Shown: in pieces, positions 1 to 64,000 of the stretch
Numbering within the stretch: the stretch's first letter is position 1
How the letters are laid out: every line of letters starts with the position of its first letter
Assembly: GCA_028279215.1 (NCBI GenBank)
Contig: JANQOF010000026.1
Location: forward strand, 186,001 to 250,000
Direction of reading: 5' to 3'
Source of the DNA: Pirellulales bacterium
GTDB taxonomy: Bacteria > Planctomycetota > Planctomycetia > Pirellulales > Lacipirellulaceae
Length of the DNA: 64,000 nucleotides
Notes under the pieces: model-generated
What the model saw: the letters and a program-made list of their open reading frames with translations, nothing else
Database searches by the model: none
Told to the model about the DNA's origin: nothing
Translations under genes and position numbers: made by a program

Positions 1-1
1 G

Positions 2-820
2 CTGGGGCAAGGCTTGTCGACATTATCCGCGCACCGCACCGAAGATGATGCGCCTGTCAAAGCCAATTTTACCAATCGCAATTGGATGGTTCGCGGGCAG
101 AACAATGTCGACATGTGGAACTACATAGGCAGCCGCGCCGTGATAGCGGTTACCGAAAAGGCGCCCTACTCGATCCGCATCGAAGACCCCAAAGCGCCGC
201 TGGTGCAACGTGGAACCAAGAACCTGAAGATCGTTGCTGAGCGGGCAGAGGGCTTCACGGGCGCGATTCTGGTGCGAATGCTTTACAACCCGCCAGGCGT
301 TTCGGCCAATGCATCTCTCCGAATTAAGGAAAACGAGAACGAAGCAACCATCCCGGTCACCGCCAACGATAAAGCCCAACTCGGCGATTGGAAGATTCTG
401 GTCCGCGGCCAAGCAGAGTCACAGGGCACCTGGGTGACCGTCACACCATTCTCCACGCTCAAGATAGCCGAGCCGTACGTGGCTATGGAGCTGCCACGCC
501 CGAATGTCGAACAGGGTAACAAGCTAACCTTTCCAATCAAAATCGAGCAGCGTACGCCGTTCGAAGGTGAAGCCAAAGTGGAATTGATTGGCTTGCCGAG
601 TGGAGTCACGACTACGCCGCGTTCGATCACGAAGGAAATGTCCGAAGTCGTGTTCGACCTCGAAGTGGCGGCCGACGCACGGCCGGGCCAGCACCGAGGG
701 CTGTTTTGCCGCGTCACGGTTATTGAAAACGGCGAGCCGGTCGTGCACTCGGTCGGCTACGGGGAGTTAAGGGTCGACAAGCCCGTCGAGCCACACTTGA
801 CTGCCCAATCATCGAAGTAA
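2..820 (+). CDS. Secreted Ig-like/pre-peptidase-type domain protein, 3' part only
   Basis: The reading frame is open to the left edge, so the true start lies outside the window; the TTG at 14 in the ORF track is probably internal. The visible 270 or so residues lack transmembrane segments and read as two or three beta-rich repeats of alternating hydrophobic and charged residues, for example 'GDWKILVRGQAE' followed by 'FPIKIEQRTPFEGEAKVEL'. This is typical of Ig-like or PPC-type domains in planctomycete secreted proteins. Such proteins often precede a DUF1549/DUF1553 gene and a cytochrome/WD40 gene, exactly the order seen here, with only 28 bp to the next gene. It probably acts outside the cytoplasm as a binding or structural partner of that set. 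The precise function is unknown and no catalytic motif is visible. Confidence 0.6.
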   Translation: MGQGLSTLSAHRTEDDAPVKANFTNRNWMVRGQNNVDMWNYIGSRAVIAVTEKAPYSIRIEDPKAPLVQRGTKNLKIVAERAEGFTGAILVRMLYNPPGVSANASLRIKENENEATIPVTANDKAQLGDWKILVRGQAESQGTWVTVTPFSTLKIAEPYVAMELPRPNVEQGNKLTFPIKIEQRTPFEGEAKVELIGLPSGVTTTPRSITKEMSEVVFDLEVAADARPGQHRGLFCRVTVIENGEPVVHSVGYGELRVDKPVEPHLTAQSSK

Positions 821-848
821 ATCAACGCCAAGTCGCGAGTTTGAAGCC

Positions 849-3323
849 ATGAGTCACGCAACGCAACAGTCGCAGCGCTTTCTCCAGTCTGTAAAAGGTC
901 ACTACGGACTAGTTACGCTGGCGGCAATTTGTCTTACAAGCATCGCCACGGCCGAAGAGCCAGAGTTTGTCGAGCTGGCTGTCTATCCTCCCACCGCGGC
1001 GCTACATGACGCGGCCGATTATCAATCCGTCGTCGCGGTGGCCAAGCGAGCCGATGGAGTGTCGGTCGACGTGACCGACCAGGTCGAATGGACGTTGGAA
1101 TCGGCCGATGACGTTGCTGCGTCAGAGGGCCATACGATTCGCCCTCAAGGCGACGGCCACGGCGTGCTCAAGGCCAAACTTGGCGAGTTGTTTGATCAGT
1201 GCGATGTCACTGTCACCAACTCCCAAGCAGAGCGCGCTATTAGCTACCGCCACGATGTAATCCCAGTACTCGTGCGAGCAGGTTGCAACGCCGGTGCGTG
1301 TCACGGTTCGGCACGCGGCAAGGATGGATTTCGCCTATCACTGTTTGGATTTGATCCAGCAGGAGACTATCAGCGCTTGACGCGGGAAATGTCGACGCGG
1401 CGAATCAATCGCGCTTTGCCCGACGACAGCCTGCTATTGGTTAAAGCCGTGGGGGGCGTGCCGCACACCGGTGGAAAACTGTTCGAGCACGACACCGTGT
1501 ACTACGAAAAGCTGCGTACTTGGATTGAGGAGGGCGTGCCCAACGACTTAGAAGGGGCGGCAACCGTTGCAAGTGTCGACTTCTATCCGCCGCGGGTGGT
1601 GCTTGAAGGAGAGGGCACGACGCAGCGATTTGTCGTGATTGCCAACTATAGTGACGGCAGCACCCGTGATGTCAGCAATCTGGCAGTATTCAGTTCAAAC
1701 AACGATACGGTCGCCAAGCTCGACGCCGACGGCCTAGCTACCGCCGGTATGCGTGGAGAAGCGTTCGTGATGGCGCGTTTCGACACCCATACTGTCGGTA
1801 GCCAAGTGATCGTGCTGCCTAAGGGCCTGGGATTTTCGCCCACGGACGATCAACCGGCTAATTACATCGACGAGCTAGTCGGTGCAAAACTCGACGACTT
1901 GCGGCTCGAACCGAGTGGCACCGCTTCCGACGCTGAGTTTCTACGCCGAGTCACCATCGATATTGTCGGTCTACTACCAACGCCCGAGGAAGTGGCGCAG
2001 TTTTCTGCCGATTCGTCGCCCGACAAGCGAGCGCGAAAAGTCGATGAGTTACTCGAGCGCGAGGAGTTCGCAAAAATTTGGGGGCTGAAGTGGGCTGAGC
2101 TGCTATTAGTGCGAACAGAAAACAATCGCGTCGACTACAAGCCAATGTTCTTGTATTCGCAGTGGCTCAAGCACCAAATCGACGAGGAGGTACCACTCGA
2201 CGAAATGGTTCGCAACCTTTTATCGGCTAGCGGCGGGTCGTTCGACACGCCTCAGGTAAATTTCTACCAAATCGAACCCGACACGAAGAAGATTGCCGAA
2301 AACGTAGCGCAGGCGTTCTTGGGAATCCGGCTGCAATGCGCCCAGTGCCACAACCATCCGTTCGATCGCTGGACGATGGACGACTACTACAGTTTCCATG
2401 CCTTCTTCACGCAAATCTCGCGAAAACGCGGCAGCGACTATCGAGAATGGATCGTGTTCAATCGCGGTGTCGGTGAATCGAACCATCCAGTCGGCGGCAG
2501 GCAAATGGCGCCGAAGTTCTTAGGCGGAGAGCAGCCCGAGACCAACGGCCGTGATCGGCGCGAAGTAGTCGCCGAATGGATTACCAGCCCCGATAATCCC
2601 TGGTTTGCGCCGAGCATTGCGAATCGTGTTTGGGCACACTTCATGGGCGTGGGAATCGTGGAACCGGTCGACGACTTTCGCGTCAGCAATCCACCTTCGA
2701 ATCCGGCGCTGTTAGACGCCATTGGAAGCAAACTGATTGATTACAAATACGACCTAAGACAGTTGGTGCGTGACATTTGTAACTCCCACGCCTACCAACG
2801 ATCGACCGTTGCGAATGCTTCGAACGAAACCGACACGAAGAACTTCGCCCGCGCTCAGCCGCGGCGGCTGGGGGCCGAGACTCTGCTGGACTGCGTCTGC
2901 CAGGTAACCGCAGCCTTAGAGAAACTGCCCGGCTTGCCGCTCGGCGCGCGGGCGGTTGAAATTGCCGACGGGCGGAGCAGCAACTACTTCCTCACCACGT
3001 TCGGGCGTGCCCGGCGCGAAACGGTTTGCGCCTGTGAAGTGCGTGGCGAGCCGACCCTGTCGCAGGCGCTGCACCTGCTCAACGGAGGAACGGTTCATAG
3101 CAAGATTGGGCAAGGTAAATTGGTGCCCAGCATGCTCGAAGCGGGTAAAACACCCACCGAGGTGGTCGACGAGATTTACCTTCGTTGCTTGGCCCGCAGG
3201 CCAACTACTGAGGAACAATCAAAGATCGTCGCCGTGTTGGGCGACAACGAGAAACCGGTCGCAGAATTGGAGGATGTATTCTGGGCGGTCCTCAATTCGC
3301 GCGAGTTCTTGTTCAACCACTAG
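849..3323 (+). CDS. DUF1549/DUF1553 (PSCyt2/PSD1) secreted protein with heme-like motifs
   Basis: The 824-residue protein starts with a hydrophobic export signal (about residues 15-35, 'GLVTLAAICLTSIATA'). An Ig-like region follows, then 'CNAGACHGSARGKDGF', a cytochrome-like cysteine/histidine motif. A second Ig-like (BIG2-type) stretch occupies roughly residues 240-330. DUF1549 follows from about residue 340 and contains the CxxCH motif 'LQCAQCHNHPFDRW'. The C-terminal half is DUF1553 ('NRVWAHFMGVGIVEPVDDFR'). The family is greatly expanded in planctomycetes and is thought to work outside the cytoplasm in carbohydrate or redox metabolism, but no activity is established. It ends just upstream of the cytochrome/WD40 gene, so the two are surely co-transcribed. 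Confidence 0.88.
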   Translation: MSHATQQSQRFLQSVKGHYGLVTLAAICLTSIATAEEPEFVELAVYPPTAALHDAADYQSVVAVAKRADGVSVDVTDQVEWTLESADDVAASEGHTIRPQGDGHGVLKAKLGELFDQCDVTVTNSQAERAISYRHDVIPVLVRAGCNAGACHGSARGKDGFRLSLFGFDPAGDYQRLTREMSTRRINRALPDDSLLLVKAVGGVPHTGGKLFEHDTVYYEKLRTWIEEGVPNDLEGAATVASVDFYPPRVVLEGEGTTQRFVVIANYSDGSTRDVSNLAVFSSNNDTVAKLDADGLATAGMRGEAFVMARFDTHTVGSQVIVLPKGLGFSPTDDQPANYIDELVGAKLDDLRLEPSGTASDAEFLRRVTIDIVGLLPTPEEVAQFSADSSPDKRARKVDELLEREEFAKIWGLKWAELLLVRTENNRVDYKPMFLYSQWLKHQIDEEVPLDEMVRNLLSASGGSFDTPQVNFYQIEPDTKKIAENVAQAFLGIRLQCAQCHNHPFDRWTMDDYYSFHAFFTQISRKRGSDYREWIVFNRGVGESNHPVGGRQMAPKFLGGEQPETNGRDRREVVAEWITSPDNPWFAPSIANRVWAHFMGVGIVEPVDDFRVSNPPSNPALLDAIGSKLIDYKYDLRQLVRDICNSHAYQRSTVANASNETDTKNFARAQPRRLGAETLLDCVCQVTAALEKLPGLPLGARAVEIADGRSSNYFLTTFGRARRETVCACEVRGEPTLSQALHLLNGGTVHSKIGQGKLVPSMLEAGKTPTEVVDEIYLRCLARRPTTEEQSKIVAVLGDNEKPVAELEDVFWAVLNSREFLFNH

Positions 3324-3394
3324 AGGTGTTCACTGTGTCAAGTAGAACGATTTTGGCGAAGCGAACGAGAATCCAAGCGGGAATTGGAGGCCGT

Positions 3395-5800
3395 ATGCTG
3401 CGTCGTCAGCACTCGGCGTGCCTGGCATTGGCTAGTTCGATGATGCTATGCTGCACGGCCACAGCTGCCTTGCCGGAGAAGGTGACGTTTGACGACCACA
3501 TCTTTCCCATTTTTCGCGAGCACTGCTTGGCCTGCCACGACTCGGGCGGGCGTAGTGGAGACCTTGCGCTCGACGCCTACAGCGACACACTTACGGGAGG
3601 GGCGAGTGGCGAAGTTGTGGAGCCTGGTGATGGTGGGAGTTCGCGAATCTATCGATTGATGGCTCACCTCGACAAGCCGATCATGCCACCCGGCAGCGAC
3701 AAGCTGCCCGACGAACAGCTGGAGCTAGTGAAAGCTTGGATCGACGGAGGCCTGCTGGAAAACGCCGGCTCGAAGGCGAAGAAATCAAACAAGCCGGAAG
3801 TCGAAGCATTCGTCCCGTCGGCCGACAATCGACCCGCTGGCGAGCCAGCCATGCCAAGCGGTTTTTGCCGCGAGCCTGTGCTACACGTGCCCCACCTCGG
3901 CGCGGTGGCCGACTTGGCCACCAGTCCTTGGGCGCCGCTCGTTGCGGTGACCGGCCAGCGTCAGGTGTTGTTGTACCACTCTGACTCGCGCGAGCTATTG
4001 GCTGTCGTGCCGTTTGTCGTCGGAATGCCAGAGGTGGTGCGATTCAGCCGCAATGGCGATCTGCTGCTTGTCGCTGGCGGCCGCGGCGCTGCGCTTGGCG
4101 TGGTGCATCTTTGGGATATCAAGTCAGGGAAGCGAATCACCGAAATCGGCGACGAGCTGGATTCCGTGCTCGCGGCCGATCTAAGCCCCGATCACTCGCT
4201 GGTAGCAATCGGCGGACCGAGAAAGAAAGTGAAGGTCTATCGTACTGCCGATGGGTCGCTGGCATACAACATTACTAAGCACACCGATTGGGTGACCGCG
4301 TTGGAGTTTAGCCCTAACGGCAAGTACCTGGCCACTGCCGACCGGGCAGGTAACGCCCACGTCTGGGAAGCACCAACTGGCCGCGCCGTATCGAATCTCA
4401 CCGGACACAAACAGGCCATTACCGCCGTTGCCTGGCGCGACGACTCGGGTCTGTTGGCTACCGCCAGCGACGATGGCGACATGCGCACCTGGCAACATCA
4501 AGGCAATCAAGTGAAACAGTGGAATCACGGTGGCGGTGTTCAGGGCATGGCGTTCACCAAAAGTGGCCAGCTTGTCTCCGCGGCGCGCGATCGATTCACC
4601 AAACTTTGGAATGCCGACGGGAAGGAAGTCCGGAAGTTTGGCCCCACTGCCGACATTGTTCTGGCTGCCACGGTTACATACGACCAATCGCGCGTGGTGT
4701 ACGCCGACTGGTCAGGCGTTGTGCATGTCGCCCAACTCGAGACCGGCGAAGTCGAGGGCAAACTGTCGACCAACCCACCTACGCTTGCGATGCGGCTAGA
4801 TGATGCTAAGCAACAGCTCGCGAAAGCAGCCAGCGACCTACCAAATGCCGAGCACGCCGCAAGTGAAGCAGCCGCTCGGCTCGAGGAAGGCCGACGCGTC
4901 GTCGCCGAGCACGACGCAAGCAAACAACAAGTCACGGATCAACTGGCCAAGCTCCAAAACGATCGCAATGATCAAGAGAACCAACTCGAAACCCACCGCA
5001 AGACGAACGAGGAAATCGACAAGGCGATTGCGTCCGTGATCGCCGAGCAACAACGGGCCGAGGCGGAGCTAACTGCTCTCAAGGAGTCGCTGGCAAACGT
5101 CTCGAATCAGGAAGGTGAAGACGCCGATGGTGAGGCCGCCGGCCAGATCGAAATCCAGATTTCCGAGAAACAATCGGCGCTCGAGCAACTCCTCGCCAGG
5201 CGGGCTGAGGCGGAAACCAAGCGTCGCGGTATGACTGAGTCGCGAAAGACCACCAAACGTCGTCTGGATGAATTAAATCAGCACATCGCCGATCAAGAAA
5301 AGAAGCTGGCAGGGTTGAATCAAGCAGCCGAGAAGCTGCCCAAAGTAGACACGCTGGTCGGAGAACACGATCAACTAAAGTCAGAAGTCGCCAAGCTCCG
5401 AGAACGGATACCTGCTTCGGAGCAAGCGGTGGCGGTCGTTCAGGCGGAAATCGAAGCTTATGCCGCGATCGTGCCAGCACTTCAAAAAGGCATCGCCGAA
5501 CTTACCCAGACCGCCGAAACAAAGTCAGCCGAACTGGCCAAAATCGAGGAGCAACTCGCTGCCGAATCGGCAGATGTAGCTATAGTTGCTCGCGAAATGG
5601 ATGAGTTGAAGCAACGAATTGTGAACTTGGAGACGCTGCGAAGGAAACTGGCGGGCATCGCCGATAAATCGAAATCGGCCGCCGGGGAGCTAGAACAGCA
5701 GATGGCCGAACTGTCGTCCAAACGTGACAAAATTGAGAAGCAGCTTTCTGACATCCACACCGCAGAGCAACTCCGACAGCAGCATTCCAAGGGCGATTGA
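3395..5800 (+). CDS. PSCyt1-type heme-motif, WD40 and coiled-coil protein
   Basis: The ORF track begins at a GTG (3326), but the ATG at 3395 follows 'GGAGG' at good spacing and starts a clean signal peptide ('LALASSMMLCCTATAA'), giving 801 residues. The mature protein opens with a planctomycete cytochrome C domain carrying 'CLACH' in 'EHCLACHDSGGRSGD'. Residues of about 170-470 form WD40-like repeats ('HTDWVTALEFSPNGKYLATA', 'HKQAITAVAWRDDSGLLATA'). The last 300 or so residues are a long charged coiled coil rich in Glu, Lys, Gln and Ala heptads. It directly follows the DUF1549 gene, a standard planctomycete pairing. It is probably exported and may serve as a heme-bearing scaffold; the coiled-coil tail is longer than I would expect for the family. 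Confidence 0.85.
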   Translation: MLRRQHSACLALASSMMLCCTATAALPEKVTFDDHIFPIFREHCLACHDSGGRSGDLALDAYSDTLTGGASGEVVEPGDGGSSRIYRLMAHLDKPIMPPGSDKLPDEQLELVKAWIDGGLLENAGSKAKKSNKPEVEAFVPSADNRPAGEPAMPSGFCREPVLHVPHLGAVADLATSPWAPLVAVTGQRQVLLYHSDSRELLAVVPFVVGMPEVVRFSRNGDLLLVAGGRGAALGVVHLWDIKSGKRITEIGDELDSVLAADLSPDHSLVAIGGPRKKVKVYRTADGSLAYNITKHTDWVTALEFSPNGKYLATADRAGNAHVWEAPTGRAVSNLTGHKQAITAVAWRDDSGLLATASDDGDMRTWQHQGNQVKQWNHGGGVQGMAFTKSGQLVSAARDRFTKLWNADGKEVRKFGPTADIVLAATVTYDQSRVVYADWSGVVHVAQLETGEVEGKLSTNPPTLAMRLDDAKQQLAKAASDLPNAEHAASEAAARLEEGRRVVAEHDASKQQVTDQLAKLQNDRNDQENQLETHRKTNEEIDKAIASVIAEQQRAEAELTALKESLANVSNQEGEDADGEAAGQIEIQISEKQSALEQLLARRAEAETKRRGMTESRKTTKRRLDELNQHIADQEKKLAGLNQAAEKLPKVDTLVGEHDQLKSEVAKLRERIPASEQAVAVVQAEIEAYAAIVPALQKGIAELTQTAETKSAELAKIEEQLAAESADVAIVAREMDELKQRIVNLETLRRKLAGIADKSKSAAGELEQQMAELSSKRDKIEKQLSDIHTAEQLRQQHSKGD

Positions 5801-5832
5801 CGCTCGACCGCTGCGCGTCATACTTAGGTTGT

Positions 5833-5948
5833 AGCGGCATCGGGCGAGAGGCCCCTGCAATGGGGGCCTTGTGAACCTGGTCAGGGTGGAAACGCAGCAG
5901 CCATAAGCTTGTGCTTCTTTGTGTGGGGGTCTCTCGCCTGTTGCCGCT
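5833..5948 (+). ncRNA. ffs: Signal recognition particle RNA, small bacterial type
   Basis: The core 'GAACCTGGTCAGGGTGG' followed by 'AAACGCAGCAGCC' matches the conserved domain IV hairpin of bacterial SRP RNA (Ffh-binding symmetric and asymmetric loops around a GNAA-like tetraloop). The flanks pair: 'AGCGGCA' at 5833 with 'TGCCGCT' at 5942, and 'GGCGAGAG' at 5843 with 'CTCTCGCC' at 5931, giving a long closing helix of about 116 nt. The position immediately upstream of dnaX is a common bacterial arrangement and supports the call. Ends are set from the pairing and may be off by a few bases. Confidence 0.88.
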
Positions 5949-6044
5949 TCTTGCCCCAAGCACCCCATCGGCGCAATGGACGGATCGCACGCGGTTGCGA
6001 AGTGTGCCGTAGTTCAGCTACCAATCGATTGAAGAACACTCTTC

Positions 6045-7829
6045 ATGGCCGACTCCGATCCGCAAGCCGACTCGGCTGCCAAAGCGGCCGCGACCTATCA
6101 AGTCATCGCCCGCCGCTATCGGCCGCAGGCGTTTGACGAGTTGATTGGTCAGGAGCACGTGGCCAAGGCGCTCGGGCAAGCGATCTCTACCGGTCGAGTG
6201 GGCCACGCCTATTTGTTCACTGGTGCCCGCGGCGTGGGCAAGACCTCAGCCGCGCGCGTGCTGGCCAAGGCACTCAACTGCGTCGAAGGGCCGACAGTCA
6301 CACCCTGCAACCAGTGCGAGGTGTGCGACGGAATCGCGTCGGGCGACGACGTCGACACCATCGAAATCGACGCCGCCAGCAACACGGGTGTCGACAACAT
6401 CCGCGACCTCCGTCAAAACGCCGGCGTGAAGGCGAGCCGCTGCAGGTACAAGATCTACATCATCGACGAAGTACACATGCTGTCGAAAAGTGCCTTCAAT
6501 GCGCTGCTCAAGACGTTGGAAGAACCACCCGATCATGTAAAGTTCATTTTCGCCACCACCGAGCCAGAGAAGATACCAATCACGATTCTGTCGCGGTGCC
6601 AACGCTTTGACTTTGCTGGAATCGATGCCACGTCGATCGCCAATCGGCTGCAACAGATTGCGGCCACCGAAGAAGTCACCATCGACGACGAGGCGCTCGC
6701 CGTGTTGTCGATTCGCGCTGCCGGCTCGATGCGCGACAGTCAGTCGCTGCTCGAACAACTGTTAGCGGTCGCCGGCAAGCAGATTACCGCCACCGATGTG
6801 TACACACTGTTGGGCATTGCACCCGGCGAGCGAGTTGCTCAGTTGGTCGCGACGATTGTCGATCGCGATCCAGCCGCAGCGCTAGGGCACTTGGACGACG
6901 CGGTTTCCGGCGGATCGGATGTCGGACAGGTGATCGACCAGTTGCTCGGTTACTTTCGCGACGTCATGGCCATGACGGTTGGCTGCGATACTTCCCAGTT
7001 GCGATACGTCTTGCCAGGTCAGTACGAACTGACCAAGACGATGGGCGACAGGCTGGGCGTGCACACCGTGCTGGCGATGATTCAGGTGCTCGACCAAACC
7101 GCGTCACGGATGCGGGGCAGTTTGCACACTCGCACTCTGGCTGAAATGGCCCTAGTGCGGCTGGCGAATTTGGACGATCTCGACAACTTGGCGGAAGTCG
7201 CAGCCGAACTTCGCGCAGGCGATACGAGTTCTGAATCACCATCCAGCGCAAAAAAAAACGCTAGCCAACCGCAAACGCTGCCAAGTACCTCGCCTGCCAG
7301 CAAAGCACCAGTGCCGCCTACCGCAACCAACGCGCTAACAGCCGACAACGGGACGCCGCAGCGTGTGGATACGCCGGCCTCCTCCACACCGCCAGCGCCT
7401 ATGAAGCTTGACGCCGCAAAGGTAAACGCGGCTTGGGATCGGGTAATCGATGCGCTTGATGAAGGTCTACTGCAGGGTTACGCGCGGAACGCCATTGGTA
7501 TCCAGTTGTCATCGGACGGCAACATTGTTGTAGCCTACCCACCTGGCGATCGTGTTTCCAAAGACATGTGCGCCAATGCAACGAACACCGCAACATTGAC
7601 ACAGGCGTTATCGGCCGAACTGGGCACCCAGGTAACACTGAGATTCGATATCGACCAGTCGGCTGGTAGCGACGCACCCACGGCCGTCGCGCAACCGCGC
7701 GTCGCCTCGAGGCGACAAATGCAGGCCGAGATCGCCGAGCGGCCGTTTGTCGCCCGAGCCATGGAGTTGTTTGGCGCCGATCCTAGCAAATTGCGCATCA
7801 CACCGCCACGCAACGATAGCTCGAGCTAG
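6045..7829 (+). CDS. dnaX: DNA polymerase III subunit gamma/tau
   Basis: DnaX is the ATPase that forms the clamp-loader core and, as tau, tethers replicative polymerases. The 594 residues show an AAA+ module: Walker A 'GARGVGKT' (60-67), the zinc-binding cysteines C79, C88, C91 and C94, Walker B 'IIDEVHML' and sensor 1 'FIFATTEPEKI'. Residues of about 380-440 are a Ser/Pro/Ala-rich linker, and the tail from about 450 resembles a tau C-terminal domain. The linker contains an A9 run (7250-7258) where a -1 slip gives a stop two codons later, so a 406-residue gamma-like form is possible. Upstream is SRP RNA and 45 bp downstream is ybaB, a classic neighbourhood. Confidence 0.96.
   Translation: MADSDPQADSAAKAAATYQVIARRYRPQAFDELIGQEHVAKALGQAISTGRVGHAYLFTGARGVGKTSAARVLAKALNCVEGPTVTPCNQCEVCDGIASGDDVDTIEIDAASNTGVDNIRDLRQNAGVKASRCRYKIYIIDEVHMLSKSAFNALLKTLEEPPDHVKFIFATTEPEKIPITILSRCQRFDFAGIDATSIANRLQQIAATEEVTIDDEALAVLSIRAAGSMRDSQSLLEQLLAVAGKQITATDVYTLLGIAPGERVAQLVATIVDRDPAAALGHLDDAVSGGSDVGQVIDQLLGYFRDVMAMTVGCDTSQLRYVLPGQYELTKTMGDRLGVHTVLAMIQVLDQTASRMRGSLHTRTLAEMALVRLANLDDLDNLAEVAAELRAGDTSSESPSSAKKNASQPQTLPSTSPASKAPVPPTATNALTADNGTPQRVDTPASSTPPAPMKLDAAKVNAAWDRVIDALDEGLLQGYARNAIGIQLSSDGNIVVAYPPGDRVSKDMCANATNTATLTQALSAELGTQVTLRFDIDQSAGSDAPTAVAQPRVASRRQMQAEIAERPFVARAMELFGADPSKLRITPPRNDSSS
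7248..7264 (+). promoter_or_regulatory. Putative dnaX slippage site (A9 run with -1 frame stop)
   Basis: In the dnaX frame the sequence reads GCA AAA AAA AAC GCT AGC, an uninterrupted run of nine A. Moving back one base, or adding one A by transcript slippage, gives AAA CGC TAG, so translation ends at TAG 7262-7264 after A-K-K-K-R. The short product would be 406 residues, close in design to gamma of E. coli (ribosomal frameshift) and Thermus thermophilus (A9 transcript slippage). No strong stem-loop was worked out downstream. Function is inferred from sequence and precedent. Confidence 0.6.
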
Positions 7830-7874
7830 AATTTCTTAAGCCACGAGCGCATCCCTGAACCCGCGGAGCAACCC

Positions 7875-8246
7875 ATGCTTAAAGGACTTGGTCAAATTGC
7901 AAACCTCGGCAACATCGTCAAGCAAGCCCAGGAGATGAACTCTAAGATGCAGGCCTTGGGCGATCAACTCAAGACCAAAAAGGCAACCGGCGTTGCAGGA
8001 GGGGGTCTGGTGGAGGTCGACGTCAATGGCTTGGGCGAAGTATTAACCGTAAGACTAGATCCCGACCTAGTGGCCAAGGGCGATCGTGAAATACTCGAGG
8101 ACTTGCTGCCCGCCGCATTTAACGCGGCCAAGGAAAAGGCTAAACAACTGCACGATCAGGCAATGCAAGAACTGACCGGCGAAATGAACCTGCCCGGCTT
8201 GGGCGACATGCTCGAGAGCTTTGGCCAGCCACCGAAGTCTCCTTAA
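7875..8246 (+). CDS. ybaB: YbaB/EbfC family nucleoid-associated protein
   Basis: A 123-residue protein of the YbaB/EbfC family, small dimeric DNA-binding proteins that coat DNA and influence transcription. The sequence shows the family's N-terminal helix ('KQAQEMNSKMQALGDQLK'), a glycine-rich turn 'ATGVAGGGLVEVDVNG', the beta-hairpin core 'VLTVRLDPDLV' and a C-terminal helix ('AAFNAAKEKAKQLHDQAMQE'). It is slightly longer than the usual 105 or so residues. It starts 45 bp after dnaX, as in most bacteria. recR, which commonly follows, is not present here. Confidence 0.93.
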   Translation: MLKGLGQIANLGNIVKQAQEMNSKMQALGDQLKTKKATGVAGGGLVEVDVNGLGEVLTVRLDPDLVAKGDREILEDLLPAAFNAAKEKAKQLHDQAMQELTGEMNLPGLGDMLESFGQPPKSP

Positions 8247-8716
8247 CTGCGGTTGCTAGCGACCGCATGCCGGGCTGACCGATTACCACTGCCGGCACTT
8301 CGCGCGGCAAGGAATTCGGCCGTGTTGCGCCTATTTTTTGGTGCGATCGACAGCCCGCGAGCTTGCACTTGGAAGATTGTTCTGCTGGTGACGATTTTTC
8401 GGTTTCAGCCGTTGCGGAATCGAAAGTTCGAGTAGAATACGAAGTCGAAGCCAACGCGGCGCAGTTGGTAGTTCTGCGCAGACTCCGGGTAAGTTGCATC
8501 GACCGGCTCTCCAAGACTTTGGCGAATGCTAAGCTTGCGTTGAGATTGCAGCCAAGCTATACCCCACATTGGTTTGACCATACGGTCGGGCCGGCGGTAT
8601 GCTAAAGGTGCCCAAGCGGTGCTCATCGCGTGGGTGCTATTGTTCATCGGACCTCGTAATTCAGTACGGTCGGCAAGACTTCGCCGGTCGGTGATTTCAA
8701 TCGTCTCGGATCTTCC
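8247..8716. other. Intergenic region between ybaB and rpoN
   Basis: No convincing gene. The 60- and 80-residue plus-strand ORFs and the long minus-strand ORF reaching in from rpoN have no family features. An imperfect palindrome TGCGGTTGCTAGCGACCGCA lies directly after ybaB (8248-8267) and may form a hairpin, but it has no U tract. The rest presumably holds the rpoN promoter, for which no clear consensus was found. Confidence 0.5.
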
Positions 8717-10249
8717 ATGCGTCTCTCGCTCGGTCAACAGATGCAACTGGCTCAGAAGCAGGTGCTTGCGCCGCGGATGATCCAGTCGATGGAGATTCTG
8801 CAGTTGCCCATCATGGCACTGCAGGAGCGAATCGAGCAGGAGATGGAAGACAACCCGACGCTCGAACAGTCGGAACCGGCGACCGAATCCGATAGCGAGA
8901 CCACTGAGACCTTCGACACCGAAAGCCCTGACGCACCAAGCGAATCGGAAAAAGAGCTGGTTGTCGACGAGGAACACAACAACGAAGACGACTTTGAGCG
9001 ACTCTTGAACATGGCGGAGAATCTGCCAGACGACTACGAAGAGCGCAGTCGCCCTTCGCGCGACCAAATCGAGTCCGAAGGCGACCGGCAACACGACACC
9101 ATGGCCAACATTTCGGCCCGCCCCGAGTCCCTGGCCGATTACCTGCATCACCAGCTCAGTTGGTTCGAAATCGAACCCGATGTGCGCCGGATGGCTGAGC
9201 GAATCGTTTATAGCCTCGATAGCAACGGGTATCTTAAGACACCGCTGGAGGAGATCATTCCCCCGGTGTCCGTCGAACTCAACGGCAACGCGGAACAGCA
9301 TCGCACAGCACAGCTTGCCGTTGCGGAGAAGGCCTTGGCAGTGGTGCAATCGCTCGACCCACCAGGCGTTGGGGCCAGGAGCCTCCGCGAGTGCCTGCTG
9401 CTGCAACTGACCTCCACGATGCCGATGGTCGACGAGTTGCACACGCTCATCGAAGATCACCTGGAGGACCTGGAGAACAATCGGCTCCCGCAGATATCCA
9501 AGAAGACGGGTTTCTCCATCGAGCGAATCAATGAGTTATGGGACGAGCTTAGGCACCTGAAACCAAAGCCGGGCGCCGATTACGGCGACGTTAGCGTGCC
9601 GAGCGTGACCCCTGACGTGTTCGTCGAGCGAGGCGAAGACGGAACGTATGAGGTGCGGCTTGAGGATAGCCAAATACCTACTCTGTCGATTAGCCCATAC
9701 CACCGTAAACTCTTGCAGCAAGCAGCGCAGCAAAAGGATGCGGAAACGCGAGAGTACATCAAGAAGAAGATCAACGCCGCTCAATGGTTGATCGACGCGA
9801 TCGAGCAACGTCGCAGCACGATTACCCGAGTGTCGCAAGCGATCGTCGATCATCAAACTCGTTTCTTGGACGAAGGCCCTGAGTTCATCGAACCGTTGAA
9901 GATGCAACAAATCGCCGACAAGGTGGGCGTGCACGTCACAACGGTTAGCCGCGCAGTAGACGACAAGTGGATTCAGACTCCGCGTGGTATCTTCCCGCTC
10001 AAGCGATTTTTCGTCGGCGGCACCACCAGCGCCGATGGCGAAGAAGTCGCGTGGGATCGCGTACGCTTGAAGTTGCAAGAGATCGTAGACAACGAAGACA
10101 AAAAGAAACCACTCAGCGACGACGCTCTTGTGGCCGCCCTGGCCGCCGAGGGAATCACCGTGGCACGCCGCACTGTCACGAAGTATCGTAAGGCGATGAG
10201 CATCCCCAGTAGCCGCCAACGTCGCGACTGGGCAGCGGTGGAGAGGTAG
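8717..10249 (+). CDS. rpoN: RNA polymerase sigma-54 factor
   Basis: RpoN directs RNA polymerase to -24/-12 promoters and needs enhancer-binding ATPases to open them. The 510 residues contain the glutamine/leucine-rich region I ('LSLGQQMQLAQKQVLAPRMI'), an acidic region II (about 55-120), the core-binding region and the C-terminal DNA-binding part. That part has a helix-turn-helix ('MQQIADKVGVHVTTVSRAV') and the RpoN box, 'ARRTVTKYRKAM', near residues 485-496. The acidic linker is long. A candidate -24/-12 site lies in this window upstream of phaA. No enhancer-binding activator gene is seen here. The start ATG is the only one before the conserved region I. Confidence 0.96.
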   Translation: MRLSLGQQMQLAQKQVLAPRMIQSMEILQLPIMALQERIEQEMEDNPTLEQSEPATESDSETTETFDTESPDAPSESEKELVVDEEHNNEDDFERLLNMAENLPDDYEERSRPSRDQIESEGDRQHDTMANISARPESLADYLHHQLSWFEIEPDVRRMAERIVYSLDSNGYLKTPLEEIIPPVSVELNGNAEQHRTAQLAVAEKALAVVQSLDPPGVGARSLRECLLLQLTSTMPMVDELHTLIEDHLEDLENNRLPQISKKTGFSIERINELWDELRHLKPKPGADYGDVSVPSVTPDVFVERGEDGTYEVRLEDSQIPTLSISPYHRKLLQQAAQQKDAETREYIKKKINAAQWLIDAIEQRRSTITRVSQAIVDHQTRFLDEGPEFIEPLKMQQIADKVGVHVTTVSRAVDDKWIQTPRGIFPLKRFFVGGTTSADGEEVAWDRVRLKLQEIVDNEDKKKPLSDDALVAALAAEGITVARRTVTKYRKAMSIPSSRQRRDWAAVER

Positions 10250-10449
10250 GCACAGGCGCTCGGGCGGCCAAGGGCCGCGCAATCTCGAGTTGGTGCAACA
10301 AGTCCGAATCATCTTTACTTGGGGCCATCGAACCGCGTTGTGCGCCGGCCGCTTGCGAGGCGATGTCGACGCCGAAATAATACATCTGGCTTCAAAATTC
10401 CTTGGGCCACCGTCCGTGCGTCCAAACGGCCCGCACGCGGAAACAATCA

Positions 10450-10523
<74 letters not shown>

Positions 10524-10698
10524 TTTTTGCACGTCGACACACACTTCTTGCACGGTGTCGCCGAAGGCTCTAGCGAGTAACCACTTGGGGTGCCTTGGGT
10601 TTCTGCACAGTCCGTCCGCATTTCCTACAATGGAGTTGTCCCGCGCCGTAATGGCGACGGGGGACCGTCCGTTATTGGTTGGAATTCGCGGTGATTGA

Positions 10699-12270
10699 AT
10701 GAACATAACTTGGCACTCGCACGCTGTTTCGAAATGGCTCCCGTCCGTCGTTGGATTGCACTTAGCGTTGGCTTGCCACTGCGCTTTCGCAGATGACGAC
10801 AAGCGTCCTATTCCCGATCGCAATGTCCTATTGTTCATCACGGACGACGAAGGAACGACGCTGGGGTGTTACGACGACCCGGTGGCCCAGACGCCCAATG
10901 TCGATGCGCTTGCCGCCGACGGAACGCGGTTTACTTGTGCATTCGCCACCACGGCAAGTTGCAGCGCGAGTCGATCGGTGGTTCTCTCCGGGCTGCACAA
11001 TCACAAGAACGGGCAATATGGCCACCAGCATCACTTTCACAAGTTTGCCACGTATCACAACGTTGTGAGCCTAAGCCTGCCGCGGGTGTTGGCGGATGCC
11101 GGCTACCGCACGGCGCGATGTGGCAAGTTTCACGTTGCCCCGGAGCCCGTCTACCACTTCGAAACCACCATCCCCGGCGCGGATCGAAATGTCGTCGAGA
11201 TGGCGGAACATTGCCGCGAGTTTCTGGAAGATCGGTCCGACGATCGGCCGTTCCTGCTCTACTTCGCCACCAACGATCCGCATCGCAGCGGCAAGACCGA
11301 CCGAACTTCTAAGCGCGAACTCAAACCTAATCTGTTTGGCAATCTGCCGAATCGTGGAAGTTATCCCGGCGTCGAGGAGGTGTATTACAGGCCGGACAAT
11401 GTCGTCGTGCCCGCGTTTCTGCCCGATACACCAGAGACGCGCGAAGAACTTGCCCAGTACTATCAATCGTGCGCCCGCATCGACCAGGGGCTTGGTCGAT
11501 TGGTCGACATATTGAAGGAGGCCGGCCTGTACGACAAGACGCTCATCTTGTTTACCTCCGATCATGGAATGGCCTTCGCCGGTGCGAAGACTACGGTTTA
11601 TGAACCAGGTCTGCACGTGCCGTTGGTCGTTCGCAACCCTTACGAATCGCAACGCGGCGTGGTTTCCGACGCGCTGGTGAGTCACGTCGACTTGACTCCC
11701 ACGTTAGTCAACTTCGCTGGCCAGCTCGACCCGAAAACGAATGGCCCTAAGCAATGGCAAGACCCCAACTCGTTCTGGCGGGAGCGCGGAGTGGCCGTGG
11801 CGGAGAATCGCAGCGGAGGCAACCAGTTCCGCGGCTACCAAGGCAAGAGCTGGCTCGGCGTGATGGGCGATCCAGAAGGCGAACACCACGACGCGGTGTT
11901 TGCCTCGCACACGTTTCACGAAATTCAGATGTACTATCCGATGCGCGTGATCCGCGACCGAAACTACAAGCTCATCTGGAACATCGCTCATCCGCTGGAA
12001 TATCCGTTCGCTTCGGACCTTTGGGCAGCGTCGAGTTGGCAAGGACAGTTCCGCCAAGGCCAGCAGGCACCGTACGGCCAACGGACAGTCGGAGAGTACA
12101 TCCATCGGCCCGAGTTCGAACTGTACGACATCGCTAACGACCCTGACGAGTCGCACAACTTGTCAGCCAACCCGGGCTACGCCACGCACTTGGCCAGATA
12201 CAAGCGAATGCTCCGCGAACGTCAGAAACGGCTGGAAGACCCGTGGATCGTCAAGTGGAAGTACGAGTAG
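10699..12270 (+). CDS. Sulfatase, heparan N-sulfatase-like, with CxAxR maturation motif
   Basis: A 523-residue sulfatase that would cleave sulfate esters or sulfamates from polysaccharides. An export signal covers about residues 12-31. The metal-binding start 'NVLLFITDDEGTTLGCY' and the formylglycine motif 'CSASRSVVLSG' (Cys88) are clear; the motif is C-x-A-x-R rather than the standard C-x-P-x-R. Later conserved parts include 'FTSDHGMAFAGAKTTVYEPG' and a C-terminal 'RDRNYKLIWN'. Overall order and length fit the SGSH/N-sulfoglucosamine sulfohydrolase-like group. It appears to be a single-gene unit following the tRNA. The substrate is not deducible. Confidence 0.9.
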   Translation: MNITWHSHAVSKWLPSVVGLHLALACHCAFADDDKRPIPDRNVLLFITDDEGTTLGCYDDPVAQTPNVDALAADGTRFTCAFATTASCSASRSVVLSGLHNHKNGQYGHQHHFHKFATYHNVVSLSLPRVLADAGYRTARCGKFHVAPEPVYHFETTIPGADRNVVEMAEHCREFLEDRSDDRPFLLYFATNDPHRSGKTDRTSKRELKPNLFGNLPNRGSYPGVEEVYYRPDNVVVPAFLPDTPETREELAQYYQSCARIDQGLGRLVDILKEAGLYDKTLILFTSDHGMAFAGAKTTVYEPGLHVPLVVRNPYESQRGVVSDALVSHVDLTPTLVNFAGQLDPKTNGPKQWQDPNSFWRERGVAVAENRSGGNQFRGYQGKSWLGVMGDPEGEHHDAVFASHTFHEIQMYYPMRVIRDRNYKLIWNIAHPLEYPFASDLWAASSWQGQFRQGQQAPYGQRTVGEYIHRPEFELYDIANDPDESHNLSANPGYATHLARYKRMLRERQKRLEDPWIVKWKYE

Positions 12271-12795
12271 GAGCTTTCCTATCGACAAACGAGTTTCTAC
12301 CCGGTTGTTCCCCAATGGAGCACAATCCGTTTTCGTAACTTGCTGAGGCGCAACGCCTTGGAGTTGTTACCCAGCATACGATTGGAAAACACGATTCGTT
12401 GGGGCAAAACTCAACGCGGCTAACTGCCAACCGATTCCCCAACTCGATGTCTGGTAACGATTTGTGGTATCGCACACCACACGAGATCCCAAAGTTTTGC
12501 CCCAGGGTTTCCCGCAGTTGGGGTAAAACCCATTCAAAGGGAAGTGGGAAGGAGGGAATTAGGAGTGCCGCGCAAGCACACAACGAAACGCCTACTGGCC
12601 ACTTGCCACTAGCATTAGCCACTACAAGTATTCAAAGAACGGTCGCTCGAACGAAACGCGATAGCGTAACCAAATTGGATCAAATGCGTGGCCCGGTTTC
12701 AAGAAAAAAACATGCAACTTAACCGAACAGGCTCCAAGCCCTCGCCTGTGAACCTGCCGTGGTGGCCGTGCCGGTGAGTGTTCGTTGGCGGGCCT
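12271..12795. repeat. Intergenic gap with three related GTTGGGGYAAAAC motifs
   Basis: No gene is supported between the sulfatase and the CBS gene, which converge. The motif GTTGGGGCAAAAC (12398-12410) recurs as GTTGGGGTAAAAC (12517-12529), and an inverted copy AGTTTTGCCCC lies at 12493-12503, so the first and second could pair across about 80 nt. This may be a degenerate dispersed repeat, a long-stem terminator between the convergent genes, or protein-binding sites. Confidence 0.4.
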
Positions 12796-13290
12796 TTACT
12801 CCCTAAAGTGCTCGCGCAGGAAGCCGCTGATGCGGTGCGGGCTGGCGATGCCGGCGATCTTTTTGTCACTAGTGAGCACCGGCACATGGCGAAAGCCATG
12901 AACGGCCATGACGGTAAACACTGCTGCAGATGAATCCGTGTTGTAAACGAATACCGGGTCGATCGTCATCACTTCACTTACCGGCCGATCTTTTATCTGG
13001 TCGTATTCCAGGGCAACGCGGTCGAGCACGTTGCGGTCGGTGAACACGCCGAGCAGTTTCTGATCTTTCTCCACTAGCAGACAAGCGATGTGCATGCCAG
13101 CAAGCTGGCGGACGGCGTCGCGAATCGATGTGTCGGGCGAGATTGACGCGTATGGCGTCGATTGCATCGCCGAAACCGGCTGGGTCGCGAGCGCTTCCTC
13201 CAGTGGATCGTCGTAGTCGACGGGATCGTAGTTCTCTAGAGGATCTTGGAACTCGTTGGACGTAGCTCTGCTATTGCGTATGTCGGACAT
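12796..13290 (-). CDS. CBS-domain pair protein (164 aa)
   Basis: The ORF track extends the frame to 13563, but the extension is arginine-rich shadow sequence of the upstream gene. The start 'MSDIRNSRATS' at 13290 lies 2 bp after the stop of the neighbouring CBS gene. An acidic N-terminal tail (about 30-45) precedes two CBS motifs: 'SISPDTSIRDAVRQLAGMHI...LLGVFTDRNVLDRV' and 'FVYNTDSSAAVFTVMAVHGF...KIAGIASPHRISGFL'. CBS pairs bind adenine nucleotides and act as energy or redox sensors. With no attached effector domain this is probably a stand-alone sensor acting on another protein. Translational coupling suggests it works with its partner. Confidence 0.88.
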   Translation of the reverse strand: MSDIRNSRATSNEFQDPLENYDPVDYDDPLEEALATQPVSAMQSTPYASISPDTSIRDAVRQLAGMHIACLLVEKDQKLLGVFTDRNVLDRVALEYDQIKDRPVSEVMTIDPVFVYNTDSSAAVFTVMAVHGFRHVPVLTSDKKIAGIASPHRISGFLREHFRE

Positions 13291-13292
13291 GG

Positions 13293-13760
13293 TTAGGCCC
13301 CTTCGCGCTCGGCTGGTGGTGGACTTCCAACTCGTTGCACCATGACCTGCTGAGGAAAGTGCTCGGCGACGTATTCCATGAGCCCCTTTTGCCCGGTCAG
13401 TCCCATGATGCGCCCGTCGTCGTCCACGACGCCGATGAAACGGACATTCTTGGTATGCATCGCGTCGAGGACCAGGGAAATTGGGTCTGTATCGAGTACC
13501 CACGGCCACTGTGCGGCGACGTGATCGCCGACCGCATCGTCGAGCGCCGATGGATCGCCGCAAAGCAACTGAGTCAGCATGCCTTCGGTGAACATGCCAA
13601 GTGGTTTACGGTCGATATCGACCACGATCACGCAGCCCAGTTTCCGCTCGCGCATCCGCACGATGACTTCGCGAATACTCTCGGCTGGGCCACAGAGCAC
13701 AGGCTCGCGAAGGTCGAGCCTGGCCACCGGTTCGGTTGCGATGTTCTGTTGTAGCGCCAT
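13293..13760 (-). CDS. CBS-domain pair protein (155 aa)
   Basis: The ATG at 13760 ('MALQQNIATEPVARLDL') has 'GAGAGG' upstream and is preferred over the ORF-track start. Two CBS motifs are visible: 'CGPAESIREVIVRMRERKLG...KPLGMFTEGMLTQLL' and 'DTDPISLVLDAMHTKNVRFI...GRIMGLTGQKGLMEYV'. It is first of a two-gene unit with the smaller CBS gene, with a 2 bp gap. It is transcribed divergently from the phaA operon, so the two units share a 320 bp control region. A role in sensing AMP/ATP for the adjacent storage pathway is possible but only inferred from position. Confidence 0.86.
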   Translation of the reverse strand: MALQQNIATEPVARLDLREPVLCGPAESIREVIVRMRERKLGCVIVVDIDRKPLGMFTEGMLTQLLCGDPSALDDAVGDHVAAQWPWVLDTDPISLVLDAMHTKNVRFIGVVDDDGRIMGLTGQKGLMEYVAEHFPQQVMVQRVGSPPPAEREGA

Positions 13761-14081
13761 GACGCCACCTCTCAGGGATAAGCCAATACGTGGGACCAAG
13801 GATTTCTCTGCGAACCTCGTGCCGTTCCCTCAGCGTTACCACGTTTCACCAAAGCTCGCCGCCGCCCGCTAGTCGGTGGGCAGACGGGGTGCGCAAGTGT
13901 GCTGTTCCGGCCGCCACACATAGGAGCGTGTGCGGAAACGCACAAGACCGGCGGGGCGGCGAGCCTTAGTGTGCAGACATTGACGAGCTTTGCGTTGCGG
14001 CTATATGGCACATGAAATGCTAACAGATGGAATCGTCGATTCGTAACGGTTCTTGTCGGTCTAATTGAGGAGGGATTTGCA
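13761..14081. other. Shared control region between the CBS unit and the pha operon
   Basis: No gene is seen. The region contains a small hairpin TGTGCG-GAAA-CGCACA (13929-13944) with a GNRA-type loop, the sigma-54-like site at 14006-14021 listed separately, and the phaA ribosome binding site GAGGAGGG (14067-14074). Space upstream of the -24/-12 site would allow an enhancer-binding protein, but no operator could be named. Confidence 0.6.
14006..14021 (+). promoter_or_regulatory. Candidate sigma-54 (-24/-12) promoter for the pha operon
   Basis: The sequence TGGCACATGAAATGCT matches the consensus TGGCAC-N5-TTGCW with a perfect -24 element, the required GG-N10-GC spacing and a single mismatch (A for T) in the -12 element. 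Transcription would start near 14031, leaving about 50 nt of leader that includes a strong GAGGAGG before the phaA ATG. rpoN is encoded in the same window. This is a motif match only. Confidence 0.55.
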
Positions 14082-15263
14082 ATGGGAAGCGAAGTCGTCG
14101 TGCTTAGCGGAGTGCGAACTGCCATTGGCGGTTACGGTGGTAGCTTAAAGGACACCCCTCCTACAGTCATGGCTGCAAGCTGCGTTCGCGAGGCGGTCAA
14201 GCGGTCAGGCGCCGCCCCCACCGATGTCGGACATGTGGTGTTCGGCAACATCATTCACACCGACTCTCATGACCACTACCTGGCGCGCGTGGCTGGTGTG
14301 AACGGTGGGCTACCGCATGAAGCGCCTGCTCTTACGCTCAACCGCCTGTGCGGCAGCGGCCTGCAATCGATCATCACCGCGGCCCAAACCATCATGCTGG
14401 GTGACGCTGAAGTGACGGTTGCTGGCGGAGCGGAGAACATGAGCCGAAGTCCGTACTTCAGCCAAGCGATGCGGTTCGGAGCACGGATGAACGACTCGAC
14501 GATGGTAGACGCCATGGTCGGAGCCCTATCCGACCCGTTCGACGACTGTCACATGGGTGTCACGGCCGAGAACGTGGCCAAAAAGTACAACATCTCGAGG
14601 GAAGACCAGGACGCGCTGGCAGTCGAAAGCCATCGCCGCGCCGGGGCCGCCATCGATCATGGTTACTTCAAAGCGCAGATCGTGCCGATCGACATCAAAG
14701 TGAAGCGCGAGATGGTGCCCTTTGAGGTCGACGAGACCGTGCGACACGGTGTGACCGTGGAAAAGCTATCGCGGCTGCCGACGGTCTTCGATCCAGAGGG
14801 AACGGTGACGCCCGGCAACGCTTCGAGCATCAACGACGCTGCCGCGGCAGTCGTGCTCGCCAGCCGCGAGTATGCCGAAGAAAAGGGTCTCAAGCCGATG
14901 GGTCGAATGATCGACTATGCGTACGCGGGCCTCGATCCCAAGTATATGGGCATGGGACCAGTGCCGGCTGTACGCAAGGTACTCGAGAAGACAGGCTTCG
15001 GCTACGACGACATCGACGTGTTCGAGGTCAACGAGGCGTTTGCCGCACAGGCCTTGGCGGTGTGCCGTGAACTGGGATTGCCGGAAGACCGGACCAACCC
15101 CAACGGCAGCGGCATCTCGTTGGGACATCCGATTGGTGCTACGGGCACGATCCTGACGGTCAAAGCCCTTTACGAGTTGAATCGAACCGGGGCCAAGCGC
15201 GCTTTGGTCACCATGTGCATCGGCGGCGGACAGGGTCTGGCAGCCATTTTCGAGCACGCTTAA
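14082..15263 (+). CDS. phaA: Acetyl-CoA C-acetyltransferase (beta-ketothiolase)
   Basis: PhaA condenses two acetyl-CoA to acetoacetyl-CoA, the first step of polyhydroxybutyrate synthesis. At 393 residues it has normal thiolase length. The nucleophile is Cys90 in 'LNRLCGSGLQS', the His of 'NEAFAAQA' to 'SGISLGHPIGATG' is present, and the second cysteine is in 'CIGGGQG'. It is preceded by GAGGAGG and the candidate sigma-54 promoter, and heads a run of thirteen closely spaced plus-strand genes. phaB follows after 87 bp. A propionyl-CoA-accepting thiolase (BktB-type) cannot be excluded, and the propionate genes downstream make this relevant. Confidence 0.94.
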   Translation: MGSEVVVLSGVRTAIGGYGGSLKDTPPTVMAASCVREAVKRSGAAPTDVGHVVFGNIIHTDSHDHYLARVAGVNGGLPHEAPALTLNRLCGSGLQSIITAAQTIMLGDAEVTVAGGAENMSRSPYFSQAMRFGARMNDSTMVDAMVGALSDPFDDCHMGVTAENVAKKYNISREDQDALAVESHRRAGAAIDHGYFKAQIVPIDIKVKREMVPFEVDETVRHGVTVEKLSRLPTVFDPEGTVTPGNASSINDAAAAVVLASREYAEEKGLKPMGRMIDYAYAGLDPKYMGMGPVPAVRKVLEKTGFGYDDIDVFEVNEAFAAQALAVCRELGLPEDRTNPNGSGISLGHPIGATGTILTVKALYELNRTGAKRALVTMCIGGGQGLAAIFEHA

Positions 15264-15350
15264 TGGCAGAGGTTGGCGACGCTGCATGAACAAGGCGCCG
15301 CCGAGGGACAACCGAACAGTATACGAAACAGATTGTACAAGGAGTTACCG

Positions 15351-16097
15351 ATGGGAAGGGTCGAAGGTAAGACTGCACTCATCACGGGTGCATCACGTGG
15401 TATTGGTAAAGCCATCGCTCTCGAACTCGCCCGCGAGGGCGCCAGGGTGGCCATTAACTACTCGAGCAACGAAGCCAAAGCCACGGAAGTGGCCGATGAG
15501 ATCGCGGCCATGGGCGGCGAGTCGATGATCGTTCAAGCGAACATCGGCGATGCCAAGGAGGCCCGCGCAATGGTCGAGAAGGTTGCCGATCACTTTGGGC
15601 ACCTTGATGTGTTGGTCAACAACGCCGGTATCACCCGCGATAGCTTGCTTCCGCGGATGACCGACGAGCAATGGGTGGAGGTCATCTCTACCAATCTAAA
15701 CGGGTGCTTTTTTTGCACGTCGGCAGCGATTCCCATTATGACCAGCCAAAGCTTCGGACGCATCATCAACGTCAGTTCGATGAACGGCCAGATTCCGGCG
15801 GTGGGGCAAGCGAACTACAGCGCGAGCAAGGGAGGTATCATCGCCTTCACGCGAACCGCGGCGGCCGAATTGGTAAGATCGGGCATCACAGTCAACTCGA
15901 TTTCACCCGGCTACACCGATACTGACATGTTCGCCGCTGTTCCCGACGCGATTCAAGCGCATATCAAGAGCAAGATCCCGTTGGGCCGATACGCTCACCC
16001 CGAGGAGATTGCCAAGACGGTCACGTTCCTGGTGGCCGACGGCGACTACATTACAGGTGAGCAAATCAACGTAAATGGCGGTGCACACATGGCCTAG
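15351..16097 (+). CDS. phaB: Acetoacetyl-CoA reductase / 3-oxoacyl-ACP reductase-type SDR
   Basis: This enzyme reduces acetoacetyl-CoA to (R)-3-hydroxybutyryl-CoA, normally with NADPH. The ATG at 15351 follows 'AAGGAG' and starts the typical 'MGRVEGKTALITGASRGIG'; the ORF-track start at 15273 adds an unlikely leader. At 248 residues it has the Rossmann motif TGASRGIG (12-19), the NNAG motif (90-93) and the catalytic Ser143, Tyr156 and Lys160 in 'YSASKGG'. FabG-like function cannot be excluded from motifs alone, but placement between phaA and phaC strongly favours PhaB. Confidence 0.93.
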   Translation: MGRVEGKTALITGASRGIGKAIALELAREGARVAINYSSNEAKATEVADEIAAMGGESMIVQANIGDAKEARAMVEKVADHFGHLDVLVNNAGITRDSLLPRMTDEQWVEVISTNLNGCFFCTSAAIPIMTSQSFGRIINVSSMNGQIPAVGQANYSASKGGIIAFTRTAAAELVRSGITVNSISPGYTDTDMFAAVPDAIQAHIKSKIPLGRYAHPEEIAKTVTFLVADGDYITGEQINVNGGAHMA

Positions 16098-16143
16098 GCG
16101 TGCAAGTTAGTCGAGGTGACTTTGACGCGAAGTGGGGAAGATC

Positions 16144-16527
16144 ATGAGTTCAGGAAACAACGAATCGTTCAATCCGTTCGACCCAAGCCAAATGTTCAAG
16201 GACATGCGGAATGCTGGCATGGACGCATGGGCCAAGACTATGGTCGAACTGGTCAACACCGATGCGTATGCCGAGGCGAGCGGATCGATGCTCGACGCCT
16301 GGCTGGGCGGTTCGGGCCCGTTTCGCGATGCGGTTGAGAGTGCGACGACCAACACGCTAAACAACCTCAACATGCCCAACCGCGACGACATCACTCGGCT
16401 CGCCGAGCGAATGACGAACATCGAGATGCGGCTCGACGATCTCGATGCCAAGTTGGACGAGTTGTTGCTCGTGGTGCGAAGTAGCAGCGGCGAGCATCAC
16501 AGGGACCGCGAAGAGGAGCCATCATGA
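16144..16527 (+). CDS. phaE: Short PhaE-like PHA synthase subunit
   Basis: A 127-residue helical protein just before phaC, overlapping it by 4 bp (ATGA). The N-terminal part 'MDAWAKTMVELVNTDAYAE' resembles the phasin/PhaE helical region, and the end 'MPNRDDITRLAERMTNIEMR' matches the 'LPTREE' plus leucine-heptad tail common to PhaE and PhaR synthase subunits. Class III synthases need PhaE for activity and granule association. It is much shorter than classical PhaE (about 350 aa) and nearer in size to the class IV PhaR subunit, so it may be a minimal form. GGGGAAG precedes the ATG at 16144; the GTG at 16132 is less likely. Confidence 0.75.
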   Translation: MSSGNNESFNPFDPSQMFKDMRNAGMDAWAKTMVELVNTDAYAEASGSMLDAWLGGSGPFRDAVESATTNTLNNLNMPNRDDITRLAERMTNIEMRLDDLDAKLDELLLVVRSSSGEHHRDREEEPS

Positions 16528-17615
16528 ACAAGACGACTAACGCCCTACCATCGCAGTTCAACGAAATCGGCAACGAATGGCATAACGCGGTCCAGCGGGC
16601 GCAGAGGTTTAATCGCCTGTTGACAACCGACGCCGATATTGCCCAGACGCCGAAGGAACTCGTATGGGCCCTGAACAAGGCGAAGCTCTATCACTATGTG
16701 CCGGTGGTTCCAGAAGCTGAGCGGAAGCCAGTGCCGCTGTTGATGGTGTTCGCCATCATGAACCGCCCCCATGTACTGGACCTTCGGCCTGGGCACAGCT
16801 TCGTGGAGTACATGCTCAAACGCGGCTACGACCTGTATCTGCTCGACTGGGGCGCGCCTGGCCCCGAAGACCAGGGTATGAAGTTCGACGACTACGCCCT
16901 TGAGTACCTACCGCGAGTGATACGCAAGTTAAAGGCGGTGTCCGGGTCGAGCGAGTTTAGCATGCTCGGGTGGTGTCTAGGCGCATTGATTTCGACCTTG
17001 TATGCATCTTTGCGGCCCGACGACGGGCTCAAGAATCTGATATTACTGACCGCGCCGCTCGATTTTACCGACAAGACCGCTGGCGCCTTTACGCGCTGGA
17101 CGAGCAACGCCTCGTTCAACCCCGATCTGATTGTGGAGAAATTAGGCAACGTGCCTGGGGAGATGATCGATGCGGGCGCCAAGCTGCTCAAGCCGGTGGA
17201 GAACTACGTGGGCAGCTACGTGATGTTGTGGGACAATATCGACAATCCCGGCACCACCGAGGCGTGGCACGCGATGAACACCTGGGTCCGCGACATCATT
17301 CCCATGGCAGGCTCTGCGTACAAGCAACTAATCAACGAGTTCTACAAGGAGAACCGGTTGATCGAAGGCTCACTTGTCATTCGCGGTGAACATGTCAAAT
17401 TGAGCAACTTAACAGCGAATCTGCTAAACGTGATTGCCGAGTCCGACCACATCACGCCGCCGTGCCAGTCGGAACGTATCATGGATCTGGTTGGCAGCTC
17501 GGACAAAGAGGTGTTCCGCGTCCGCGGAGGGCACATCGGCATTATGGCCGGTCGCGGTGCGGAAAAAAGCACCTGGCCACACATCGAGTCGTGGCTGGCT
17601 GCACGGTCCGCATAA
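16524..17615 (+). CDS. phaC: Poly(3-hydroxyalkanoate) synthase, class III type
   Basis: PhaC polymerises hydroxyacyl-CoA into PHA on the granule surface. At 363 residues it fits the short class III catalytic subunit. The lipase-like box is 'GWCLGA' with nucleophile Cys151, and 'LLDWGAPGPEDQ' is a class III/IV signature. The catalytic Asp and His are in 'AESDHITPP' and 'RVRGGHIGIMAG'. The gene overlaps the PhaE-like subunit by 4 bp, which supports a two-subunit synthase. The AarF-like kinase gene follows 25 bp later. Confidence 0.95.
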   Translation: MNKTTNALPSQFNEIGNEWHNAVQRAQRFNRLLTTDADIAQTPKELVWALNKAKLYHYVPVVPEAERKPVPLLMVFAIMNRPHVLDLRPGHSFVEYMLKRGYDLYLLDWGAPGPEDQGMKFDDYALEYLPRVIRKLKAVSGSSEFSMLGWCLGALISTLYASLRPDDGLKNLILLTAPLDFTDKTAGAFTRWTSNASFNPDLIVEKLGNVPGEMIDAGAKLLKPVENYVGSYVMLWDNIDNPGTTEAWHAMNTWVRDIIPMAGSAYKQLINEFYKENRLIEGSLVIRGEHVKLSNLTANLLNVIAESDHITPPCQSERIMDLVGSSDKEVFRVRGGHIGIMAGRGAEKSTWPHIESWLAARSA

Positions 17616-17640
17616 TTGCTTGAATCATCGAACAGGACCG

Positions 17641-19137
17641 ATGATGGATTGGGATGCGATCATCAACGAAGGTGCGCTTGCGTCCGTACTGCCGGACGAA
17701 TATGCCTGCTTCGCTCGCCCGGTGAGCGAAGCTTTGGCTATATTTCTCGAAGGCCTGCCGGAAGAGCGGCAAGCAAGCATTCTTGCCGATCAGGCGGCGT
17801 TGCCAGCAAATGCCAGCGTTTCACAACGGTTGGCAACGCTCGCTCGATCGTGCCCGATGCTCCACAAAATGGGCCAAGTGCTCGCGCGAGACGCCAAACT
17901 CTCGGCCGAGTTGCGTCAACATCTTCAGCAGCTCGAGTCGCTCCAACCGAAGGTCGACCTCGCGACGATTGAGCGCGTCCTAACAAGTGAGCTCGGATCG
18001 CTGGGCGCGCAGGGAATTCAGCTCCAGACGCCCGCGATCGCCGAGGCCAGCGTGGCAGTGGTGATCGGCTACGAGCAAACTGGCGGCGCCGATTCAACAG
18101 CGGGAGTCTTCAAACTTCTCAAGCCCGATATCGAAGAGCGATTGGAGCAAGAACTCGAACTAGCCGGGCGAGTAGGCGATCATCTCGACGAGCGATGTGA
18201 AGACCTTGGCATCCCATCGATCGATTATCGGGAGACGTTCGAGCAGGTGCGCGACAAGCTGCACTCGGAAGTGCGACTTGGAACCGAGCAACGAAATCTC
18301 GAACTCGCCCGCTCGGCTTACTGCGACGATCATCGCGTCCACATTCCAACGCTCCAACCTCTCTGCACCAACCGGGTCACGGCCATGGAGCGGCTATCGG
18401 GCAGCAAAGTTACCGAGTGCTTCCCACCCGGATGCAACGATCGACAACATTTGGCGACGCTCGTCGTTGAAGCATTGGTCGCGCAACCCGTATTCTCCAC
18501 CAGCAGCGAGGCCTTCTTTCATTGCGACCCGCATGCAGGTAACTTGCTGTTTACCAATGAAGGCCGGCTGGGAATTTTGGACTGGAGTCTGGTCGGGCAA
18601 CTCAGCGACGAGGAGCGTGTAGCCATCGTACAGATCGTGCTAGCCGCAGCGACTTTGAATTCTAGCAGCGTGGTCCGCGCGCTCGACGAATTAGCCGACC
18701 GAGTTGGCAGTAGCGAAAACCTTGCATGCGTGGCCTACCAATGGGTACATCGAATTCGCCACGGTGAACTACCTGGGTTCAGCTGGTTGGTAGGAATGTT
18801 GGACGACGCGGTGCGGCAAGCGGGCCTTCGGCTGTGCCCCGACATGGTGTTACTGCGTAAGACTTTGCACTCGCTCGATGGCGTGATTCGCGACTTGCAT
18901 GCAGACGAGCGGCGGATCGATGAGGTGCTCATCCGGCATTTCACCAAGCAGCTTGTCATCGAGTGGCCGCAGCGGTGGGCCGCAATGCCGCACTATCGCG
19001 GTTTCGCGACTCGCCTTTCGAATTTCGACCTAACAAGATGCCTGATGGAGATACCGGGCACCGCAGCACGATTTTGGCTCGGCCAGCTCAGCGATCTCCT
19101 CACCCGGCCGCAGACCTCAAGCACCGAAAGCACTTAG
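17641..19137 (+). CDS. ABC1/AarF/UbiB-family atypical kinase-like protein
   Basis: The start ATG at 17641 ('MMDWDAIINEG') avoids the 69-residue shadow leader in the ORF track and gives 498 residues. Family landmarks are present: the KxGQ motif ('LHKMGQVLARD', about residues 75-85), an Ala/Ser loop ('AIAEASVAVV'), the lysine of 'GVFKLLKPDIEERL', the catalytic-loop-like 'FHCDPHAGNLLF', and 'ILDWSLVGQL' in place of DFG. UbiB-family proteins support isoprenoid-quinone synthesis or lipid handling through ATPase activity. Here the gene sits inside the PHA operon between phaC and mce, so a granule or lipid-interface role is conceivable. The family call is firm and the role is open. Confidence 0.82.
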   Translation: MMDWDAIINEGALASVLPDEYACFARPVSEALAIFLEGLPEERQASILADQAALPANASVSQRLATLARSCPMLHKMGQVLARDAKLSAELRQHLQQLESLQPKVDLATIERVLTSELGSLGAQGIQLQTPAIAEASVAVVIGYEQTGGADSTAGVFKLLKPDIEERLEQELELAGRVGDHLDERCEDLGIPSIDYRETFEQVRDKLHSEVRLGTEQRNLELARSAYCDDHRVHIPTLQPLCTNRVTAMERLSGSKVTECFPPGCNDRQHLATLVVEALVAQPVFSTSSEAFFHCDPHAGNLLFTNEGRLGILDWSLVGQLSDEERVAIVQIVLAAATLNSSSVVRALDELADRVGSSENLACVAYQWVHRIRHGELPGFSWLVGMLDDAVRQAGLRLCPDMVLLRKTLHSLDGVIRDLHADERRIDEVLIRHFTKQLVIEWPQRWAAMPHYRGFATRLSNFDLTRCLMEIPGTAARFWLGQLSDLLTRPQTSSTEST

Positions 19138-19146
19138 GAGCAAACC

Positions 19147-19572
19147 ATGGAACCGGTTAAATCACTGAATCACGTTGGCATCGCAGTACGATCGATTGAC
19201 GATCAGCGGCCGTTCTACGAAGGCACCTTGGGGGCCGAGTTTGAGTGCTATGAAGACGTTGCCAACCAGAAAGTGAAGGTCGGCTTCTTCAAAGTCGGAG
19301 ACGTGCGTCTGGAGTTGCTAGAACCAACCGATCCGTCGAGCCCCATCGCCAAGTTCTTGGAGACCCGTGGCGAGGGGCTCCACCATTTGGCCTTCACCGT
19401 GGACAATATCGAGGCAAGGATCGCGGAATTGGAGAACGCCGGCCTACGCATGATCGACCAGACGCCGCGGATGGGCGCACATCATATGAAAATCGCCTTC
19501 GCCCACCCCAAGAGCACGTTCGGCGTGCTCACAGAACTGTGCGAACCTGCCGAGCAAACTGAGCAACACTAA
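19147..19572 (+). CDS. mce: Methylmalonyl-CoA epimerase
   Basis: Mce interconverts (2S)- and (2R)-methylmalonyl-CoA, joining the carboxylase or decarboxylase to the mutase. The 141 residues form a two-repeat VOC fold. Metal ligands are likely the His of 'LNHVGIAVRS', the His of 'GLHHLAFTVDN' and the Glu of 'GVLTELCEP'. Length and the internal 'VKVGFFKVGDVRLELLEP' are typical. It lies 9 bp after the AarF-like gene and 12 bp before mutA, clearly in the same transcript. Confidence 0.94.
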   Translation: MEPVKSLNHVGIAVRSIDDQRPFYEGTLGAEFECYEDVANQKVKVGFFKVGDVRLELLEPTDPSSPIAKFLETRGEGLHHLAFTVDNIEARIAELENAGLRMIDQTPRMGAHHMKIAFAHPKSTFGVLTELCEPAEQTEQH

Positions 19573-19584
19573 TACCAAGCAATC

Positions 19585-21690
19585 ATGGACACGGAATTCA
19601 AGTTGAGCGACGACTTTCCCTCCGTCGCGTACGACGAGTGGCGCAAGATGGTCGAAAAAGACCTGAAGGGTGCACCATTCGAAAAGAAGCTGGTCACTCA
19701 CACGTTCGAGGGCGTCGACCTGCAGCCGATTTACACCTCGCGCGACTGGCCCGCCGACGACGACCCCTTTGGAGTCCCTGGATTTCCCAACTTCCTTCGA
19801 GGTTCGACGGCGCTAGGGTCGGCGGAGTCGGGTTGGGATCTTCGCCAGGAGCATGCCCATCCCGACATCGAAACCGCCAATCGAGCCATCCTCGCCGACT
19901 TGGAGGGGGGCGCGACTTCAATACTCGTTCGACTCGACACCGCAGCGCGGCGCGGTTTGGATGCCGACGACGAACGTGTCAGAGAGTTCGCCAAGTGCGA
20001 CGGCATTTCGGCCTTTCACGTCGATGATCTAGATGCGGTGCTTAGAGAGGTTGACGTGTCGCTCGTTGGCGTCGCATTGGAGCCGGGTAGCGCGTTCTTG
20101 CCGGCAGCGGCCCAACTCGTCGCGCTTTGGCGACGCCGCGGAACGGCACCCGATGAAGCGCGGGGCTGTTTCAACGCAGACCCACTCGCTGCGCTTGCCA
20201 GCGATGGTGGTCTACCGATACCAGTCGATCGAGCAATGGAGATGCTCGCCGACCTAACGTATTGGACAGCGCACCAGTATCCGCATGTCACGGCCGTGCA
20301 AGTAAGCACCGCGTCGTATCACCATGCGGGTGCGACTGCCGTTCAAGATATTGCGTTCGCTATGGCGACCGGCATTGAGTACCTGCGGGCGATGATCGAT
20401 AGCGGGCTCGAAATCGACCGTGCCGCCCAGCAAATCGAATTCAGTATGTGCGTTGGCACCCACCAATTCCTCAGCATTGCCAAGCTTCGAGCCGCGCGAA
20501 GCCTGTGGGCCCGCGTGGTCGAGGCCTGTGGAGGTACTGGCAACGACGGCGCAATGCGGTTGCACGCCCAAGTCAGTCGGCGCGTGCTCACCGCACGCGA
20601 TCCGTACGTCAATCTGCTCCGCAACACGGTCGCCGTGTTCGCGGCCGGCATTGGCGGCGCTACGGCAATCACCTCCGTGCCCTTCGACGCGGCTCTTGGC
20701 TTACCCGATGGAAGTAGCCGCCGCGTCGCCCGCAACACTCTGCACTTGCTTCAGGACGAGTCGCACCTAAATCGGGTTGTCGATCCTGCTGGTGGAAGCT
20801 GGTACATGGATTCGCTAACGCAAGAACTTGGCAGCGAAGCGTGGAGTCTGCTTCAGGAAATCGAACGACAAGGTGGGATGCGAGTCGCCCTAACCAATGG
20901 CTGGGTGAGCAAACAGATTGAATCGGCGTACGCCCCACGAGCGAAGAGCATCGCTACCCGCAAAGAGGGAATCACGGGTGTCAGTGAGTTCCCCAACCTT
21001 GCCGAGGACCCCGTGGATCGTGAAGAAGTCGACGTCAGCAAAGTGCGCGAGGCGGCGGCTAGTCGGCTGGCGACCGCCCGAGCTGACGACGTGCAGCTAG
21101 GCGCGCTCCGCGGCAGCGATCAACGCACCGCAGCGGCGGTAGAAGCGGCGGTTGCCGGCGCATCGATCGGGCAGTTGGCCCGTGCCATGGGATTTGGAGA
21201 GCAAGCGGCTACGATACCGCCGCTCGTGCCGCGGCCATTCGCGGCACCTTACGAACAGCTTCGCGACGCCAGCGACGCTTGGCTTGCCGAGCACGGACAG
21301 CGGCCCAGGGTCTTTCTGGCGAATATGGGGCCCATCGCTCACCACACCGCGCGGGCCACGTTCTCCAAGAACTTCTTCGAATCTGGTGGGTTTGAAGTGC
21401 TGTCGAACGATGGCTTTGCGGAAGCGGATGCCGCAGTCGCAGGCTTCGGCGAATCGGGGGCGAGCATTGCGGTCATTTGCTCGTCGGACAAACTCTACCC
21501 GGAAGTCGTGCCGGAAATAGCTGCCAAGTTGAAAGCCGCCGGCGCTCGAACGGTCGTGCTGGCTGGGCACCCAGGCGACAACGAAGACGCCTGGCGCGCC
21601 GCTGGCGTCGATCGATTCATCTTCATCAAGTGCGATGTGCTCACCACGCTGCGGGAGTTGCTTCGTGAAGAAGGGGTACTGCAATCATGA
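19585..21690 (+). CDS. mutA: Methylmalonyl-CoA mutase small (non-catalytic) subunit
   Basis: This 701-residue protein is homologous to MutB but lacks the cobalamin-binding DxHxxG motif; the corresponding place reads '[16 protein letters not shown]'. That is typical of the beta subunit of heterodimeric bacterial mutases. The N-terminal '[20 protein letters not shown]' and '[20 protein letters not shown]' barrel segments are family-like. Its stop overlaps the mutB start by 4 bp (ATGA), which fits equal production of both subunits. It contributes structure rather than catalysis in known enzymes. Confidence 0.92.
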
Positions 21691-23867
21691 CTCGTGTTCC
21701 AAACTTTGCTGACGTGCCCTACACAGAGCGCCCGGCCCAATCTGGAACTTACGACGCGTGGCACCAGGCAACGGGTACCGCGGTCGAAGACCTTACGTGG
21801 GAAACGCCCGAGCAGATTCCCGTGAGGCCGCTCTATACCGCTGCCGACCTCGACGGTATCGACCACCTGGACACCATGCCGGGCTTGCCACCGTTCGTCC
21901 GTGGCCCGTATGCAACGATGTACACGCTCCGACCATGGACCGTTCGACAGTACGCTGGTTTCTCGACAGCGAAAGACTCCAATGCTTTCTATCGGCGCAA
22001 CCTAGCCGCTGGACAAATGGGTCTGAGTATCGCGTTCGACTTGTCGACACACCGAGGCTACGACTCCGATCATCCCCGCGTGGCGGGCGATGTTGGCATG
22101 GCGGGTGTGGCGATCGACAGCATTCACGACATGCGAATGTTGTTCGAGGGCATTCCGCTCGACCGCATGAGTGTTTCGATGACCATGAACGGAGCTGTAT
22201 TGCCGATCATGGCCCTGTACATCGTCGCCGCCGAGGAGCAGGGGGTAAGTACCGAGAAACTCACTGGAACAATACAGAACGATATTCTCAAGGAGTTCAT
22301 GGTCCGGAATACGTATATCTATCCGCCCGAACCCAGCATGCGAATCGTGGCCGATATCTTCCGTTACACCAGCGAGCGGATGCCGAAGTTCAATAGCATC
22401 AGCATCAGCGGTTACCACATGCAGGAGGCAGGCGCAACGGCCGACCTGGAGTTGGCCTACACGCTGGCCGACGGATTGGAATACGTACGTACCGGTCGGC
22501 AAGCTGGGCTCGATGTCGATGCGTTTTGTCCGCGGCTTTCGTTCTTCTGGGCGATCGGCATGAACTACTTCATGGAAGTCGCCAAGCTGCGCGCGGCTCG
22601 GATGATCTGGGCGAAGCTCATTAAGCAGTTCGAGCCGAAAAATCCCAAGAGCATGAGCTTGCGGACCCACAGCCAAACCAGCGGCTGGAGTCTCACCGCG
22701 CAGGACGTCTACAACAATGTCATTCGCACGTGCGTGGAAGCAATGGCCGCCGCCCACGGCCACACTCAATCGTTGCACACCAACGCGCTTGACGAAGCGC
22801 TCGCGCTGCCGACCGACTTCTCGGCTCGCATCGCCCGCAACACGCAATTGTTCTTGCAGCAGGAAACGGATACCTGCGACGTAGTCGATCCGTGGGGTGG
22901 GAGCTATTTTGTCGAGCGGCTGACCCACGATCTCGCCCAACGGGCTTGGAAGCACGTCCGCGAGGTAGAAGACTTGGGCGGCATGACCAAAGCGATTCAA
23001 GCCGGTATTCCTAAGATGCGCATCGAAGAGGCTGCGGTTCGCACGCAAGCTCGCATCGACTCTGGTCAACAGACTTTGATTGGCGTAAACAAGTATCGAC
23101 CGCGAGACGAGCAGCACGTTAAGGTGTTGCACGTCGACAATACGGCTGTGCGGGAAGCCCAGATCAAGAGCCTCAATCGGTTGCGCGCCGAGCGAGACCA
23201 AGTTACTGTCGACGGCACCTTGCGGGCGCTACGCGATGCAGCAGAGAATGGCACAGGCAACTTACTTGAACTGGCCGTCGAAGCAGCACGGGCGCAGGCC
23301 ACGGTAGGTGAAATATCGTCGGCACTCGAGGGTGTTTATGGTAGATATGAAGCACCCGTACAGTCGGTGCGCGGGGTATATGGTGGCGAAGTGGGTGATC
23401 GTGCACACGCCGACGAAGTCCGTCAGCTAGTCCAGGCGTTCGAAAAATGTGACGGACGCAGACCGCGCATTCTGATAGCTAAGATGGGACAGGATGGCCA
23501 CGATCGGGGACAAAAAGTCATCGCCAGCGCGTTTGCCGATTTGGGCTTTGATGTCGACATTGGTCCGCTATTCCGCACCGCATCTGAAACCGCTCGCCAT
23601 GCGGTGGAGAACGACGTACATGTGGTGGGCGTGAGTTCCCTCGCCGCTGGTCATCTGACGTTGGTTCCGCAACTTCGCGACGAGTTAGCAGCCTTAGAAC
23701 GAGAAGATATTTTGATCGTGGTTGGCGGTGTGATTCCTCCAGACGACTACGACGCGCTTCGCAAAGCGGGCGCCGTGGCTATCTTCGGCCCTGGCACCGT
23801 GATTGGCGAGGCGGCCGCCGAGTTGCTCCGCGACCTGGCCGAGCAGCTTGAGTTCGACCTGGAATGA
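21687..23867 (+). CDS. mutB: Methylmalonyl-CoA mutase large catalytic subunit
   Basis: MutB rearranges succinyl-CoA and (R)-methylmalonyl-CoA using adenosylcobalamin. At 726 residues it has the TIM-barrel substrate domain ('[20 protein letters not shown]', '[17 protein letters not shown]') and a C-terminal cobalamin domain. That domain carries '[14 protein letters not shown]', with His605 the expected lower cobalt ligand. The start overlaps mutA. The chaperone gene meaB follows after 3 bp. No cobalamin riboswitch was noticed in the operon leader. Confidence 0.97.
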
Positions 23868-23870
23868 CCT

Positions 23871-24911
23871 TTGAGCACACCGACACCCGATGGGCACGCA
23901 ATGGAAACGCCACCACGTCGTCGTACGCTAACAGAGGAGGATTACTACGCTGGAGTACTCTCCCGCGACATCGCGGTGTTGCCGAGGGCATTGACACTGG
24001 TCGAATCGACCCGTGGCGAACATCAACGGCTCGCCGAACAGGTAGTAACTCGTCTGTTGCCACACACCGGCAACTCAATTCGAGTTGGGATCACCGGCCC
24101 GCCAGGGGTCGGAAAAAGCACGTTCATCGAGTCGCTAGGTCTTCACTTAGTGAAGTCTGGGCGGAAGGTGGCGGTGCTTGCGGTCGATCCTTCCAGCGGC
24201 GTAAGTGGTGGTAGCATCTTGGGCGACAAGACGCGAATGGCGCGGCTTTCCGCGGAAGCCAGTGCCTTCATTCGCCCTTCGCCTTCGGCCGGCACGCTCG
24301 GCGGCGTAGCGCGGAAAACACGCGAGACGATGCTCATTTGCGAGGCGGCGGGCTTTGAGATTGTATTGGTCGAAACGGTGGGTGTGGGCCAATCGGAAAC
24401 GATGGTCGCCGAAATGACCGATTGCTTCCTAGCGCTCATGATGCCTGGCGCCGGAGATGAGTTGCAAGGTATCAAGCGGGGTCTACTAGAGTTGGTCGAC
24501 GTTATTGCCGTCAACAAGGCCGATGGTGATAACCAGACGGCAGCCGAGGTGGCAGCTCGTCAACTAGAGCGCATGCTTGGCTTGCTAACGTCGAAAACGG
24601 GTGATGTGCCGGCCGTCGTCACATGCAGTGCTCGGGAGCATCGCAATATCGACACTGTCTGGGAGGCCGTCGAAAACCGATACGAATCGATCAAGGCGTC
24701 CGGCGATTTGGCGAACCGGCGCTGTCGACAGAACACACGCTGGATGTGGCGGATTGTCGACGAGCAGATCCGACAAGCCGTGACCGACCATCCAGCAGTC
24801 GCTGAAATACGTACCGAATTGGAGGAGCAGGTACTCAACGGAACGCTTGCCCCCGAGGCGGCGGCGCGACATATCGTGGAAGCTAGTGGACTGAGAGTGT
24901 GTACGACTTAG
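23871..24911 (+). CDS. meaB: Methylmalonyl-CoA mutase-associated GTPase (MeaB/ArgK)
   Basis: MeaB is a G3E-type GTPase that gates cofactor loading and protects the mutase from inactivation. The sequence shows Walker A 'GPPGVGKS' (76-83), 'VLAVDPSSGVSGGSILGDK', the switch region 'VETVGVGQSE' and the base-recognition 'VNKADGDN'. Numbering uses the TTG at 23871; the ATG at 23901 ('METPPRRRTL') would shorten it by ten residues and neither start has a strong ribosome site. It directly follows mutB, the usual pairing. Confidence 0.94.
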   Translation: MSTPTPDGHAMETPPRRRTLTEEDYYAGVLSRDIAVLPRALTLVESTRGEHQRLAEQVVTRLLPHTGNSIRVGITGPPGVGKSTFIESLGLHLVKSGRKVAVLAVDPSSGVSGGSILGDKTRMARLSAEASAFIRPSPSAGTLGGVARKTRETMLICEAAGFEIVLVETVGVGQSETMVAEMTDCFLALMMPGAGDELQGIKRGLLELVDVIAVNKADGDNQTAAEVAARQLERMLGLLTSKTGDVPAVVTCSAREHRNIDTVWEAVENRYESIKASGDLANRRCRQNTRWMWRIVDEQIRQAVTDHPAVAEIRTELEEQVLNGTLAPEAAARHIVEASGLRVCTT

Positions 24912-24961
24912 TCAACACCCATGAGCTCCCCATGTTCCGTAATGACTGAAACGACAAACCC

Positions 24962-26515
24962 ATGAGCATTCGACAAAAACTACTAGAAGAACTCAACCAG
25001 CGCCGCAACACGGCCAAGCTGGGCGGCGGCGAAGCGCGAATTGCCAAGCGGCACGAAAAAGGACTGCTAACCGCTAGGCAGCGACTCGACGGGTTCTTTG
25101 ATCCTCAAACGTTCCAAGAGTGGGGAATGCACGTCGATCACGCTTGCCACGACTTCGGCATGGAGAAGAAGTCGCTGCCGTGCGATGGCGTGGTCACCGG
25201 AGTCGGTTGGGTCGACGGGCGGGCCGTTGCTGCGTACAGCCACGATGCCACGGTCGGTGGCGGCGCCCTCGGGCAACGGCACGCCAAGAAGATTTGCGAC
25301 TTGATGGAGTATGCGTTGGAGGGCGGAATGCCGCTGGTCGGAGTAAACGACTCGGGCGGCGCTCGCATTCAAGAGGCTGTCGAGTCGCTCTCCGGATATG
25401 GACAGGTCTTCTATCGCAATGTTCAGCTTTCCGGCTCGGTGCCGCAGATTGGCGTTATTGCGGGCAACTGTGCGGGCGGGGCGGCCTATTCGCCGGCCCT
25501 CATGGACTTCCTAATTATGACGCGCGAGAACGCCAACATGTTCATTTGCGGGCCGCAAGTCATCAAGGCGGCCACGGGCGTCGACGCCACGATGGAGGAA
25601 ATCGGTGGTGCGGCAGCCAATGCAACGTTGAGCGGCAATATTCACTTTGTCGCCGACAACGACGAGCATGCCATGGAACTGGTCCGCGCGTTGCTGTCGT
25701 ACTTGCCGCCGAACAACCTCGAGAATCCCCCTCATCAACCAACATCCGATATCCTGTTGGACGACGATCCATCGATGAACGACATCGTTCCGCCCGACAC
25801 CAAAGACTCCATGGATATGTACGAAGTGATCCACCGCCTCGTCGATCCGTCGCAGTTCTTGGAAGTCCATAAAGACTTCGCACAGAACGTGATTGTTGGA
25901 TTTGCCAGAATCGATGGCATTGTGGTTGGTCTTATTGCCAATCAACCGTTGGTCAAAGCTGGTACATTGGACATTGATGCTTCGGACAAAGCGTCGCGAT
26001 TCATTCGATTCTGCAATGCGTTCAACATTCCGCTAGTAACGCTGGTCGACGTTCCTGGTTTCCTGCCTGGCGTAAGCCAAGAGCAGGGCGGCATCATACG
26101 CCATGGCGCGAAGATGCTGTTCGCCTACTCGTCGGCAACGGTACCGAAAATCACCATCATCACTCGCAAAGCGTATGGTGGCTCGTACCTCGCCATGTGT
26201 AGCAGCGACTTGGGAGCCGACATGGTGTTTGCCTGGCCCACCGCCGAGATCGCCGTGATGGGGGCCGAGGGCGCGGTGAACGTATTGTACCGCCGCGAAC
26301 TCGAAGCCGCCGACGACCGCGAGCAGCTTCGCGAGCAGTTCATCGAGGAGTACCGTTCCCGCTTTGCGTCGCCCTACATGGCTGCTTCGCATGGCATGAT
26401 TACCGATGTGATATCTCCCGCCCAAACGCGGGGCGTTGTCTCGTTGGCTCTGAGGAATACGATGAACAAACGAGAAACACGCCCACCGAAGAAACACGGA
26501 CTTATACCTTTATGA
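24962..26515 (+). CDS. mmdA: Carboxyltransferase subunit, probably methylmalonyl-CoA decarboxylase alpha
   Basis: The 517-residue acyl-CoA carboxyltransferase has the two crotonase-like halves of the family ('GGARIQEAVESLSGYGQVFY', 'VPGFLPGVSQEQGGIIRHGA') and the ending 'KKHGLIPL'. By itself it could be a propionyl-CoA carboxylase beta chain. The next three overlapping genes encode an OadG-like membrane chain, a free biotin carrier and an OadB/MmdB-type ion-pumping subunit, so this is most likely the alpha subunit of a sodium-pumping methylmalonyl-CoA decarboxylase. It lies 50 bp after meaB and overlaps the next gene by 4 bp. No strong ribosome site is visible at the chosen ATG. Confidence 0.85.
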   Translation: MSIRQKLLEELNQRRNTAKLGGGEARIAKRHEKGLLTARQRLDGFFDPQTFQEWGMHVDHACHDFGMEKKSLPCDGVVTGVGWVDGRAVAAYSHDATVGGGALGQRHAKKICDLMEYALEGGMPLVGVNDSGGARIQEAVESLSGYGQVFYRNVQLSGSVPQIGVIAGNCAGGAAYSPALMDFLIMTRENANMFICGPQVIKAATGVDATMEEIGGAAANATLSGNIHFVADNDEHAMELVRALLSYLPPNNLENPPHQPTSDILLDDDPSMNDIVPPDTKDSMDMYEVIHRLVDPSQFLEVHKDFAQNVIVGFARIDGIVVGLIANQPLVKAGTLDIDASDKASRFIRFCNAFNIPLVTLVDVPGFLPGVSQEQGGIIRHGAKMLFAYSSATVPKITIITRKAYGGSYLAMCSSDLGADMVFAWPTAEIAVMGAEGAVNVLYRRELEAADDREQLREQFIEEYRSRFASPYMAASHGMITDVISPAQTRGVVSLALRNTMNKRETRPPKKHGLIPL

Positions 26516-26892
26516 CGCTCGCCCTCGCAGCAGTAATTGCCGCTCTTCCAGAACAGCCCTCGCTGTACGCGCTCTTGCAGTTCGTCGGCGTAGGGTTGGT
26601 TGTGGTAGTCTCTGCGCTTAGTTGCCTGGCGGTCATGTGTACGTTTGTTGGATGGTTGCTGAAGACCATAGAACAGCAAAAGGCCGAACCCAAGCTCGCT
26701 GCACCTGTTCCCGAAGAGGGAGTTTCGGAAGAAACCCTTGTGCTGATTGCTTCGGCCGTCAGTGCAGTCGTCACCCAACCTCACCGTATTGTTCACGTTC
26801 GCGCCCTCACGCCCGACGACTTGGCTTGGGCTCTCCAAGGGCGATCGCAGATACATGGCTCTCATGTCTTGAACCCGCAGGCCCGTAGATGA
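26512..26892 (+). CDS. mmdD: OadG/MmdD-like small membrane subunit of Na+-pumping decarboxylase
   Basis: The 126-residue protein has one long membrane helix (about residues 20-48, 'LLQFVGVGLVVVVSALSCLA') followed by a charged linker. Its soluble tail ends 'DLAWALQGRSQIHGSH', which resembles the C-terminus of oxaloacetate decarboxylase gamma and MmdD chains. In such complexes this subunit anchors and stabilises the carboxyltransferase on the beta subunit. Start and stop each overlap the neighbouring genes by 4 bp. The segment 'IASAVSAVVTQPHRIVHVRA' is also typical of this group. Confidence 0.78.
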   Translation: MTLALAAVIAALPEQPSLYALLQFVGVGLVVVVSALSCLAVMCTFVGWLLKTIEQQKAEPKLAAPVPEEGVSEETLVLIASAVSAVVTQPHRIVHVRALTPDDLAWALQGRSQIHGSHVLNPQARR

Positions 26893-27272
26893 AGAAGCTT
26901 CGCATCACCATTGGAGATAAGTCGTACGACGTCACCGTCGAGGTACTTAGCGACGAACAGGCACCGGCGCATTCGACACCGCGTCCGACCACCACTGGCA
27001 CGTCGCCTATCGCTCCGCCCCCAGCCGCCGCGCCAACCACGCCGACTGCCGCGTCGACCCCTGGTGTCATCATCAGCCCTATGGCCGGCGTGGTGAAGTC
27101 GATCCAGGTGAAGGAAGGCGACGTTGTGGAACAAGGGCAGGTGTTGATACTGCTCGACGCCATGAAGGTCGAGAACCGAATCACGGCACCGGCGGCGGGC
27201 AAGGTTGCCAGACTGCTGGTCACCGAAGGCGACAATGTGAACGAAGGGCACGTGCTCCTCGAAATGAACTAG
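26889..27272 (+). CDS. mmdC: Biotin carrier subunit of Na+-pumping decarboxylase
   Basis: The 127-residue protein has an N-terminal strand region ('MKKLRITIGDKSYDVTVEVL'), a flexible Pro/Ala/Thr linker (about 30-58) and a biotinyl domain. The biotin attachment lysine is Lys93 in 'LLDAMKVEN', slightly divergent from the usual AMKM. Thirty-four residues after the lysine complete the domain, as in normal carriers. It swings between the carboxyltransferase and the membrane beta subunit. Gene overlap on the 5' side and a 6 bp gap on the 3' side place it within the same complex. Confidence 0.92.
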   Translation: MKKLRITIGDKSYDVTVEVLSDEQAPAHSTPRPTTTGTSPIAPPPAAAPTTPTAASTPGVIISPMAGVVKSIQVKEGDVVEQGQVLILLDAMKVENRITAPAAGKVARLLVTEGDNVNEGHVLLEMN

Positions 27273-27278
27273 GTAAAC

Positions 27279-28409
27279 ATGTTCGAAGCTCTCTTGGATT
27301 TCACGGCAATCGATGCGGTCACCCCACAAATGCTACTCATGTGGGTGGTGTGTGGCGTGTTGGTATACCTTGCAGTTGCCAAACAATTCGAGCCCATGTT
27401 GCTGTTGCCGATTGCGGTCGGAGCACTGCTCGCCAACCTGCCTACTGCCGGGCTCACCAATCCGCCAGAGGATGGGCACGCGGGCGGACTGTTCTACTAC
27501 CTATCGCAAGGCATCGATCTGGAAATCTATCCACCGCTTATCTTCCTAGGCGTAGGAGCCCTCACCGACTTCGGTCCGGTGATTGCCAATCCACGCACGC
27601 TGCTGCTGGGCGCCGGCGCCCAGGCGGGCGTGCTGATTACCTTTCTCGGTGCCTACTTGATTGGTTTTACTCCCAACGAATCGGCCTCGATCGGCATCAT
27701 CGGAGGTGCCGACGGGCCGACGTCGATCTTCATATCCAGCAAGCTTGCTCCCGAGCTTGTTGGCCCCATAGCCGTCGCGGCATATTCCTACATGGCGCTG
27801 GTGCCATTGATTCAGCCTCCCATCATGCGACTGTTGACAACCGACGAGGAACGCAAAATCCGCATGAAGTCGTTGCGCAAGGTGAGCAAGCTCGAACGGC
27901 TGATTTTCTCGTTTGCCACGTTGATCATTTGCATTTTGATTGTTCCGTCAGCGTCCGCGTTGATTAGCATGCTGATGCTCGGCAACATTCTCCGCGAAAG
28001 CGGCGTGGTCGAGCGGCTCTCGAGCGCAGCACAGAACGAGCTAATCAACATTATCACCATCTTCCTCGGCACGTGCGTTGGAATCACCATGGACGGCGAG
28101 ACGTTTCTAAAGCCCAGCACCTTGTCAATTCTGGCGATGGGCATCTTAGCGTTCTCCATTTCAACGGCTAGCGGGCTGCTAATCGCCAAATTGATGAACC
28201 TGCTGAGCCCGAACAAACTAATCAATCCGCTGATCGGCGCGGCGGGCGTGTCGGCCGTGCCAATGGCAGCTCGTGTGGCTCAAGCCGAAGGCCAGCGCGC
28301 CGATCCACAAAATTTTCTGCTGATGCACGCCATGGGTCCCAACGTCGCCGGCGTGATCGGCACCGCCGTAGTCGCGGGGTACTTCATTGCTCGCTTGTCA
28401 GGGTCGTAG
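27279..28409 (+). CDS. mmdB: Sodium ion-translocating decarboxylase beta subunit
   Basis: The 376-residue polytopic protein belongs to the OadB/MmdB/GcdB family, which decarboxylates carboxybiotin while moving Na+ out of the cell. The family signature '[16 protein letters not shown]' carries the essential Asp of the ion path, and '[15 protein letters not shown]' and '[14 protein letters not shown]' are further conserved segments. About ten hydrophobic helices are visible. It is the last gene of the operon that begins at phaA. Substrate (methylmalonyl- rather than oxaloacetate or glutaconyl-CoA) is inferred from the mutase genes upstream. Confidence 0.93.
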
Positions 28410-29181
28410 AGAGGCGATCCAGCCAAGGTTTTTTCCCAAATATCCCAATATCGATTCGTTGTGCAAAAACCTTACGTCACGGGCGTTTGGCATAAAGCCA
28501 ATACTGGCCGCGGTTTACAATAAACCAGTTCGTCATAAGGCGAGCTTAGTTTTTTCACGGGTGTGAAAAAACTACCCAGTTCCAACCACCGCCGTCTTTC
28601 GCGAATCTCAAGTTTTCAAACAGCCGCCGCTACACTGTACGGCAGTCCCATTAGATCGAACTGAGCGTCGCTTTCTACGACGATTTTTGGCCGCCCTGGC
28701 ACGCGATTGCTGATCGTTTTCAACCGTGCTGCGAGTGACCAAAGGCAACTCTTCGAAAACGCCTGGAAGTAGTTGACACCATTAGAGTTGGGACGACCAA
28801 CGGGACAGGACGAAACGTCCTCGCTCAAAGTGCGTTGACATTTCGCGCTGGGACTAAGTCAACCAGCGTAGGATGGCGCCGTTCCGCCCATCATCTTGTT
28901 TGATTCGAAGGAATCGATGGGCTGCCGCTTCGTTTTGGCCCATCGCTGCGAACTAACCAACAGAACTGAACGTGGTCGACGTCGGCAAGCTAGTTTTCTC
29001 ACGGGTGTGATGAAACTGCGCACCGCCTTCGCGCCGAGGCAGATGTGCGACAGGCGGCTCGTCACCCAGAACAATGACGCCCATGCAAGTCGGCGGGCCG
29101 CTGCCCCCAAGCTTCACACCAACCGTAGGCATCGCTTTAGAAGGCACCGCCTTCCCAAACCACCGGTGAACAGTGTCGAAA
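28410..29181. other. Gap after mmdB with hairpins and a MITE-like repeat
   Basis: No gene is supported over about 770 bp. The interval holds a perfect hairpin at 28548-28573 and a possible small inverted-repeat element at 28990-29185, both listed separately. Several short ORFs on the minus strand lie here, but none has a start site or a composition that supports it. Confidence 0.5.
28548..28573. terminator. Perfect 11-bp hairpin, possible terminator of the pha-mmd operon
   Basis: AGTTTTTTCAC pairs without mismatch with GTGAAAAAACT across a GGGT loop. The stem is A/T-rich with an A6/T6 tract. It lies 139 bp after mmdB. A true U tract does not follow, so terminator function is uncertain. The central CACGGGTGTGA recurs in the MITE-like element 440 bp downstream, so it may instead be part of a dispersed repeat. 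Confidence 0.45.
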
Positions 29182-29185
29182 CTAG
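28990..29185. mobile_element. Candidate MITE-like element with CTAGTTT inverted ends
   Basis: The left end CTAGTTTTCTCAC and the inverted right end CTAGTTTCGACAC agree at 10 of 13 positions and enclose 196 bp without coding capacity. The left end continues into a hairpin (AGTTTTCTCAC-GGGT-GTGATGAAACT) almost identical to the one at 28548. The right end supplies the stop codon of the small membrane protein gene at 29182. No transposase is present. The call rests on the end symmetry only; no second full copy was seen in this window. Confidence 0.35.
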
Positions 29186-29424
29186 GTAAGCCTAGAAGTA
29201 TCGTGGCGTGCGGCCCCAATCGCAGGCCACTCCGCAAACGCCAGGTAATAGAAGAATACAATGTTCAGTACGGGAACAAACACAGCGAGGCTGAACCAGC
29301 CTGGAAAGCCTGCCTTGGTGGACACCATCCAGAACGGAAACACCAAGAACGGAATCACCAAGGCAGCGTAAATCCCCAGCAATAGCAACGATTCGGTTGA
29401 CCACGTCATGAAGAAAGCAAACAT
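29182..29424 (-). CDS. Small two-helix membrane protein
   Basis: The 80-residue protein starts at an ATG (29424) preceded by GAGGAA at good spacing. It shows two hydrophobic helices, about residues 13-32 ('LLLLGIYAALVIPFLVFPFW') and 41-62 ('FPGWFSLAVFVPVLNIVFFY'), the second resembling the 'P-N' turn seen in DUF805 and related small membrane families. The function is unknown. The last residues ('ARHDTSRLT') and the stop codon lie at the boundary of the MITE-like repeat, so the original C-terminus may have been altered. Confidence 0.6.
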   Translation of the reverse strand: MFAFFMTWSTESLLLLGIYAALVIPFLVFPFWMVSTKAGFPGWFSLAVFVPVLNIVFFYYLAFAEWPAIGAARHDTSRLT

Positions 29425-29720
29425 GTCTAGATTCCTCAGGTTGGTTTAAGGAGTCTGCCTGAGATGGCACAATAGCGCAGGTCCGGTAGTTACCCATTCG
29501 CTGTTCGCACGAGTCGCAGAAGTATTTAAAAAAAGATCTGATATTGCAAAAATGGTCCTACCGTATCTCTTTGCAAGCGTTTGTAGACGGCGGATTGGTG
29601 TCGTAGAGAAGCGAAGCCACCAGCGAGATCAACGATTCGACCTTCAAATAGGTTGTGTCGCTGGGGTAATCTGCGATACTTAGGAGGTCGTGTTCAACAG
29701 TCGCAATCTCGCGTACCCCA
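29425..29720. other. Divergent intergenic region upstream of the His-rich gene
   Basis: This 296 bp stretch separates the minus-strand membrane protein from the plus-strand metal-motif cassette. It is A/T-rich around 29525-29575, with TTGCAA present twice. An AGGAGG sits at 29682-29687, 34 nt before the GTG used for the His-rich protein, which leaves that start in doubt. I looked for a Zur- or Fur-type palindrome and did not find a convincing one. Confidence 0.4.
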
Positions 29721-30194
29721 GTGCCGAAATCCCTACTTCACCGATGGACCTCACTGCTTTTCGCTGCGACCTACTTGGTCGTCGGAGCGACGGGAGACTC
29801 ACTCTATTACCTCATCGAGTCCCCCTCGATTAATCGTCCGCTCGAGGACCAAACTCGAGGGTGCTTCCACCACCATGGCGATGGTCACTGGCATCACCAC
29901 GGGCAACACTCTAGTTCGACGGTATCGAAGAAAGCCGGACGTAACGCACAGGGATTCAGCGACCAGGCCGTTGGGGAACCAACTGCTCGCTTCGACACCT
30001 GTTACCATCATAACCACACGACCCTCCTGCTCGCGGTCGCATCGGCGATCGAGCTGAGCCTTCTTGCGGGTCCACCAGCATTTGGCGGTTTTGACGCCGA
30101 CCTGCCCATTGGAATGGGCAACGTCGGCCAATCTGGTTCGTGTGAATTAGCAACCCTGGGTCCGCGAGGTCCTCCGCTGCCCGGCCCTGCGTAG
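29721..30194 (+). CDS. His-rich secreted protein of unknown function
   Basis: The 157-residue product starts with a hydrophobic signal ('LLFAATYLVVGATGDSLYYL'). A histidine cluster 'CFHHHGDGHWHHHGQH' (about residues 48-63) and a second group 'CYHHNH' (about 94-99) follow, which would bind a transition metal such as zinc. A later hydrophobic stretch is near residue 105 ('LLLAVASAIELSLLAGPPAF'). The GTG start is uncertain because the best ribosome site is 34 nt upstream. It is followed by DUF1559 and two PEP-CTERM genes, so a surface metal-handling role is inferred. I do not recognise a named family. Confidence 0.55.
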   Translation: MPKSLLHRWTSLLFAATYLVVGATGDSLYYLIESPSINRPLEDQTRGCFHHHGDGHWHHHGQHSSSTVSKKAGRNAQGFSDQAVGEPTARFDTCYHHNHTTLLLAVASAIELSLLAGPPAFGGFDADLPIGMGNVGQSGSCELATLGPRGPPLPGPA

Positions 30195-30283
30195 CTGTCA
30201 GTTGCCCGACCTGCTGACCCACGCTACACCGGCGCTCGAGCGCCTTTAGGCGAGGGTCTGTCTTTCCCGAGGAGACCGTAGCG

Positions 30284-31132
30284 ATGTTACGCGCCCGGTC
30301 TGCGTTCACCTTAGTCGAGCTGTTGGTCGTGATCGCGATCATCGGCGTCTTGGTGGCACTGTTGTTGCCCGCCGTGCAGGCGGCGCGTGGCAGTGCTCGG
30401 CGCACCCAGTGCGCGAACAACCTTCGACAAGTTGGTCTTGCCGTCCATCAGTTCGCCGACGTGCACAAAGGAGCGTTCCCGAGCATGGCGTACTTCAACC
30501 GCGAGTATGAAGAACGAAAACGGACCGGAGAAGTCGGCACAGTCTCGCAAGAAGAGGTCTCTTGGATTGCAACGCTCGCCCCGTACGCCGAGGACGTCGA
30601 TGCAATCCGGCTTTGCCCGGACGACCTCCAGCGTATCGCAGGAGAGGCGCTTTCGAGTGACCAACTCGGAGACTCGGGAACGCTTCCCGTGGGGATCATT
30701 CGGGCAGACACGAGCTACGCGATGAACGGGTACCTCCGTCGACCCGACCGGATCGCCCCGGGCACGCCACCATTTATCGCCGAGGTGATTCGGAGGCGGC
30801 AAGAAGGGATGATCGGTCGCCTGTACGACCTTCTGTCGACGCACGCGACGCTCCTCATTATGGAGAGCCAAGCTGTGGACGCAGGCGGAGGAGTTGGCCT
30901 CCGTTCGGACCACTTGCACAGCAACGAATGGTTCGAAGACGCGGAGTCGATGACACCGCCTGAACGGATGGAAACGATCTTCAGCGATGTCGCCGACGAG
31001 GTCGCCCTGGAGCGACACGTGGGCAAAGTCGCTAACTACCTCTACGCGGACGGGCACGTCGAGCCGATTAGCGCGGAGACCATCGCCGAATGGTGCGCCG
31101 ACGGATTCGACTTCGCCCTCCCGCCTCAATAA
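30284..31132 (+). CDS. DUF1559 protein with type IV pilin-like N-terminus
   Basis: The 282 residues start with a prepilin-like segment '[20 protein letters not shown]' and the DUF1559 signature '[20 protein letters not shown]' with 'QVGLAVHQF'. The rest is the typical beta-rich passenger and ends with '[11 protein letters not shown]', the usual DUF1559 'F.DGHV' element. Such proteins are very numerous in planctomycetes and are presumed to assemble as pseudopilin-like fibres or surface structures. A GAGGAGACC precedes the ATG. A 'DHLHSNEWF' segment adds further histidines, in keeping with the His-rich neighbours. Confidence 0.88.
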
Positions 31133-31167
31133 CTAGAATCTCCATGAATCAACAAGAGAGAGACATC

Positions 31168-31980
31168 ATGCTTGCACATACAAACCTGAAGGCTATTTGC
31201 GGCTTCGTCTGCATTACGTTCCTGAGTTCCTATGCATTAGGACACGGCGGGGGTGGCGATATCGCCATCTTCGAGACCGATGGTCAGGTCGATGTCGGCT
31301 TCGCCGTTTTGGACGACGACGACATCACGCAGATTGACTTCGATCCGAACGACAATGTGTTCCAGGCCGTCTTTACGCCGCTGCCGGTGTCGCCGCTGGC
31401 TTATCCCTGGGAGATCGGCGCGGACGAGCCGGGTTTCGACGCCAACGAGGGCGCACTCCCCGACGACGCCGAGATCACGTTCAATGTCGAATCGATCCGC
31501 TACTGGGATGGCGAAGGCGCCGTGAACTTCTCGCCTGTATCGAGTGTTGAAGGGGGTTACTTTCCGCAGGCCTACAACGCAGAGTCGGACGGCGGCTTCC
31601 ACGAGCATCCGTTCTTCGGCTTCTCCGACCTTACCGACGACGATGAGCCGATCGCCGACGGAATCTACCTCACCGAACTGACAGTCAGTGTGGAAGGCTT
31701 GCGCAAGTCCAATAGCTTCTACCTCGTCGGCCTGATCGATGAGGAGGTGAACTCGATCTATGAGACCGAGGGACTGTTAGCGGCGACCGAAGCCGCGGCC
31801 GCTCTTGGGGAGGCGACCCAGGCCTACATGGACGATCCGTCGGTCGGAGCCCCGATGCTCGGCGATGTCAACTTCGCCTACTACGCCGAAGCGATCCAAT
31901 ACGCCGAGGCAATCCCTGAGCCCACCGCCGCGGCGACACTCGCCGCGATGCTCGTCTTAGCCGCGTGGCGCCGCCGTTGA
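31168..31980 (+). CDS. PEP-CTERM sorted secreted protein A
   Basis: The ATG at 31168 begins a signal peptide ('LKAICGFVCITFLSSYALG') and gives 270 residues; an ATG at 31144 is possible. The mature start 'HGGGGDIAIF' and the segment 'GGFHEHPFFGF' carry histidines. The C-terminus 'IPEPTAAATLAAMLVLAAWRRR' is a PEP-CTERM/exosortase sorting signal with an arginine end. Paired motifs ('GFDANEG', 'YWDGEGAVNF', 'GIYLTELTVSVEGL') recur in the next gene, so the two are paralogs. It would be surface-exposed. The resemblance to zinc-regulated PEP-CTERM proteins with His-x-His motifs is suggestive only. Confidence 0.8.
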   Translation: MLAHTNLKAICGFVCITFLSSYALGHGGGGDIAIFETDGQVDVGFAVLDDDDITQIDFDPNDNVFQAVFTPLPVSPLAYPWEIGADEPGFDANEGALPDDAEITFNVESIRYWDGEGAVNFSPVSSVEGGYFPQAYNAESDGGFHEHPFFGFSDLTDDDEPIADGIYLTELTVSVEGLRKSNSFYLVGLIDEEVNSIYETEGLLAATEAAAALGEATQAYMDDPSVGAPMLGDVNFAYYAEAIQYAEAIPEPTAAATLAAMLVLAAWRRR

Positions 31981-32048
31981 TTCCAAGGCCGCCGGGCGGG
32001 ACCGTTCCCGCCCGGCCCCTCTTACCTGCTTAACTGAAGGCTGCGGTC

Positions 32049-33050
32049 GTGCGACATAACTTGGTTCTTTCACTGCTCTCGGGCGTGATGCTCATCGGCG
32101 CCATAGTGGGCGAGAACGCATGCCTTGCTGGCGGCGATGGATTTATTGTCCAGGCCCTCGGCGACCGGCTTCTCATCGGCACCGGCGATGACTCGCCCGG
32201 CGGGCAACAAATTGGTCAGCGGGTCTTCGGCAGCGTGCTCCCTTCGAGCGGGGTCGACCGCGATCCATCGTTCTTCTCGCTCTCGCCCGCGCCGGCCGGC
32301 TTCGATGCGCTGCCGATCGGCGGATTGGTCTACTGGGACTTCCTACCAATCACGATCGACGGCGTGACTTCGAATCTCTTCCACTGGGACTCTCACGGTA
32401 TTGTCGACTTCGCGCCCGCTGAGGTTGAGACGCTCTCGCTCTTCAATGTGACGAACTCGGTTCCGGCGACCATCGATGGTTCCGCGAAGGCGATCCCGGG
32501 CGAGCACCTAGGCACACTGACCAACGACTTCTTGAGCCTCCACGCACATAACTTCTGGGCCCTCCTAGGAGAAGGAGGCGATCCGCTGCTGGGCGGCGGC
32601 GCCGAACCTGCGCCCGGAGTCTATCTGGCCGCGATGCGTTTGCGCCTCGACGGTTTCGTCTCGACCAAGCCGTTCTTCGTAGCTCTAGCGACCTCCGACA
32701 CGTCCTCTTCCTCGGTCAACGACGACGCACTGCCATGGATCGAGTCGAACATCGACGACCTAATCCTGCGAGGCGACTACAACTTCGACGGCATGGTGGA
32801 CGCGGCCGACTACGAGTTGTGGCGTGCTCAGTACGGCGCGACCTCACCGCAACCGGTCGACATTGGCGACGCCGACGGCAATGGCGACGGGATAGTCAAT
32901 CTGGCGGACTATACGGTGTGGCGGGACCATCTGATGACCACGACCGCAACCCCCGCTAACGTGATTCCGACACCCGAGCCAAACAGTGTGGCAGTAGCCC
33001 TCGCACTGTTGGGTGTCTTCGCTCATTGCAGACACACTCGACTACGCTGA
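32049..33050 (+). CDS. PEP-CTERM sorted secreted protein B with dockerin-like repeats
   Basis: The 333 residues start at a GTG with 'GAAGG' upstream and a signal peptide ('LSLLSGVMLIGAIVGENACL'). The core resembles protein A ('GFDALPIGGL', 'FHWDSHGIVDFAP', 'GVYLAAMRLRLDGFV') and has 'LHAHNFWAL' at the place of protein A's His-x-His. Residues of about 250-300 form two dockerin type I-like calcium repeats ('GDYNFDGMVDAADYELWRAQ', 'DADGNGDGIVNLADYTVWRD'). The end 'PTPEPNSVAVALALLG' is a PEP-CTERM signal. It is presumably cell-surface associated. The downstream carboxylase operon converges on it. Confidence 0.82.
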   Translation: MRHNLVLSLLSGVMLIGAIVGENACLAGGDGFIVQALGDRLLIGTGDDSPGGQQIGQRVFGSVLPSSGVDRDPSFFSLSPAPAGFDALPIGGLVYWDFLPITIDGVTSNLFHWDSHGIVDFAPAEVETLSLFNVTNSVPATIDGSAKAIPGEHLGTLTNDFLSLHAHNFWALLGEGGDPLLGGGAEPAPGVYLAAMRLRLDGFVSTKPFFVALATSDTSSSSVNDDALPWIESNIDDLILRGDYNFDGMVDAADYELWRAQYGATSPQPVDIGDADGNGDGIVNLADYTVWRDHLMTTTATPANVIPTPEPNSVAVALALLGVFAHCRHTRLR

Positions 33051-33120
33051 GGTGGGACCAGCAGTCGCCGGCTCGCCAGCCAGTCGACTCGCACAGCAGA
33101 CAATCTTGCGCGTCACGCCG

Positions 33121-35112
33121 CTACTCAAACTCCAGAATCGGTTGATCGACCGACAAAGTGTCTCCAACTGCCGCGAGTGCCAGTTTGATCTTGCCGTCGC
33201 GTTCGGCGCGCAGCACGTTTTCCATCTTCATCGCCTCGATCACGGCCAGGTCTTGCCCCGTCTTTACGTCAAGGCCGGGTTCCACGTGTAGCTTTGAGAG
33301 TAAACCGGGCATCGGCGACAGTAGATATCGCGACAAGTCGGGCGGCTCTTTTTCGGCCATTTGCGAAAGCAACTCGGCGGCGCGGGCGGTAAGCACCATC
33401 ACGTCGGCTTGGGAGCCCCAGTGGAACAAGCGGTAGATCATGTTCCGCCGTTCCACTTGAATGCACACCGACTCGCCGTTGATCGTGCCGTGGAACACTG
33501 GCTGGCCAAACTGCCAATCGCTGAGCACTTCAAACCGCTCGCCGCCGTAACGAACTTCGTGCCCGTGGCCATTGGCAAGTGGCCGCACGCTTACCGGATG
33601 GGTCTCGCGATTCATCACCACGACCCATTCGTTGTGAATCTTTCGCTCGTACCCCGGCAACTGGCCACTGATCGCGGCGGCTCGATCCATGTAGCGCCGG
33701 TGGATGGTCGCGGCGACCGTAATCAACAGGGCCGGGTCGTCGTGTACGACGTTCGCCGGGTTGAAGCCGTCGGGATATTCGTCGCCAATCAGATTGGTGC
33801 TCAAACGCCCTTCGCGGAATCGCGGGTGGTCTATCAATGCCGCGAGGAAGCTAATGTTATGCGCTACGCCGCGAATGCAGAACTCATTGAGCGCCTCGCG
33901 CATGTAGGCAATTGCCGTATCGCGGGTAGGGCCGTATGTGACGAGCTTGGCGATCATCGGATCGTAGTGCATCGACACCTCGCCACCTTCGTACACGCCG
34001 GTATCGACGCGTACGCCATTCTTCTCGACGGGCGGACTGTACCGCACCAAGCGGCCGATCGAGGGCAAGAAGTTGCGGAAGGGATCTTCGGCGTACACGC
34101 GCCCTTCAATCGCCCAGCCATCGTACGACACATCCTGTTGAGTGATCGGTAGTTGCTCGCCCGCCGCCACGCGAATCATGAGCTCGACCAAATCGGCCCC
34201 AGTTACCAATTCGGTGACGGGGTGTTCCACCTGCAACCGAGTGTTCATCTCCAGGAAGTAGAACTGCCGCTCGGAGTCGACGATGAACTCCACGGTGCCG
34301 GCCGACTGGTAGTCGACCGCCTTGGAAAGAGCGATCGCCTGCGCTCCCATTGCTTCGCGGGTCGCCTGGTCGAGAAATGGCGACGGCGCTTCCTCGATGA
34401 CTTTTTGATGCCGCCGCTGCAGCGAACACTCCCGCTCGCCAAGGTAGACCGCATTGCCATGGGAGTCGGCCAGCACCTGAATCTCGATGTGTCGCGGCTC
34501 TTCGATGAACTTCTCGATGAACACTCGCCCGTCGCCAAACGCCGTTTCTGCCTCGCTCGACGCTCGGTCGAATCCGCTACGGCACTCGTCGTCGTCGAAC
34601 GCAACACGCATGCCTTTGCCACCGCCGCCGGCGCTTGCTTTGAGCATCACGGGGTAGCCGATCTCGCGAGACACGCCCACGGCATGCTCGGCGTCTTTGA
34701 CGACGCCGGTGAAGCCTGGGATGGTGTTTACGCCGGCTTCCATGGCCAGCTTCTTGGACGTGATCTTGTCGCCCATGCTCGAAATGGCGTACGGCCTGGG
34801 ACCGATGAACACAATGCCCGCATCGTCGAGAGCGGTGGCGAACTCGGCTTTCTCGGAGAGAAATCCGTAGCCTGGATGCACTGCCTCGGCCCCTGTTTTT
34901 TGGCACGCGGCAAGAATGCGATCGATCGCCAAGTAGCTTTGCACTACCGGCGCGGGGCCAATCAACACCGCCTCGTCGGCCATCTGCACGTGCAAGGCAT
35001 CGCGATCGGCTTCAGAGTAAACGGCGACCGTCCCGATGCCGAGCCGTTGGGCCGTCTTCATTACCCGGCAGGCGATCTCGCCGCGATTCGCGATGAGGAT
35101 TTTCTTGAACAT
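33121..35112 (-). CDS. pccA: Acyl-CoA carboxylase biotin carboxylase/biotin carrier subunit
   Basis: The 663 residues combine an ATP-dependent biotin carboxylase and a biotin carrier. The N-terminus 'KILIANRGEIACRV', the ATP-grasp 'KASAGGGGKGMRV' and 'FIEEPRHIEIQVLADSHGNA' are diagnostic. The C-terminal carrier has the biotin lysine Lys629 in 'VIEAMKMEN'. It loads CO2 on biotin for transfer to propionyl-CoA (or acetyl-CoA) by the upstream beta gene, which ends 4 bp before it. Propionyl-CoA is favoured by the mutase genes nearby, but the substrate cannot be read from motifs. Confidence 0.92.
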   Translation of the reverse strand: MFKKILIANRGEIACRVMKTAQRLGIGTVAVYSEADRDALHVQMADEAVLIGPAPVVQSYLAIDRILAACQKTGAEAVHPGYGFLSEKAEFATALDDAGIVFIGPRPYAISSMGDKITSKKLAMEAGVNTIPGFTGVVKDAEHAVGVSREIGYPVMLKASAGGGGKGMRVAFDDDECRSGFDRASSEAETAFGDGRVFIEKFIEEPRHIEIQVLADSHGNAVYLGERECSLQRRHQKVIEEAPSPFLDQATREAMGAQAIALSKAVDYQSAGTVEFIVDSERQFYFLEMNTRLQVEHPVTELVTGADLVELMIRVAAGEQLPITQQDVSYDGWAIEGRVYAEDPFRNFLPSIGRLVRYSPPVEKNGVRVDTGVYEGGEVSMHYDPMIAKLVTYGPTRDTAIAYMREALNEFCIRGVAHNISFLAALIDHPRFREGRLSTNLIGDEYPDGFNPANVVHDDPALLITVAATIHRRYMDRAAAISGQLPGYERKIHNEWVVVMNRETHPVSVRPLANGHGHEVRYGGERFEVLSDWQFGQPVFHGTINGESVCIQVERRNMIYRLFHWGSQADVMVLTARAAELLSQMAEKEPPDLSRYLLSPMPGLLSKLHVEPGLDVKTGQDLAVIEAMKMENVLRAERDGKIKLALAAVGDTLSVDQPILEFE

Positions 35113-35116
35113 TGGG

Positions 35117-36649
<1,533 letters not shown>

Positions 36650-36796
36650 GGCTTACTGCTGCATGTTCGGTGGACATAAGGTAAGCGACAACGGGCCGCT
36701 CACCGGTAGCTGGCCCTAATTGGAGAACATTTGCACGCGAAGAACAACTCCAGGGTAATCGTGGTCGGGAGCTGCGGCAATCGAAGGCGGGCGACA

Positions 36797-37816
36797 CTAT
36801 GTCGGGAAAGAGTGCTGCGTGGTGTAGTTACGCAACGCCTTCATGTAATTGGCACGCTCCAAGGCACTTGGGTCGGGGCAATTGCCACGGCTCATGCTAC
36901 CTTTCATCTGCTCGATCGAGTCATACTCCTTTTCTTCTAACCAGGCTTCCAAATCCGCAAGTAGCGTGGCCAAGAACTCGGGGCCCTTCATCAGTAGCAC
37001 GCTGGCGACCATCGTCACGTCGGCTCCCGCGAGCAACAACTTGATGGCTCCCTGAGCCCGATGAACGCCGCTCGTAGCGCCCAGCGACGCCGATAGCTGA
37101 TCGCGCAAGATCGAAATCCAACGCAACGGTACTCGTGCCTCGTGGCGGTTACTCAGAATCAAGTCGGGCTTGATATCCAGCGTGTCTAGATCGATGTCCG
37201 CTTCGAGATAACGGTTGAACAACACGAGTCCATTCGCCCCAGCGGCAACCAATGCCTGCGCGAAGTGGGGAAGGCTGGTGAAATTCGGACCGATCTTAAC
37301 CGCCAGCGGAATCGAAACCGATTGCCGCACCTCAGATACCAGGTCCACGTAGCGGCGTTCGACATCCGCGGCCGACATCATCGAATCGGTCGGTACGAAG
37401 TAGATGTTCAATTCCAGAGCGTCCGCGCCGGCCCCTTCAATCGCCTTGGCATAACGGACCCAGCCGCCGTGCGACGCTCCGTTGAGACTGCCGACAATGG
37501 GAATCGATATCGTCTGCTTCGCTTGCTCGATTTGCTGCAAGTACTCGTCGGGCCCGGTGTGATAGTCGGGGTACTCGGGAAAGTGGCTCAGCGACTCGGC
37601 AAACGATTCCGTCTGGTATTCGTACAGATCGGCGATTGCCCGCTCTTCATGCACAATCTGTTCTTCGAATAACGAAGGCATCACCGCCATCGACGCCCCC
37701 GCTTGCTCCAAACGCTCGAGCACATCCAATTCGCCTGTGAGCGGCGGACAGGCAGCGACCGCCAGCGGATTTCTTAGCGGTATGCCCAAGTACGTGGTTC
37801 TTAAATCGACGGCCAT
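36797..37816 (-). CDS. Dihydroorotate dehydrogenase-like FMN protein next to nifJ
   Basis: The ATG at 37816 ('MAVDLRTTYLGIPLRNP') lies 2 bp after the nifJ stop and gives 339 residues; the longer ORF runs into nifJ. The fold is the DHOD/FMN barrel: 'NPLAVAACPPLTGELD', 'IPIVGSLNGASHGGW', 'GADALELNIYFVP', 'PLAVKIGPNFTS' and 'GVHRAQGAIKLLLAGAD'. Proteins of this kind are often encoded beside pyruvate:ferredoxin oxidoreductase and have no proven pyrimidine role. It may be an accessory flavoprotein in the same redox pathway. True PyrD function is less likely given the context. Confidence 0.85.
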   Translation of the reverse strand: MAVDLRTTYLGIPLRNPLAVAACPPLTGELDVLERLEQAGASMAVMPSLFEEQIVHEERAIADLYEYQTESFAESLSHFPEYPDYHTGPDEYLQQIEQAKQTISIPIVGSLNGASHGGWVRYAKAIEGAGADALELNIYFVPTDSMMSAADVERRYVDLVSEVRQSVSIPLAVKIGPNFTSLPHFAQALVAAGANGLVLFNRYLEADIDLDTLDIKPDLILSNRHEARVPLRWISILRDQLSASLGATSGVHRAQGAIKLLLAGADVTMVASVLLMKGPEFLATLLADLEAWLEEKEYDSIEQMKGSMSRGNCPDPSALERANYMKALRNYTTQHSFPT

Positions 37817-37818
37817 AA

Positions 37819-40800
37819 CTAAACTTCCACCTCGATTACTTCCTCCAAGATTTCCCTCTCCACGCCGGCCATCTGCTCGTAATAGTGCCAACGATCGTCG
37901 ATGTCGCGTTGCGCCAGACCGAACAGATACTCCGCATGATCTGGATTGGTACGGGCAAGCATCGCGAATCGCGCCTCGGCCATCGCCAGGTCCTTAAACG
38001 GCTTCACCGGTTTGCGACTATCCAAGTGGAATGGCTGCTTGCCGGTTTGGGCTTCACGCGGATCGTAACGGAACAGCGGCCAGAAACCGGTCTGCACGAC
38101 GTCCTTTTGGTGCGTCATCGACGTTTCCATGTTAATGCCGTGGGCAATGCAGTGACTGTACGCCAAGATGAGCGATGGCCCGGGATACGATTCGGCCTCG
38201 CGGAACGCCTTGAGCGTTTGATTCGGATTGGCGCCCATCGCCACCTGCGCGACGTAAACGTTGCCGTACGACACGGCGAGCATTCCCAGGTCTTTCTTGC
38301 GGGCCGGCTTGCCAGCGGCGGCGAACTTGGCGACTGCCGCACGTGGTGTGGCCTTCGACATCTGGCCACCCGTATTGGAGTAAACGCCGGTGTCGAGCAC
38401 CAAAATGTTCACGTCGCGGCCGGTGGTAAGGATGTGGTCGAGCCCGCCAAAACCTATGTCGTACGCCCAACCATCGCCGCCGACGATCCAGACGCTGCGA
38501 TTGACCAGCACGTCCGCGATGGCCGACAGCTTCTTGGCATCGGGATGATCGCTATCGGCCAGTCGCGTGCGGAGCATCGCAATCCGCTCGCGCTGAGTGG
38601 CGATCTCCGCTTCGCCGTCGAGTGGTGCCTCGATCAACTCAGCTACCAAGTCGTCGCCCACGGTGCCCGCCACCTGGCGTAGCAAGTGTTCGGCGAAATC
38701 TCGCTTTTGGTCGATAGCAAGGCGGAGACCAAGCCCGAACTCGGCGGTGTCCTCAAACAGCGAATTATTCCAAGTGGGCCCCCTGCCCTCTGAGTCTTGA
38801 CACCACGGCGTAGTAGGTAGGTTGCCGCCGTAGATTGAGGAGCAACCCGTCGCGTTGCCAATCATCGCGCGGTCGCCAAATAGTTGACTCATCAGTTTCA
38901 GGTACGGCGTCTCGCCGCAGCCCGAGCAAGCGCCAGAGAACTCGAACAACGGCTCGAGCAACTGCGAGCCTTTCACCGTGTCGATCTTCGCTTGCGTGCG
39001 GTCGACCTCGGGCAAGCTCAAGAAGTAATCGAAGTTGGCGCGCTCTTGCTCGAGGTGCGAAAGCTTCGGCTCCATGTTGATCGCCTTGTGCTTGACCACT
39101 TCTTTGCTCTTCGCTGGGCAAACATCGACGCACACTCCGCAACCGGTGCAATCGTCGGGCGCCACTTGAATGGTCGCCACATGATCGACTAGTTCTTTGC
39201 CTTTCCACCTCTGCGTTTGAAATCCGTCGGGCGCTCCGTTGAGCGAAGCCGCCGGGTACGCCTTCGAACGAATCGCCGCGTGGGGGCATACAAGTGCACA
39301 CAGCCCACACTGGATGCAGATTTCGGAGTCCCAGATGGGAATCTCCTGCGCGATACTCCGTTTCTCGATGCGGGCAGTACCGGTGGGGAACGTACCGTCG
39401 ACCGGCATTGCGCTGACAGGTAACAAATCGCCAAGACCAGCGACCAACATTGATGTGACTCGACCAACAAAGTCGGAACCGTTGCTGGCAACGAGCGCCT
39501 CGCGTTGCCTGGTGCTGGTAGCCGAGTCGGGTACCGCGACCTCGTCGAGCGCGCTGAGCGCGCCGTCGACTGCCGCGTAGTTTCGCCGCAGTACCGATTC
39601 GCCGCGCGTGCCATACGTCTTCTTGATCGCCGCCTTGATCTGCTCGATCGCCTGATCGCCTGGCAACAGGTTAGCCAGCGAGAAGAAGCAGGTCTGCATG
39701 ATAGTGTTGATCCGCGATCCCATTTCGGCCTCGCGGGCGACTCGATACGCGTCGACCACATAGAACTTCAATTGCTTCTCGATGATCTGCTGCTGGACCT
39801 CTCGCGGCAACCGATCCCACACTTCTTCTGGTCCGTAGGGGCTATTAAGCAAGAACGTGGCCCCTGGTTCCGCGACTTTGAGCATATCGATTCGCGAGAG
39901 GAAACTGAACTGGTGACACGCGACGAAGTTGGCGCGCTCGATTAAGTAGGTGGAGTTGATCGGCCGAGGACTAAATCGCAGGTGAGAAACGGTGACCGAT
40001 CCCGACTTCTTGGAGTCGTATACAAAGTAGCCTTGCGCGAATTGGTCAGTGTTCTCGCCGATGATCTTTACTGAGTTCTTGCTCGCACCCACGGTTCCGT
40101 CGCTGCCCAGCCCGTAGAATACCGCCCGCATTACGTCGTCTGGCTCAGTGGAAAACTCGGGGTCCCACTTCAGGCTTAGATTCGTGACATCGTCTACGAT
40201 CCCGATCGTGAAGTGGCGTTTGGGTTGCTCGGCTTTCAATTCCTCGAAAATGCGAGCCACCATGGCCGGCGTAAACTCTTTGGACGAAAGGCCATAACGC
40301 CCACCGATGACTCGCGGCATGCGGGAAAATCGATCATCTTCGGCCAGCGCCGTGACAACGTCCTGGTAAAGCGGCTCGCCAATCGCGCCGGGTTCCTTTG
40401 TACGGTCCAAAACGGCGATCGACTCAACCGTTGCAGGAATCGCGTCGAGAAAGGCCGCGACGTCGAATGGCCGATACAAACGAACTTTGACCAGCCCCAG
40501 TTTTTCGCCACCGCCGTTAAGCCGCTCGATCGCTTCCTCTGCGGCGCCGGTGCCGGAGCCCATCATCACGATCACCCGGTCGGCATCCTTGGCGCCAACG
40601 TAGTCGAACAAGCCGTAGTGTCGCCCCGTTAGATCGCCGAAGCGTTGCATTGTCTCGCGAACGATGTCGGGCAGGGCAAGGTAAAACGGGTTGGCGGCCT
40701 CGCGCGCTTGAAAGAACACATCGGGGTTCTGAGCCGAACCACGCAGCACAGGCCGATCCGGATTCATGGCCCGCTCACGATGCTCATGAATCAACTCGTA

Positions 40801-41400
40801 GTCGGTCAGCGCCACGATGTCGTCGTCGGAGAGTTGGGCAATCTTGTTGACTTCGTGCGAGGTACGGAATCCGTCGAAGAAATGCACAAACGGCACGCGC
40901 GACTTGAGCGTCGCGGCCTGAGAAATCATCGCCAGGTCGTGCACCTCCTGCACCGACCCCGACGCCAACATGGCCCAGCCTGCCTGGCGAACCGCCATCA
41001 CATCGCTGTGGTCGCCAAAAATCGAGAGCGCGTGCGTGGCGAGCGATCTGGCCGATATGTGAAAAACCGTCGGCGTGAGTTCGCCGGCGATCTTGTACAT
41101 GTTGGGGATCATCAACAGCAGGCCCTGCGACGCGGTAAACGTCGTAGAGAGCGCGCCCGCCTGCAGGGCCCCATGCACGGCGCCCGCCGCGCCGGCCTCG
41201 CTCTGCATTTCTATCACGTCGGGAACCACGCCAAACAGATTCTTGCGCTCGCGGGCCGACCACGCATCCGCGAACTCACCCATGGGAGATGCAGGCGTGA
41301 TAGGGTAGATCGCAATGACTTCGTTGGTCATGTGAGCGACGCGGGCCGCCGCTTCATTTCCATCGACTGTTACAAAAGTTGCCGAGTTCACCGGTCGCAA
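37819..41400 (-). CDS. nifJ: Pyruvate:ferredoxin (flavodoxin) oxidoreductase
   Basis: NifJ decarboxylates pyruvate to acetyl-CoA and reduces ferredoxin or flavodoxin. The 1193 residues carry all fused domains in order: domain I ('ATFVTVDGNEAAARVAHMTN' with 'AIYPITPASPMGEFADAW'), the gamma-like region, and two 4Fe-4S clusters ('CIQCGLCALVCPHA' near residue 692 and 'CTGCGVCVDVCPAKSKE'). The thiamine-diphosphate domain follows with 'CSGCGETPY' and 'GGDGWAYDIGFGGLDH'. Length is full for the homodimeric type. The DHOD-like gene follows after 2 bp. In an organism otherwise likely aerobic or facultative, this enzyme would feed both acetyl-CoA and low-potential electrons to the adjacent PHA and Nfn genes. 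Confidence 0.96.
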   Translation of the reverse strand: MRPVNSATFVTVDGNEAAARVAHMTNEVIAIYPITPASPMGEFADAWSARERKNLFGVVPDVIEMQSEAGAAGAVHGALQAGALSTTFTASQGLLLMIPNMYKIAGELTPTVFHISARSLATHALSIFGDHSDVMAVRQAGWAMLASGSVQEVHDLAMISQAATLKSRVPFVHFFDGFRTSHEVNKIAQLSDDDIVALTDYELIHEHRERAMNPDRPVLRGSAQNPDVFFQAREAANPFYLALPDIVRETMQRFGDLTGRHYGLFDYVGAKDADRVIVMMGSGTGAAEEAIERLNGGGEKLGLVKVRLYRPFDVAAFLDAIPATVESIAVLDRTKEPGAIGEPLYQDVVTALAEDDRFSRMPRVIGGRYGLSSKEFTPAMVARIFEELKAEQPKRHFTIGIVDDVTNLSLKWDPEFSTEPDDVMRAVFYGLGSDGTVGASKNSVKIIGENTDQFAQGYFVYDSKKSGSVTVSHLRFSPRPINSTYLIERANFVACHQFSFLSRIDMLKVAEPGATFLLNSPYGPEEVWDRLPREVQQQIIEKQLKFYVVDAYRVAREAEMGSRINTIMQTCFFSLANLLPGDQAIEQIKAAIKKTYGTRGESVLRRNYAAVDGALSALDEVAVPDSATSTRQREALVASNGSDFVGRVTSMLVAGLGDLLPVSAMPVDGTFPTGTARIEKRSIAQEIPIWDSEICIQCGLCALVCPHAAIRSKAYPAASLNGAPDGFQTQRWKGKELVDHVATIQVAPDDCTGCGVCVDVCPAKSKEVVKHKAINMEPKLSHLEQERANFDYFLSLPEVDRTQAKIDTVKGSQLLEPLFEFSGACSGCGETPYLKLMSQLFGDRAMIGNATGCSSIYGGNLPTTPWCQDSEGRGPTWNNSLFEDTAEFGLGLRLAIDQKRDFAEHLLRQVAGTVGDDLVAELIEAPLDGEAEIATQRERIAMLRTRLADSDHPDAKKLSAIADVLVNRSVWIVGGDGWAYDIGFGGLDHILTTGRDVNILVLDTGVYSNTGGQMSKATPRAAVAKFAAAGKPARKKDLGMLAVSYGNVYVAQVAMGANPNQTLKAFREAESYPGPSLILAYSHCIAHGINMETSMTHQKDVVQTGFWPLFRYDPREAQTGKQPFHLDSRKPVKPFKDLAMAEARFAMLARTNPDHAEYLFGLAQRDIDDRWHYYEQMAGVEREILEEVIEVEV

Positions 41401-41485
41401 CTCCTTGATCCGTCGTTGTATTCGTAGTTGCCCGGCACGACATCGTGGGCAGCAACAAGCGTATTTCGCGTCAAGACTCCTTGTA

Positions 41486-41550
41486 CGGGAGGCACAGCCT
41501 GCTTAGAGGTCGGCCAGGCAGAGGTATTTGGACGACCGCTGTGCCTCCCG
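41486..41550. terminator. Long inverted repeat between phasin and nifJ genes
   Basis: CGGGAGGCACAGC (41486-41498) pairs perfectly with GCTGTGCCTCCCG (41538-41550), a 13-bp stem with a 39-nt loop. It lies 14 bp downstream of the phasin stop on the minus strand and about 85 bp upstream of nifJ. It could terminate phasin transcription or serve as an operator for nifJ. There is no clear U tract. Confidence 0.5.
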
Positions 41551-41564
41551 ATTTCGCACTCTGT

Positions 41565-41996
41565 CTACTTACCAACTTTCGTTGTCAGCTCACTCCATTT
41601 GTTGACAGCCTCCTGGAACTCGTTCATTTGGGTCTCCGAGATCTCCCGCATGCATTCGAACGTCTTGCGGAACAATTGCTCGGTTCTGGCTCGCAACTCT
41701 TCTGGATTGCTCGATTCGGTCATGCGTAGCGCCTCTTCGAGCGATTCAAGTCCTGCTTGATACTGGCGATCGAGGGCATCCCGATGCTTCCTGGCCAGAT
41801 CCGAAACAGTGGCGACCCATTGGTGTTGGAAGTCGCGCACCTTCTCCATCCAAGCCGCCTGCGGTGTGGGAAATCCGGGCCACATCACTCCCCACTGCCG
41901 CAACATTTCTTGCTGCATCTTCAGGCTCGATTCGGCAGCCATGCGAAAGTTCTTGAATACGTCGTCATACACATTCGCTACGGTATCGGTAGTCAT
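41565..41996 (-). CDS. phaP: Phasin-family granule-associated protein
   Basis: Phasins coat PHA granules and control their size. The 143-residue protein is all-helical and amphipathic ('VYDDVFKNFRMAAESSLKMQ', 'DLARKHRDALDRQYQAGLES') with no signal or membrane segment. Its N-terminal 95 residues align by eye with the N-terminal domain of the phasin-SDR fusion nearby (for example 'AAESSLKMQQEMLRQW' against 'AANQNLKLQSQLLYDW'). An AAGGAGG-type site precedes the ATG. It is divergent from phaR with a TGC-N3-GCA palindrome between, a common regulator/target arrangement. Confidence 0.8.
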   Translation of the reverse strand: MTTDTVANVYDDVFKNFRMAAESSLKMQQEMLRQWGVMWPGFPTPQAAWMEKVRDFQHQWVATVSDLARKHRDALDRQYQAGLESLEEALRMTESSNPEELRARTEQLFRKTFECMREISETQMNEFQEAVNKWSELTTKVGK

Positions 41997-42030
41997 AGCA
42001 CTACCTCCTTTCTAGTTCGTGTTGTCCGAT

Positions 42031-42043
42031 GTTGCACGGCAAC
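42031..42043. promoter_or_regulatory. Candidate PhaR operator upstream of the phasin gene
   Basis: GTTGCACGGCAAC is a perfect palindrome with 5-bp arms, containing TGC-N3-GCA. PhaR proteins of other bacteria bind TGC/GCA-type repeats upstream of phasin genes. The site is 35 bp before the phasin start and within the divergent phasin-phaR region. A second GC-rich symmetric element, GTTAGCATGCACAAC, lies near 42095-42110. The match is visual only. Confidence 0.4.
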
Positions 42044-42228
42044 GTCGCCAGTGCATCCGATCCTTCATTCCCAGTCTGCTCCGTCGCTCTTGTTAGCATG
42101 CACAACTCCATTTCACGCACCTGGCATAAAATTAATCGCCCGCTCACGCTCCTGATTCGAGGCACAGTTGTTACAATGGTCGAGTACCTTCAAGTGAATT
42201 CAAGTTGGAGTGGTCGATAACCTGACAC

Positions 42229-42729
42229 ATGTCTGTTGAACGTGTTCACATCAAGCGATATCCCAATCGCCGTTACTACGCGCGGCAATTGAGCAAGTAC
42301 GTGTCGTTGAATGAAATCGAGGACATGATCCAAGCCGGTCAAACGATCGAGGTGCACGACAGTCAATCGGGTGAAGATCTGACGCGATCGGTGCTCGCTC
42401 AAATCATCGTCGAACGCCATCCCGACAAGATGGAACTCTTCCCCACGGACATGCTCCATTTCATCTTGCGTTCGAACGACGCGATGTCGAGTTTCTTGCG
42501 GGACTATTTCCGACATTCGATTACCTATCTCGAGTATCTCCACCGGCACGGCGGCAGTCCGTCGCTCGTCAATCAACCAACCCACTGGCTTAAAGCCTGG
42601 CTCGATTGCCTTACTCCCAACACCACTGAGGATGCCGCTGCCGACTCAACCAGCAGCGACGATCCTCTGGTCGAGCGGGTGAACCAACTCGACCAACGAC
42701 TGCGCCATCTCGAATCACGAAACGATTGA
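42229..42729 (+). CDS. phaR: Polyhydroxyalkanoate synthesis repressor
   Basis: PhaR senses free PHA or hydroxybutyrate and represses phasin and its own synthesis until granules form. The 166-residue protein starts with the conserved DNA-binding domain 'VHIKRYPNRRYYARQLSKYV' and 'EIEDMIQAGQTIEVHDSQSG'. The central 'VLAQIIVERHPDKMELFPTD' and 'MLHFILRSNDAMSSFLRDYF' match the PHB-accumulation regulatory domain. A low-complexity acidic tail ends in a short coiled coil ('VERVNQLDQRLRHLESRND'). It is divergent from phasin and converges with the phasin-SDR gene. Confidence 0.93.
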   Translation: MSVERVHIKRYPNRRYYARQLSKYVSLNEIEDMIQAGQTIEVHDSQSGEDLTRSVLAQIIVERHPDKMELFPTDMLHFILRSNDAMSSFLRDYFRHSITYLEYLHRHGGSPSLVNQPTHWLKAWLDCLTPNTTEDAAADSTSSDDPLVERVNQLDQRLRHLESRND

Positions 42730-42758
42730 TTTCGCTACGAGATGACCTCCATCCAGTT

Positions 42759-43991
42759 CTACGCTGGCGGATGCCATCCCGCGTCCGCCCACAGCTCGCC
42801 GCTGACCGCCGAATTGGAGATCATGAAGCAAACCGCGTCCGCAATCTCCTCCGGGCGAATCAGCCGGCGAAGCTGCGTAAATGGCAACACGTACTTGTCC
42901 AGGAACTCGTCGCCCAATGCCCGAGCCATTGGTGTATCGGTGAAGCCAGGATGGATGATGCCGCAACGGACGCCATGGAAAATGGCCTCCTTCATCAACG
43001 TGGCGGCGCCACCCTCCAGCCCCGCCTTGGCAACGGCGTAAGAGATTTGGCCTTTGTTGCCTTGCGACGACACCGATCCTAGGAACACTACGGCGCCTTC
43101 CATCTCCTCGGCCGGTTCCCACTTCTTCAGCCCACGCCGACGACGATCCTCAGCAATCCGGGCAACCATCTCGACGGCCCAATAAATGGGTGCGATCAGG
43201 TTCACTTCCGTGACCTTGCGAAAGTCGTCAATGGGGTACAACGATGCCTTACCGGTCTCTTTGTCCAAACGAACCGACAGAGCATCACGCGTGATGCCGG
43301 CGGCCGGAACACAGATCCGCACTAGCCCGTGACGGGCTGCTGCGTCGTCGAACACCTTGGCGCGGAACTCCGCGTTGCTGGTGTCGCCAATCACGGCGTC
43401 CGCCACGTCGCGACCGGTCTGCTCGTTGATAGCGCTGGCGGTATGGTGCACCTGGTCGTTTAGGTCGACCATCACAACCGCACGCGCGCCACGAGCGGCC
43501 AAGTCCCGCGCAACTGCGGCACCAATGCCGCTGGCTGCACCGGTTACTACCGCTACACGTTGAGCAATATTCATGACGTGACCTCTGTCGGATACAGGAA
43601 CGACTTGCGTCGGCTCGCTCGTTGGCTCCTCCAATACTTCTTGATAACGAGGAGATGCGACGACCGGGCGTTCAACGGCCGGAGACGAAGGACTGGCGCT
43701 CAGAGAACGCATCTGTGGCCAGAGCGTCTCGAAGGACTTGATTGCAGCGTCGAACTGCTGGTCGATCACCTCCTGCTGGCCCTTAGCCAGGTTCATGACC
43801 ACGTCTGCCCAACCTTGCTGCATCTGGCGCAAGGGATTGAGCAACGACAGCGGTTCGCCCTCAGATCGATGCCAGACGCGGGTCCAGTCGTAGAGTAGCT
43901 GGCTTTGTAGCTTGAGATTCTGATTCGCCGCCCTTCGAAACGTATCGAACAGTTCGGCGTACGCAGAAGGTTGTTTGGTCTGCTTGGCCAT
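42759..43991 (-). CDS. Phasin-SDR fusion: granule-targeted acetoacetyl-CoA reductase-like protein
   Basis: The ATG at 43991 follows CAGGAGG and gives 410 residues. Residues 1-95 are a phasin-like helical domain, paralogous to phaP next door ('YAELFDTFRRAANQNLKLQS'). A Ser/Pro linker covers about 96-138. From 'MNIAQRVAVVTGAASGIGAA' (Met140) the rest is a short-chain dehydrogenase with TGxxxGIG, a 'CVPAAGI' region, 'GSVSSQGNKGQISYAVAKAG' (Ser, Tyr, Lys triad) and a C-terminal 'SGELWADAGWHPPA'. Met140 (ATG at 43574) itself has AGAGGTC 5-6 nt upstream, so a free SDR could also be made. The fusion suggests that 3-ketoacyl-CoA reduction is tied to the granule surface. The reading frame is continuous. 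Confidence 0.85.
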   Translation of the reverse strand: MAKQTKQPSAYAELFDTFRRAANQNLKLQSQLLYDWTRVWHRSEGEPLSLLNPLRQMQQGWADVVMNLAKGQQEVIDQQFDAAIKSFETLWPQMRSLSASPSSPAVERPVVASPRYQEVLEEPTSEPTQVVPVSDRGHVMNIAQRVAVVTGAASGIGAAVARDLAARGARAVVMVDLNDQVHHTASAINEQTGRDVADAVIGDTSNAEFRAKVFDDAAARHGLVRICVPAAGITRDALSVRLDKETGKASLYPIDDFRKVTEVNLIAPIYWAVEMVARIAEDRRRRGLKKWEPAEEMEGAVVFLGSVSSQGNKGQISYAVAKAGLEGGAATLMKEAIFHGVRCGIIHPGFTDTPMARALGDEFLDKYVLPFTQLRRLIRPEEIADAVCFMISNSAVSGELWADAGWHPPA

Positions 43992-44255
43992 TGCAGTCCT
44001 CCTGTTGGTTCGGCGTTGAGTAGACATCCCCTCTGCCGACCCGAGTTGAAAAGCAAACGTCGTGCCCGCCCGCCGAGAACTACACACTTGTGTATGGCGA
44101 AATGCTGCAAGTGCGTGATTGCCTAGGCCTTTTGGCTCAACAGGTTATGTCCTGCCGACCGTGGAATCTGCTGGTGGGTCGCTGGGTGTCGATTCATCGG
44201 TACAGGAACGCACGATCGGGTGTGCATAAACGCCCACTTCGAGCCGAAGAGTGGG

Positions 44256-45686
44256 TCACCAAACGCCTGTTTCCAGGTACTGGTGTATCGATTTTGCCGC
44301 CGTCCGCCCAGCACCCATCGCCAAAATGACGGTAGCGGCACCACTTACGATGTCGCCGCCGGCAAACACCCCCCGGCGGCTCGTGCGGAGCGTTTGATCG
44401 TCGGCAACAATGTAACCCCATTTGTTGGTATCGAGCCCTGGCGTCGACGCTTGCACCAACGGGTTCGCGCCGGTGCCAATGGCGATCACCGCCACGTCGA
44501 TCGGCATGACGAACTCGGATCCCTCAATCGGCACTGGCCGCCGCCGCCCCGAATCGTCCGGTTCACCCAGTTCCATCTTTATGAGCTGGACGCCCGTCAG
44601 ATAACCTTCGTCGTTGCCGAGGAACTCAATTGGGTTGTGGAGATTCATGAATTGGACGCCTTCGTCGCGCGCATGGTGAACCTCCTCGGTGCGGGCTGGC
44701 ATCTCCTCTTCGCCGCGGCGATAAACAATGTAGGCGTTCTTGGCTCCCAATCGCAGCGCGGAACGGACAGCATCCATGGCGGTATTTCCGCCACCCATCA
44801 CGGCCACGTTCCGGTCGCGGCACTCGTAAATGGGCGAGTCAGAATGTTCCGTATCGTACGCCTTCATCAGATTCACGCGGGTGAGGAACTCGTTAGCCGA
44901 GTAAACGCCGCCCAGGTGCTCGCCTGGCAGGTTCATGAACCTAGGCAATCCGGCCCCCGTGGCGATGAACACGGCTTCATAGCCCTCTTCGTCGAACAGC
45001 TCGTCCATGGTCACCGTCTTACCTACAACCACGTTGGTTTCAAACTCAACGCCCATGCGTCGCAGATTCTCGACTTCGCCTCGGACGATTTCCTTCGGCA
45101 ACCGAAACTCGGGGATTCCATACACGAGCACGCCGCCAATCTCGTGTAGGGCTTCGAGCACGGTGACGTCGTGGCCCTTGAGTGTTAGATCGCCGGCGCA
45201 ACTCAAGCCGGCCGGCCCGCTACCAACAACGGCCACCTTCTTGCCGGTCGCGGGCGCCCGCTCCGGTAAGCCAACTTGTCCGGTCGCTCGTTCGTAATCG
45301 GCAACAAATCGTTCGAGGTGCCCAATCGCCAACGGGGCGAATCGCTTTGACAGGATGCACGCACCTTCGCACTGATTTTCTTGTGGACAAACTCGGCCGG
45401 TCACGGCGGGTAGCACGTTGTCTTCGCGAATCTTCGCCGCAGCGTCCAAGTAGTTCCCTTCGAGCACCAGATCGACAAACTCCCGAACCTGCACGCCCAC
45501 TGGGCACCCGTGCATGCACTTAGGATCCGTACAGGACAAACATCGTTGGGCTTCTTTCTCAGCGAGCGCGGATTCGAAGCCAAGATTCACCTCGTCGAAG
45601 TTGCAGGCCCGCTCTTGCGCATCACGTTCGGGCATCTCCTGCCGTGGTACCTTCGTCCGCTCTTTGGGAGGAAGTCGTTCAGCCAT
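44256..45686 (-). CDS. nfnB: NADPH-dependent Nfn large subunit / glutamate synthase small-chain-like flavoprotein
   Basis: The ATG at 45686 ('MAERLPPKERTKVPRQEMPE') yields 476 residues; the longer ORF is a shadow leader. N-terminal Cys motifs for 4Fe-4S clusters are 'CLSCTDPKCMHGCPVGV' and 'GRVCPQENQCEGACIL'. Two dinucleotide folds follow, 'VAVVGSGPAGLSCAGDL' and 'NVAVMGGGNTAMDAVRS', and a final FAD segment 'GVFAGGDIVSGAATVILAMG'. This is the GltD/NfnB family. Because an NfnA-type gene with an iron-sulfur tail lies 38 bp upstream, the pair is best read as ferredoxin:NADP+ transhydrogenase rather than glutamate synthase; no gltB is present. Confidence 0.88.
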   Translation of the reverse strand: MAERLPPKERTKVPRQEMPERDAQERACNFDEVNLGFESALAEKEAQRCLSCTDPKCMHGCPVGVQVREFVDLVLEGNYLDAAAKIREDNVLPAVTGRVCPQENQCEGACILSKRFAPLAIGHLERFVADYERATGQVGLPERAPATGKKVAVVGSGPAGLSCAGDLTLKGHDVTVLEALHEIGGVLVYGIPEFRLPKEIVRGEVENLRRMGVEFETNVVVGKTVTMDELFDEEGYEAVFIATGAGLPRFMNLPGEHLGGVYSANEFLTRVNLMKAYDTEHSDSPIYECRDRNVAVMGGGNTAMDAVRSALRLGAKNAYIVYRRGEEEMPARTEEVHHARDEGVQFMNLHNPIEFLGNDEGYLTGVQLIKMELGEPDDSGRRRPVPIEGSEFVMPIDVAVIAIGTGANPLVQASTPGLDTNKWGYIVADDQTLRTSRRGVFAGGDIVSGAATVILAMGAGRTAAKSIHQYLETGVW

Positions 45687-45724
45687 GACGTTGCCTATCG
45701 GTTGGGTATTGGATGAGGGCCAAT

Positions 45725-46615
45725 TTATGGAGCTTGCACGTCGGGGCCAACGTCTGGGTGCTGTAGTCGCAACTGGCAACAATGCTCGCTCGTGAGTTCG
45801 AGTTGCTCGAGCGCTCCACGCTCGTGGCGCCGATACATCGTGTTTCTCTGCGCTAGGATCGTGAAATCGACATCGTGGGCGTCGAACTCGGGACCGTCGA
45901 CGCAGGCAAACTTGCTCTGCCCGCCGACAAGCACCCGGCAGCCACCACACATGCCAGTTCCGTCGACCATGATGGGATTCAGGCTGACGATCGTGGATAT
46001 GTCGCGGGGTCGAGTTACGTCCGCGATTGCCTGCATCATGGGGATTGGCCCGATGGCCAGGACATGATCGATATTGCGTCCTTCCTCTAACAACGACTGC
46101 AACTTCTGTGTGACGAAGCCTCGCTCGCCGTAGCTGCCGTCGTCGGTCATGAAGTACAACTCGTCGGTCGTTGCGCCCATTTCTTGCTCCAAGATCAGAA
46201 TATCCTTGGTCCGTGCTCCGACGATTCCGATGACGTGGTTGCCCGCCCGCTTCAAGGCCACGGCGGTTGGGTAGGCAATGGCGGTTCCAACTCCGCCTCC
46301 CACCACGACGACCGTGCCAAAGTTCCGAATATCGGACGGTTGGCCCAAGGGCCCCACCACGTCGGCAATCGTTTCACCGGGCTGGAGCATGTTGAGGAGT
46401 TTGGTGGTCTTACCGACACCTTGGACGATGAGTGTGATTGTGCCGTCATCTTCGTCGGAGTCGGCGATGGTCAGCGGGATTCGTTCGCCGAATTCCGCGT
46501 CCACGCGAACGATGACAAATTGGCCCGCTTGGCGTCGGCGGGCAATCCGCGGAGCGCCAACACGGATGAGCCTGATATCTGGTGCCAGTGTCCGAGCCTC
46601 GGTTACCACAAACAT
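45725..46615 (-). CDS. nfnA: NfnA-type ferredoxin-NADP+ reductase subunit
   Basis: The 296 residues show an FNR-like FAD domain ('GQFVIVRVDAEFGERIPLTI'), an NAD(P) domain ('VVVVGGGVGTAIAYPTAVAL', 'HVLAIGPIPMMQAI') and a C-terminal 2Fe-2S site, 'GTGMCGGCRV' with 'FACVDGPEFD'. This is the NfnA/SudB layout. With NfnB it would couple NADH and reduced ferredoxin to NADP+ reduction (or the reverse) by flavin-based electron bifurcation. The C-terminal 45 residues after 'MYRRHERGALEQ' are less conserved. Nothing else in the window would consume the ferredoxin produced by NifJ. Confidence 0.87.
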   Translation of the reverse strand: MFVVTEARTLAPDIRLIRVGAPRIARRRQAGQFVIVRVDAEFGERIPLTIADSDEDDGTITLIVQGVGKTTKLLNMLQPGETIADVVGPLGQPSDIRNFGTVVVVGGGVGTAIAYPTAVALKRAGNHVIGIVGARTKDILILEQEMGATTDELYFMTDDGSYGERGFVTQKLQSLLEEGRNIDHVLAIGPIPMMQAIADVTRPRDISTIVSLNPIMVDGTGMCGGCRVLVGGQSKFACVDGPEFDAHDVDFTILAQRNTMYRRHERGALEQLELTSEHCCQLRLQHPDVGPDVQAP

Positions 46616-47216
46616 CTTTCGAACCTCTACGGGAACCGGTGAACCAGCCCGACGGCGAAAGAAGCGGTGTACGACTATGAATACGAGCCCGCCCCTTCCG
46701 CTGTGGCGAATTGTCTAGGAGCAAAGTGCGTGCCCACGCTTGAGCGCGCCGACGAGTGCCGATCCTGGGCGCTTTTCGGCCTTACAATGTGCGTGTTCGC
46801 AGCAGAGAGTTGTTGCCACGGTGTGCCATCGATTCGTCGCGCGTGCGTATACGCCCATTTCATGCGCGTTGAACACCGTGTCCCGCCTTCGACCGCCGAC
46901 GCGGTAACGTATGGAGCCAGCCGCTGGACGACTACGCGACTCGTTTCGTTCGAGCGGCATGAGGTCGCGCAAAAAAAACCGGAGGAACCCTATTGGGTCC
47001 CTCCGGCGGTGCTATTCGCGAAGTCTTGGATGTAGGATCAGTGCGGGTGTGCGAACAGCTGGATGGATCAATCAGTTGGCTTGTCTGTCCACGAAGTAGT
47101 TTCCCGAGCGGCGGCCTATTCGTCAATCATCGCGCTAGAAAAAAGCCGAAAATTAATCCAATACACTCAAATTTGAGGCGGAAAACTGTGCAGAGCCAAG
47201 TGAAACTAACGCAATC
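46616..47216. other. Intergenic region between nfnA and the MMPL gene
   Basis: About 600 bp with no supported gene; the overlapping short ORFs are Arg- and Cys-rich shadows. It holds the minus-strand terminator at 46971-47006 and presumably the nfnA promoter nearer to 46620-46700. No clear -10/-35 or operator was identified. Confidence 0.5.
46971..47006 (-). terminator. Rho-independent terminator (minus strand)
   Basis: Read on the minus strand, CCGGAGGGACCC-AATA-GGGTTCCTCCGG forms a stem of 12 paired positions with one mismatch, followed by TTTTTTTT (A8 on the plus strand at 46971-46978). It lies about 210 bp past the stop of the MMPL transporter gene and would end that transcript before nfnA. 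Confidence 0.82.
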
Positions 47217-50066
47217 TTAACTTGCGGTCTCGGTGATAGCAGACTGCACGCCGCTGTTTCCCGAGGCGGTTGGCCGGCCGTTGGTGCTAGAATCGCTAAG
47301 TGCCGGGCTTTCCTGTGTTTCTTCTTCCGCGCCGGGATCGCTGCCAGCCATCAGAGCGAAGAAACAGGGCACCACCACAGTCCGCACAAAGAACGTGTCG
47401 AGCAGGACGCCGAGCGACAGCGCAAACCCCAGCTCGACCATGCCTCTTAAAGTGCCTGAAGCCATTGAGATAAACGTGCCCGCCATGATGATGCCGCAAC
47501 TGGTGATGATTCCGCCAGTTTGGACCATGGCCCTACGAAGTCCGCGCCGCGGCCCGAGCTTCGCTTGCTCTTCAAATACCCTAGTCGTGAGGTAGATATT
47601 GTAATCCTGACCAACGGCAATCAGGATTACGAACAGGAAGATCGGCGCCTTCCAATCAAGTCCGTCGAAGGTGTTGCCGTAGTACCACGAGAAGAAGTAC
47701 TCGGTCATGCCAATCGTCGCGAAATATGACAGCAGCACCGTGAGAATTAAGTACAGGCATACCAGTGGTCGGCGGAGGATGATCAAAATGACCGCCAACA
47801 CCGCAACGACAACCCAAATCTTGATGGTGATCTCGTCGCGTGATGTCACGTTCTCCAAGTCGCGCATCGCGGGAGTCGTGCCGATGTACTCGAACGATGC
47901 GCCTTTCCAGGCTGGCATGCCTTCGCGGAGTGTTTCCCAACTCGAGTCGCTGCCTGCGAACCAATCGGGCTTGGCTTCCGGCAGCGGCTCTCCTGCGGCA
48001 ACCGGAGCGAGCCGCTCTTCAATGTCATCGACAATAGCTCGCGCCTCACGTGAGAAGGGATCTTTGTCGAGCACCACATGTAGCTGGGTGACATCGCCTG
48101 CGTACTCGTCGGTTTCGGAAACGAATGTGCTCTTAGCCAGCGGGCTTCCGGCAACAGCCAACACGGCAGCCTCGAATCGATTTGGATCTCCGCCCACCGG
48201 TTTGTACAGGCTACGCACGTCGGTAACGCCCGGTATGTTGTACAGATAGTTGTTAAGGAAGGCGATCGAATAATTGCCGTCCTCGTTCAGTTTACCGTCA
48301 GGCAACGTGGCGACGATCGTCATGGGTGCCGTTTCGCCGGGAGCAAAGTACTCTTGCAGCATTTCGGTGCCCTGTTTGCTCGGACGGTTGTCGGCCAGAT
48401 CGTTGACAAAGTCGTGCGTGACCTCGACGTTCAACCCCTCCAACATGAACACTGCCGCGGCACCGAATGCCAACCAGAGAATGAGGCCCGGGCGACGGAG
48501 CACCTGACAGGCAACCCAATCCCACGTAGGCGAAATGCGCTTCATTTGCTCGTTGAAGCTCTCGCCCACTTGTCGGCTTTCGTCTTGCATCTTGATACCG
48601 AAGGGCCAAAACACGACCTTGCCGAACGCCCTTAAGAGAGCCGGCGCGAAGCTAATACAAGCCAGGAGCGCAATAAACAGACAAATGGCCACCACGGGAC
48701 CCGAGTAGACGAACTTGCCGTACTCGGCGAAGAACATCGTCGCGAGGCCCAATATGGTAGTGAACGCGCTGGCCGCCAACGCATCGCCGACATGCGAGAG
48801 CGCCGTGCCTGATGCCTTGATGATTTCGACGCCGTGCCCCAGTTCCTCTTTGAAACGCGAGATAAGGAACAAGCAGAAGTCGGTGCCAGCCCCAAAGAGG
48901 ATGACGACGACGAATATCTTGGTAGTGGTAAAGATCTTGAAGTCGCTGGTCAGGCCCCCGATGGTCACTTGGCCCGGTCCGAGGTACAGGGCCATCAGCG
49001 CCACAACATCGCTCGCTACGCTCAAGCTCACGCCGATGGTCGCCATGGGGATGATCACCAGCAGCGGCGCCCGGTAGATCATTAGCAGGCAAAGCAGAAC
49101 CAAGAGCACCGTCGTGGTTTCGGTGCTCTTTAGACTTTCCTGGACCGACGCCTGCATGTCGCCGCCAATCATCGCCGAGCCACTGAGACCGATTTCCAGT
49201 CCTTCGGGTTTGTTGGGGTCGTTACGGGCTCGCTCCACCAGTTCATTGACCGCGTCCAAGATTGCCATGTTCTCGATGGCCATCATGTCGGTCGTTAGCG
49301 GCGCGACGACCAACACCGCGTTCCCTTCAATCTGCTTCTCTGGCCGCGCGCCTTTCTCACTCGGCACCGGCTTGCCACGGCGAGCGTTCTTGAGCATGGG
49401 ACCAATAACGGGCGTTTGCTCTGTCCAAACACGGTTCGTATCGGCCGCCCACGGAAGGTCGGGAGTCACGTAGTCCACCAGGTCGCCGAGCGTTTCGATC
49501 TTCATCGCGCTCTGATTGACCGGCGGCACGTCGAACATCGCGATGGCCTTGGCGAGCAGCTTGTCGTACTGCTCGACGCTGAGCCCAAGGGAATCGTCCG
49601 GCTCTTCTGGCAGCGTATCGGCATCGGTAACCTCAGATTCGTCTGCTGTGGCCGCGCCCGGTGCTAGCAACGGAGCGTCCATCTCGACGAGTGCGGGATC
49701 GACATCAAAATCTGAGACTAACAGCTCCTTGAGCGATTCTAGATTCTTGAAGGTGTCGACACCCAACCTGCGCAGTCGATTCGCGATGTCGATGGCGAAT
49801 TGCCCTTCTGGCTTGGAAAGCGCTGCGTCGGGGCGGGCAAAGACCAGCACAATCTGGCTCTTGGTCTTCTCGTCCGGAAATGCCCTCTGTAGGAGCTCAA
49901 GGCCGCGGCGGCTGGTGGAATCGCTAGGCAAATAGTCGAAGTCGCCGTCGAGCGCCACCTGCTTCCAACTGGGAGCAATGCACTTCAAACCGACCGCCAA
50001 GACGACCCAGCCAACTAGAATCGCTAGCCAGTATCGGTTAACCCATTTTCCAAGAAGCTCGAACAT
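47217..50066 (-). CDS. MMPL/RND-superfamily membrane transporter
   Basis: A full-length member (949 residues from the ATG at 50066; a GTG three codons upstream is also possible) with two repeats. Each has a large exported loop after the first helix and a cluster of five or six helices, for example 'TTTVLLVLLCLLMIYRAPLL' with 'GAGTDFCLFLISRFKEELGH' and later 'VVVAVLAVILIILRRPLVCL' with 'VILIAVGQDYNIYLTTRVFE'. The GxGxD and GQDYN motifs are typical proton-relay positions of MMPL proteins. These export lipids or hydrophobic compounds, including hopanoid or glycolipid precursors. There is no membrane-fusion partner alongside. The substrate is unknown. Confidence 0.9.
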   Translation of the reverse strand: MFELLGKWVNRYWLAILVGWVVLAVGLKCIAPSWKQVALDGDFDYLPSDSTSRRGLELLQRAFPDEKTKSQIVLVFARPDAALSKPEGQFAIDIANRLRRLGVDTFKNLESLKELLVSDFDVDPALVEMDAPLLAPGAATADESEVTDADTLPEEPDDSLGLSVEQYDKLLAKAIAMFDVPPVNQSAMKIETLGDLVDYVTPDLPWAADTNRVWTEQTPVIGPMLKNARRGKPVPSEKGARPEKQIEGNAVLVVAPLTTDMMAIENMAILDAVNELVERARNDPNKPEGLEIGLSGSAMIGGDMQASVQESLKSTETTTVLLVLLCLLMIYRAPLLVIIPMATIGVSLSVASDVVALMALYLGPGQVTIGGLTSDFKIFTTTKIFVVVILFGAGTDFCLFLISRFKEELGHGVEIIKASGTALSHVGDALAASAFTTILGLATMFFAEYGKFVYSGPVVAICLFIALLACISFAPALLRAFGKVVFWPFGIKMQDESRQVGESFNEQMKRISPTWDWVACQVLRRPGLILWLAFGAAAVFMLEGLNVEVTHDFVNDLADNRPSKQGTEMLQEYFAPGETAPMTIVATLPDGKLNEDGNYSIAFLNNYLYNIPGVTDVRSLYKPVGGDPNRFEAAVLAVAGSPLAKSTFVSETDEYAGDVTQLHVVLDKDPFSREARAIVDDIEERLAPVAAGEPLPEAKPDWFAGSDSSWETLREGMPAWKGASFEYIGTTPAMRDLENVTSRDEITIKIWVVVAVLAVILIILRRPLVCLYLILTVLLSYFATIGMTEYFFSWYYGNTFDGLDWKAPIFLFVILIAVGQDYNIYLTTRVFEEQAKLGPRRGLRRAMVQTGGIITSCGIIMAGTFISMASGTLRGMVELGFALSLGVLLDTFFVRTVVVPCFFALMAGSDPGAEEETQESPALSDSSTNGRPTASGNSGVQSAITETAS

Positions 50067-50545
50067 GAGCAGCACGCATGCAACTACGGCGGAATCCTCG
50101 ACGTACGGACGGACGCGCCGCTCTCACGCAACATCGCCCGAAGTCTATGATGGTACCTCGTTTGCGTCGAAGGGCCTAGTGGTTTACCCAACGTTCGATT
50201 GGCATGCAGAACGGCTACGCCCCAATAACGCTCACCGAATCCCGAACACCACCAGGGCGCGAAACGTAGCGCCCATGAGACGACCCACATGCGCACGAAA
50301 AGGTGGTTGGAAAAATGGTGCGATTAGATAACATGGGGGGGGGTAAGGAAAGGGGTGGGTCGGGCTCCAATGCGTGGCCATTCAGTGCCTAGTGCATTGA
50401 GTTGACTTAACGGTTGCTAAGACACCAATCCCACGTGTTAAAATCGATGACTCGCCGGGCAAGACAGGACGGCCCCCTCGGCTTAGTAGCTTTATCTTTC
50501 GGCAATCGGAACAGCCGAGAGCAAACACGAGAATGGTAGACAACC
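50067..50545. other. Divergent promoter region between MMPL and sulfatase genes
   Basis: About 480 bp with no supported gene; the 117-residue ORF at 49978 mostly overlaps the MMPL gene. The region contains the G-rich run at 50335-50364, listed separately, and should hold promoters for both divergent genes. Confidence 0.5.
50335..50364 (+). other. Potential G-quadruplex motif
   Basis: The sequence has G9, then taaggaaa, G4, t, G3, tc, G3, four or more G tracts within 30 nt, which meets the usual quadruplex pattern. It lies about 180 nt upstream of the sulfatase start and 270 nt upstream of the MMPL start. Folding and function are not shown by sequence alone. Confidence 0.55.
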
Positions 50546-52318
50546 ATGATCCTGGCTCTACGCGCCGTCGGCCAGTGGCGGTTGGTATTGTTCGTCCTCT
50601 TGACCTGTGCCTGCATGGCCGACAGTTCGGTGCGTGCCGACGAGCGGCCGAACATTGTTGTCATCATGTCCGACGACGTCGGCTTCTCCGACATCGGCTG
50701 CTTCGGAGGCGAGATCGCCACACCCAATCTTGACCGGCTGGCCGATGGCGGCGTGCGATTTACCCAATTCTACAACGCGGGCCGTTGCTGCCCCACGCGG
50801 GCCAGCCTGTTGACGGGACTTTATCCGCACCAAGCGGGCATAGGTTGGATGACCACTAATGCCGGACCCGAAGCCTACGCGGGCGACCTCAATCGACGCT
50901 GCGTCACGTTTGCCGAAGTGCTGCGCACTGCGGGTTACTCGACCTACATGGTTGGCAAGTGGCACGTGACTCCCGGTCCAACCGAACAACAAGCCGCTGA
51001 GGGTAAGCTCGACAAACACAACTGGCCTTTGCAGCGCGGCTTCGACAAATTCTACGGCACTATTAACGGTGCTGGCAGCTATTACGATCCCAATTCGTTG
51101 GTCGGCAATAACGAGCTCATAGTCCCCGAGAATCCCGCAACATTCTACTACACCGACGCGATCAGCAACCATGCGTCGAGATTCATTCGCGAGCACGATC
51201 GCCAAAAGCCGTTTGTCATGTACGTGGCTTATACCGCCGGTCACTGGCCGTTGCACGCCAAGCCCACCGACATTGCCAAGTACAAGGGCCGGTACAATGG
51301 AGGTTGGGACAACCTGCGCACCGAACGGCTGGCAAAACTCAAATCGCTAGGCATCGTTGCCGACGATGTCGAATTGGCGCCGAACGTTAGCGACTGGGAC
51401 GACCAAGACCGCAAAGAGTGGCAAGCGACGCGAATGGAAGTGTACGCCGCCATGATCGACTCGATGGACCAAGGCATCGGTCGAATCCTCAACACGCTTC
51501 GCAATACCGGACAGTATGACAACACACTAGTACTGTACCTCCAAGACAACGGAGCGTGCCAGGAAGAGATGCGAAGCAAGCAAGCAAGGCAACGCCGCGA
51601 GAAGATAGAGCCGATCGAGCCAATGGCGGCCGATGCGTTGCAATTTGCCACGGTTCCCGAGTACACCCGCTCGGGTCAGGCGACACAATGGGGCCGCGGT
51701 GTGATTCCGGGGCCGGCGAACACGTACATCGAAGTCGGCCGTGAGTGGGCCAATGCCTCGAATACTCCGTTTCGTCTGTTCAAGCACTTCGTCCACGAAG
51801 GAGGCATCGCAACGCCGCTTATTGCCCACTGGCCCCGTGGCATCAAGCGCCGCGGCGAGCTGGAAACCCAGCCAGCCCACCTAATCGACATCATGCCAAC
51901 GCTGGTTGCATTGGCAAGCGCCGAATACCCTAAAGAATTCCATGAAGGGAATGTCGGTATCCTGCCTACCGAAGGCGTGAGCCTGTTGCCGGCGTTTGCC
52001 GGCAAAGCGCTCGAGCGCAAAACACCCATTTTCTGGGAACACGAAGGCAACCGCGCCGTCCGAGATCGCAATTGGAAACTAGTGGCGCGAGGCACGAAAG
52101 GTAATTGGCAGTTGTACAACTTGAAGAACGATCGGAGTGAACTTGAAGATCTGGCCCGCGAGCATCCAGGGCGAGTTAGTGAACTAAGCGGCGCCTGGGA
52201 CGCCTGGGCTAACCGCGCGGACGTGCTGCCGTTGACTCCGTACTGGCCGGAAGACGATGGGAACGAACAGGCAGAAAAGCAAGGCGCCGCCAAGACGAAT
52301 CGCCGCTTTCTGCGATAG
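50546..52318 (+). CDS. Secreted arylsulfatase-type sulfatase
   Basis: The 590-residue protein has an export signal (about 10-31, 'LVLFVLLTCACMADSSV'), a metal-binding start 'RPNIVVIMSDDVGFSDIGCF', and a canonical formylglycine motif C-x-P-x-R ('CCPTRASLLTG', Cys81). 'GKWHVTPG', 'FVHEGGIATPLIAHWP' and a C-terminal 'RDRNWKLVARG' are further family blocks. It resembles the AtsA/S1_4 arylsulfatases that desulfate algal polysaccharides. It converges head-on with the J-domain gene, with one base between the stop codons. Confidence 0.93.
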   Translation: MILALRAVGQWRLVLFVLLTCACMADSSVRADERPNIVVIMSDDVGFSDIGCFGGEIATPNLDRLADGGVRFTQFYNAGRCCPTRASLLTGLYPHQAGIGWMTTNAGPEAYAGDLNRRCVTFAEVLRTAGYSTYMVGKWHVTPGPTEQQAAEGKLDKHNWPLQRGFDKFYGTINGAGSYYDPNSLVGNNELIVPENPATFYYTDAISNHASRFIREHDRQKPFVMYVAYTAGHWPLHAKPTDIAKYKGRYNGGWDNLRTERLAKLKSLGIVADDVELAPNVSDWDDQDRKEWQATRMEVYAAMIDSMDQGIGRILNTLRNTGQYDNTLVLYLQDNGACQEEMRSKQARQRREKIEPIEPMAADALQFATVPEYTRSGQATQWGRGVIPGPANTYIEVGREWANASNTPFRLFKHFVHEGGIATPLIAHWPRGIKRRGELETQPAHLIDIMPTLVALASAEYPKEFHEGNVGILPTEGVSLLPAFAGKALERKTPIFWEHEGNRAVRDRNWKLVARGTKGNWQLYNLKNDRSELEDLAREHPGRVSELSGAWDAWANRADVLPLTPYWPEDDGNEQAEKQGAAKTNRRFLR

Positions 52319-52319
52319 T

Positions 52320-53138
52320 TCATCGCCACGGCAGCCAGTCCCGCCAACTGGCAACGCCTTCCACTCGGCTCATCTGCGGAAGTTGCGACAGCTTCTGCCG
52401 CAACGGTTGGCTCACTTGCGTGCCACGCAGGTCGAGGTACCGCAGGTTGCTCGATGCGGTAACTTTCAATATTCCTGTATCGCCAACGTTGGTGTTTGTA
52501 ACGCGCAACACCTCCAGGTATTGCAACCCTTCTGAGTGCTCCGCCAGTTCAATCATCTCGCGGTCACCAACTTCGCGTTCAGAGAGATCGATTTCGACTA
52601 AGCGATCGGCGATTTCCGTGAAGTCGGACCCTACCGTATCCTCCAGCCAATCGAGGTGCTGCACCTCGACGGATCCGCCCCACGACTCCACCAGCTGAAG
52701 AATCTCACGTTGAGCAACGTACAACGGCATTTGTAGGCCGATCCATGGCAGCCGTTTCCCGTTACGCTGAGCAAATGTGAGTGCTTCATCGAATGCATCC
52801 TGAAGCGCCTGAAATTGCTTTGCGTCGCCACCTTTATCGGGATGCGCCTGCATCACCTTCTCGCGATACGCCTGCTTGACGTCGTCCGGCGTCACCGGCA
52901 GCGATAACCCGAGCCGCGCCAGAAAGGGTTTCTTCCGTCGGCCCCTCTTTACAACGTCGGCATTTCGCTCGATGGCGGCATTCAGCGCGGCGGAAGCTGG
53001 GTTTTTTTCGGAGTCGGGCATGGCTGGTATCGTTGGGGGCAGACGGCCTATCCATCCGATTATACACAGCCCTGCCAAGATGAATGGTATTCCAGCGAAC
53101 CACAAGTTACGTTTATCAGTACAGTCCCTGAATCCCAT
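52320..53138 (-). CDS. Membrane-anchored J-domain protein with LRR-like tail
   Basis: The 912-residue ORF in the track is mostly antisense to other genes; the real protein probably starts at the ATG at 53138 ('MGFRDCTDKRNLWF', with a G-rich site upstream) and is 272 residues. It has one transmembrane helix (about 12-30, 'WFAGIPFILAGLCIIGWIG'). The J domain follows ('PVTPDDVKQAYREKVMQAHPDKGGDAKQF'), including the HPD motif that stimulates DnaK. The tail contains leucine-rich repeat-like strands, 'LQYLEVLRVTNTNVGDTGIL' and 'LRYLDLRGTQVSQ'. A start at 'MPDSEKN' without the helix is possible. It may recruit Hsp70 to the membrane; the client is unknown. Confidence 0.75.
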   Translation of the reverse strand: MGFRDCTDKRNLWFAGIPFILAGLCIIGWIGRLPPTIPAMPDSEKNPASAALNAAIERNADVVKRGRRKKPFLARLGLSLPVTPDDVKQAYREKVMQAHPDKGGDAKQFQALQDAFDEALTFAQRNGKRLPWIGLQMPLYVAQREILQLVESWGGSVEVQHLDWLEDTVGSDFTEIADRLVEIDLSEREVGDREMIELAEHSEGLQYLEVLRVTNTNVGDTGILKVTASSNLRYLDLRGTQVSQPLRQKLSQLPQMSRVEGVASWRDWLPWR

Positions 53139-53153
53139 GCCCCCAAAAGTGCC

Positions 53154-54299
53154 ATGACTCAGTCCGACTCGAACCCGCCAGGCGCCAGTAGCGTGCATGA
53201 TTACCTGATTTACTCGCTTAGTTTGCCCGAACGAGCTTTGCGTTCGACCGCCGGCGTGGCTGGCGGGGTTGTCCGCGAGGGCGCCAACTTGCTGGTGCCG
53301 CGGGCGTTTCGCTCGAGCAAAAGCTACGAAGTCCTTGTGCAACAGGGGCTCGATTTCCTCACTGACGATATCGGCGGTGTGTGTCGCCCAGGTGCCCAGA
53401 GCGACGATCCAGCCATCGAGGGCTACGTAGCCAAGAAGGCGGTGGGCGGATTCGTCGAAATGGCCAGCATGGCCACGCTGCACGTTTCGCCGGTATTGCT
53501 GCTGGCGGTGGTGAGCGATGTCGCATACGGCTCGCAAACCTACCTCAACGAACTGGCCACCGAACTCAAACGCGAGGGCGTGATCGCCGAGGAGTCGACC
53601 ATCGATCACGCCAGCGACCTGCTCGAAGCGGTTCGCGAGTCGTCCGCCACCGGCGCCACGGTGTTCGATACGCCGCCGCTGTCGGTCGACGGAATTTCTG
53701 ATGCCATCAAGCAAACGACTTCGTCGGTCAGTAAGATCGATCCCAGCAAGGTGCTGCCCGCCGCGGAAATCGATCGACTGTGGCAGGAAATGCAGGAAGT
53801 AGCGAACGAAGAAGAGGTGAGTCTGTTGGAAGTATCCGGCGCGATGACCATGTTTGCGCTCAATCGCGTCGGCAACGTGGGGCAAGGCGCACTGTCCGGG
53901 GTGACCATTGCCGGCACCTTGTTTGATCGACACGTCGTCGATCATTATCGAACTGCCCTCACCGAGTTGCACACGCGCGGTTACTACACCACGCTTTCGG
54001 AAGTTAGCCAGCCATACATCTCGGCGGTGTGGGACAACTTCTCCACCGACCGCACCACGATCACCGAGGACTTGCTCAACGGCAAACTGGTGGGCGGGGC
54101 TGCCGCGACGGTCGGTAAGTGGTTGGGTATGACCGAGCAACAGGAGGAAAACACGGCCCCGGGACCAACGCCCGCTGCAGCTCCGCCGAAACCAACACGC
54201 ACCCAAGACTCCATCAATCTCTCGTCTCTCCCGGTGCCCGATTCCACACTCCACTTGTCCGATCCGCCTCCGCAACCTGATGACGACCGAGATCAATGA
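53154..54299 (+). CDS. Conserved-looking protein of unknown function (381 aa)
   Basis: I do not recognise this family. The 381 residues have no signal peptide. The middle contains hydrophobic or amphipathic helices ('FVEMASMATLHVSPVLLLAV', 'LLEVSGAMTMFALNRVGNVG') that could touch the membrane, and the C-terminal 60 residues are a Pro/Gln-rich flexible tail. It starts 15 bp from the divergent J-domain gene and overlaps the following amidase by 20 bp. Codon use is typical of the window, with no long antisense conflict, so it is very likely expressed. Confidence 0.72.
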   Translation: MTQSDSNPPGASSVHDYLIYSLSLPERALRSTAGVAGGVVREGANLLVPRAFRSSKSYEVLVQQGLDFLTDDIGGVCRPGAQSDDPAIEGYVAKKAVGGFVEMASMATLHVSPVLLLAVVSDVAYGSQTYLNELATELKREGVIAEESTIDHASDLLEAVRESSATGATVFDTPPLSVDGISDAIKQTTSSVSKIDPSKVLPAAEIDRLWQEMQEVANEEEVSLLEVSGAMTMFALNRVGNVGQGALSGVTIAGTLFDRHVVDHYRTALTELHTRGYYTTLSEVSQPYISAVWDNFSTDRTTITEDLLNGKLVGGAAATVGKWLGMTEQQEENTAPGPTPAAAPPKPTRTQDSINLSSLPVPDSTLHLSDPPPQPDDDRDQ

Positions 54300-55851
54300 A
54301 ACACAGTTCACCGAGCATGGAATCGCTGAACTTGCACGTCTACTGGCAGCAGGCGAGGTTAGCTCTGCCGACTTGGTCGAGGTGCTCATCGCTCGTATTG
54401 ATGCCGTCCAGCCGCAGTTGAATGCGATGACTGTCATGCGGCTGGACGAAGCCCGTCGAGCGGCGGTCGAGGCCGATCGACTGCTCGCCGATGCCCGCGC
54501 TACCGGAGCGACTCCGCCACCACTGTGCGGGGTGCCCATCACCGTCAAAGACTGCTTTAACCTGGTGGGCACAACCAACTCTCTTGGCATCGAGCGGATC
54601 AACCACGCACCGGCGACCGAAGATGCGGTGTTAGTGTCGCGGCTGCGTAAGGCTGGTGCGATTGTGCTTGGAAAAACAAACATCCCGCAGTTAATGCTCC
54701 TCCACTGTTGCGACAATCCCCTGTTTGGGCGAACGCTGCATCCGGTCGACTCCGCCCGCGGCCCGGGCGGCAGCAGTGGGGGCGAAGCGGCCATCGTCGC
54801 GGCAGGCGCCTCGTCATGCGGACTCGCCAGCGACCTGGGCGGTAGCATTCGCCAGCCCGCCCATGCCTGCGGGCTGGTTGGTTTCAAACCTACCAGCGGA
54901 CGTACGTCTGGTGTTGGCGGCAATCGGGGACTCGCCGGTATGGACGCCATCCGTATCGACGCAGGCCCCATTGCTCGCACCGTCGACGACGCCGACGTCG
55001 CCATGCGGGCAATGCTTCCACTCGATGCCGCGCAATGCGCGCCCGACGAATCGTACAAGCCATGGACGGATTATCGCGCGGTGGCCATCGAGAATCTCTC
55101 GATCGCTACCGCCGAAACCGACCATTGGTTCCACCCTGCGCCAACCTGCCGTCGCGCCGTGGACGAAGCCGGAATGGCGCTGGTCGCCGCAGGCACAAAC
55201 GTGACCAAGGTGGAACTCACCGACATGAAACACGCTATGCGAGTGTACTTTGGCTTGGTTGGTGCCGACGGTTTTCGCTCCGTTCGTCGTATGTTGCGCG
55301 GCAGCCGCGTCGACTGGCAAGTTCGACGACAGGTTTGGTTTGCTGGCATGCCGCAGCCGCTCCGCTGGGTTGCTGCCGCGGCGCTGCGCTTGTTCGGCCA
55401 GCCTTCGCTATCTCGTTTGCTAAGCCTCGTAGGTCCCAAGTCGGCCGATTTGTATTGGCAACTGAACTGCGAAGCCAAACAGTACCGCAAGAAGTTCTGG
55501 CAGGATCTCGACGCACAAGCAGGACGCCCGATCGACGCGGTTGTACTTCCACCTCACGCCCTGCCCGCACTTCGGCACGGTACGGCGCTCGACTTGCTTG
55601 CGGCTGCTTCTTACTGCTACCTCGGGAATCTGCTCGGCGCGCCGGCCGGCGTAGTGCCATGGACCACGATTCGCAACGACGAACAACACTACCCCCACCG
55701 CAACCGGTTTGACTTGGTGATGCACTTGGCACGACGCACGATGGAAAACAGCGCCGGGCTGCCAATCGGTGTACAGGTGCTCGCCCGACCGTGGCGCGAC
55801 GATGTGGCGCTAGCGGTAATGGCGGCGCTCGAAAGGGCCGCACCCGCCTGA
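54280..55851 (+). CDS. Amidase signature family hydrolase
   Basis: The 523-residue protein has the full Ser-Ser-Lys triad of amidase-signature enzymes: Lys90 in 'PITVKDCFNLVG', Ser165 in 'GPGGSSGGEAA' and Ser189 in 'DLGGSIRQPA'. The spacing of these three residues is the same as in FAAH (75 and 24 residues). It therefore hydrolyses an amide, perhaps a fatty-acid amide or small-molecule amide, in the cytoplasm; there is no signal or helix. GatA is unlikely because gatB and gatC are not alongside. Its start overlaps the stop of the preceding unknown gene by 20 bp, so they are translationally linked. Confidence 0.9.
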   Translation: MTTEINETQFTEHGIAELARLLAAGEVSSADLVEVLIARIDAVQPQLNAMTVMRLDEARRAAVEADRLLADARATGATPPPLCGVPITVKDCFNLVGTTNSLGIERINHAPATEDAVLVSRLRKAGAIVLGKTNIPQLMLLHCCDNPLFGRTLHPVDSARGPGGSSGGEAAIVAAGASSCGLASDLGGSIRQPAHACGLVGFKPTSGRTSGVGGNRGLAGMDAIRIDAGPIARTVDDADVAMRAMLPLDAAQCAPDESYKPWTDYRAVAIENLSIATAETDHWFHPAPTCRRAVDEAGMALVAAGTNVTKVELTDMKHAMRVYFGLVGADGFRSVRRMLRGSRVDWQVRRQVWFAGMPQPLRWVAAAALRLFGQPSLSRLLSLVGPKSADLYWQLNCEAKQYRKKFWQDLDAQAGRPIDAVVLPPHALPALRHGTALDLLAAASYCYLGNLLGAPAGVVPWTTIRNDEQHYPHRNRFDLVMHLARRTMENSAGLPIGVQVLARPWRDDVALAVMAALERAAPA

Positions 55852-55867
55852 AGCTACCCATCGACAC

Positions 55868-56287
55868 CTACTCTCCCCAAAGCGTGGCGACGATCCGCCG
55901 CGAGGTCGCCCGATTGCGATGCTCCACCAGGTAGATCCCCTGCCAGGTGCCCAATGCCAATCGCCCGTTCCGCACCGGAAGCGTCAGCGACGCACCTAGC
56001 AGCGAGCTCTTCACATGGGCCGGCATGTCATCTGGGCCCTCGCAAGTGTGGATGTATGGAAACGACTCAGGGGCAATCGAGTTCATCGATGCCTCCAGGT
56101 CGACCTGCACATCGGGGTCGGCGTTCTCGTTCAGCGTTAAACTGGCCGATGTGTGCTGCAGCAAGAGATGCAGCAAGCCGACTTCCATTCGATCGATCTC
56201 CGGCAACTGCCGAACAACCTCACTCGTAATCAGGTGAAATCCACGACTTCGACGCGAAAACTCAAGCACATGTTGTGTCCACGGCAT
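55868..56287 (-). CDS. yjbQ: YjbQ family protein
   Basis: The ATG at 56287 ('MPWTQHVLEFSRRSRGFHLI') follows AAGAGAGA and gives 139 residues, the usual family length; the ORF-track start is upstream shadow. Family motifs are 'LLHLLLQHTSASLTLNENAD' and 'GPDDMPAHVKSSLLG' with 'LGTWQGIYLVEHRN'. UPF0047/YjbQ proteins have weak thiamine-phosphate synthase activity and an unknown main function. The His and Asp residues likely bind metal. Confidence 0.92.
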   Translation of the reverse strand: MPWTQHVLEFSRRSRGFHLITSEVVRQLPEIDRMEVGLLHLLLQHTSASLTLNENADPDVQVDLEASMNSIAPESFPYIHTCEGPDDMPAHVKSSLLGASLTLPVRNGRLALGTWQGIYLVEHRNRATSRRIVATLWGE

Positions 56288-56688
56288 GGTGATCTCTCTT
56301 CGGTATGACGCAGCGATTGGGTGGTGGTGACGGCAGTCGATTGTGGTGCGGTCGGCTGCCAAACGCTGGACGTTTCTGTGCAAACACCCTAAAATTCCCC
56401 AATCGACAGAAATATCAATGGCGAACGTTTACCCAAGAGGGTCTAAATTGGGTATTCTTCTCCATCCATCATGGCTTACCAGCACCCTGCAAAAATTGCG
56501 AAAAACTCGCAAAAAGGCCCCTTGCGAAAACTTGACATCTGCATTTGGCCAGTAATAATCGTGCGATCAAGTTAATCAATTCTTAATCCCCTTGCGGCGT
56601 TGAGCGGTCACCCCGTCGGCTGTAAGGGACTTAGTAAGGTTGGCCCCCGCCTTCCCGCCAACCTCCTGGTAGATTGTGAGAGTGAATT
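56288..56688. other. Intergenic region upstream of a small conserved gene
   Basis: About 400 bp with no gene. It has an A-rich part (56460-56545) with GCGAAAA repeated (near 56496 and 56523), and upstream of 56689 a GAGAG ribosome site. The promoter of the small gene must lie here, but none was pinned down. Confidence 0.5.
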
Positions 56689-56919
56689 ATGCCCGATCCG
56701 AAGCTAGAAAACGTATTTGAAGCAATCCTAAAGTACGGCCACGACGAGGATTTCGTGCCTCGTACCGACGATACATTCCAACCTACGACCGCGCCAGCCG
56801 GCTCGGCCGAAAAACTGGAAATCCTCGCCGAGCGCGTCCGCCAGGGATTCCCCCTTTGGCACGACGAGGATCGCTTCGACTACAGCGGCCTCACCGGTGC
56901 GGTACGACCGCGCGACTGA
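56689..56919 (+). CDS. Small conserved planctomycete-type protein (76 aa)
   Basis: The 76-residue acidic protein has a clear ATG with GAGAG upstream and a strong terminator after it, making a mono-cistronic unit. The C-terminal block 'RVRQGFPLWHDEDRFDYSGL' with 'TGAVRPRD' looks like a conserved planctomycete motif; I recognise it as typical but cannot name a function. It has no signal or membrane segment. Confidence 0.72.
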   Translation: MPDPKLENVFEAILKYGHDEDFVPRTDDTFQPTTAPAGSAEKLEILAERVRQGFPLWHDEDRFDYSGLTGAVRPRD

Positions 56920-56959
56920 TCCCCGAACCCCAACACGCAAGTCCACCCGAAGCCGCCGC

Positions 56960-56985
56960 AGCCACCTTGGTTGCGGTGGCTTTTT
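56960..56985 (+). terminator. Rho-independent terminator after the small gene
   Basis: AGCCACC (56960-56966) pairs with GGTGGCT (56975-56981) around an 8-nt loop, followed by a run of T to 56985. It lies 40 bp after the stop at 56919 and before the convergent anti-sigma gene. Confidence 0.78.
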
Positions 56986-57106
56986 CGTGCGCGGCCCGGC
57001 AAGGGTGTCGCTTGGCCCATCGATTCACGCCGCCAACCGGTAGCCACCGCGTGCCCAATAGTCCATTTTGTCCCGCATGCAGGAAAACGATTCTAGGGGA
57101 CTTTAT

Positions 57107-58393
57107 TCACCTCTCATTGTCCCCGCCAGTTTTCGTTTTCCTCTGTGTTTTTCGATGTTTTTCATTTCCCAAAGAGAATTTGAGTTGTCCATTTTGTCCG
57201 TTCTTGGGCCACAAAGGGACAATTGATCGGGGCAGGAAACGACGGATTTCTTGCTGAACATTATCCCCGGATTCCAAGTCAATGTCCTCCACTAGCCATC
57301 TGCCATCTCTTCTCGTCGCCGTAATGATCAGTGCGGCTCGTTGTCCGCGATAGGAAACAGCAGCGTTCGTCACGGCTAGAAACCGGGTTGGATCAGACGG
57401 ATGTACGACGGTCGATTCGATCGCCAAATCGCGAAAACCGTCGAGTTTGCGAATACCATCACCTCCACCTGGGTTTACCTCTAGTGCCTCCGCAAGCTTC
57501 GATTCCCCAGCCGACCACAACTTGAGGAATGCTTCCACCGTCTGTTCCGCAGTTCTGTTAGGATCTGCAACGCAAGTACGATATTGCCTAAGCTGACTCT
57601 CGTCCAGTCGCAGCGGAGCTTGAGGGTCTGCATACTCATTCTCTACGAAGTACCCATCAGGCACGTTCAGTTCAAACGTGTCGACGGGAAGGTCGATGTC
57701 GTATTGGAAGTCTTGGAGAACACGATTCTCGTCTGCAACTACTCTTACGGGCAGGAGTGTTTTCGGATCGACCCATACCTCCATCGACCTACCACCCGTC
57801 CCTGGCTCGATAACCGCGAACCCGTTCACAGAATCACCGTTGATCACTTTCTTGCCAAGCTCTCTAATCGAATCGGCGGAAATCGTACGCAGGCGTTCGA
57901 CGTAGTTTATCTGCGGCAAAGGATCCTTCCGGTTATCATGAGTCAAGACTGCCCGTCTCTTGTCGTGATCAACTCGGAGGGTCTTTTTCAGGTCGGGACG
58001 AATAATCCGCACGCCGCCCTCTGAATCGATCCGAAGCAGTGTTCCCGACGCGATGTACTTCGTTGAACTCTCACCAACCACGAAGTTGTATGTAACGTTG
58101 CGAAGCTGGTTGAGCTGCTGCTGTACTTCAGCAAATGCCACAGACGTCGAGCCAAACGGCAATAAAGTTGCCGTCAAGATCAGGCACGCAGCGACAACAC
58201 CACCCACAACGATTCGCCAACGAGTAGACGACACAGGTTTCTTCGGCTCGGGCAGCAAAACCGTTGAGGTGGGTCCGCTCTCTTCCAAAACGCTACGAAC
58301 TTTACAGATCGCTGCGTTCGTCGATTCAGTCGACGGCGCGAAATCCTTCAATTCATCGACTCGCTGCAGAATGGTTTGGTCAGTAAATGCCAT
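57107..58393 (-). CDS. Membrane-bound anti-sigma-type protein paired with ECF sigma
   Basis: The ATG at 58393 ('MAFTDQTILQRVDELKDFAP') follows TAGGAG and sits 2 bp after the ECF gene stop; it gives about 428 residues. A cytoplasmic N-terminus (1-60) precedes one transmembrane helix ('VVGGVVAACLILTATLLPFG', about 63-82). The outer part resembles a LolA/outer-membrane lipoprotein-sorting fold ('VTYNFVVGESSTKYIASGTL', 'WVDPKTLLPVRVV'). This is the common planctomycete form of the regulator partner of ECF sigma factors. The last 35 residues are Lys/Gln/Gly-rich and unlike the rest. Confidence 0.8.
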   Translation of the reverse strand: MAFTDQTILQRVDELKDFAPSTESTNAAICKVRSVLEESGPTSTVLLPEPKKPVSSTRWRIVVGGVVAACLILTATLLPFGSTSVAFAEVQQQLNQLRNVTYNFVVGESSTKYIASGTLLRIDSEGGVRIIRPDLKKTLRVDHDKRRAVLTHDNRKDPLPQINYVERLRTISADSIRELGKKVINGDSVNGFAVIEPGTGGRSMEVWVDPKTLLPVRVVADENRVLQDFQYDIDLPVDTFELNVPDGYFVENEYADPQAPLRLDESQLRQYRTCVADPNRTAEQTVEAFLKLWSAGESKLAEALEVNPGGGDGIRKLDGFRDLAIESTVVHPSDPTRFLAVTNAAVSYRGQRAALIITATRRDGRWLVEDIDLESGDNVQQEIRRFLPRSIVPLWPKNGQNGQLKFSLGNEKHRKTQRKTKTGGDNER

Positions 58394-58395
58394 GG

Positions 58396-58959
58396 TCAAC
58401 TCCTACGGTTGGGCGCGCCCTCACGGCATGAAGGACTGCGCGGAACGGCCAAGTGGGAATCTGTCTGGCCAGCAAGAATCTCTCGAAGATGAGCAATCGC
58501 TTTACTACAGATCGCTCGCACCTGATGTGGTGTCTTCTGTAACTGTACAGCGATCGACTCGTAAGACTGCTCTTCGAGTCGGTGGAGGACTATCACTTGC
58601 CGGCTGAGTTCTGAAAGCTGATCGAGCGCACGAAGAATCTCAGCGCGGGATTCGCATCGCTCAAGAGAATCCCCCGGAGATGATGTGGGAGCAACCGGAT
58701 CGTCCGAGAGGCTTTCTGATCGAACGCTTTTTTGCTGTTTTCGTCGCCACTCGAATGCCAAATTGGTCGCTGTGCGAATCACGTAAGCAGTTTGATTCTG
58801 GGCATCGCCGAAAGATTCGCTCTTGCTGAGTCTGAGAAACAACTCTTGCAGCAAATCTTCGGCCGTGCTCTCGCACATCGTAAGTCGGGTCAGCAGTACA
58901 TGAATACGGCTGCCGTGCGATTCGAGAATAGCAAGCAACTGTTGAACACGTTGGTTCAT
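58396..58959 (-). CDS. ECF-subfamily RNA polymerase sigma factor
   Basis: The 187 residues have sigma region 2 ('MCESTAEDLLQELFLRLSKS' with 'AYVIRTATNLAFEWRRKQQK') and region 4 ('LSRQVIVLHRLEEQSYESIA' with 'PHQVRAICSKAIAHLRE'), the ECF pattern. It lies upstream of and coupled to the anti-sigma gene. Signal and regulon are unknown; sigma70-type autoregulation is common. A Ser/Arg-rich tail follows region 4. Confidence 0.92.
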   Translation of the reverse strand: MNQRVQQLLAILESHGSRIHVLLTRLTMCESTAEDLLQELFLRLSKSESFGDAQNQTAYVIRTATNLAFEWRRKQQKSVRSESLSDDPVAPTSSPGDSLERCESRAEILRALDQLSELSRQVIVLHRLEEQSYESIAVQLQKTPHQVRAICSKAIAHLREILAGQTDSHLAVPRSPSCREGAPNRRS

Positions 58960-59835
58960 TTCGCCATCACTTCCTGCAGACGTATGTTCTCTACAGACTT
59001 AGATGTTCATTTTGCCCAGAGCGCAACTTCCGAGTCAGAAGCTCGACTAACCGACCGCAGGTTAGCTGTCGATAATTTGATCAGGCGTAAGAAAACGACG
59101 CATTCTAGGCGGTCCACACCATTTCATCTGGTCGGTCCTATCAGGACATTGTCAGGAAATCGTGCCACTCTCCATCCTAGCAGAGCGACAATTGGTGACT
59201 TCCAACGACACCAAGCTAAAGATGGCGGGTTGTAACCCGCGTACCGCAAAGCCGTTAGCTGTTACCGCAAAACGACTTACGAAATATCGAAGTGGAGGCG
59301 GCGGGAATCGAAAGATCGGCCCCAATGTCGCAAGCCGTTGTGCCGCAAGCAGATGCGGCGTTGCAAGAATCGGCGTCTGCATTATGTCTGCAGCGCAGTG
59401 GCTCTGGTTGTCGTTTGTTGGCGTTGAATGACCCGCTGCTGTCCACGATTGTGGAGCTATGGCCTGGTCTACCTGCAGATGCTCGTCGCGCGGTTTACAT
59501 GCAATGTGCTGCGTTAGATGAACAGCCAAGTGACTAGGTGTCCACCTGAACGCAAAACGGTGGCGTCCTGCTCTGCGTTTGCTGCGCCAGCCGTTCTCGT
59601 CGGCCGACGCACGGTTGTCGCCTCCATGGGGCAGCGCTATCTTGCTACCCTCGCCGCGTCGGACGCTGCGTCCTCAGCGAAAGACCCATCGCCAGTGCGA
59701 AGCTTTGACGATTAGCGTGACCCTGACGGCCGGATCACATTGGTTCGATATAGCGCCAGCTTCGGGTCGATTGGAAACGGGAGTTTTGCGCGATTGGCGC
59801 GGCTTTATTGGGAGTGAAGTAAGGAGGGATGCTCC
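58960..59835. other. Gap between the ECF gene and the thioredoxin-like gene
   Basis: About 875 bp. No intact gene is supported. The part at 59292-59537 reads like the tail of a decayed site-specific recombinase gene (listed separately) and begins with a tRNA/tmRNA-like 3'-end sequence. A TAAGGAGGG ribosome site precedes the next gene at 59836. Confidence 0.45.
59292..59537 (+). pseudogene. Possible remnant of a tyrosine recombinase C-terminal tail with att-like core
   Basis: The frame reads 'EAAGIERSAPMSQAVVPQ' and ends 'LLSTIVELWPGLPADARRAV' plus 'YMQCAALDEQPSD'. Both parts resemble the C-terminal tails of planctomycete integrases ('EAAGIE' and a 'WP-LP---R' block). Its first bases, GTGGAGGCGGCGGGAATCGAA (59292-59312), are the reverse complement of TTCGATTCCCGCCGCCTCCAC, a T-loop plus acceptor 3' end of a tRNA or tmRNA, the usual core of an integration site. 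The catalytic domain is missing. The call is from memory of such tails and is tentative. Confidence 0.3.
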
Positions 59836-60579
59836 ATGCGATATCTTTTTTGTTTGATTGCCGCCGTTTCCTTCGCCCCGGCGAGCAGCATTATTGCAGG
59901 GACGACGGAGCAGGTCGAAACGGCTGCTGAAAGCGGCAAGTACACCTATGTGATGTTCTATCGTTCCAACGACGATGCGACGCAACGCATGGCGCGCGCG
60001 GTTCAGTCGCACGTTGCCGAGGTAGGCGACAGAACGACTTGGGTTACCGTAAATGTCCACGATCGCCGAGAAGCACCGCTCGTCAAACGCTTTGACGCCT
60101 CGAGAATTCCACTTCCGGCAGTCTTCGGCGTGGCACCCAACGGCGCGGTCACCGGCGTCTTTCGAGAAAAGGTGAACGAAGAACAGCTTCACATGGCAAT
60201 TCTAACACCGATGTACTCGGACATGGTCAAAGGGCTACAAAGTCAGCGGATTGCTGTGGTCTGCATGATGCCTGATGCTGACGCGCCAATTCCAACCGGC
60301 GTGAAGGCACTCCAGCAAAATCCGGCTTTCGAAGGAAAGCTCCATCAAGTAAGAGCCTGTGCATCCGACAGTTCTGAGGCCGAGTTCTTTCGTCGTATGC
60401 ACGTTGATCCGGATCTGGACGCCCCAGTCGTGTTGGTTTTCGCTCCGCCCGGTACACATGTCGGAACGTTCGAAGCGACGGTGAGCGGTCAGGAACTCGC
60501 GCAGGCGCTGCACAGGTCAGGCAAGTGCAACTGCAGCAAATGCCAAAGGAACAGACGTGCGGCATCTGGAAAGCGTTAG
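59836..60579 (+). CDS. Secreted thioredoxin-fold protein with Cys-rich C-terminus
   Basis: The 247-residue protein has a strong ribosome site (TAAGGAGGG) and a signal peptide ('YLFCLIAAVSFAPASSIIAG'). The body shows two thioredoxin-like segments ('YTYVMFYRSNDDATQRMARA' and 'DAPVVLVFAPPGTHVGTFEA'), but no CxxC at the usual first-helix place. The end 'CNCSKCQRN' gives three cysteines suitable for metal or disulfide chemistry. It is followed by a permease and an ATPase gene, so the three probably form an export or redox module. Exact function is unknown. Confidence 0.75.
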   Translation: MRYLFCLIAAVSFAPASSIIAGTTEQVETAAESGKYTYVMFYRSNDDATQRMARAVQSHVAEVGDRTTWVTVNVHDRREAPLVKRFDASRIPLPAVFGVAPNGAVTGVFREKVNEEQLHMAILTPMYSDMVKGLQSQRIAVVCMMPDADAPIPTGVKALQQNPAFEGKLHQVRACASDSSEAEFFRRMHVDPDLDAPVVLVFAPPGTHVGTFEATVSGQELAQALHRSGKCNCSKCQRNRRAASGKR

Positions 60580-60695
60580 GCACATGTTGGAACGAACCAG
60601 GTACAGGGTCACGAATCCTGGACACGAAGTCCGTCTTGACGCGCCTAGTGATGGTCTCACGTACCATTGAAATGGTGCTTGGCGAAGGGGTACCC

Positions 60696-61946
60696 ATGAG
60701 TTTCCATTCTCTAGTCTGGAAGGAAATGCGGCGCCGACCGGTACACAGCCTGACAGCTTTGCTGATCGTGGCCCTTGGAGTGTCAGCATTGGTCGCGGTC
60801 GAGAGCGTCATAACTTCGTCCGAGCAAAATGTCGCTTCGCAGATGCAGCAGCTTGGTGCGAACATCCTGATTCTCCCAGAGGGTGTGACGCTCCAGGACT
60901 ACCATGCCGCTGATGCTCATGGCAAATCGCTGCCGGAAGAGTACGTCACGCGAATCATGCTCGCCCAGCTTGTCGGTGTGGAGGAACTCGCTCCCAAGCT
61001 CTCCGTGCCGGTCGAAGTCGGAGGTGCATCCACCATGCTAACCGGCATTCTGCCGCGCACCGAGTTCTACAAGAAGTCGGCCTGGCAAAGCGTCGACCTG
61101 CTAACCGCGGACCTTGGTGAAAGCGCCGTCGGAAGGAAGCACGAGGGGTGCGGTGGTCGATCTTGTCAGATTGCAACGGCTGATAAGACCGACATTGGTT
61201 CATATGCCACGACGCGGATTGTGCATGAACTCGACATGAACGCTGCGCTAATTGGCGCGGACCTTGCGAAATCGCAGCACATCAAACAAGGGCAAACGAT
61301 TCAAATCCTTGGTGCAAGGTTGAAAGTGGCGGGAGTTCTACCGGCTACCGGTACAAGCGACGATGGCCGTGTCCTCGCTCACCTGCACCGCGTTCAAGAG
61401 CTGGCGGATACTGGTCCGATCGTCAATGTGATCGAGGTGATGGGGTGCTGTGAGGAGGCAGCAGGTGGGTTGGTCGGCGAACTGGATGAACTGCTGCCCG
61501 ATGCTCGCGTTGTCACCATTGCGCACATCGTCCAAACGCAGGTCACCGTCAACCGACTCATGAATCAACTGTCCTATGTGATTTTCGGGATCCTAATGCT
61601 GATTGGTGGGGCTAGCATCGCCAGTGTCATGTTCGCCAACGTCGCCGAGCGAAAACGTGAGCTCGGAACGTTAATGGCGCTGGGGGCTACGCCCAGCATG
61701 GTCAGTCGCCTGATCCTGATGAAGGCATCGGCGGTCGGACTCATTGGCGGAATCTGTGGAATGGGTCTCGGATTGGCCGCTGCATTTGCGATAGGGCCGC
61801 AGTTGCTCGGAGTAGCAACAAGCGTTTCGTTGAATGCCGTGATAATTGGGATGATCGCCGCTCTGACGGTCGCTCTTGTGGCGAGCTATCCACCCGCGAG
61901 AAAGGCCGCCCATTTGGATCCCTGCCTCTGTTTCCAAGATGCCTGA
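60696..61946 (+). CDS. MacB/FtsX-type ABC transporter permease
   Basis: The ATG at 60696 ('MSFHSLVWKEMRRRPVHSLT') has GAAGGGG upstream and gives 416 residues; the ORF-track start overlaps the previous gene. It has one N-terminal helix, a large exported domain, and three C-terminal helices ('YVIFGILMLIGGASIASVMF', 'SAVGLIGGICGMGLGLAAAF', 'VIIGMIAALTVALVASYPPA'), the four-helix MacB/FtsX layout. 'ERKRELGTLMALGATPSMVS' is the coupling segment. The exported domain has a Cys-containing loop ('HEGCGGRSCQ' and 'MGCCEEAAG'), unusual for the family and in line with the Cys-rich protein upstream. Confidence 0.88.
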   Translation: MSFHSLVWKEMRRRPVHSLTALLIVALGVSALVAVESVITSSEQNVASQMQQLGANILILPEGVTLQDYHAADAHGKSLPEEYVTRIMLAQLVGVEELAPKLSVPVEVGGASTMLTGILPRTEFYKKSAWQSVDLLTADLGESAVGRKHEGCGGRSCQIATADKTDIGSYATTRIVHELDMNAALIGADLAKSQHIKQGQTIQILGARLKVAGVLPATGTSDDGRVLAHLHRVQELADTGPIVNVIEVMGCCEEAAGGLVGELDELLPDARVVTIAHIVQTQVTVNRLMNQLSYVIFGILMLIGGASIASVMFANVAERKRELGTLMALGATPSMVSRLILMKASAVGLIGGICGMGLGLAAAFAIGPQLLGVATSVSLNAVIIGMIAALTVALVASYPPARKAAHLDPCLCFQDA

Positions 61947-62045
61947 ACACGCGACGGTTTGCGAGTCGCTGATAGAAAACCGCAATCCAGACCCTCAACA
62001 CGCGTCACGCGATCTCTCCTTTCCAACACCATTGGGTCAAGCACA

Positions 62046-62738
62046 ATGCTCCGAATTGAATCGATTCATAAGGATTACCCCCGTGGACGCAGTGTTGTCC
62101 GTGCGCTGCATCCAACCTCGATGACCGCGAGTAAAGGTGAGCTTATAGCAATCGTTGGTCCAAGTGGGAGCGGCAAGTCGACACTGCTGTCGATGATCGG
62201 TGGGATGCTCTCACCCACCTCCGGCCGCATAGTATTTGAGGGAAAGTCGCTGTATGAGATCAGCGTTACGCAACGATCGCGATTGCGCAACGACCAGATC
62301 GGTTTTCTATTCCAGAGTTTCAATCTTGTTCCCTACCTAACCGCCGTCGAAAATGTGCAGTTGCCGATGACTTTCTATGGATCCGATCGAGTCAGTCAGC
62401 GGAACGAGGCGCGACGGCTGCTCGAAGAGTTCGGCTTGGCTGGGCGCCTAGACCACAAGCCAACCGAGTTGAGTGCTGGACAGCAGCAACGCGTTGCATT
62501 GGCGCGGACTCTTGCGATCCGGCCGAATCTGATTCTTGCAGACGAGCCTACCGGAAATCTAGATCCCGAGTCACGTGACATGGTGATCCGGACATTGCAC
62601 GATCTTTGTGATGAGGGTCGAACCACTATTCTCGTGACTCACGACGAGACGGTTTCGGCTTCAGCTCATCGTGTGTTGCGTATTCGGGAGGGCCATACTT
62701 CGGCAGCCTCGCCAAATCGGTCGTGCGGCGCCGCCTGA
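62046..62738 (+). CDS. MacB/LolD-type ABC transporter ATP-binding protein
   Basis: The ATG at 62046 ('[20 protein letters not shown]') gives 230 residues, the usual length; the longer ORF start is in the gap after the permease. It has Walker A '[11 protein letters not shown]', Q-loop '[12 protein letters not shown]', signature '[16 protein letters not shown]', Walker B '[12 protein letters not shown]' and switch His 'LVTHDE'. This is the ATPase of the permease 99 bp upstream. These exporters use periplasm-facing mechanotransmission rather than classic transport. The substrate is unknown. Confidence 0.93.
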
Positions 62739-62886
62739 GCCCGTGTGCTGTTTGCAAAGAACGTGCTGGGGCATGCCAGTGTTGTTCCGTCGATGAAGCG
62801 ATAGACGCGCTTCTCTCCCAAGGGTTCTTAGCGTGATTGCCCCTTCGGCTAGCAGATTGCACTTGCGAACTGCGTCGCTCCGATCA

Positions 62887-63441
62887 TCAATAACAGCGAG
62901 TGCGAACGACCGAACGCCAACGTCCAGAAGGGGCGATCACCGGCAAACAGGCCGGGGGATCGGGTATGGTCACTGCGGGCGACTCGATCTCGCCAAGGAC
63001 GTTACCCAAATACAACCCGTCCGGAGCGAGATTGGCAATGAAGTACGGGAGCGGCTCGGCGTCAAGTGGACTCGTGAAGGTAAAACTGCCTTTTCTGCCA
63101 ACAGGTATATCGTATTGCGGCTCGCACGATACGAAGGCTAGCCCAAAAGGATCTTCAAGCGGGTTATAATCACCTTCCCATCCTATCGGCCCCCGAAGGG
63201 ATTCTAGATTCGCCGCTGGCCCAACGTTCAAGACAAAAGCGTTAATGTTGACGCCGCTGTTTGACGCATTTTCAATCTTGTAGACATATTCGATACGGCC
63301 GCTGCGAGTCGGCTTGGTTTCGAGTGAAATGTTCGCGATAAGTTCGGCTTGCGCTAGAGTTGTGTCACAGGCGATACACGAAGAATCTGTCGCGCAGTTT
63401 CCGCCTACCGTGGACTTGTTGGCAATTCGACGCGACTTCAT
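62887..63441 (-). CDS. Unknown protein with a beta-rich, possibly secreted-type domain
   Basis: I do not recognise the family. The ATG at 63441 ('MKSRRIANKSTVGGNCATDS') follows GGAG with 7-nt spacing and gives 184 residues; it has no signal peptide. The middle ('RIEYVYKIENASNSGVNINA', 'GLYLGNVLGEIESPAVTIPD') resembles the extracellular part of PEP-CTERM proteins. The end 'IPDPPACLPVIAPSGRWRSV' looks like a degenerate PEP-type tail without a membrane helix or basic end. A gene that has lost its export and sorting signals, or a cytoplasmic relative, are both possible. Confidence 0.5.
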   Translation of the reverse strand: MKSRRIANKSTVGGNCATDSSCIACDTTLAQAELIANISLETKPTRSGRIEYVYKIENASNSGVNINAFVLNVGPAANLESLRGPIGWEGDYNPLEDPFGLAFVSCEPQYDIPVGRKGSFTFTSPLDAEPLPYFIANLAPDGLYLGNVLGEIESPAVTIPDPPACLPVIAPSGRWRSVVRTRCY

Positions 63442-63723
63442 GTTGAACTCCATTGTCAAAGTTCCAGTAACGTACACATCTGGTTACTCCTTCAGCAACT
63501 GGAAACCGACGAACGGCGATATTCTCAGCATCAAGTTGGGACAGTGCACTTCCCACTTGAGTCGTTGTGCGTATCGATTGTTGTAAGTAGCACGAGGTTT
63601 GGCCAAGCCGATTTGGTAGCATTCGGAGGACGTCTGCATATTGGTCGAAGCAGACACAGGCAGCCTTTTATTGCAATCCGATTGCAGGTACTATCTTATT
63701 GTGCATGTCGTCCGCAGTCAAAT

Positions 63724-63981
63724 ATGGCTTCGATTTGGGAGATACTAGAACTCATGCAAAAACCAAGAGAAGTCCTCGACCGCTACTATCTCGATGCGCG
63801 TTGCCAATTGTTGGAGATAGCGGCCATGCTAGATCGCTACGATCGATCGCGCGATGGTGTGGTAGAGTCACAAGACAAACGTATTGAGCTGATGTACGAG
63901 TCATTGGCAATGCTTGCCGAGCGCGAGACAACACCTAACCGAAGCGAACGTCTATTGCACCACTTTTCTGAGCCAGTGTGA
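63724..63981 (+). CDS. Small planctomycete-type helical protein (85 aa)
   Basis: The real part of a longer ORF starts at the ATG at 63724 ('MASIWEILELMQKPREVLDR') or at 63754 ('MQKPREVL'); neither has a strong ribosome site. The block 'RYYLDARCQLLEIAAMLDRY' with 'DKRIELMYESLAMLAERE' and 'NRSERLLHHFSEPV' resembles a small conserved planctomycete family of helical proteins whose role is unknown. It has no signal or catalytic motif. It ends 19 bp before the window edge. Confidence 0.65.
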   Translation: MASIWEILELMQKPREVLDRYYLDARCQLLEIAAMLDRYDRSRDGVVESQDKRIELMYESLAMLAERETTPNRSERLLHHFSEPV

Positions 63982-64000
63982 TTCCTAATGTCACAATTCA

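Follow-up and report, generated by a model that had tools for sequence, protein, structure and literature searches.

The 2016 review of dnaX expression (PMC5009743) covers transcriptional slippage in Thermus, ribosomal frameshifting in E. coli, proteolysis in Caulobacter, and reversed genes in which tau is made by frameshifting. The slippage in T. thermophilus dnaX (Larsen et al. 2000) is described both there and in PMC1088944, and the gene has stops in both non-zero frames (PMC5009743). Baranov et al. placed the onset of selection related to slippage, in many bacterial genomes, at a run length of 9 (PMC1088944), and Antonov et al. 2013 listed 17 two-ORF dnaX genes, nine of them with 10 As (PMC3711429). 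The E. coli gene, our yardstick for the ribosomal mechanism, has a GGAG element upstream of its slippery site and a stable stem-loop. The planctomycete dnaX gene described here shows the Thermus arrangement, that is, a homopolymer of about nine As in the part of the tau frame that follows domain III and, class-wide, nearby stops in both non-zero frames, the +1 stop of this particular gene being 25 codons beyond the run.

The gene lies at positions 6045–7829 of the forward strand of the window (the whole 64-kb stretch of DNA that was analysed) and encodes a tau-like full-length product of 594 aa and 63.0 kDa. The N-terminal equivalog model TIGR02397 matches residues 18–373 with a score of 435.8 bits, above the cut-off of 250, which places the product in the DnaX family. 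The Pfam delta2/AAA, lid and domain III models are also matched, the gamma/tau domain III match ending at residue 382, and solved E. coli gamma/tau chains match the protein over residues 17–307. This is the single TIGR02397 match over the cut-off in the genome. A second dnaX-like gene as the source of gamma was considered and rejected, as the next-best match scores 113.7 bits, well under the cut-off. Directly upstream of dnaX, at 5843–5941, is the small bacterial SRP RNA (RF00169, 52.3 bits). The gene is followed by a YbaB/EbfC gene (TIGR00103) at 7875–8246, and the next ORF, at 8717–10249, by eye resembles RpoN more than recR.

The zero frame of dnaX at 7248–7265 reads GCA AAA AAA AAC GCT AGC. 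The putative slippery run, A9, occupies positions 7250–7258 of the forward strand (codons xxA AAA AAA AAC, residues 402–405), at the start of the tau linker. In the −1 frame it is followed at once by a TAG (7262–7264), and the product of one added A or of a −1 ribosomal shift would end in SSAKKKR. This predicted gamma-like product (6045–7264, forward strand) would contain the ATPase modules, domain III and about 20 linker residues. The +1 frame is closed by a TAA at 7336–7338, farther from the run than in most homologues. When the run length is varied on paper, A9 gives 594 aa, A10 gives 406 aa (43.4 kDa), A8 gives 430 aa (46.2 kDa), A11 gives 431 aa and A12 gives 595 aa; the slipped +1 products would carry a tail of 24–27 residues. 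The tau-specific linker and C-terminal region (7265–7829, forward strand) would be translated only when the transcript has 9 or 9+3n As. The initial annotation, which had noticed the A9 run with an immediate −1 stop, a −1 product of 406 residues and about 43 kDa, and the placement of the run at the beginning of the tau linker past the AAA+ module, was thus accurate in its description of the site.

The presence of such a run says little by itself. One A9 is seen in the window at an expectation of 0.33, and 22 of 100 shuffled windows contain at least one; a single A9 per window is unremarkable, and rarity in the window is weak evidence. Six separate A-runs of 9 or more exist in the whole 4.56-Mb genome. 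At least three of the others fall in protein reading frames, namely those of a sulfatase, a PPIase-domain protein and CTP synthase, those in the PPIase-domain and CTP synthase genes being situated near the C-terminal (3′) end; the positions of other A9 runs are 1501 in L252 and 1501 in L257 and L258. Since genes other than dnaX contain A9 runs, rarity alone is insufficient, and the strong evidence is conservation.

The dnaX loci were sampled from the family, order, class and phylum of the window, non-randomly within each rank, and the percentages given below refer to related homologues and do not count independent trials. Judged by the named records that they resemble, the order is Pirellulales (f7 being close to a Pirellulales MAG and f15 to Aporhodopirellula), f22 is close to Schlesneria and f23 to Gemmata. 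In class Planctomycetia, a run of 9 or 10 As follows closely on domain III in 161 of 196 dnaX genes and in 24 of 26 families. Within residues 370–480 of the 196 class loci, A9 occurs in 109, A10 in 52 and A8 in two, and there are no longer runs; over their first 370 codons these genes contain no A-run longer than 7. The median position of the run is residue 415 (10–90% range, 400–436). All three phases are seen (9.2 in 76 genes, 9.1 in 25, 9.0 in eight, 10.1 in 27, 10.2 in 23 and 10.0 in two), and the base after the run may be any of C, G and T. In a DnaX phylogeny of 270 loci from the phylum, computed with FastTree from the N-terminal 375 residues, at least 34 changes are needed for presence or absence of the run, 25 for its phase and 50 for phase plus length; these counts, obtained by parsimony on one tree without a shuffled comparison, serve only to show that the changes are many. 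Whatever the length or phase of the run, the tau reading frame is uninterrupted in nearly all of the Planctomycetia genes sampled. Many of the genomes are metagenome-assembled, and the A-run is present in complete single-contig genomes as well, e.g. G003 and G204. Outside the phylum, such a run was found in two of 64 named relatives, a set biased by retrieval. The conserved element is the run itself rather than the peptide or a fixed heptamer register. Conservation in related dnaX genes had been proposed in the initial annotation as a check, its absence to count against programmed recoding, and the run proved to be conserved. In family f22, the dnaX linkers of L234–L237 contain a pair of A9/A10 runs separated by a few codons.

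The stops in the two shifted frames are conserved along with the run. A −1 stop within 10 codons past the run is found in 90% of the homologues, compared to 31% when the codons following the run are shuffled (the largest value in 300 shuffles being 42%), and a +1 stop within the same distance in 85%, compared to 24% (largest value, 35%). Related homologues are not independent, but the averages over 24 families, 93% for the −1 stops and 88% for the +1 stops, point the same way. The equivalent region of the class genes lacking the run has −1 stops in 21% and +1 stops in 17%. Near +1 stops are found in only 7% of family f27, whose putative slippery site is a heptamer with seven As.

We consider it very probable that the A9 is a programmed transcriptional-slippage site of the Thermus type, giving gamma-like products. 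While copying A9, the RNA polymerase would allow the nascent A-run to shift its alignment with the template, and the resulting mRNA would be a mixture with 8, 9, 10, 11 or more As. The 594-aa tau would be translated from mRNAs with 9 or 9+3n As, the 406-aa gamma-like protein from those with 10 or 13 As, and a short form of about 430 aa from those with 8 or 11 As. Every short form would retain the ATPase modules together with domain III but would have neither the tau linker nor the C-terminal region. We infer that slippage occurs in this organism and that its short product becomes part of the clamp loader. The suggestion of the initial annotation that gamma and tau production is likely programmed here is well supported comparatively by the class-wide presence of 9–10 As in three phases with paired stops. 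Of the two parallels it had drawn, Thermus slippage is favoured, and ribosomal frameshifting of the E. coli type is disfavoured.

Programmed −1 ribosomal frameshifting at A_AAA_AAA or A_AAA_AAC, terminated by the TAG at 7262–7264 and thus E. coli-like with another heptamer, is an unlikely alternative as the main mechanism, although the heptamer is in frame and the −1 stop is immediate. Moreover, A_AAA_AAA is contained in any A9 of any phase, hence the ribosome could contribute in addition to slippage, and the sister family f27 appears to use A_AAA_AAA or G_GGA_AAA with a Shine-Dalgarno element and a hairpin. On the other hand, such a heptamer needs seven bases, whereas selection keeps 9–10 As, and the +1 stops, also selected, would be superfluous for a −1 shift. 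Further, three kinds of test revealed no strong stimulators. The hairpin signal downstream of the run in Planctomycetia (z −0.07) does not differ from that of control stretches (−0.32). Shine-Dalgarno matches of at least 4 nt are found upstream of the run in 19% of the class genes against 18% for the control in one test and 19% against 14% in another, and the upstream duplex energy with the anti-Shine-Dalgarno, −2.88 against −2.34 kcal/mol (p = 0.016), is a difference that is absent in a matched-length test; the excess is at most a trace and we do not read it as a conserved element. The same script applied to family f27 yielded a hairpin z of −1.54 against −0.15 for the control (p = 0.0002) and Shine-Dalgarno matches in 70% against 27% (p = 0.00004), which demonstrates that the tests are able to detect such elements. 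At the window site only TGA (3 nt) matches a Shine-Dalgarno-like stimulator upstream, and the 50 nt downstream fold with −7.8 kcal/mol and z −0.3, compared to −19.7 kcal/mol and z −1.0 in E. coli, where the composition-corrected value is itself unexceptional; the z test thus has limited sensitivity for a single gene. An upstream structure was tried as another candidate and rejected: the folding energies of 50 and 30 nt are below the control but the z-scores are not, which points to composition, not structure. Hence the length of the run, the stops in both frames and the lack of strong stimulators together favour slippage over a ribosomal shift.

It is far less probable that the run is a DNA-level contingency tract, subject to replication slippage and phase variation with no programmed recoding. 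A run of A9–A10 is indeed mutable in DNA, and both its phase and its length shift often on the tree. However, the tau frame is kept open in nearly all sampled genes, so that the length changes are compensated and do not represent on and off states; dnaX is generally an essential replication gene; and conserved stops in both other frames would serve no purpose in a phase-variable tract. Least probable of all is a lysine-rich linker peptide conserved for itself with an incidental A-run, for although in most genes the run is translated as KKN, KKK or KK, the lysine codons of the class genes outside it are AAG in 60% and AAA in 40% of cases and yet AAG is not used in the run (the probability of all run lysines being AAA under per-gene usage is about 10^−177 on the assumption, not valid here, that the genes are independent), the differing phases yield differing residues, and the genes without the run keep no lysine cluster at the site.

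Those genes number 32 of the 196 class members, defined by the lack of any linker A-run of at least 8 (e.g. L019, L020, L028–L030, L128 and L131). A search of all 32 for a replacement slippery site revealed G or C runs of 6–8 in some, none of them consistent and none with paired stops. With no obvious substitute in these genes, gamma made by the A-run route is dispensable; in these genomes gamma may be absent or made otherwise.

Slippage at an in-frame run would be one of several dnaX layouts in the Planctomycetota. In L199, L315, L348 and L351 the run is A10, the zero frame ends just past it, and the tau tail, recognised by the tail profile with E-values of 1e-13 to 1e-20, is in the −1 frame; three or more such loci are outside the class and one is inside. 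Their tau would need slippage, and such genes are tolerable under slippage since the run length in the DNA may then differ from the one that gives tau. Family f27 (L367–L396, 30 loci) has a gamma ending at 374–445 aa; in nearly all members the gamma stop is preceded, at a distance of three bases, by A_AAA_AAA or G_GGA_AAA, and the −1 frame runs into a tail with a recurring HPLVRxAxELF-like end. The Shine-Dalgarno element of this layout is upstream and its hairpin lies behind the stop. This is likely a case of reversed −1 ribosomal frameshifting, with tau being the shifted product, across some 30 genera. An f27-like dnaX layout is also observed in L347, L356 and L358. In family f33 (L397–L415) nearly all loci have a C_CCY codon at the end of gamma, 0–1 codon before the stop, a strong hairpin directly follows the gamma stop, and the tau tail is in the −1 frame. 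A standard slippery heptamer is missing in most of them, and their layout, too, suggests ribosomal frameshifting with tau being the product of the shift. On balance, we lean towards the view that the Planctomycetota have switched repeatedly among modes of splitting dnaX: class-wide slippage at 9–10 As, the off-register A10, the reversed −1 shift of f27 and the −1 shift at C_CCY of f33. If so, a single phylum would arrive at the same ratio of products by transcription as well as on the ribosome, and in both polarities.

It is a matter of debate whether a separate gamma is needed in bacteria, and for what reason. A recoding site kept class-wide through at least 25 phase changes is strong evidence for selection of the short product, and the run-less genes of the same class provide natural controls. 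The phylum also permits a direct comparison of the slippage and ribosomal frameshifting solutions. Annotations of the present genomes would show just one of the two dnaX products unless recoding is considered.

Compared with E. coli dnaX, the short gamma of the window gene would likewise end in the −1 frame and at a nearly equivalent place (431 aa in E. coli, 406 here). The site differs in that A_AAA_AAG is absent, the run being followed by C (A_AAA_AAA / A_AAA_AAC), and in that it has neither a GGAG-like element upstream nor a strong stem-loop downstream. With the two-ORF genes of Antonov et al. 2013 (PMC3711429), which have a poly-A of 7–10 and for which transcriptional realignment was proposed, it shares the poly-A; the window tau, unlike theirs, is one zero-frame ORF with no out-of-frame tail, and it is the relatives L199, L315, L348 and L351 that resemble the two-ORF genes. 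A search of open-licence papers revealed no reports of dnaX slippage in planctomycetes; the kind of recoding proposed here is already known from Thermus, and its apparent class-wide spread in planctomycetes was not found described. The present gene differs from that of Thermus thermophilus in belonging to another phylum, in the +1 stop being not close, and in that its slippage is a prediction from sequence. It is like the Thermus gene in having A9 on the sense strand, tau in one open frame and stops in both non-zero frames, an arrangement in which a ribosomal stimulator would be unneeded.

Follow-up and report, generated by a model that had tools for sequence, protein, structure and literature searches.

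In the 64,000-nucleotide stretch of Pirellulales DNA analysed in this study (the window), we observed a gene that encodes a natural fusion, as judged by sequence, of a phasin-like segment to a short-chain reductase (SDR) beside genes of PHA metabolism. The gene is an uninterrupted frame of 410 aa on the minus strand, running from an ATG at 43991 to a stop at 42759, and its start is preceded by a strong ribosome site, GGAGGACTGCAATG. The features discussed are listed in Table 1. An AlphaFold2 model, for which window and locus proteins made up the input alignment, has helices at residues 10-42 and 51-98, disorder at 107-139 and an SDR with pLDDT mostly above 90. The original prediction had described a continuous frame across both halves and had named a sequencing error or a stop between them as the finding that would speak against it. 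The frame is open in the window and likewise in ten more distinct genes of other assemblies, and sequencing error is therefore excluded. The source genome is a draft of 83 contigs, but the same architecture is present in independent assemblies, including the single-contig genomes G003 and G291. The probability that an assembly or sequencing artefact joined two genes is thus practically negligible, and this reading was rejected on account of the orthologous fusions.

Table 1. Coordinates of the fusion gene, its parts and the associated features in the window.
Feature	Position	Strand	Basis
Fusion gene (phasin-like segment, linker and SDR)	42759..43991	-	Open frame; orthologous fusions in ten other distinct genes
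Residues 1-96, phasin-like segment	43704..43991	-	BLASTP, hhalign, AlphaFold2 helices, dN/dS
Residues 97-139, linker	43575..43703	-	Poor conservation; pLDDT < 50 at 107-139
Residues 140-410, classical SDR, FabG/PhaB-like	42762..43574	-	Pfam, residue counts, Foldseek
Possible internal start ATG (Met140) with upstream AGAGGT; unconserved	43572..43586	-	Codon comparison
TGC-rich inverted repeat TGCTGCAAGTGCGTGA, candidate PhaR operator	44103..44118	.	11/14 match; 110-127 nt upstream of fusion start
PhaR-type regulator of PHA accumulation	42229..42729	+	PF07879 3.8e-22; TIGR01848 9.7e-26
Stand-alone phasin, 143 aa, three predicted helices; paralogue of fusion N-terminus	41565..41996	-	Pfam Phasin_2, model
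phaA-type beta-ketothiolase (BktB-like), separate canonical cluster	14082..15263	+	NF006552 7.7e-189
Canonical phaB-like reductase	15273..16097	+	TIGR01829 3.4e-83
Class III-type PhaC	16524..17615	+	TIGR01836 2.6e-97

The N-terminus had been proposed to be paralogous to the neighbouring phasin, and the comparisons agree with this. Over residues 9-88 the fusion shares 29% identity with the 143-aa protein encoded next to it (BLASTP, E 5e-12), and an hhalign comparison with profiles of the stand-alone phasin family gave a probability of 99.6 (E 5.7e-25, 93 columns); shuffled N-termini (n=200) reached 4.3 bits at best, versus 50-76 bits for the real ones. A lack of phasin similarity in profile searches, which had been named beforehand as an argument against the fusion, was found for one kind of profile only: the Pfam phasin models gave no Phasin_2 match in any of nine fusion proteins, whereas the family of the adjacent phasin was matched clearly. 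The phasin nature of the segment therefore rests on paralogy. In the stand-alone family, whose genes neighbour phaR and, in relatives, also phaC, all 22 members match Phasin_2 at E < 0.1, weakly but uniformly (best 4.5e-6); the window member stays below the cut-off of this model (PF09361; E 0.016, 15.9 of 24.9 bits), and the L035 relative clears it with 27.2 bits. The model of the stand-alone phasin, with a pLDDT of only 67, has helices at 3-38, 46-93 and 98-142. As two helices are predicted in the fusion against three in the stand-alone protein, the fusion is predicted to hold the first two phasin helices, without the third, and not a whole phasin. The maximal hydrophobic moment of the segment lies above that of most shuffles, only at 24-47 of 500. 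A PDB structure search with the low-confidence three-helix model gave no match at E < 0.001, and in a search of the PDB with the phasin sequence profile only designed bundles were matched. A second weak Phasin_2 match in the same genome (G000:C47:24512-24766, E 0.027) lies inside a 644-aa frame and is probably a chance helical match.

Residues ~140-410 belong to an SDR (PF13561, 9.4e-31) and carry the Ser-Tyr-Lys triad that had been claimed for the part beginning at residue 140. The residues assigned are G151/G155/G157, D176, N264, S306, Y318 and K322; the triad (S306, Y318, K322), the TGxxxGIG glycine motif and D176 are invariant across the 79/79 relatives compared, among which the AGITRD motif, common to FabG/PhaB, is near-identical. 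An SDR whose second strand ends in Asp is predicted to use NAD(H), and Asp176 accordingly predicts NAD(H) as cofactor of the fusion SDR; the canonical PhaB of the window has a Ser in this place. Foldseek neighbours (E about 1e-19) are FabG, the NADH-dependent FabG2 and 3-hydroxyacyl-CoA dehydrogenases. The fusion SDR scores far below the cut-offs of the PhaB models NF042966 (81.7 of 436 bits) and TIGR01829 (113.5 of 302 bits) and of the FabG model TIGR01830 (120.5 of 297.75 bits). Proteobacterial SDR orthologues (L037-L100), with 60-68% identity, occur widely in Gammaproteobacteria at sites outside pha clusters, and they stay below every curated family cut-off considered here.

Searching planctomycetes for the phasin plus SDR architecture, as the original prediction had suggested, yielded eleven distinct fusion genes, all in Planctomycetota (window, L009, L010, L011, L023, L024, L025, L026, L027, L103 and L104); L009 is from Aeoliella straminimaris and L010 from the same genus as the window. 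The SDR was detected at E <= 1e-60 in 21/397 Pirellulales genomes, and in seven of the 21 it is fused. No other enzyme was found on the phasin segment in 398 genomes of the class, in which all frames of > 400 aa with a match came from SDR-fusion genomes. The N-terminal segments of the fusions form one clade versus the stand-alone phasins (support 98/96). In the SDR tree, the fusion SDRs group with a single unfused sequence, that of L028 (94/82, at an unresolved fork), and the unfused L012/L017 are the sister of this group (98/89). The SDR of L028 (6010-6822), which falls within the fusion clade or next to it, has no upstream phasin segment, possibly by secondary loss. A single fusion event followed by loss in L028 is the simplest reading of the trees and the probable one, and the SDR tree leaves room for two fusion events.

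The unfused relatives suggest where the two parts came from. In L029-L033 the SDR gene follows the phasin gene; in L034 an operon-like run of phasin, phaA, phaB, phaC and SDR lies divergent to phaR, and similar arrangements with the SDR ending the operon-like run were observed in L035, L086 and L097. Because the unfused SDR directly follows phaC or adjoins the phasin, the fusion joins neighbours of the pha cluster. A duplicated phasin gene lost its predicted third helix and was joined in frame to the neighbouring SDR gene. Further reduction took place in L104 (G291), which lacks helix 2 and most of the linker but still has helix 1 and reads in frame into the SDR; L103 (G377), from the same genus as L104, does not have this deletion. 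Between the window and L009 the N-terminal segment has a dN of 0.45 and a dS of 1.8 (ratio about 0.25), with a dN/dS of about 0.2 where dS is unsaturated, while the SDR reaches about 0.05 between the closest fusions and the linker is near neutral, all of these figures being rough because synonymous sites are near or at saturation in most pairs. By this measure, both folded parts are under purifying selection, and the fusion persists in several planctomycete families.

It had further been proposed that one gene yields both a granule-bound and a free reductase, the latter through translation that also starts at Met140. The ribosome site claimed for this start does exist: AGAGGT lies at 43586-43581, with a 6-nt spacer to the ATG at 43574, and the junction ATG is preceded by AGGAGG in L011 and by AAAGG in L009. 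However, the codon at the SDR junction is ATG in only 3/11 fusion genes (window, L009 and L011). It is ACG in L010, from the same genus, CAG in L023, AAG in L024, AGG in L025, AAT in L026, CGC in L027 and AAG in L103 and L104, so that other families have no start at the junction. An internal start as a conserved device was therefore rejected, and a free reductase is at most a lineage-specific possibility; a dual product could still occur in the three genomes with an ATG. We also rejected the idea that the internal ribosome site is a relict of the leader of an unfused SDR, since DNA similarity to such leaders was reached by 80 of 200 shuffles. The dual-product part of the original prediction is weakened by these results, and a free reductase made in addition to a granule-bound one now seems improbable.

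The pha-locus setting of the fusion was confirmed: PhaR (90 bits against the 109-bit cut-off of TIGR01848) and the phasin adjoin it, and PhaR, PhaC or a phasin lies near the SDR in 28/29 PVC loci vs 1/50 proteobacterial loci, in which distant pha genes may have been missed as planctomycete seeds were used for the count. About 25 kb away, the window holds a canonical phaA-phaB-phaC cluster (14082-17615), and for this reason the fusion SDR is not the sole candidate acetoacetyl-CoA reductase. Canonical phaB and phaC are present in 9/9 fusion genomes checked, with PhaB 74-84% identical (100% being the window itself), which makes the fusion a second reductase in these genomes. The unfused order in L034, with phaB and the SDR both present, likewise makes the SDR an additional pha-cluster enzyme and not PhaB. 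Since the proteobacterial orthologues lie away from the pha genes (as found with the seeds used), the substrate of the SDR need not be a PHA monomer. Possibly, then, the SDR serves a non-PHA metabolism and the phasin-like segment acts only in oligomerisation or stability, which would fit the 50 proteobacterial orthologues that, bar one, lie outside pha clusters, as well as the scores below the PhaB cut-offs. We consider this quite unlikely in view of the tight linkage to pha clusters across Planctomycetota and Verrucomicrobiota, the operon-like run shared by SDR and phaC, and the element resembling a PhaR box upstream. Other genes are found at the same locus. A pyruvate:ferredoxin oxidoreductase (TIGR02176, 1810 bits) and a dihydroorotate-dehydrogenase-like gene flank it at 36797-41400, and a GltA-like and PRK06222-like pair lies on the other flank at 44256-46615. 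This pair resembles NfnAB, the NADH-dependent ferredoxin:NADP oxidoreductase. The gene order NfnAB-like / fusion / PhaR, phasin, pyruvate:ferredoxin oxidoreductase is kept in L021 and L022.

A different role for the N-terminal helices has to be weighed. They might be a protein-docking segment for the phasin or for class III PhaC, a substitute for PhaE that brings the SDR to the synthase. The only PhaC found by searching the window's own genome is of class III type, and no match to the PhaE family (PF09712) was obtained in four genomes, though control genomes likewise gave none. One member of the phasin family has a weak match to the PhaE model (E 0.029), and helix 1 with its WTRFWPGF-like motif is kept even in L104. 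Against this, the matches across the family go to Phasin_2 and not to PhaE, and we regard such docking as unlikely.

Control of the fusion by PhaR is suggested by an inverted repeat, TGCTGCA-NN-TGCAGCA, which was found upstream of 11/11 fusion genes. It is perfect in L024, L025, L026 and L104, matches at 13/14 positions in L103 and at 12/14 in L027, and reaches 11/14 in the remaining five, including the window, where it is thus degenerate; L103 (13/14) and L104 (14/14) had been left out when the palindrome was defined. The summed score was reached by 0/1000 shuffles, also when the three perfect copies that had suggested the motif were omitted, and unrelated starts of the window used as control promoters were shuffle-like (357/1000). 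Phasin promoters are enriched in the palindrome as well, with copies upstream of the phasins in L034, L035 and L097. PhaR boxes are TGC-rich (PMC10888616), and the published PhaR site of R. sphaeroides is CTGCNNNGCAG, as cited in PMC12542648. The palindrome is a candidate for the PhaR box of planctomycetes, in which the centre would count four bases instead of three.

Taken as a whole, we favour, with some confidence, a granule-anchored NAD(H)-linked 3-ketoacyl-CoA reductase or (R)-3-hydroxyacyl-CoA dehydrogenase under PhaR control. Enzymes can be placed on PHA granules by fusion to a phasin or to a PhaF tag shortened by 67%, and a portion of a phasin is enough to keep them there (PMC5658603, PMC7267194); lists of granule-associated proteins also include reductases (PMC5658603). 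Attachment of the fusion to granules, with a ketoacyl-CoA as substrate, is plausible. We infer that the two helices, putatively amphipathic, would attach to the surface of the PHA granule or to its phasin coat in the manner of parts of known phasins, and that the flexible linker would let the SDR form its usual tetramer at the granule. There, the SDR would interconvert acetoacetyl-CoA or another 3-ketoacyl-CoA and the (R)-3-hydroxyacyl-CoA, with a preference for NAD(H). Working beside the separate NADPH-type PhaB, it may couple granule turnover and the NADH pool, whichever way the reaction runs. PhaR, encoded by the neighbouring gene, would repress the fusion via the TGC-rich operator until polymer is present, as for phasins. 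It is tempting to speculate, although this is doubtful, that such a granule is a redox valve. Its 3-hydroxyacyl-CoA dehydrogenase/reductase would be covalently anchored by the phasin part, NAD(H)-linked and induced through PhaR upon polymer formation. In this lineage the gene has pyruvate:ferredoxin oxidoreductase and NfnAB-like genes on its flanks, and the polymer surface would pass electrons to and from the NADH pool directly, with NADPH left to soluble PhaB. Should the location on granules be borne out, the granule surface would be a place for monomer redox chemistry, the fusion would provide a natural minimal anchor of two helices (one in L104), and the planctomycete PHA metabolism, hardly described so far, would be opened to direct tests.

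Both parts of the protein are of known kinds. That no standard description of their fusion exists agrees with our search of open-access papers, in which no natural phasin-SDR fusion was found; within these papers the natural joined form appears to be new, although this does not prove that no description exists. Biotechnology displays enzymes on PHA granules by phasin fusion, and evolution appears to have built the same construct. Like engineered granule enzymes (BioF/MinP and PhaP1 fusions; PMC5658603, PMC7267194), the protein combines an enzyme with a phasin part, but it is natural, evolutionarily maintained, probably an enzyme of PHA metabolism, and has a partial phasin only. With Phasin_2 proteins (PF09361, PhaP type) it shares a helical segment that is paralogous to the phasin encoded beside phaR; unlike them, it has an attached enzyme and only the first two of the three predicted helices, in a segment to which the phasin models give no match. 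The SDR resembles PhaB/FabG in its Rossmann fold, the Ser-Tyr-Lys residues and the AGITRD motif, and differs from them in scoring below both cut-offs, in ending strand 2 with Asp (NAD(H) type) where the window PhaB has Ser, in a longer loop before the catalytic Ser and in its coexistence with a canonical PhaB. Finally, the locus recalls the PhaR-regulated phasin genes of Alphaproteobacteria (PMC12542648, PMC10888616), having phaR nearby and a TGC-rich palindrome upstream; however, the palindrome of the fusion is CTGC-N4-GCAG and not N3, and its target is an enzyme fusion.
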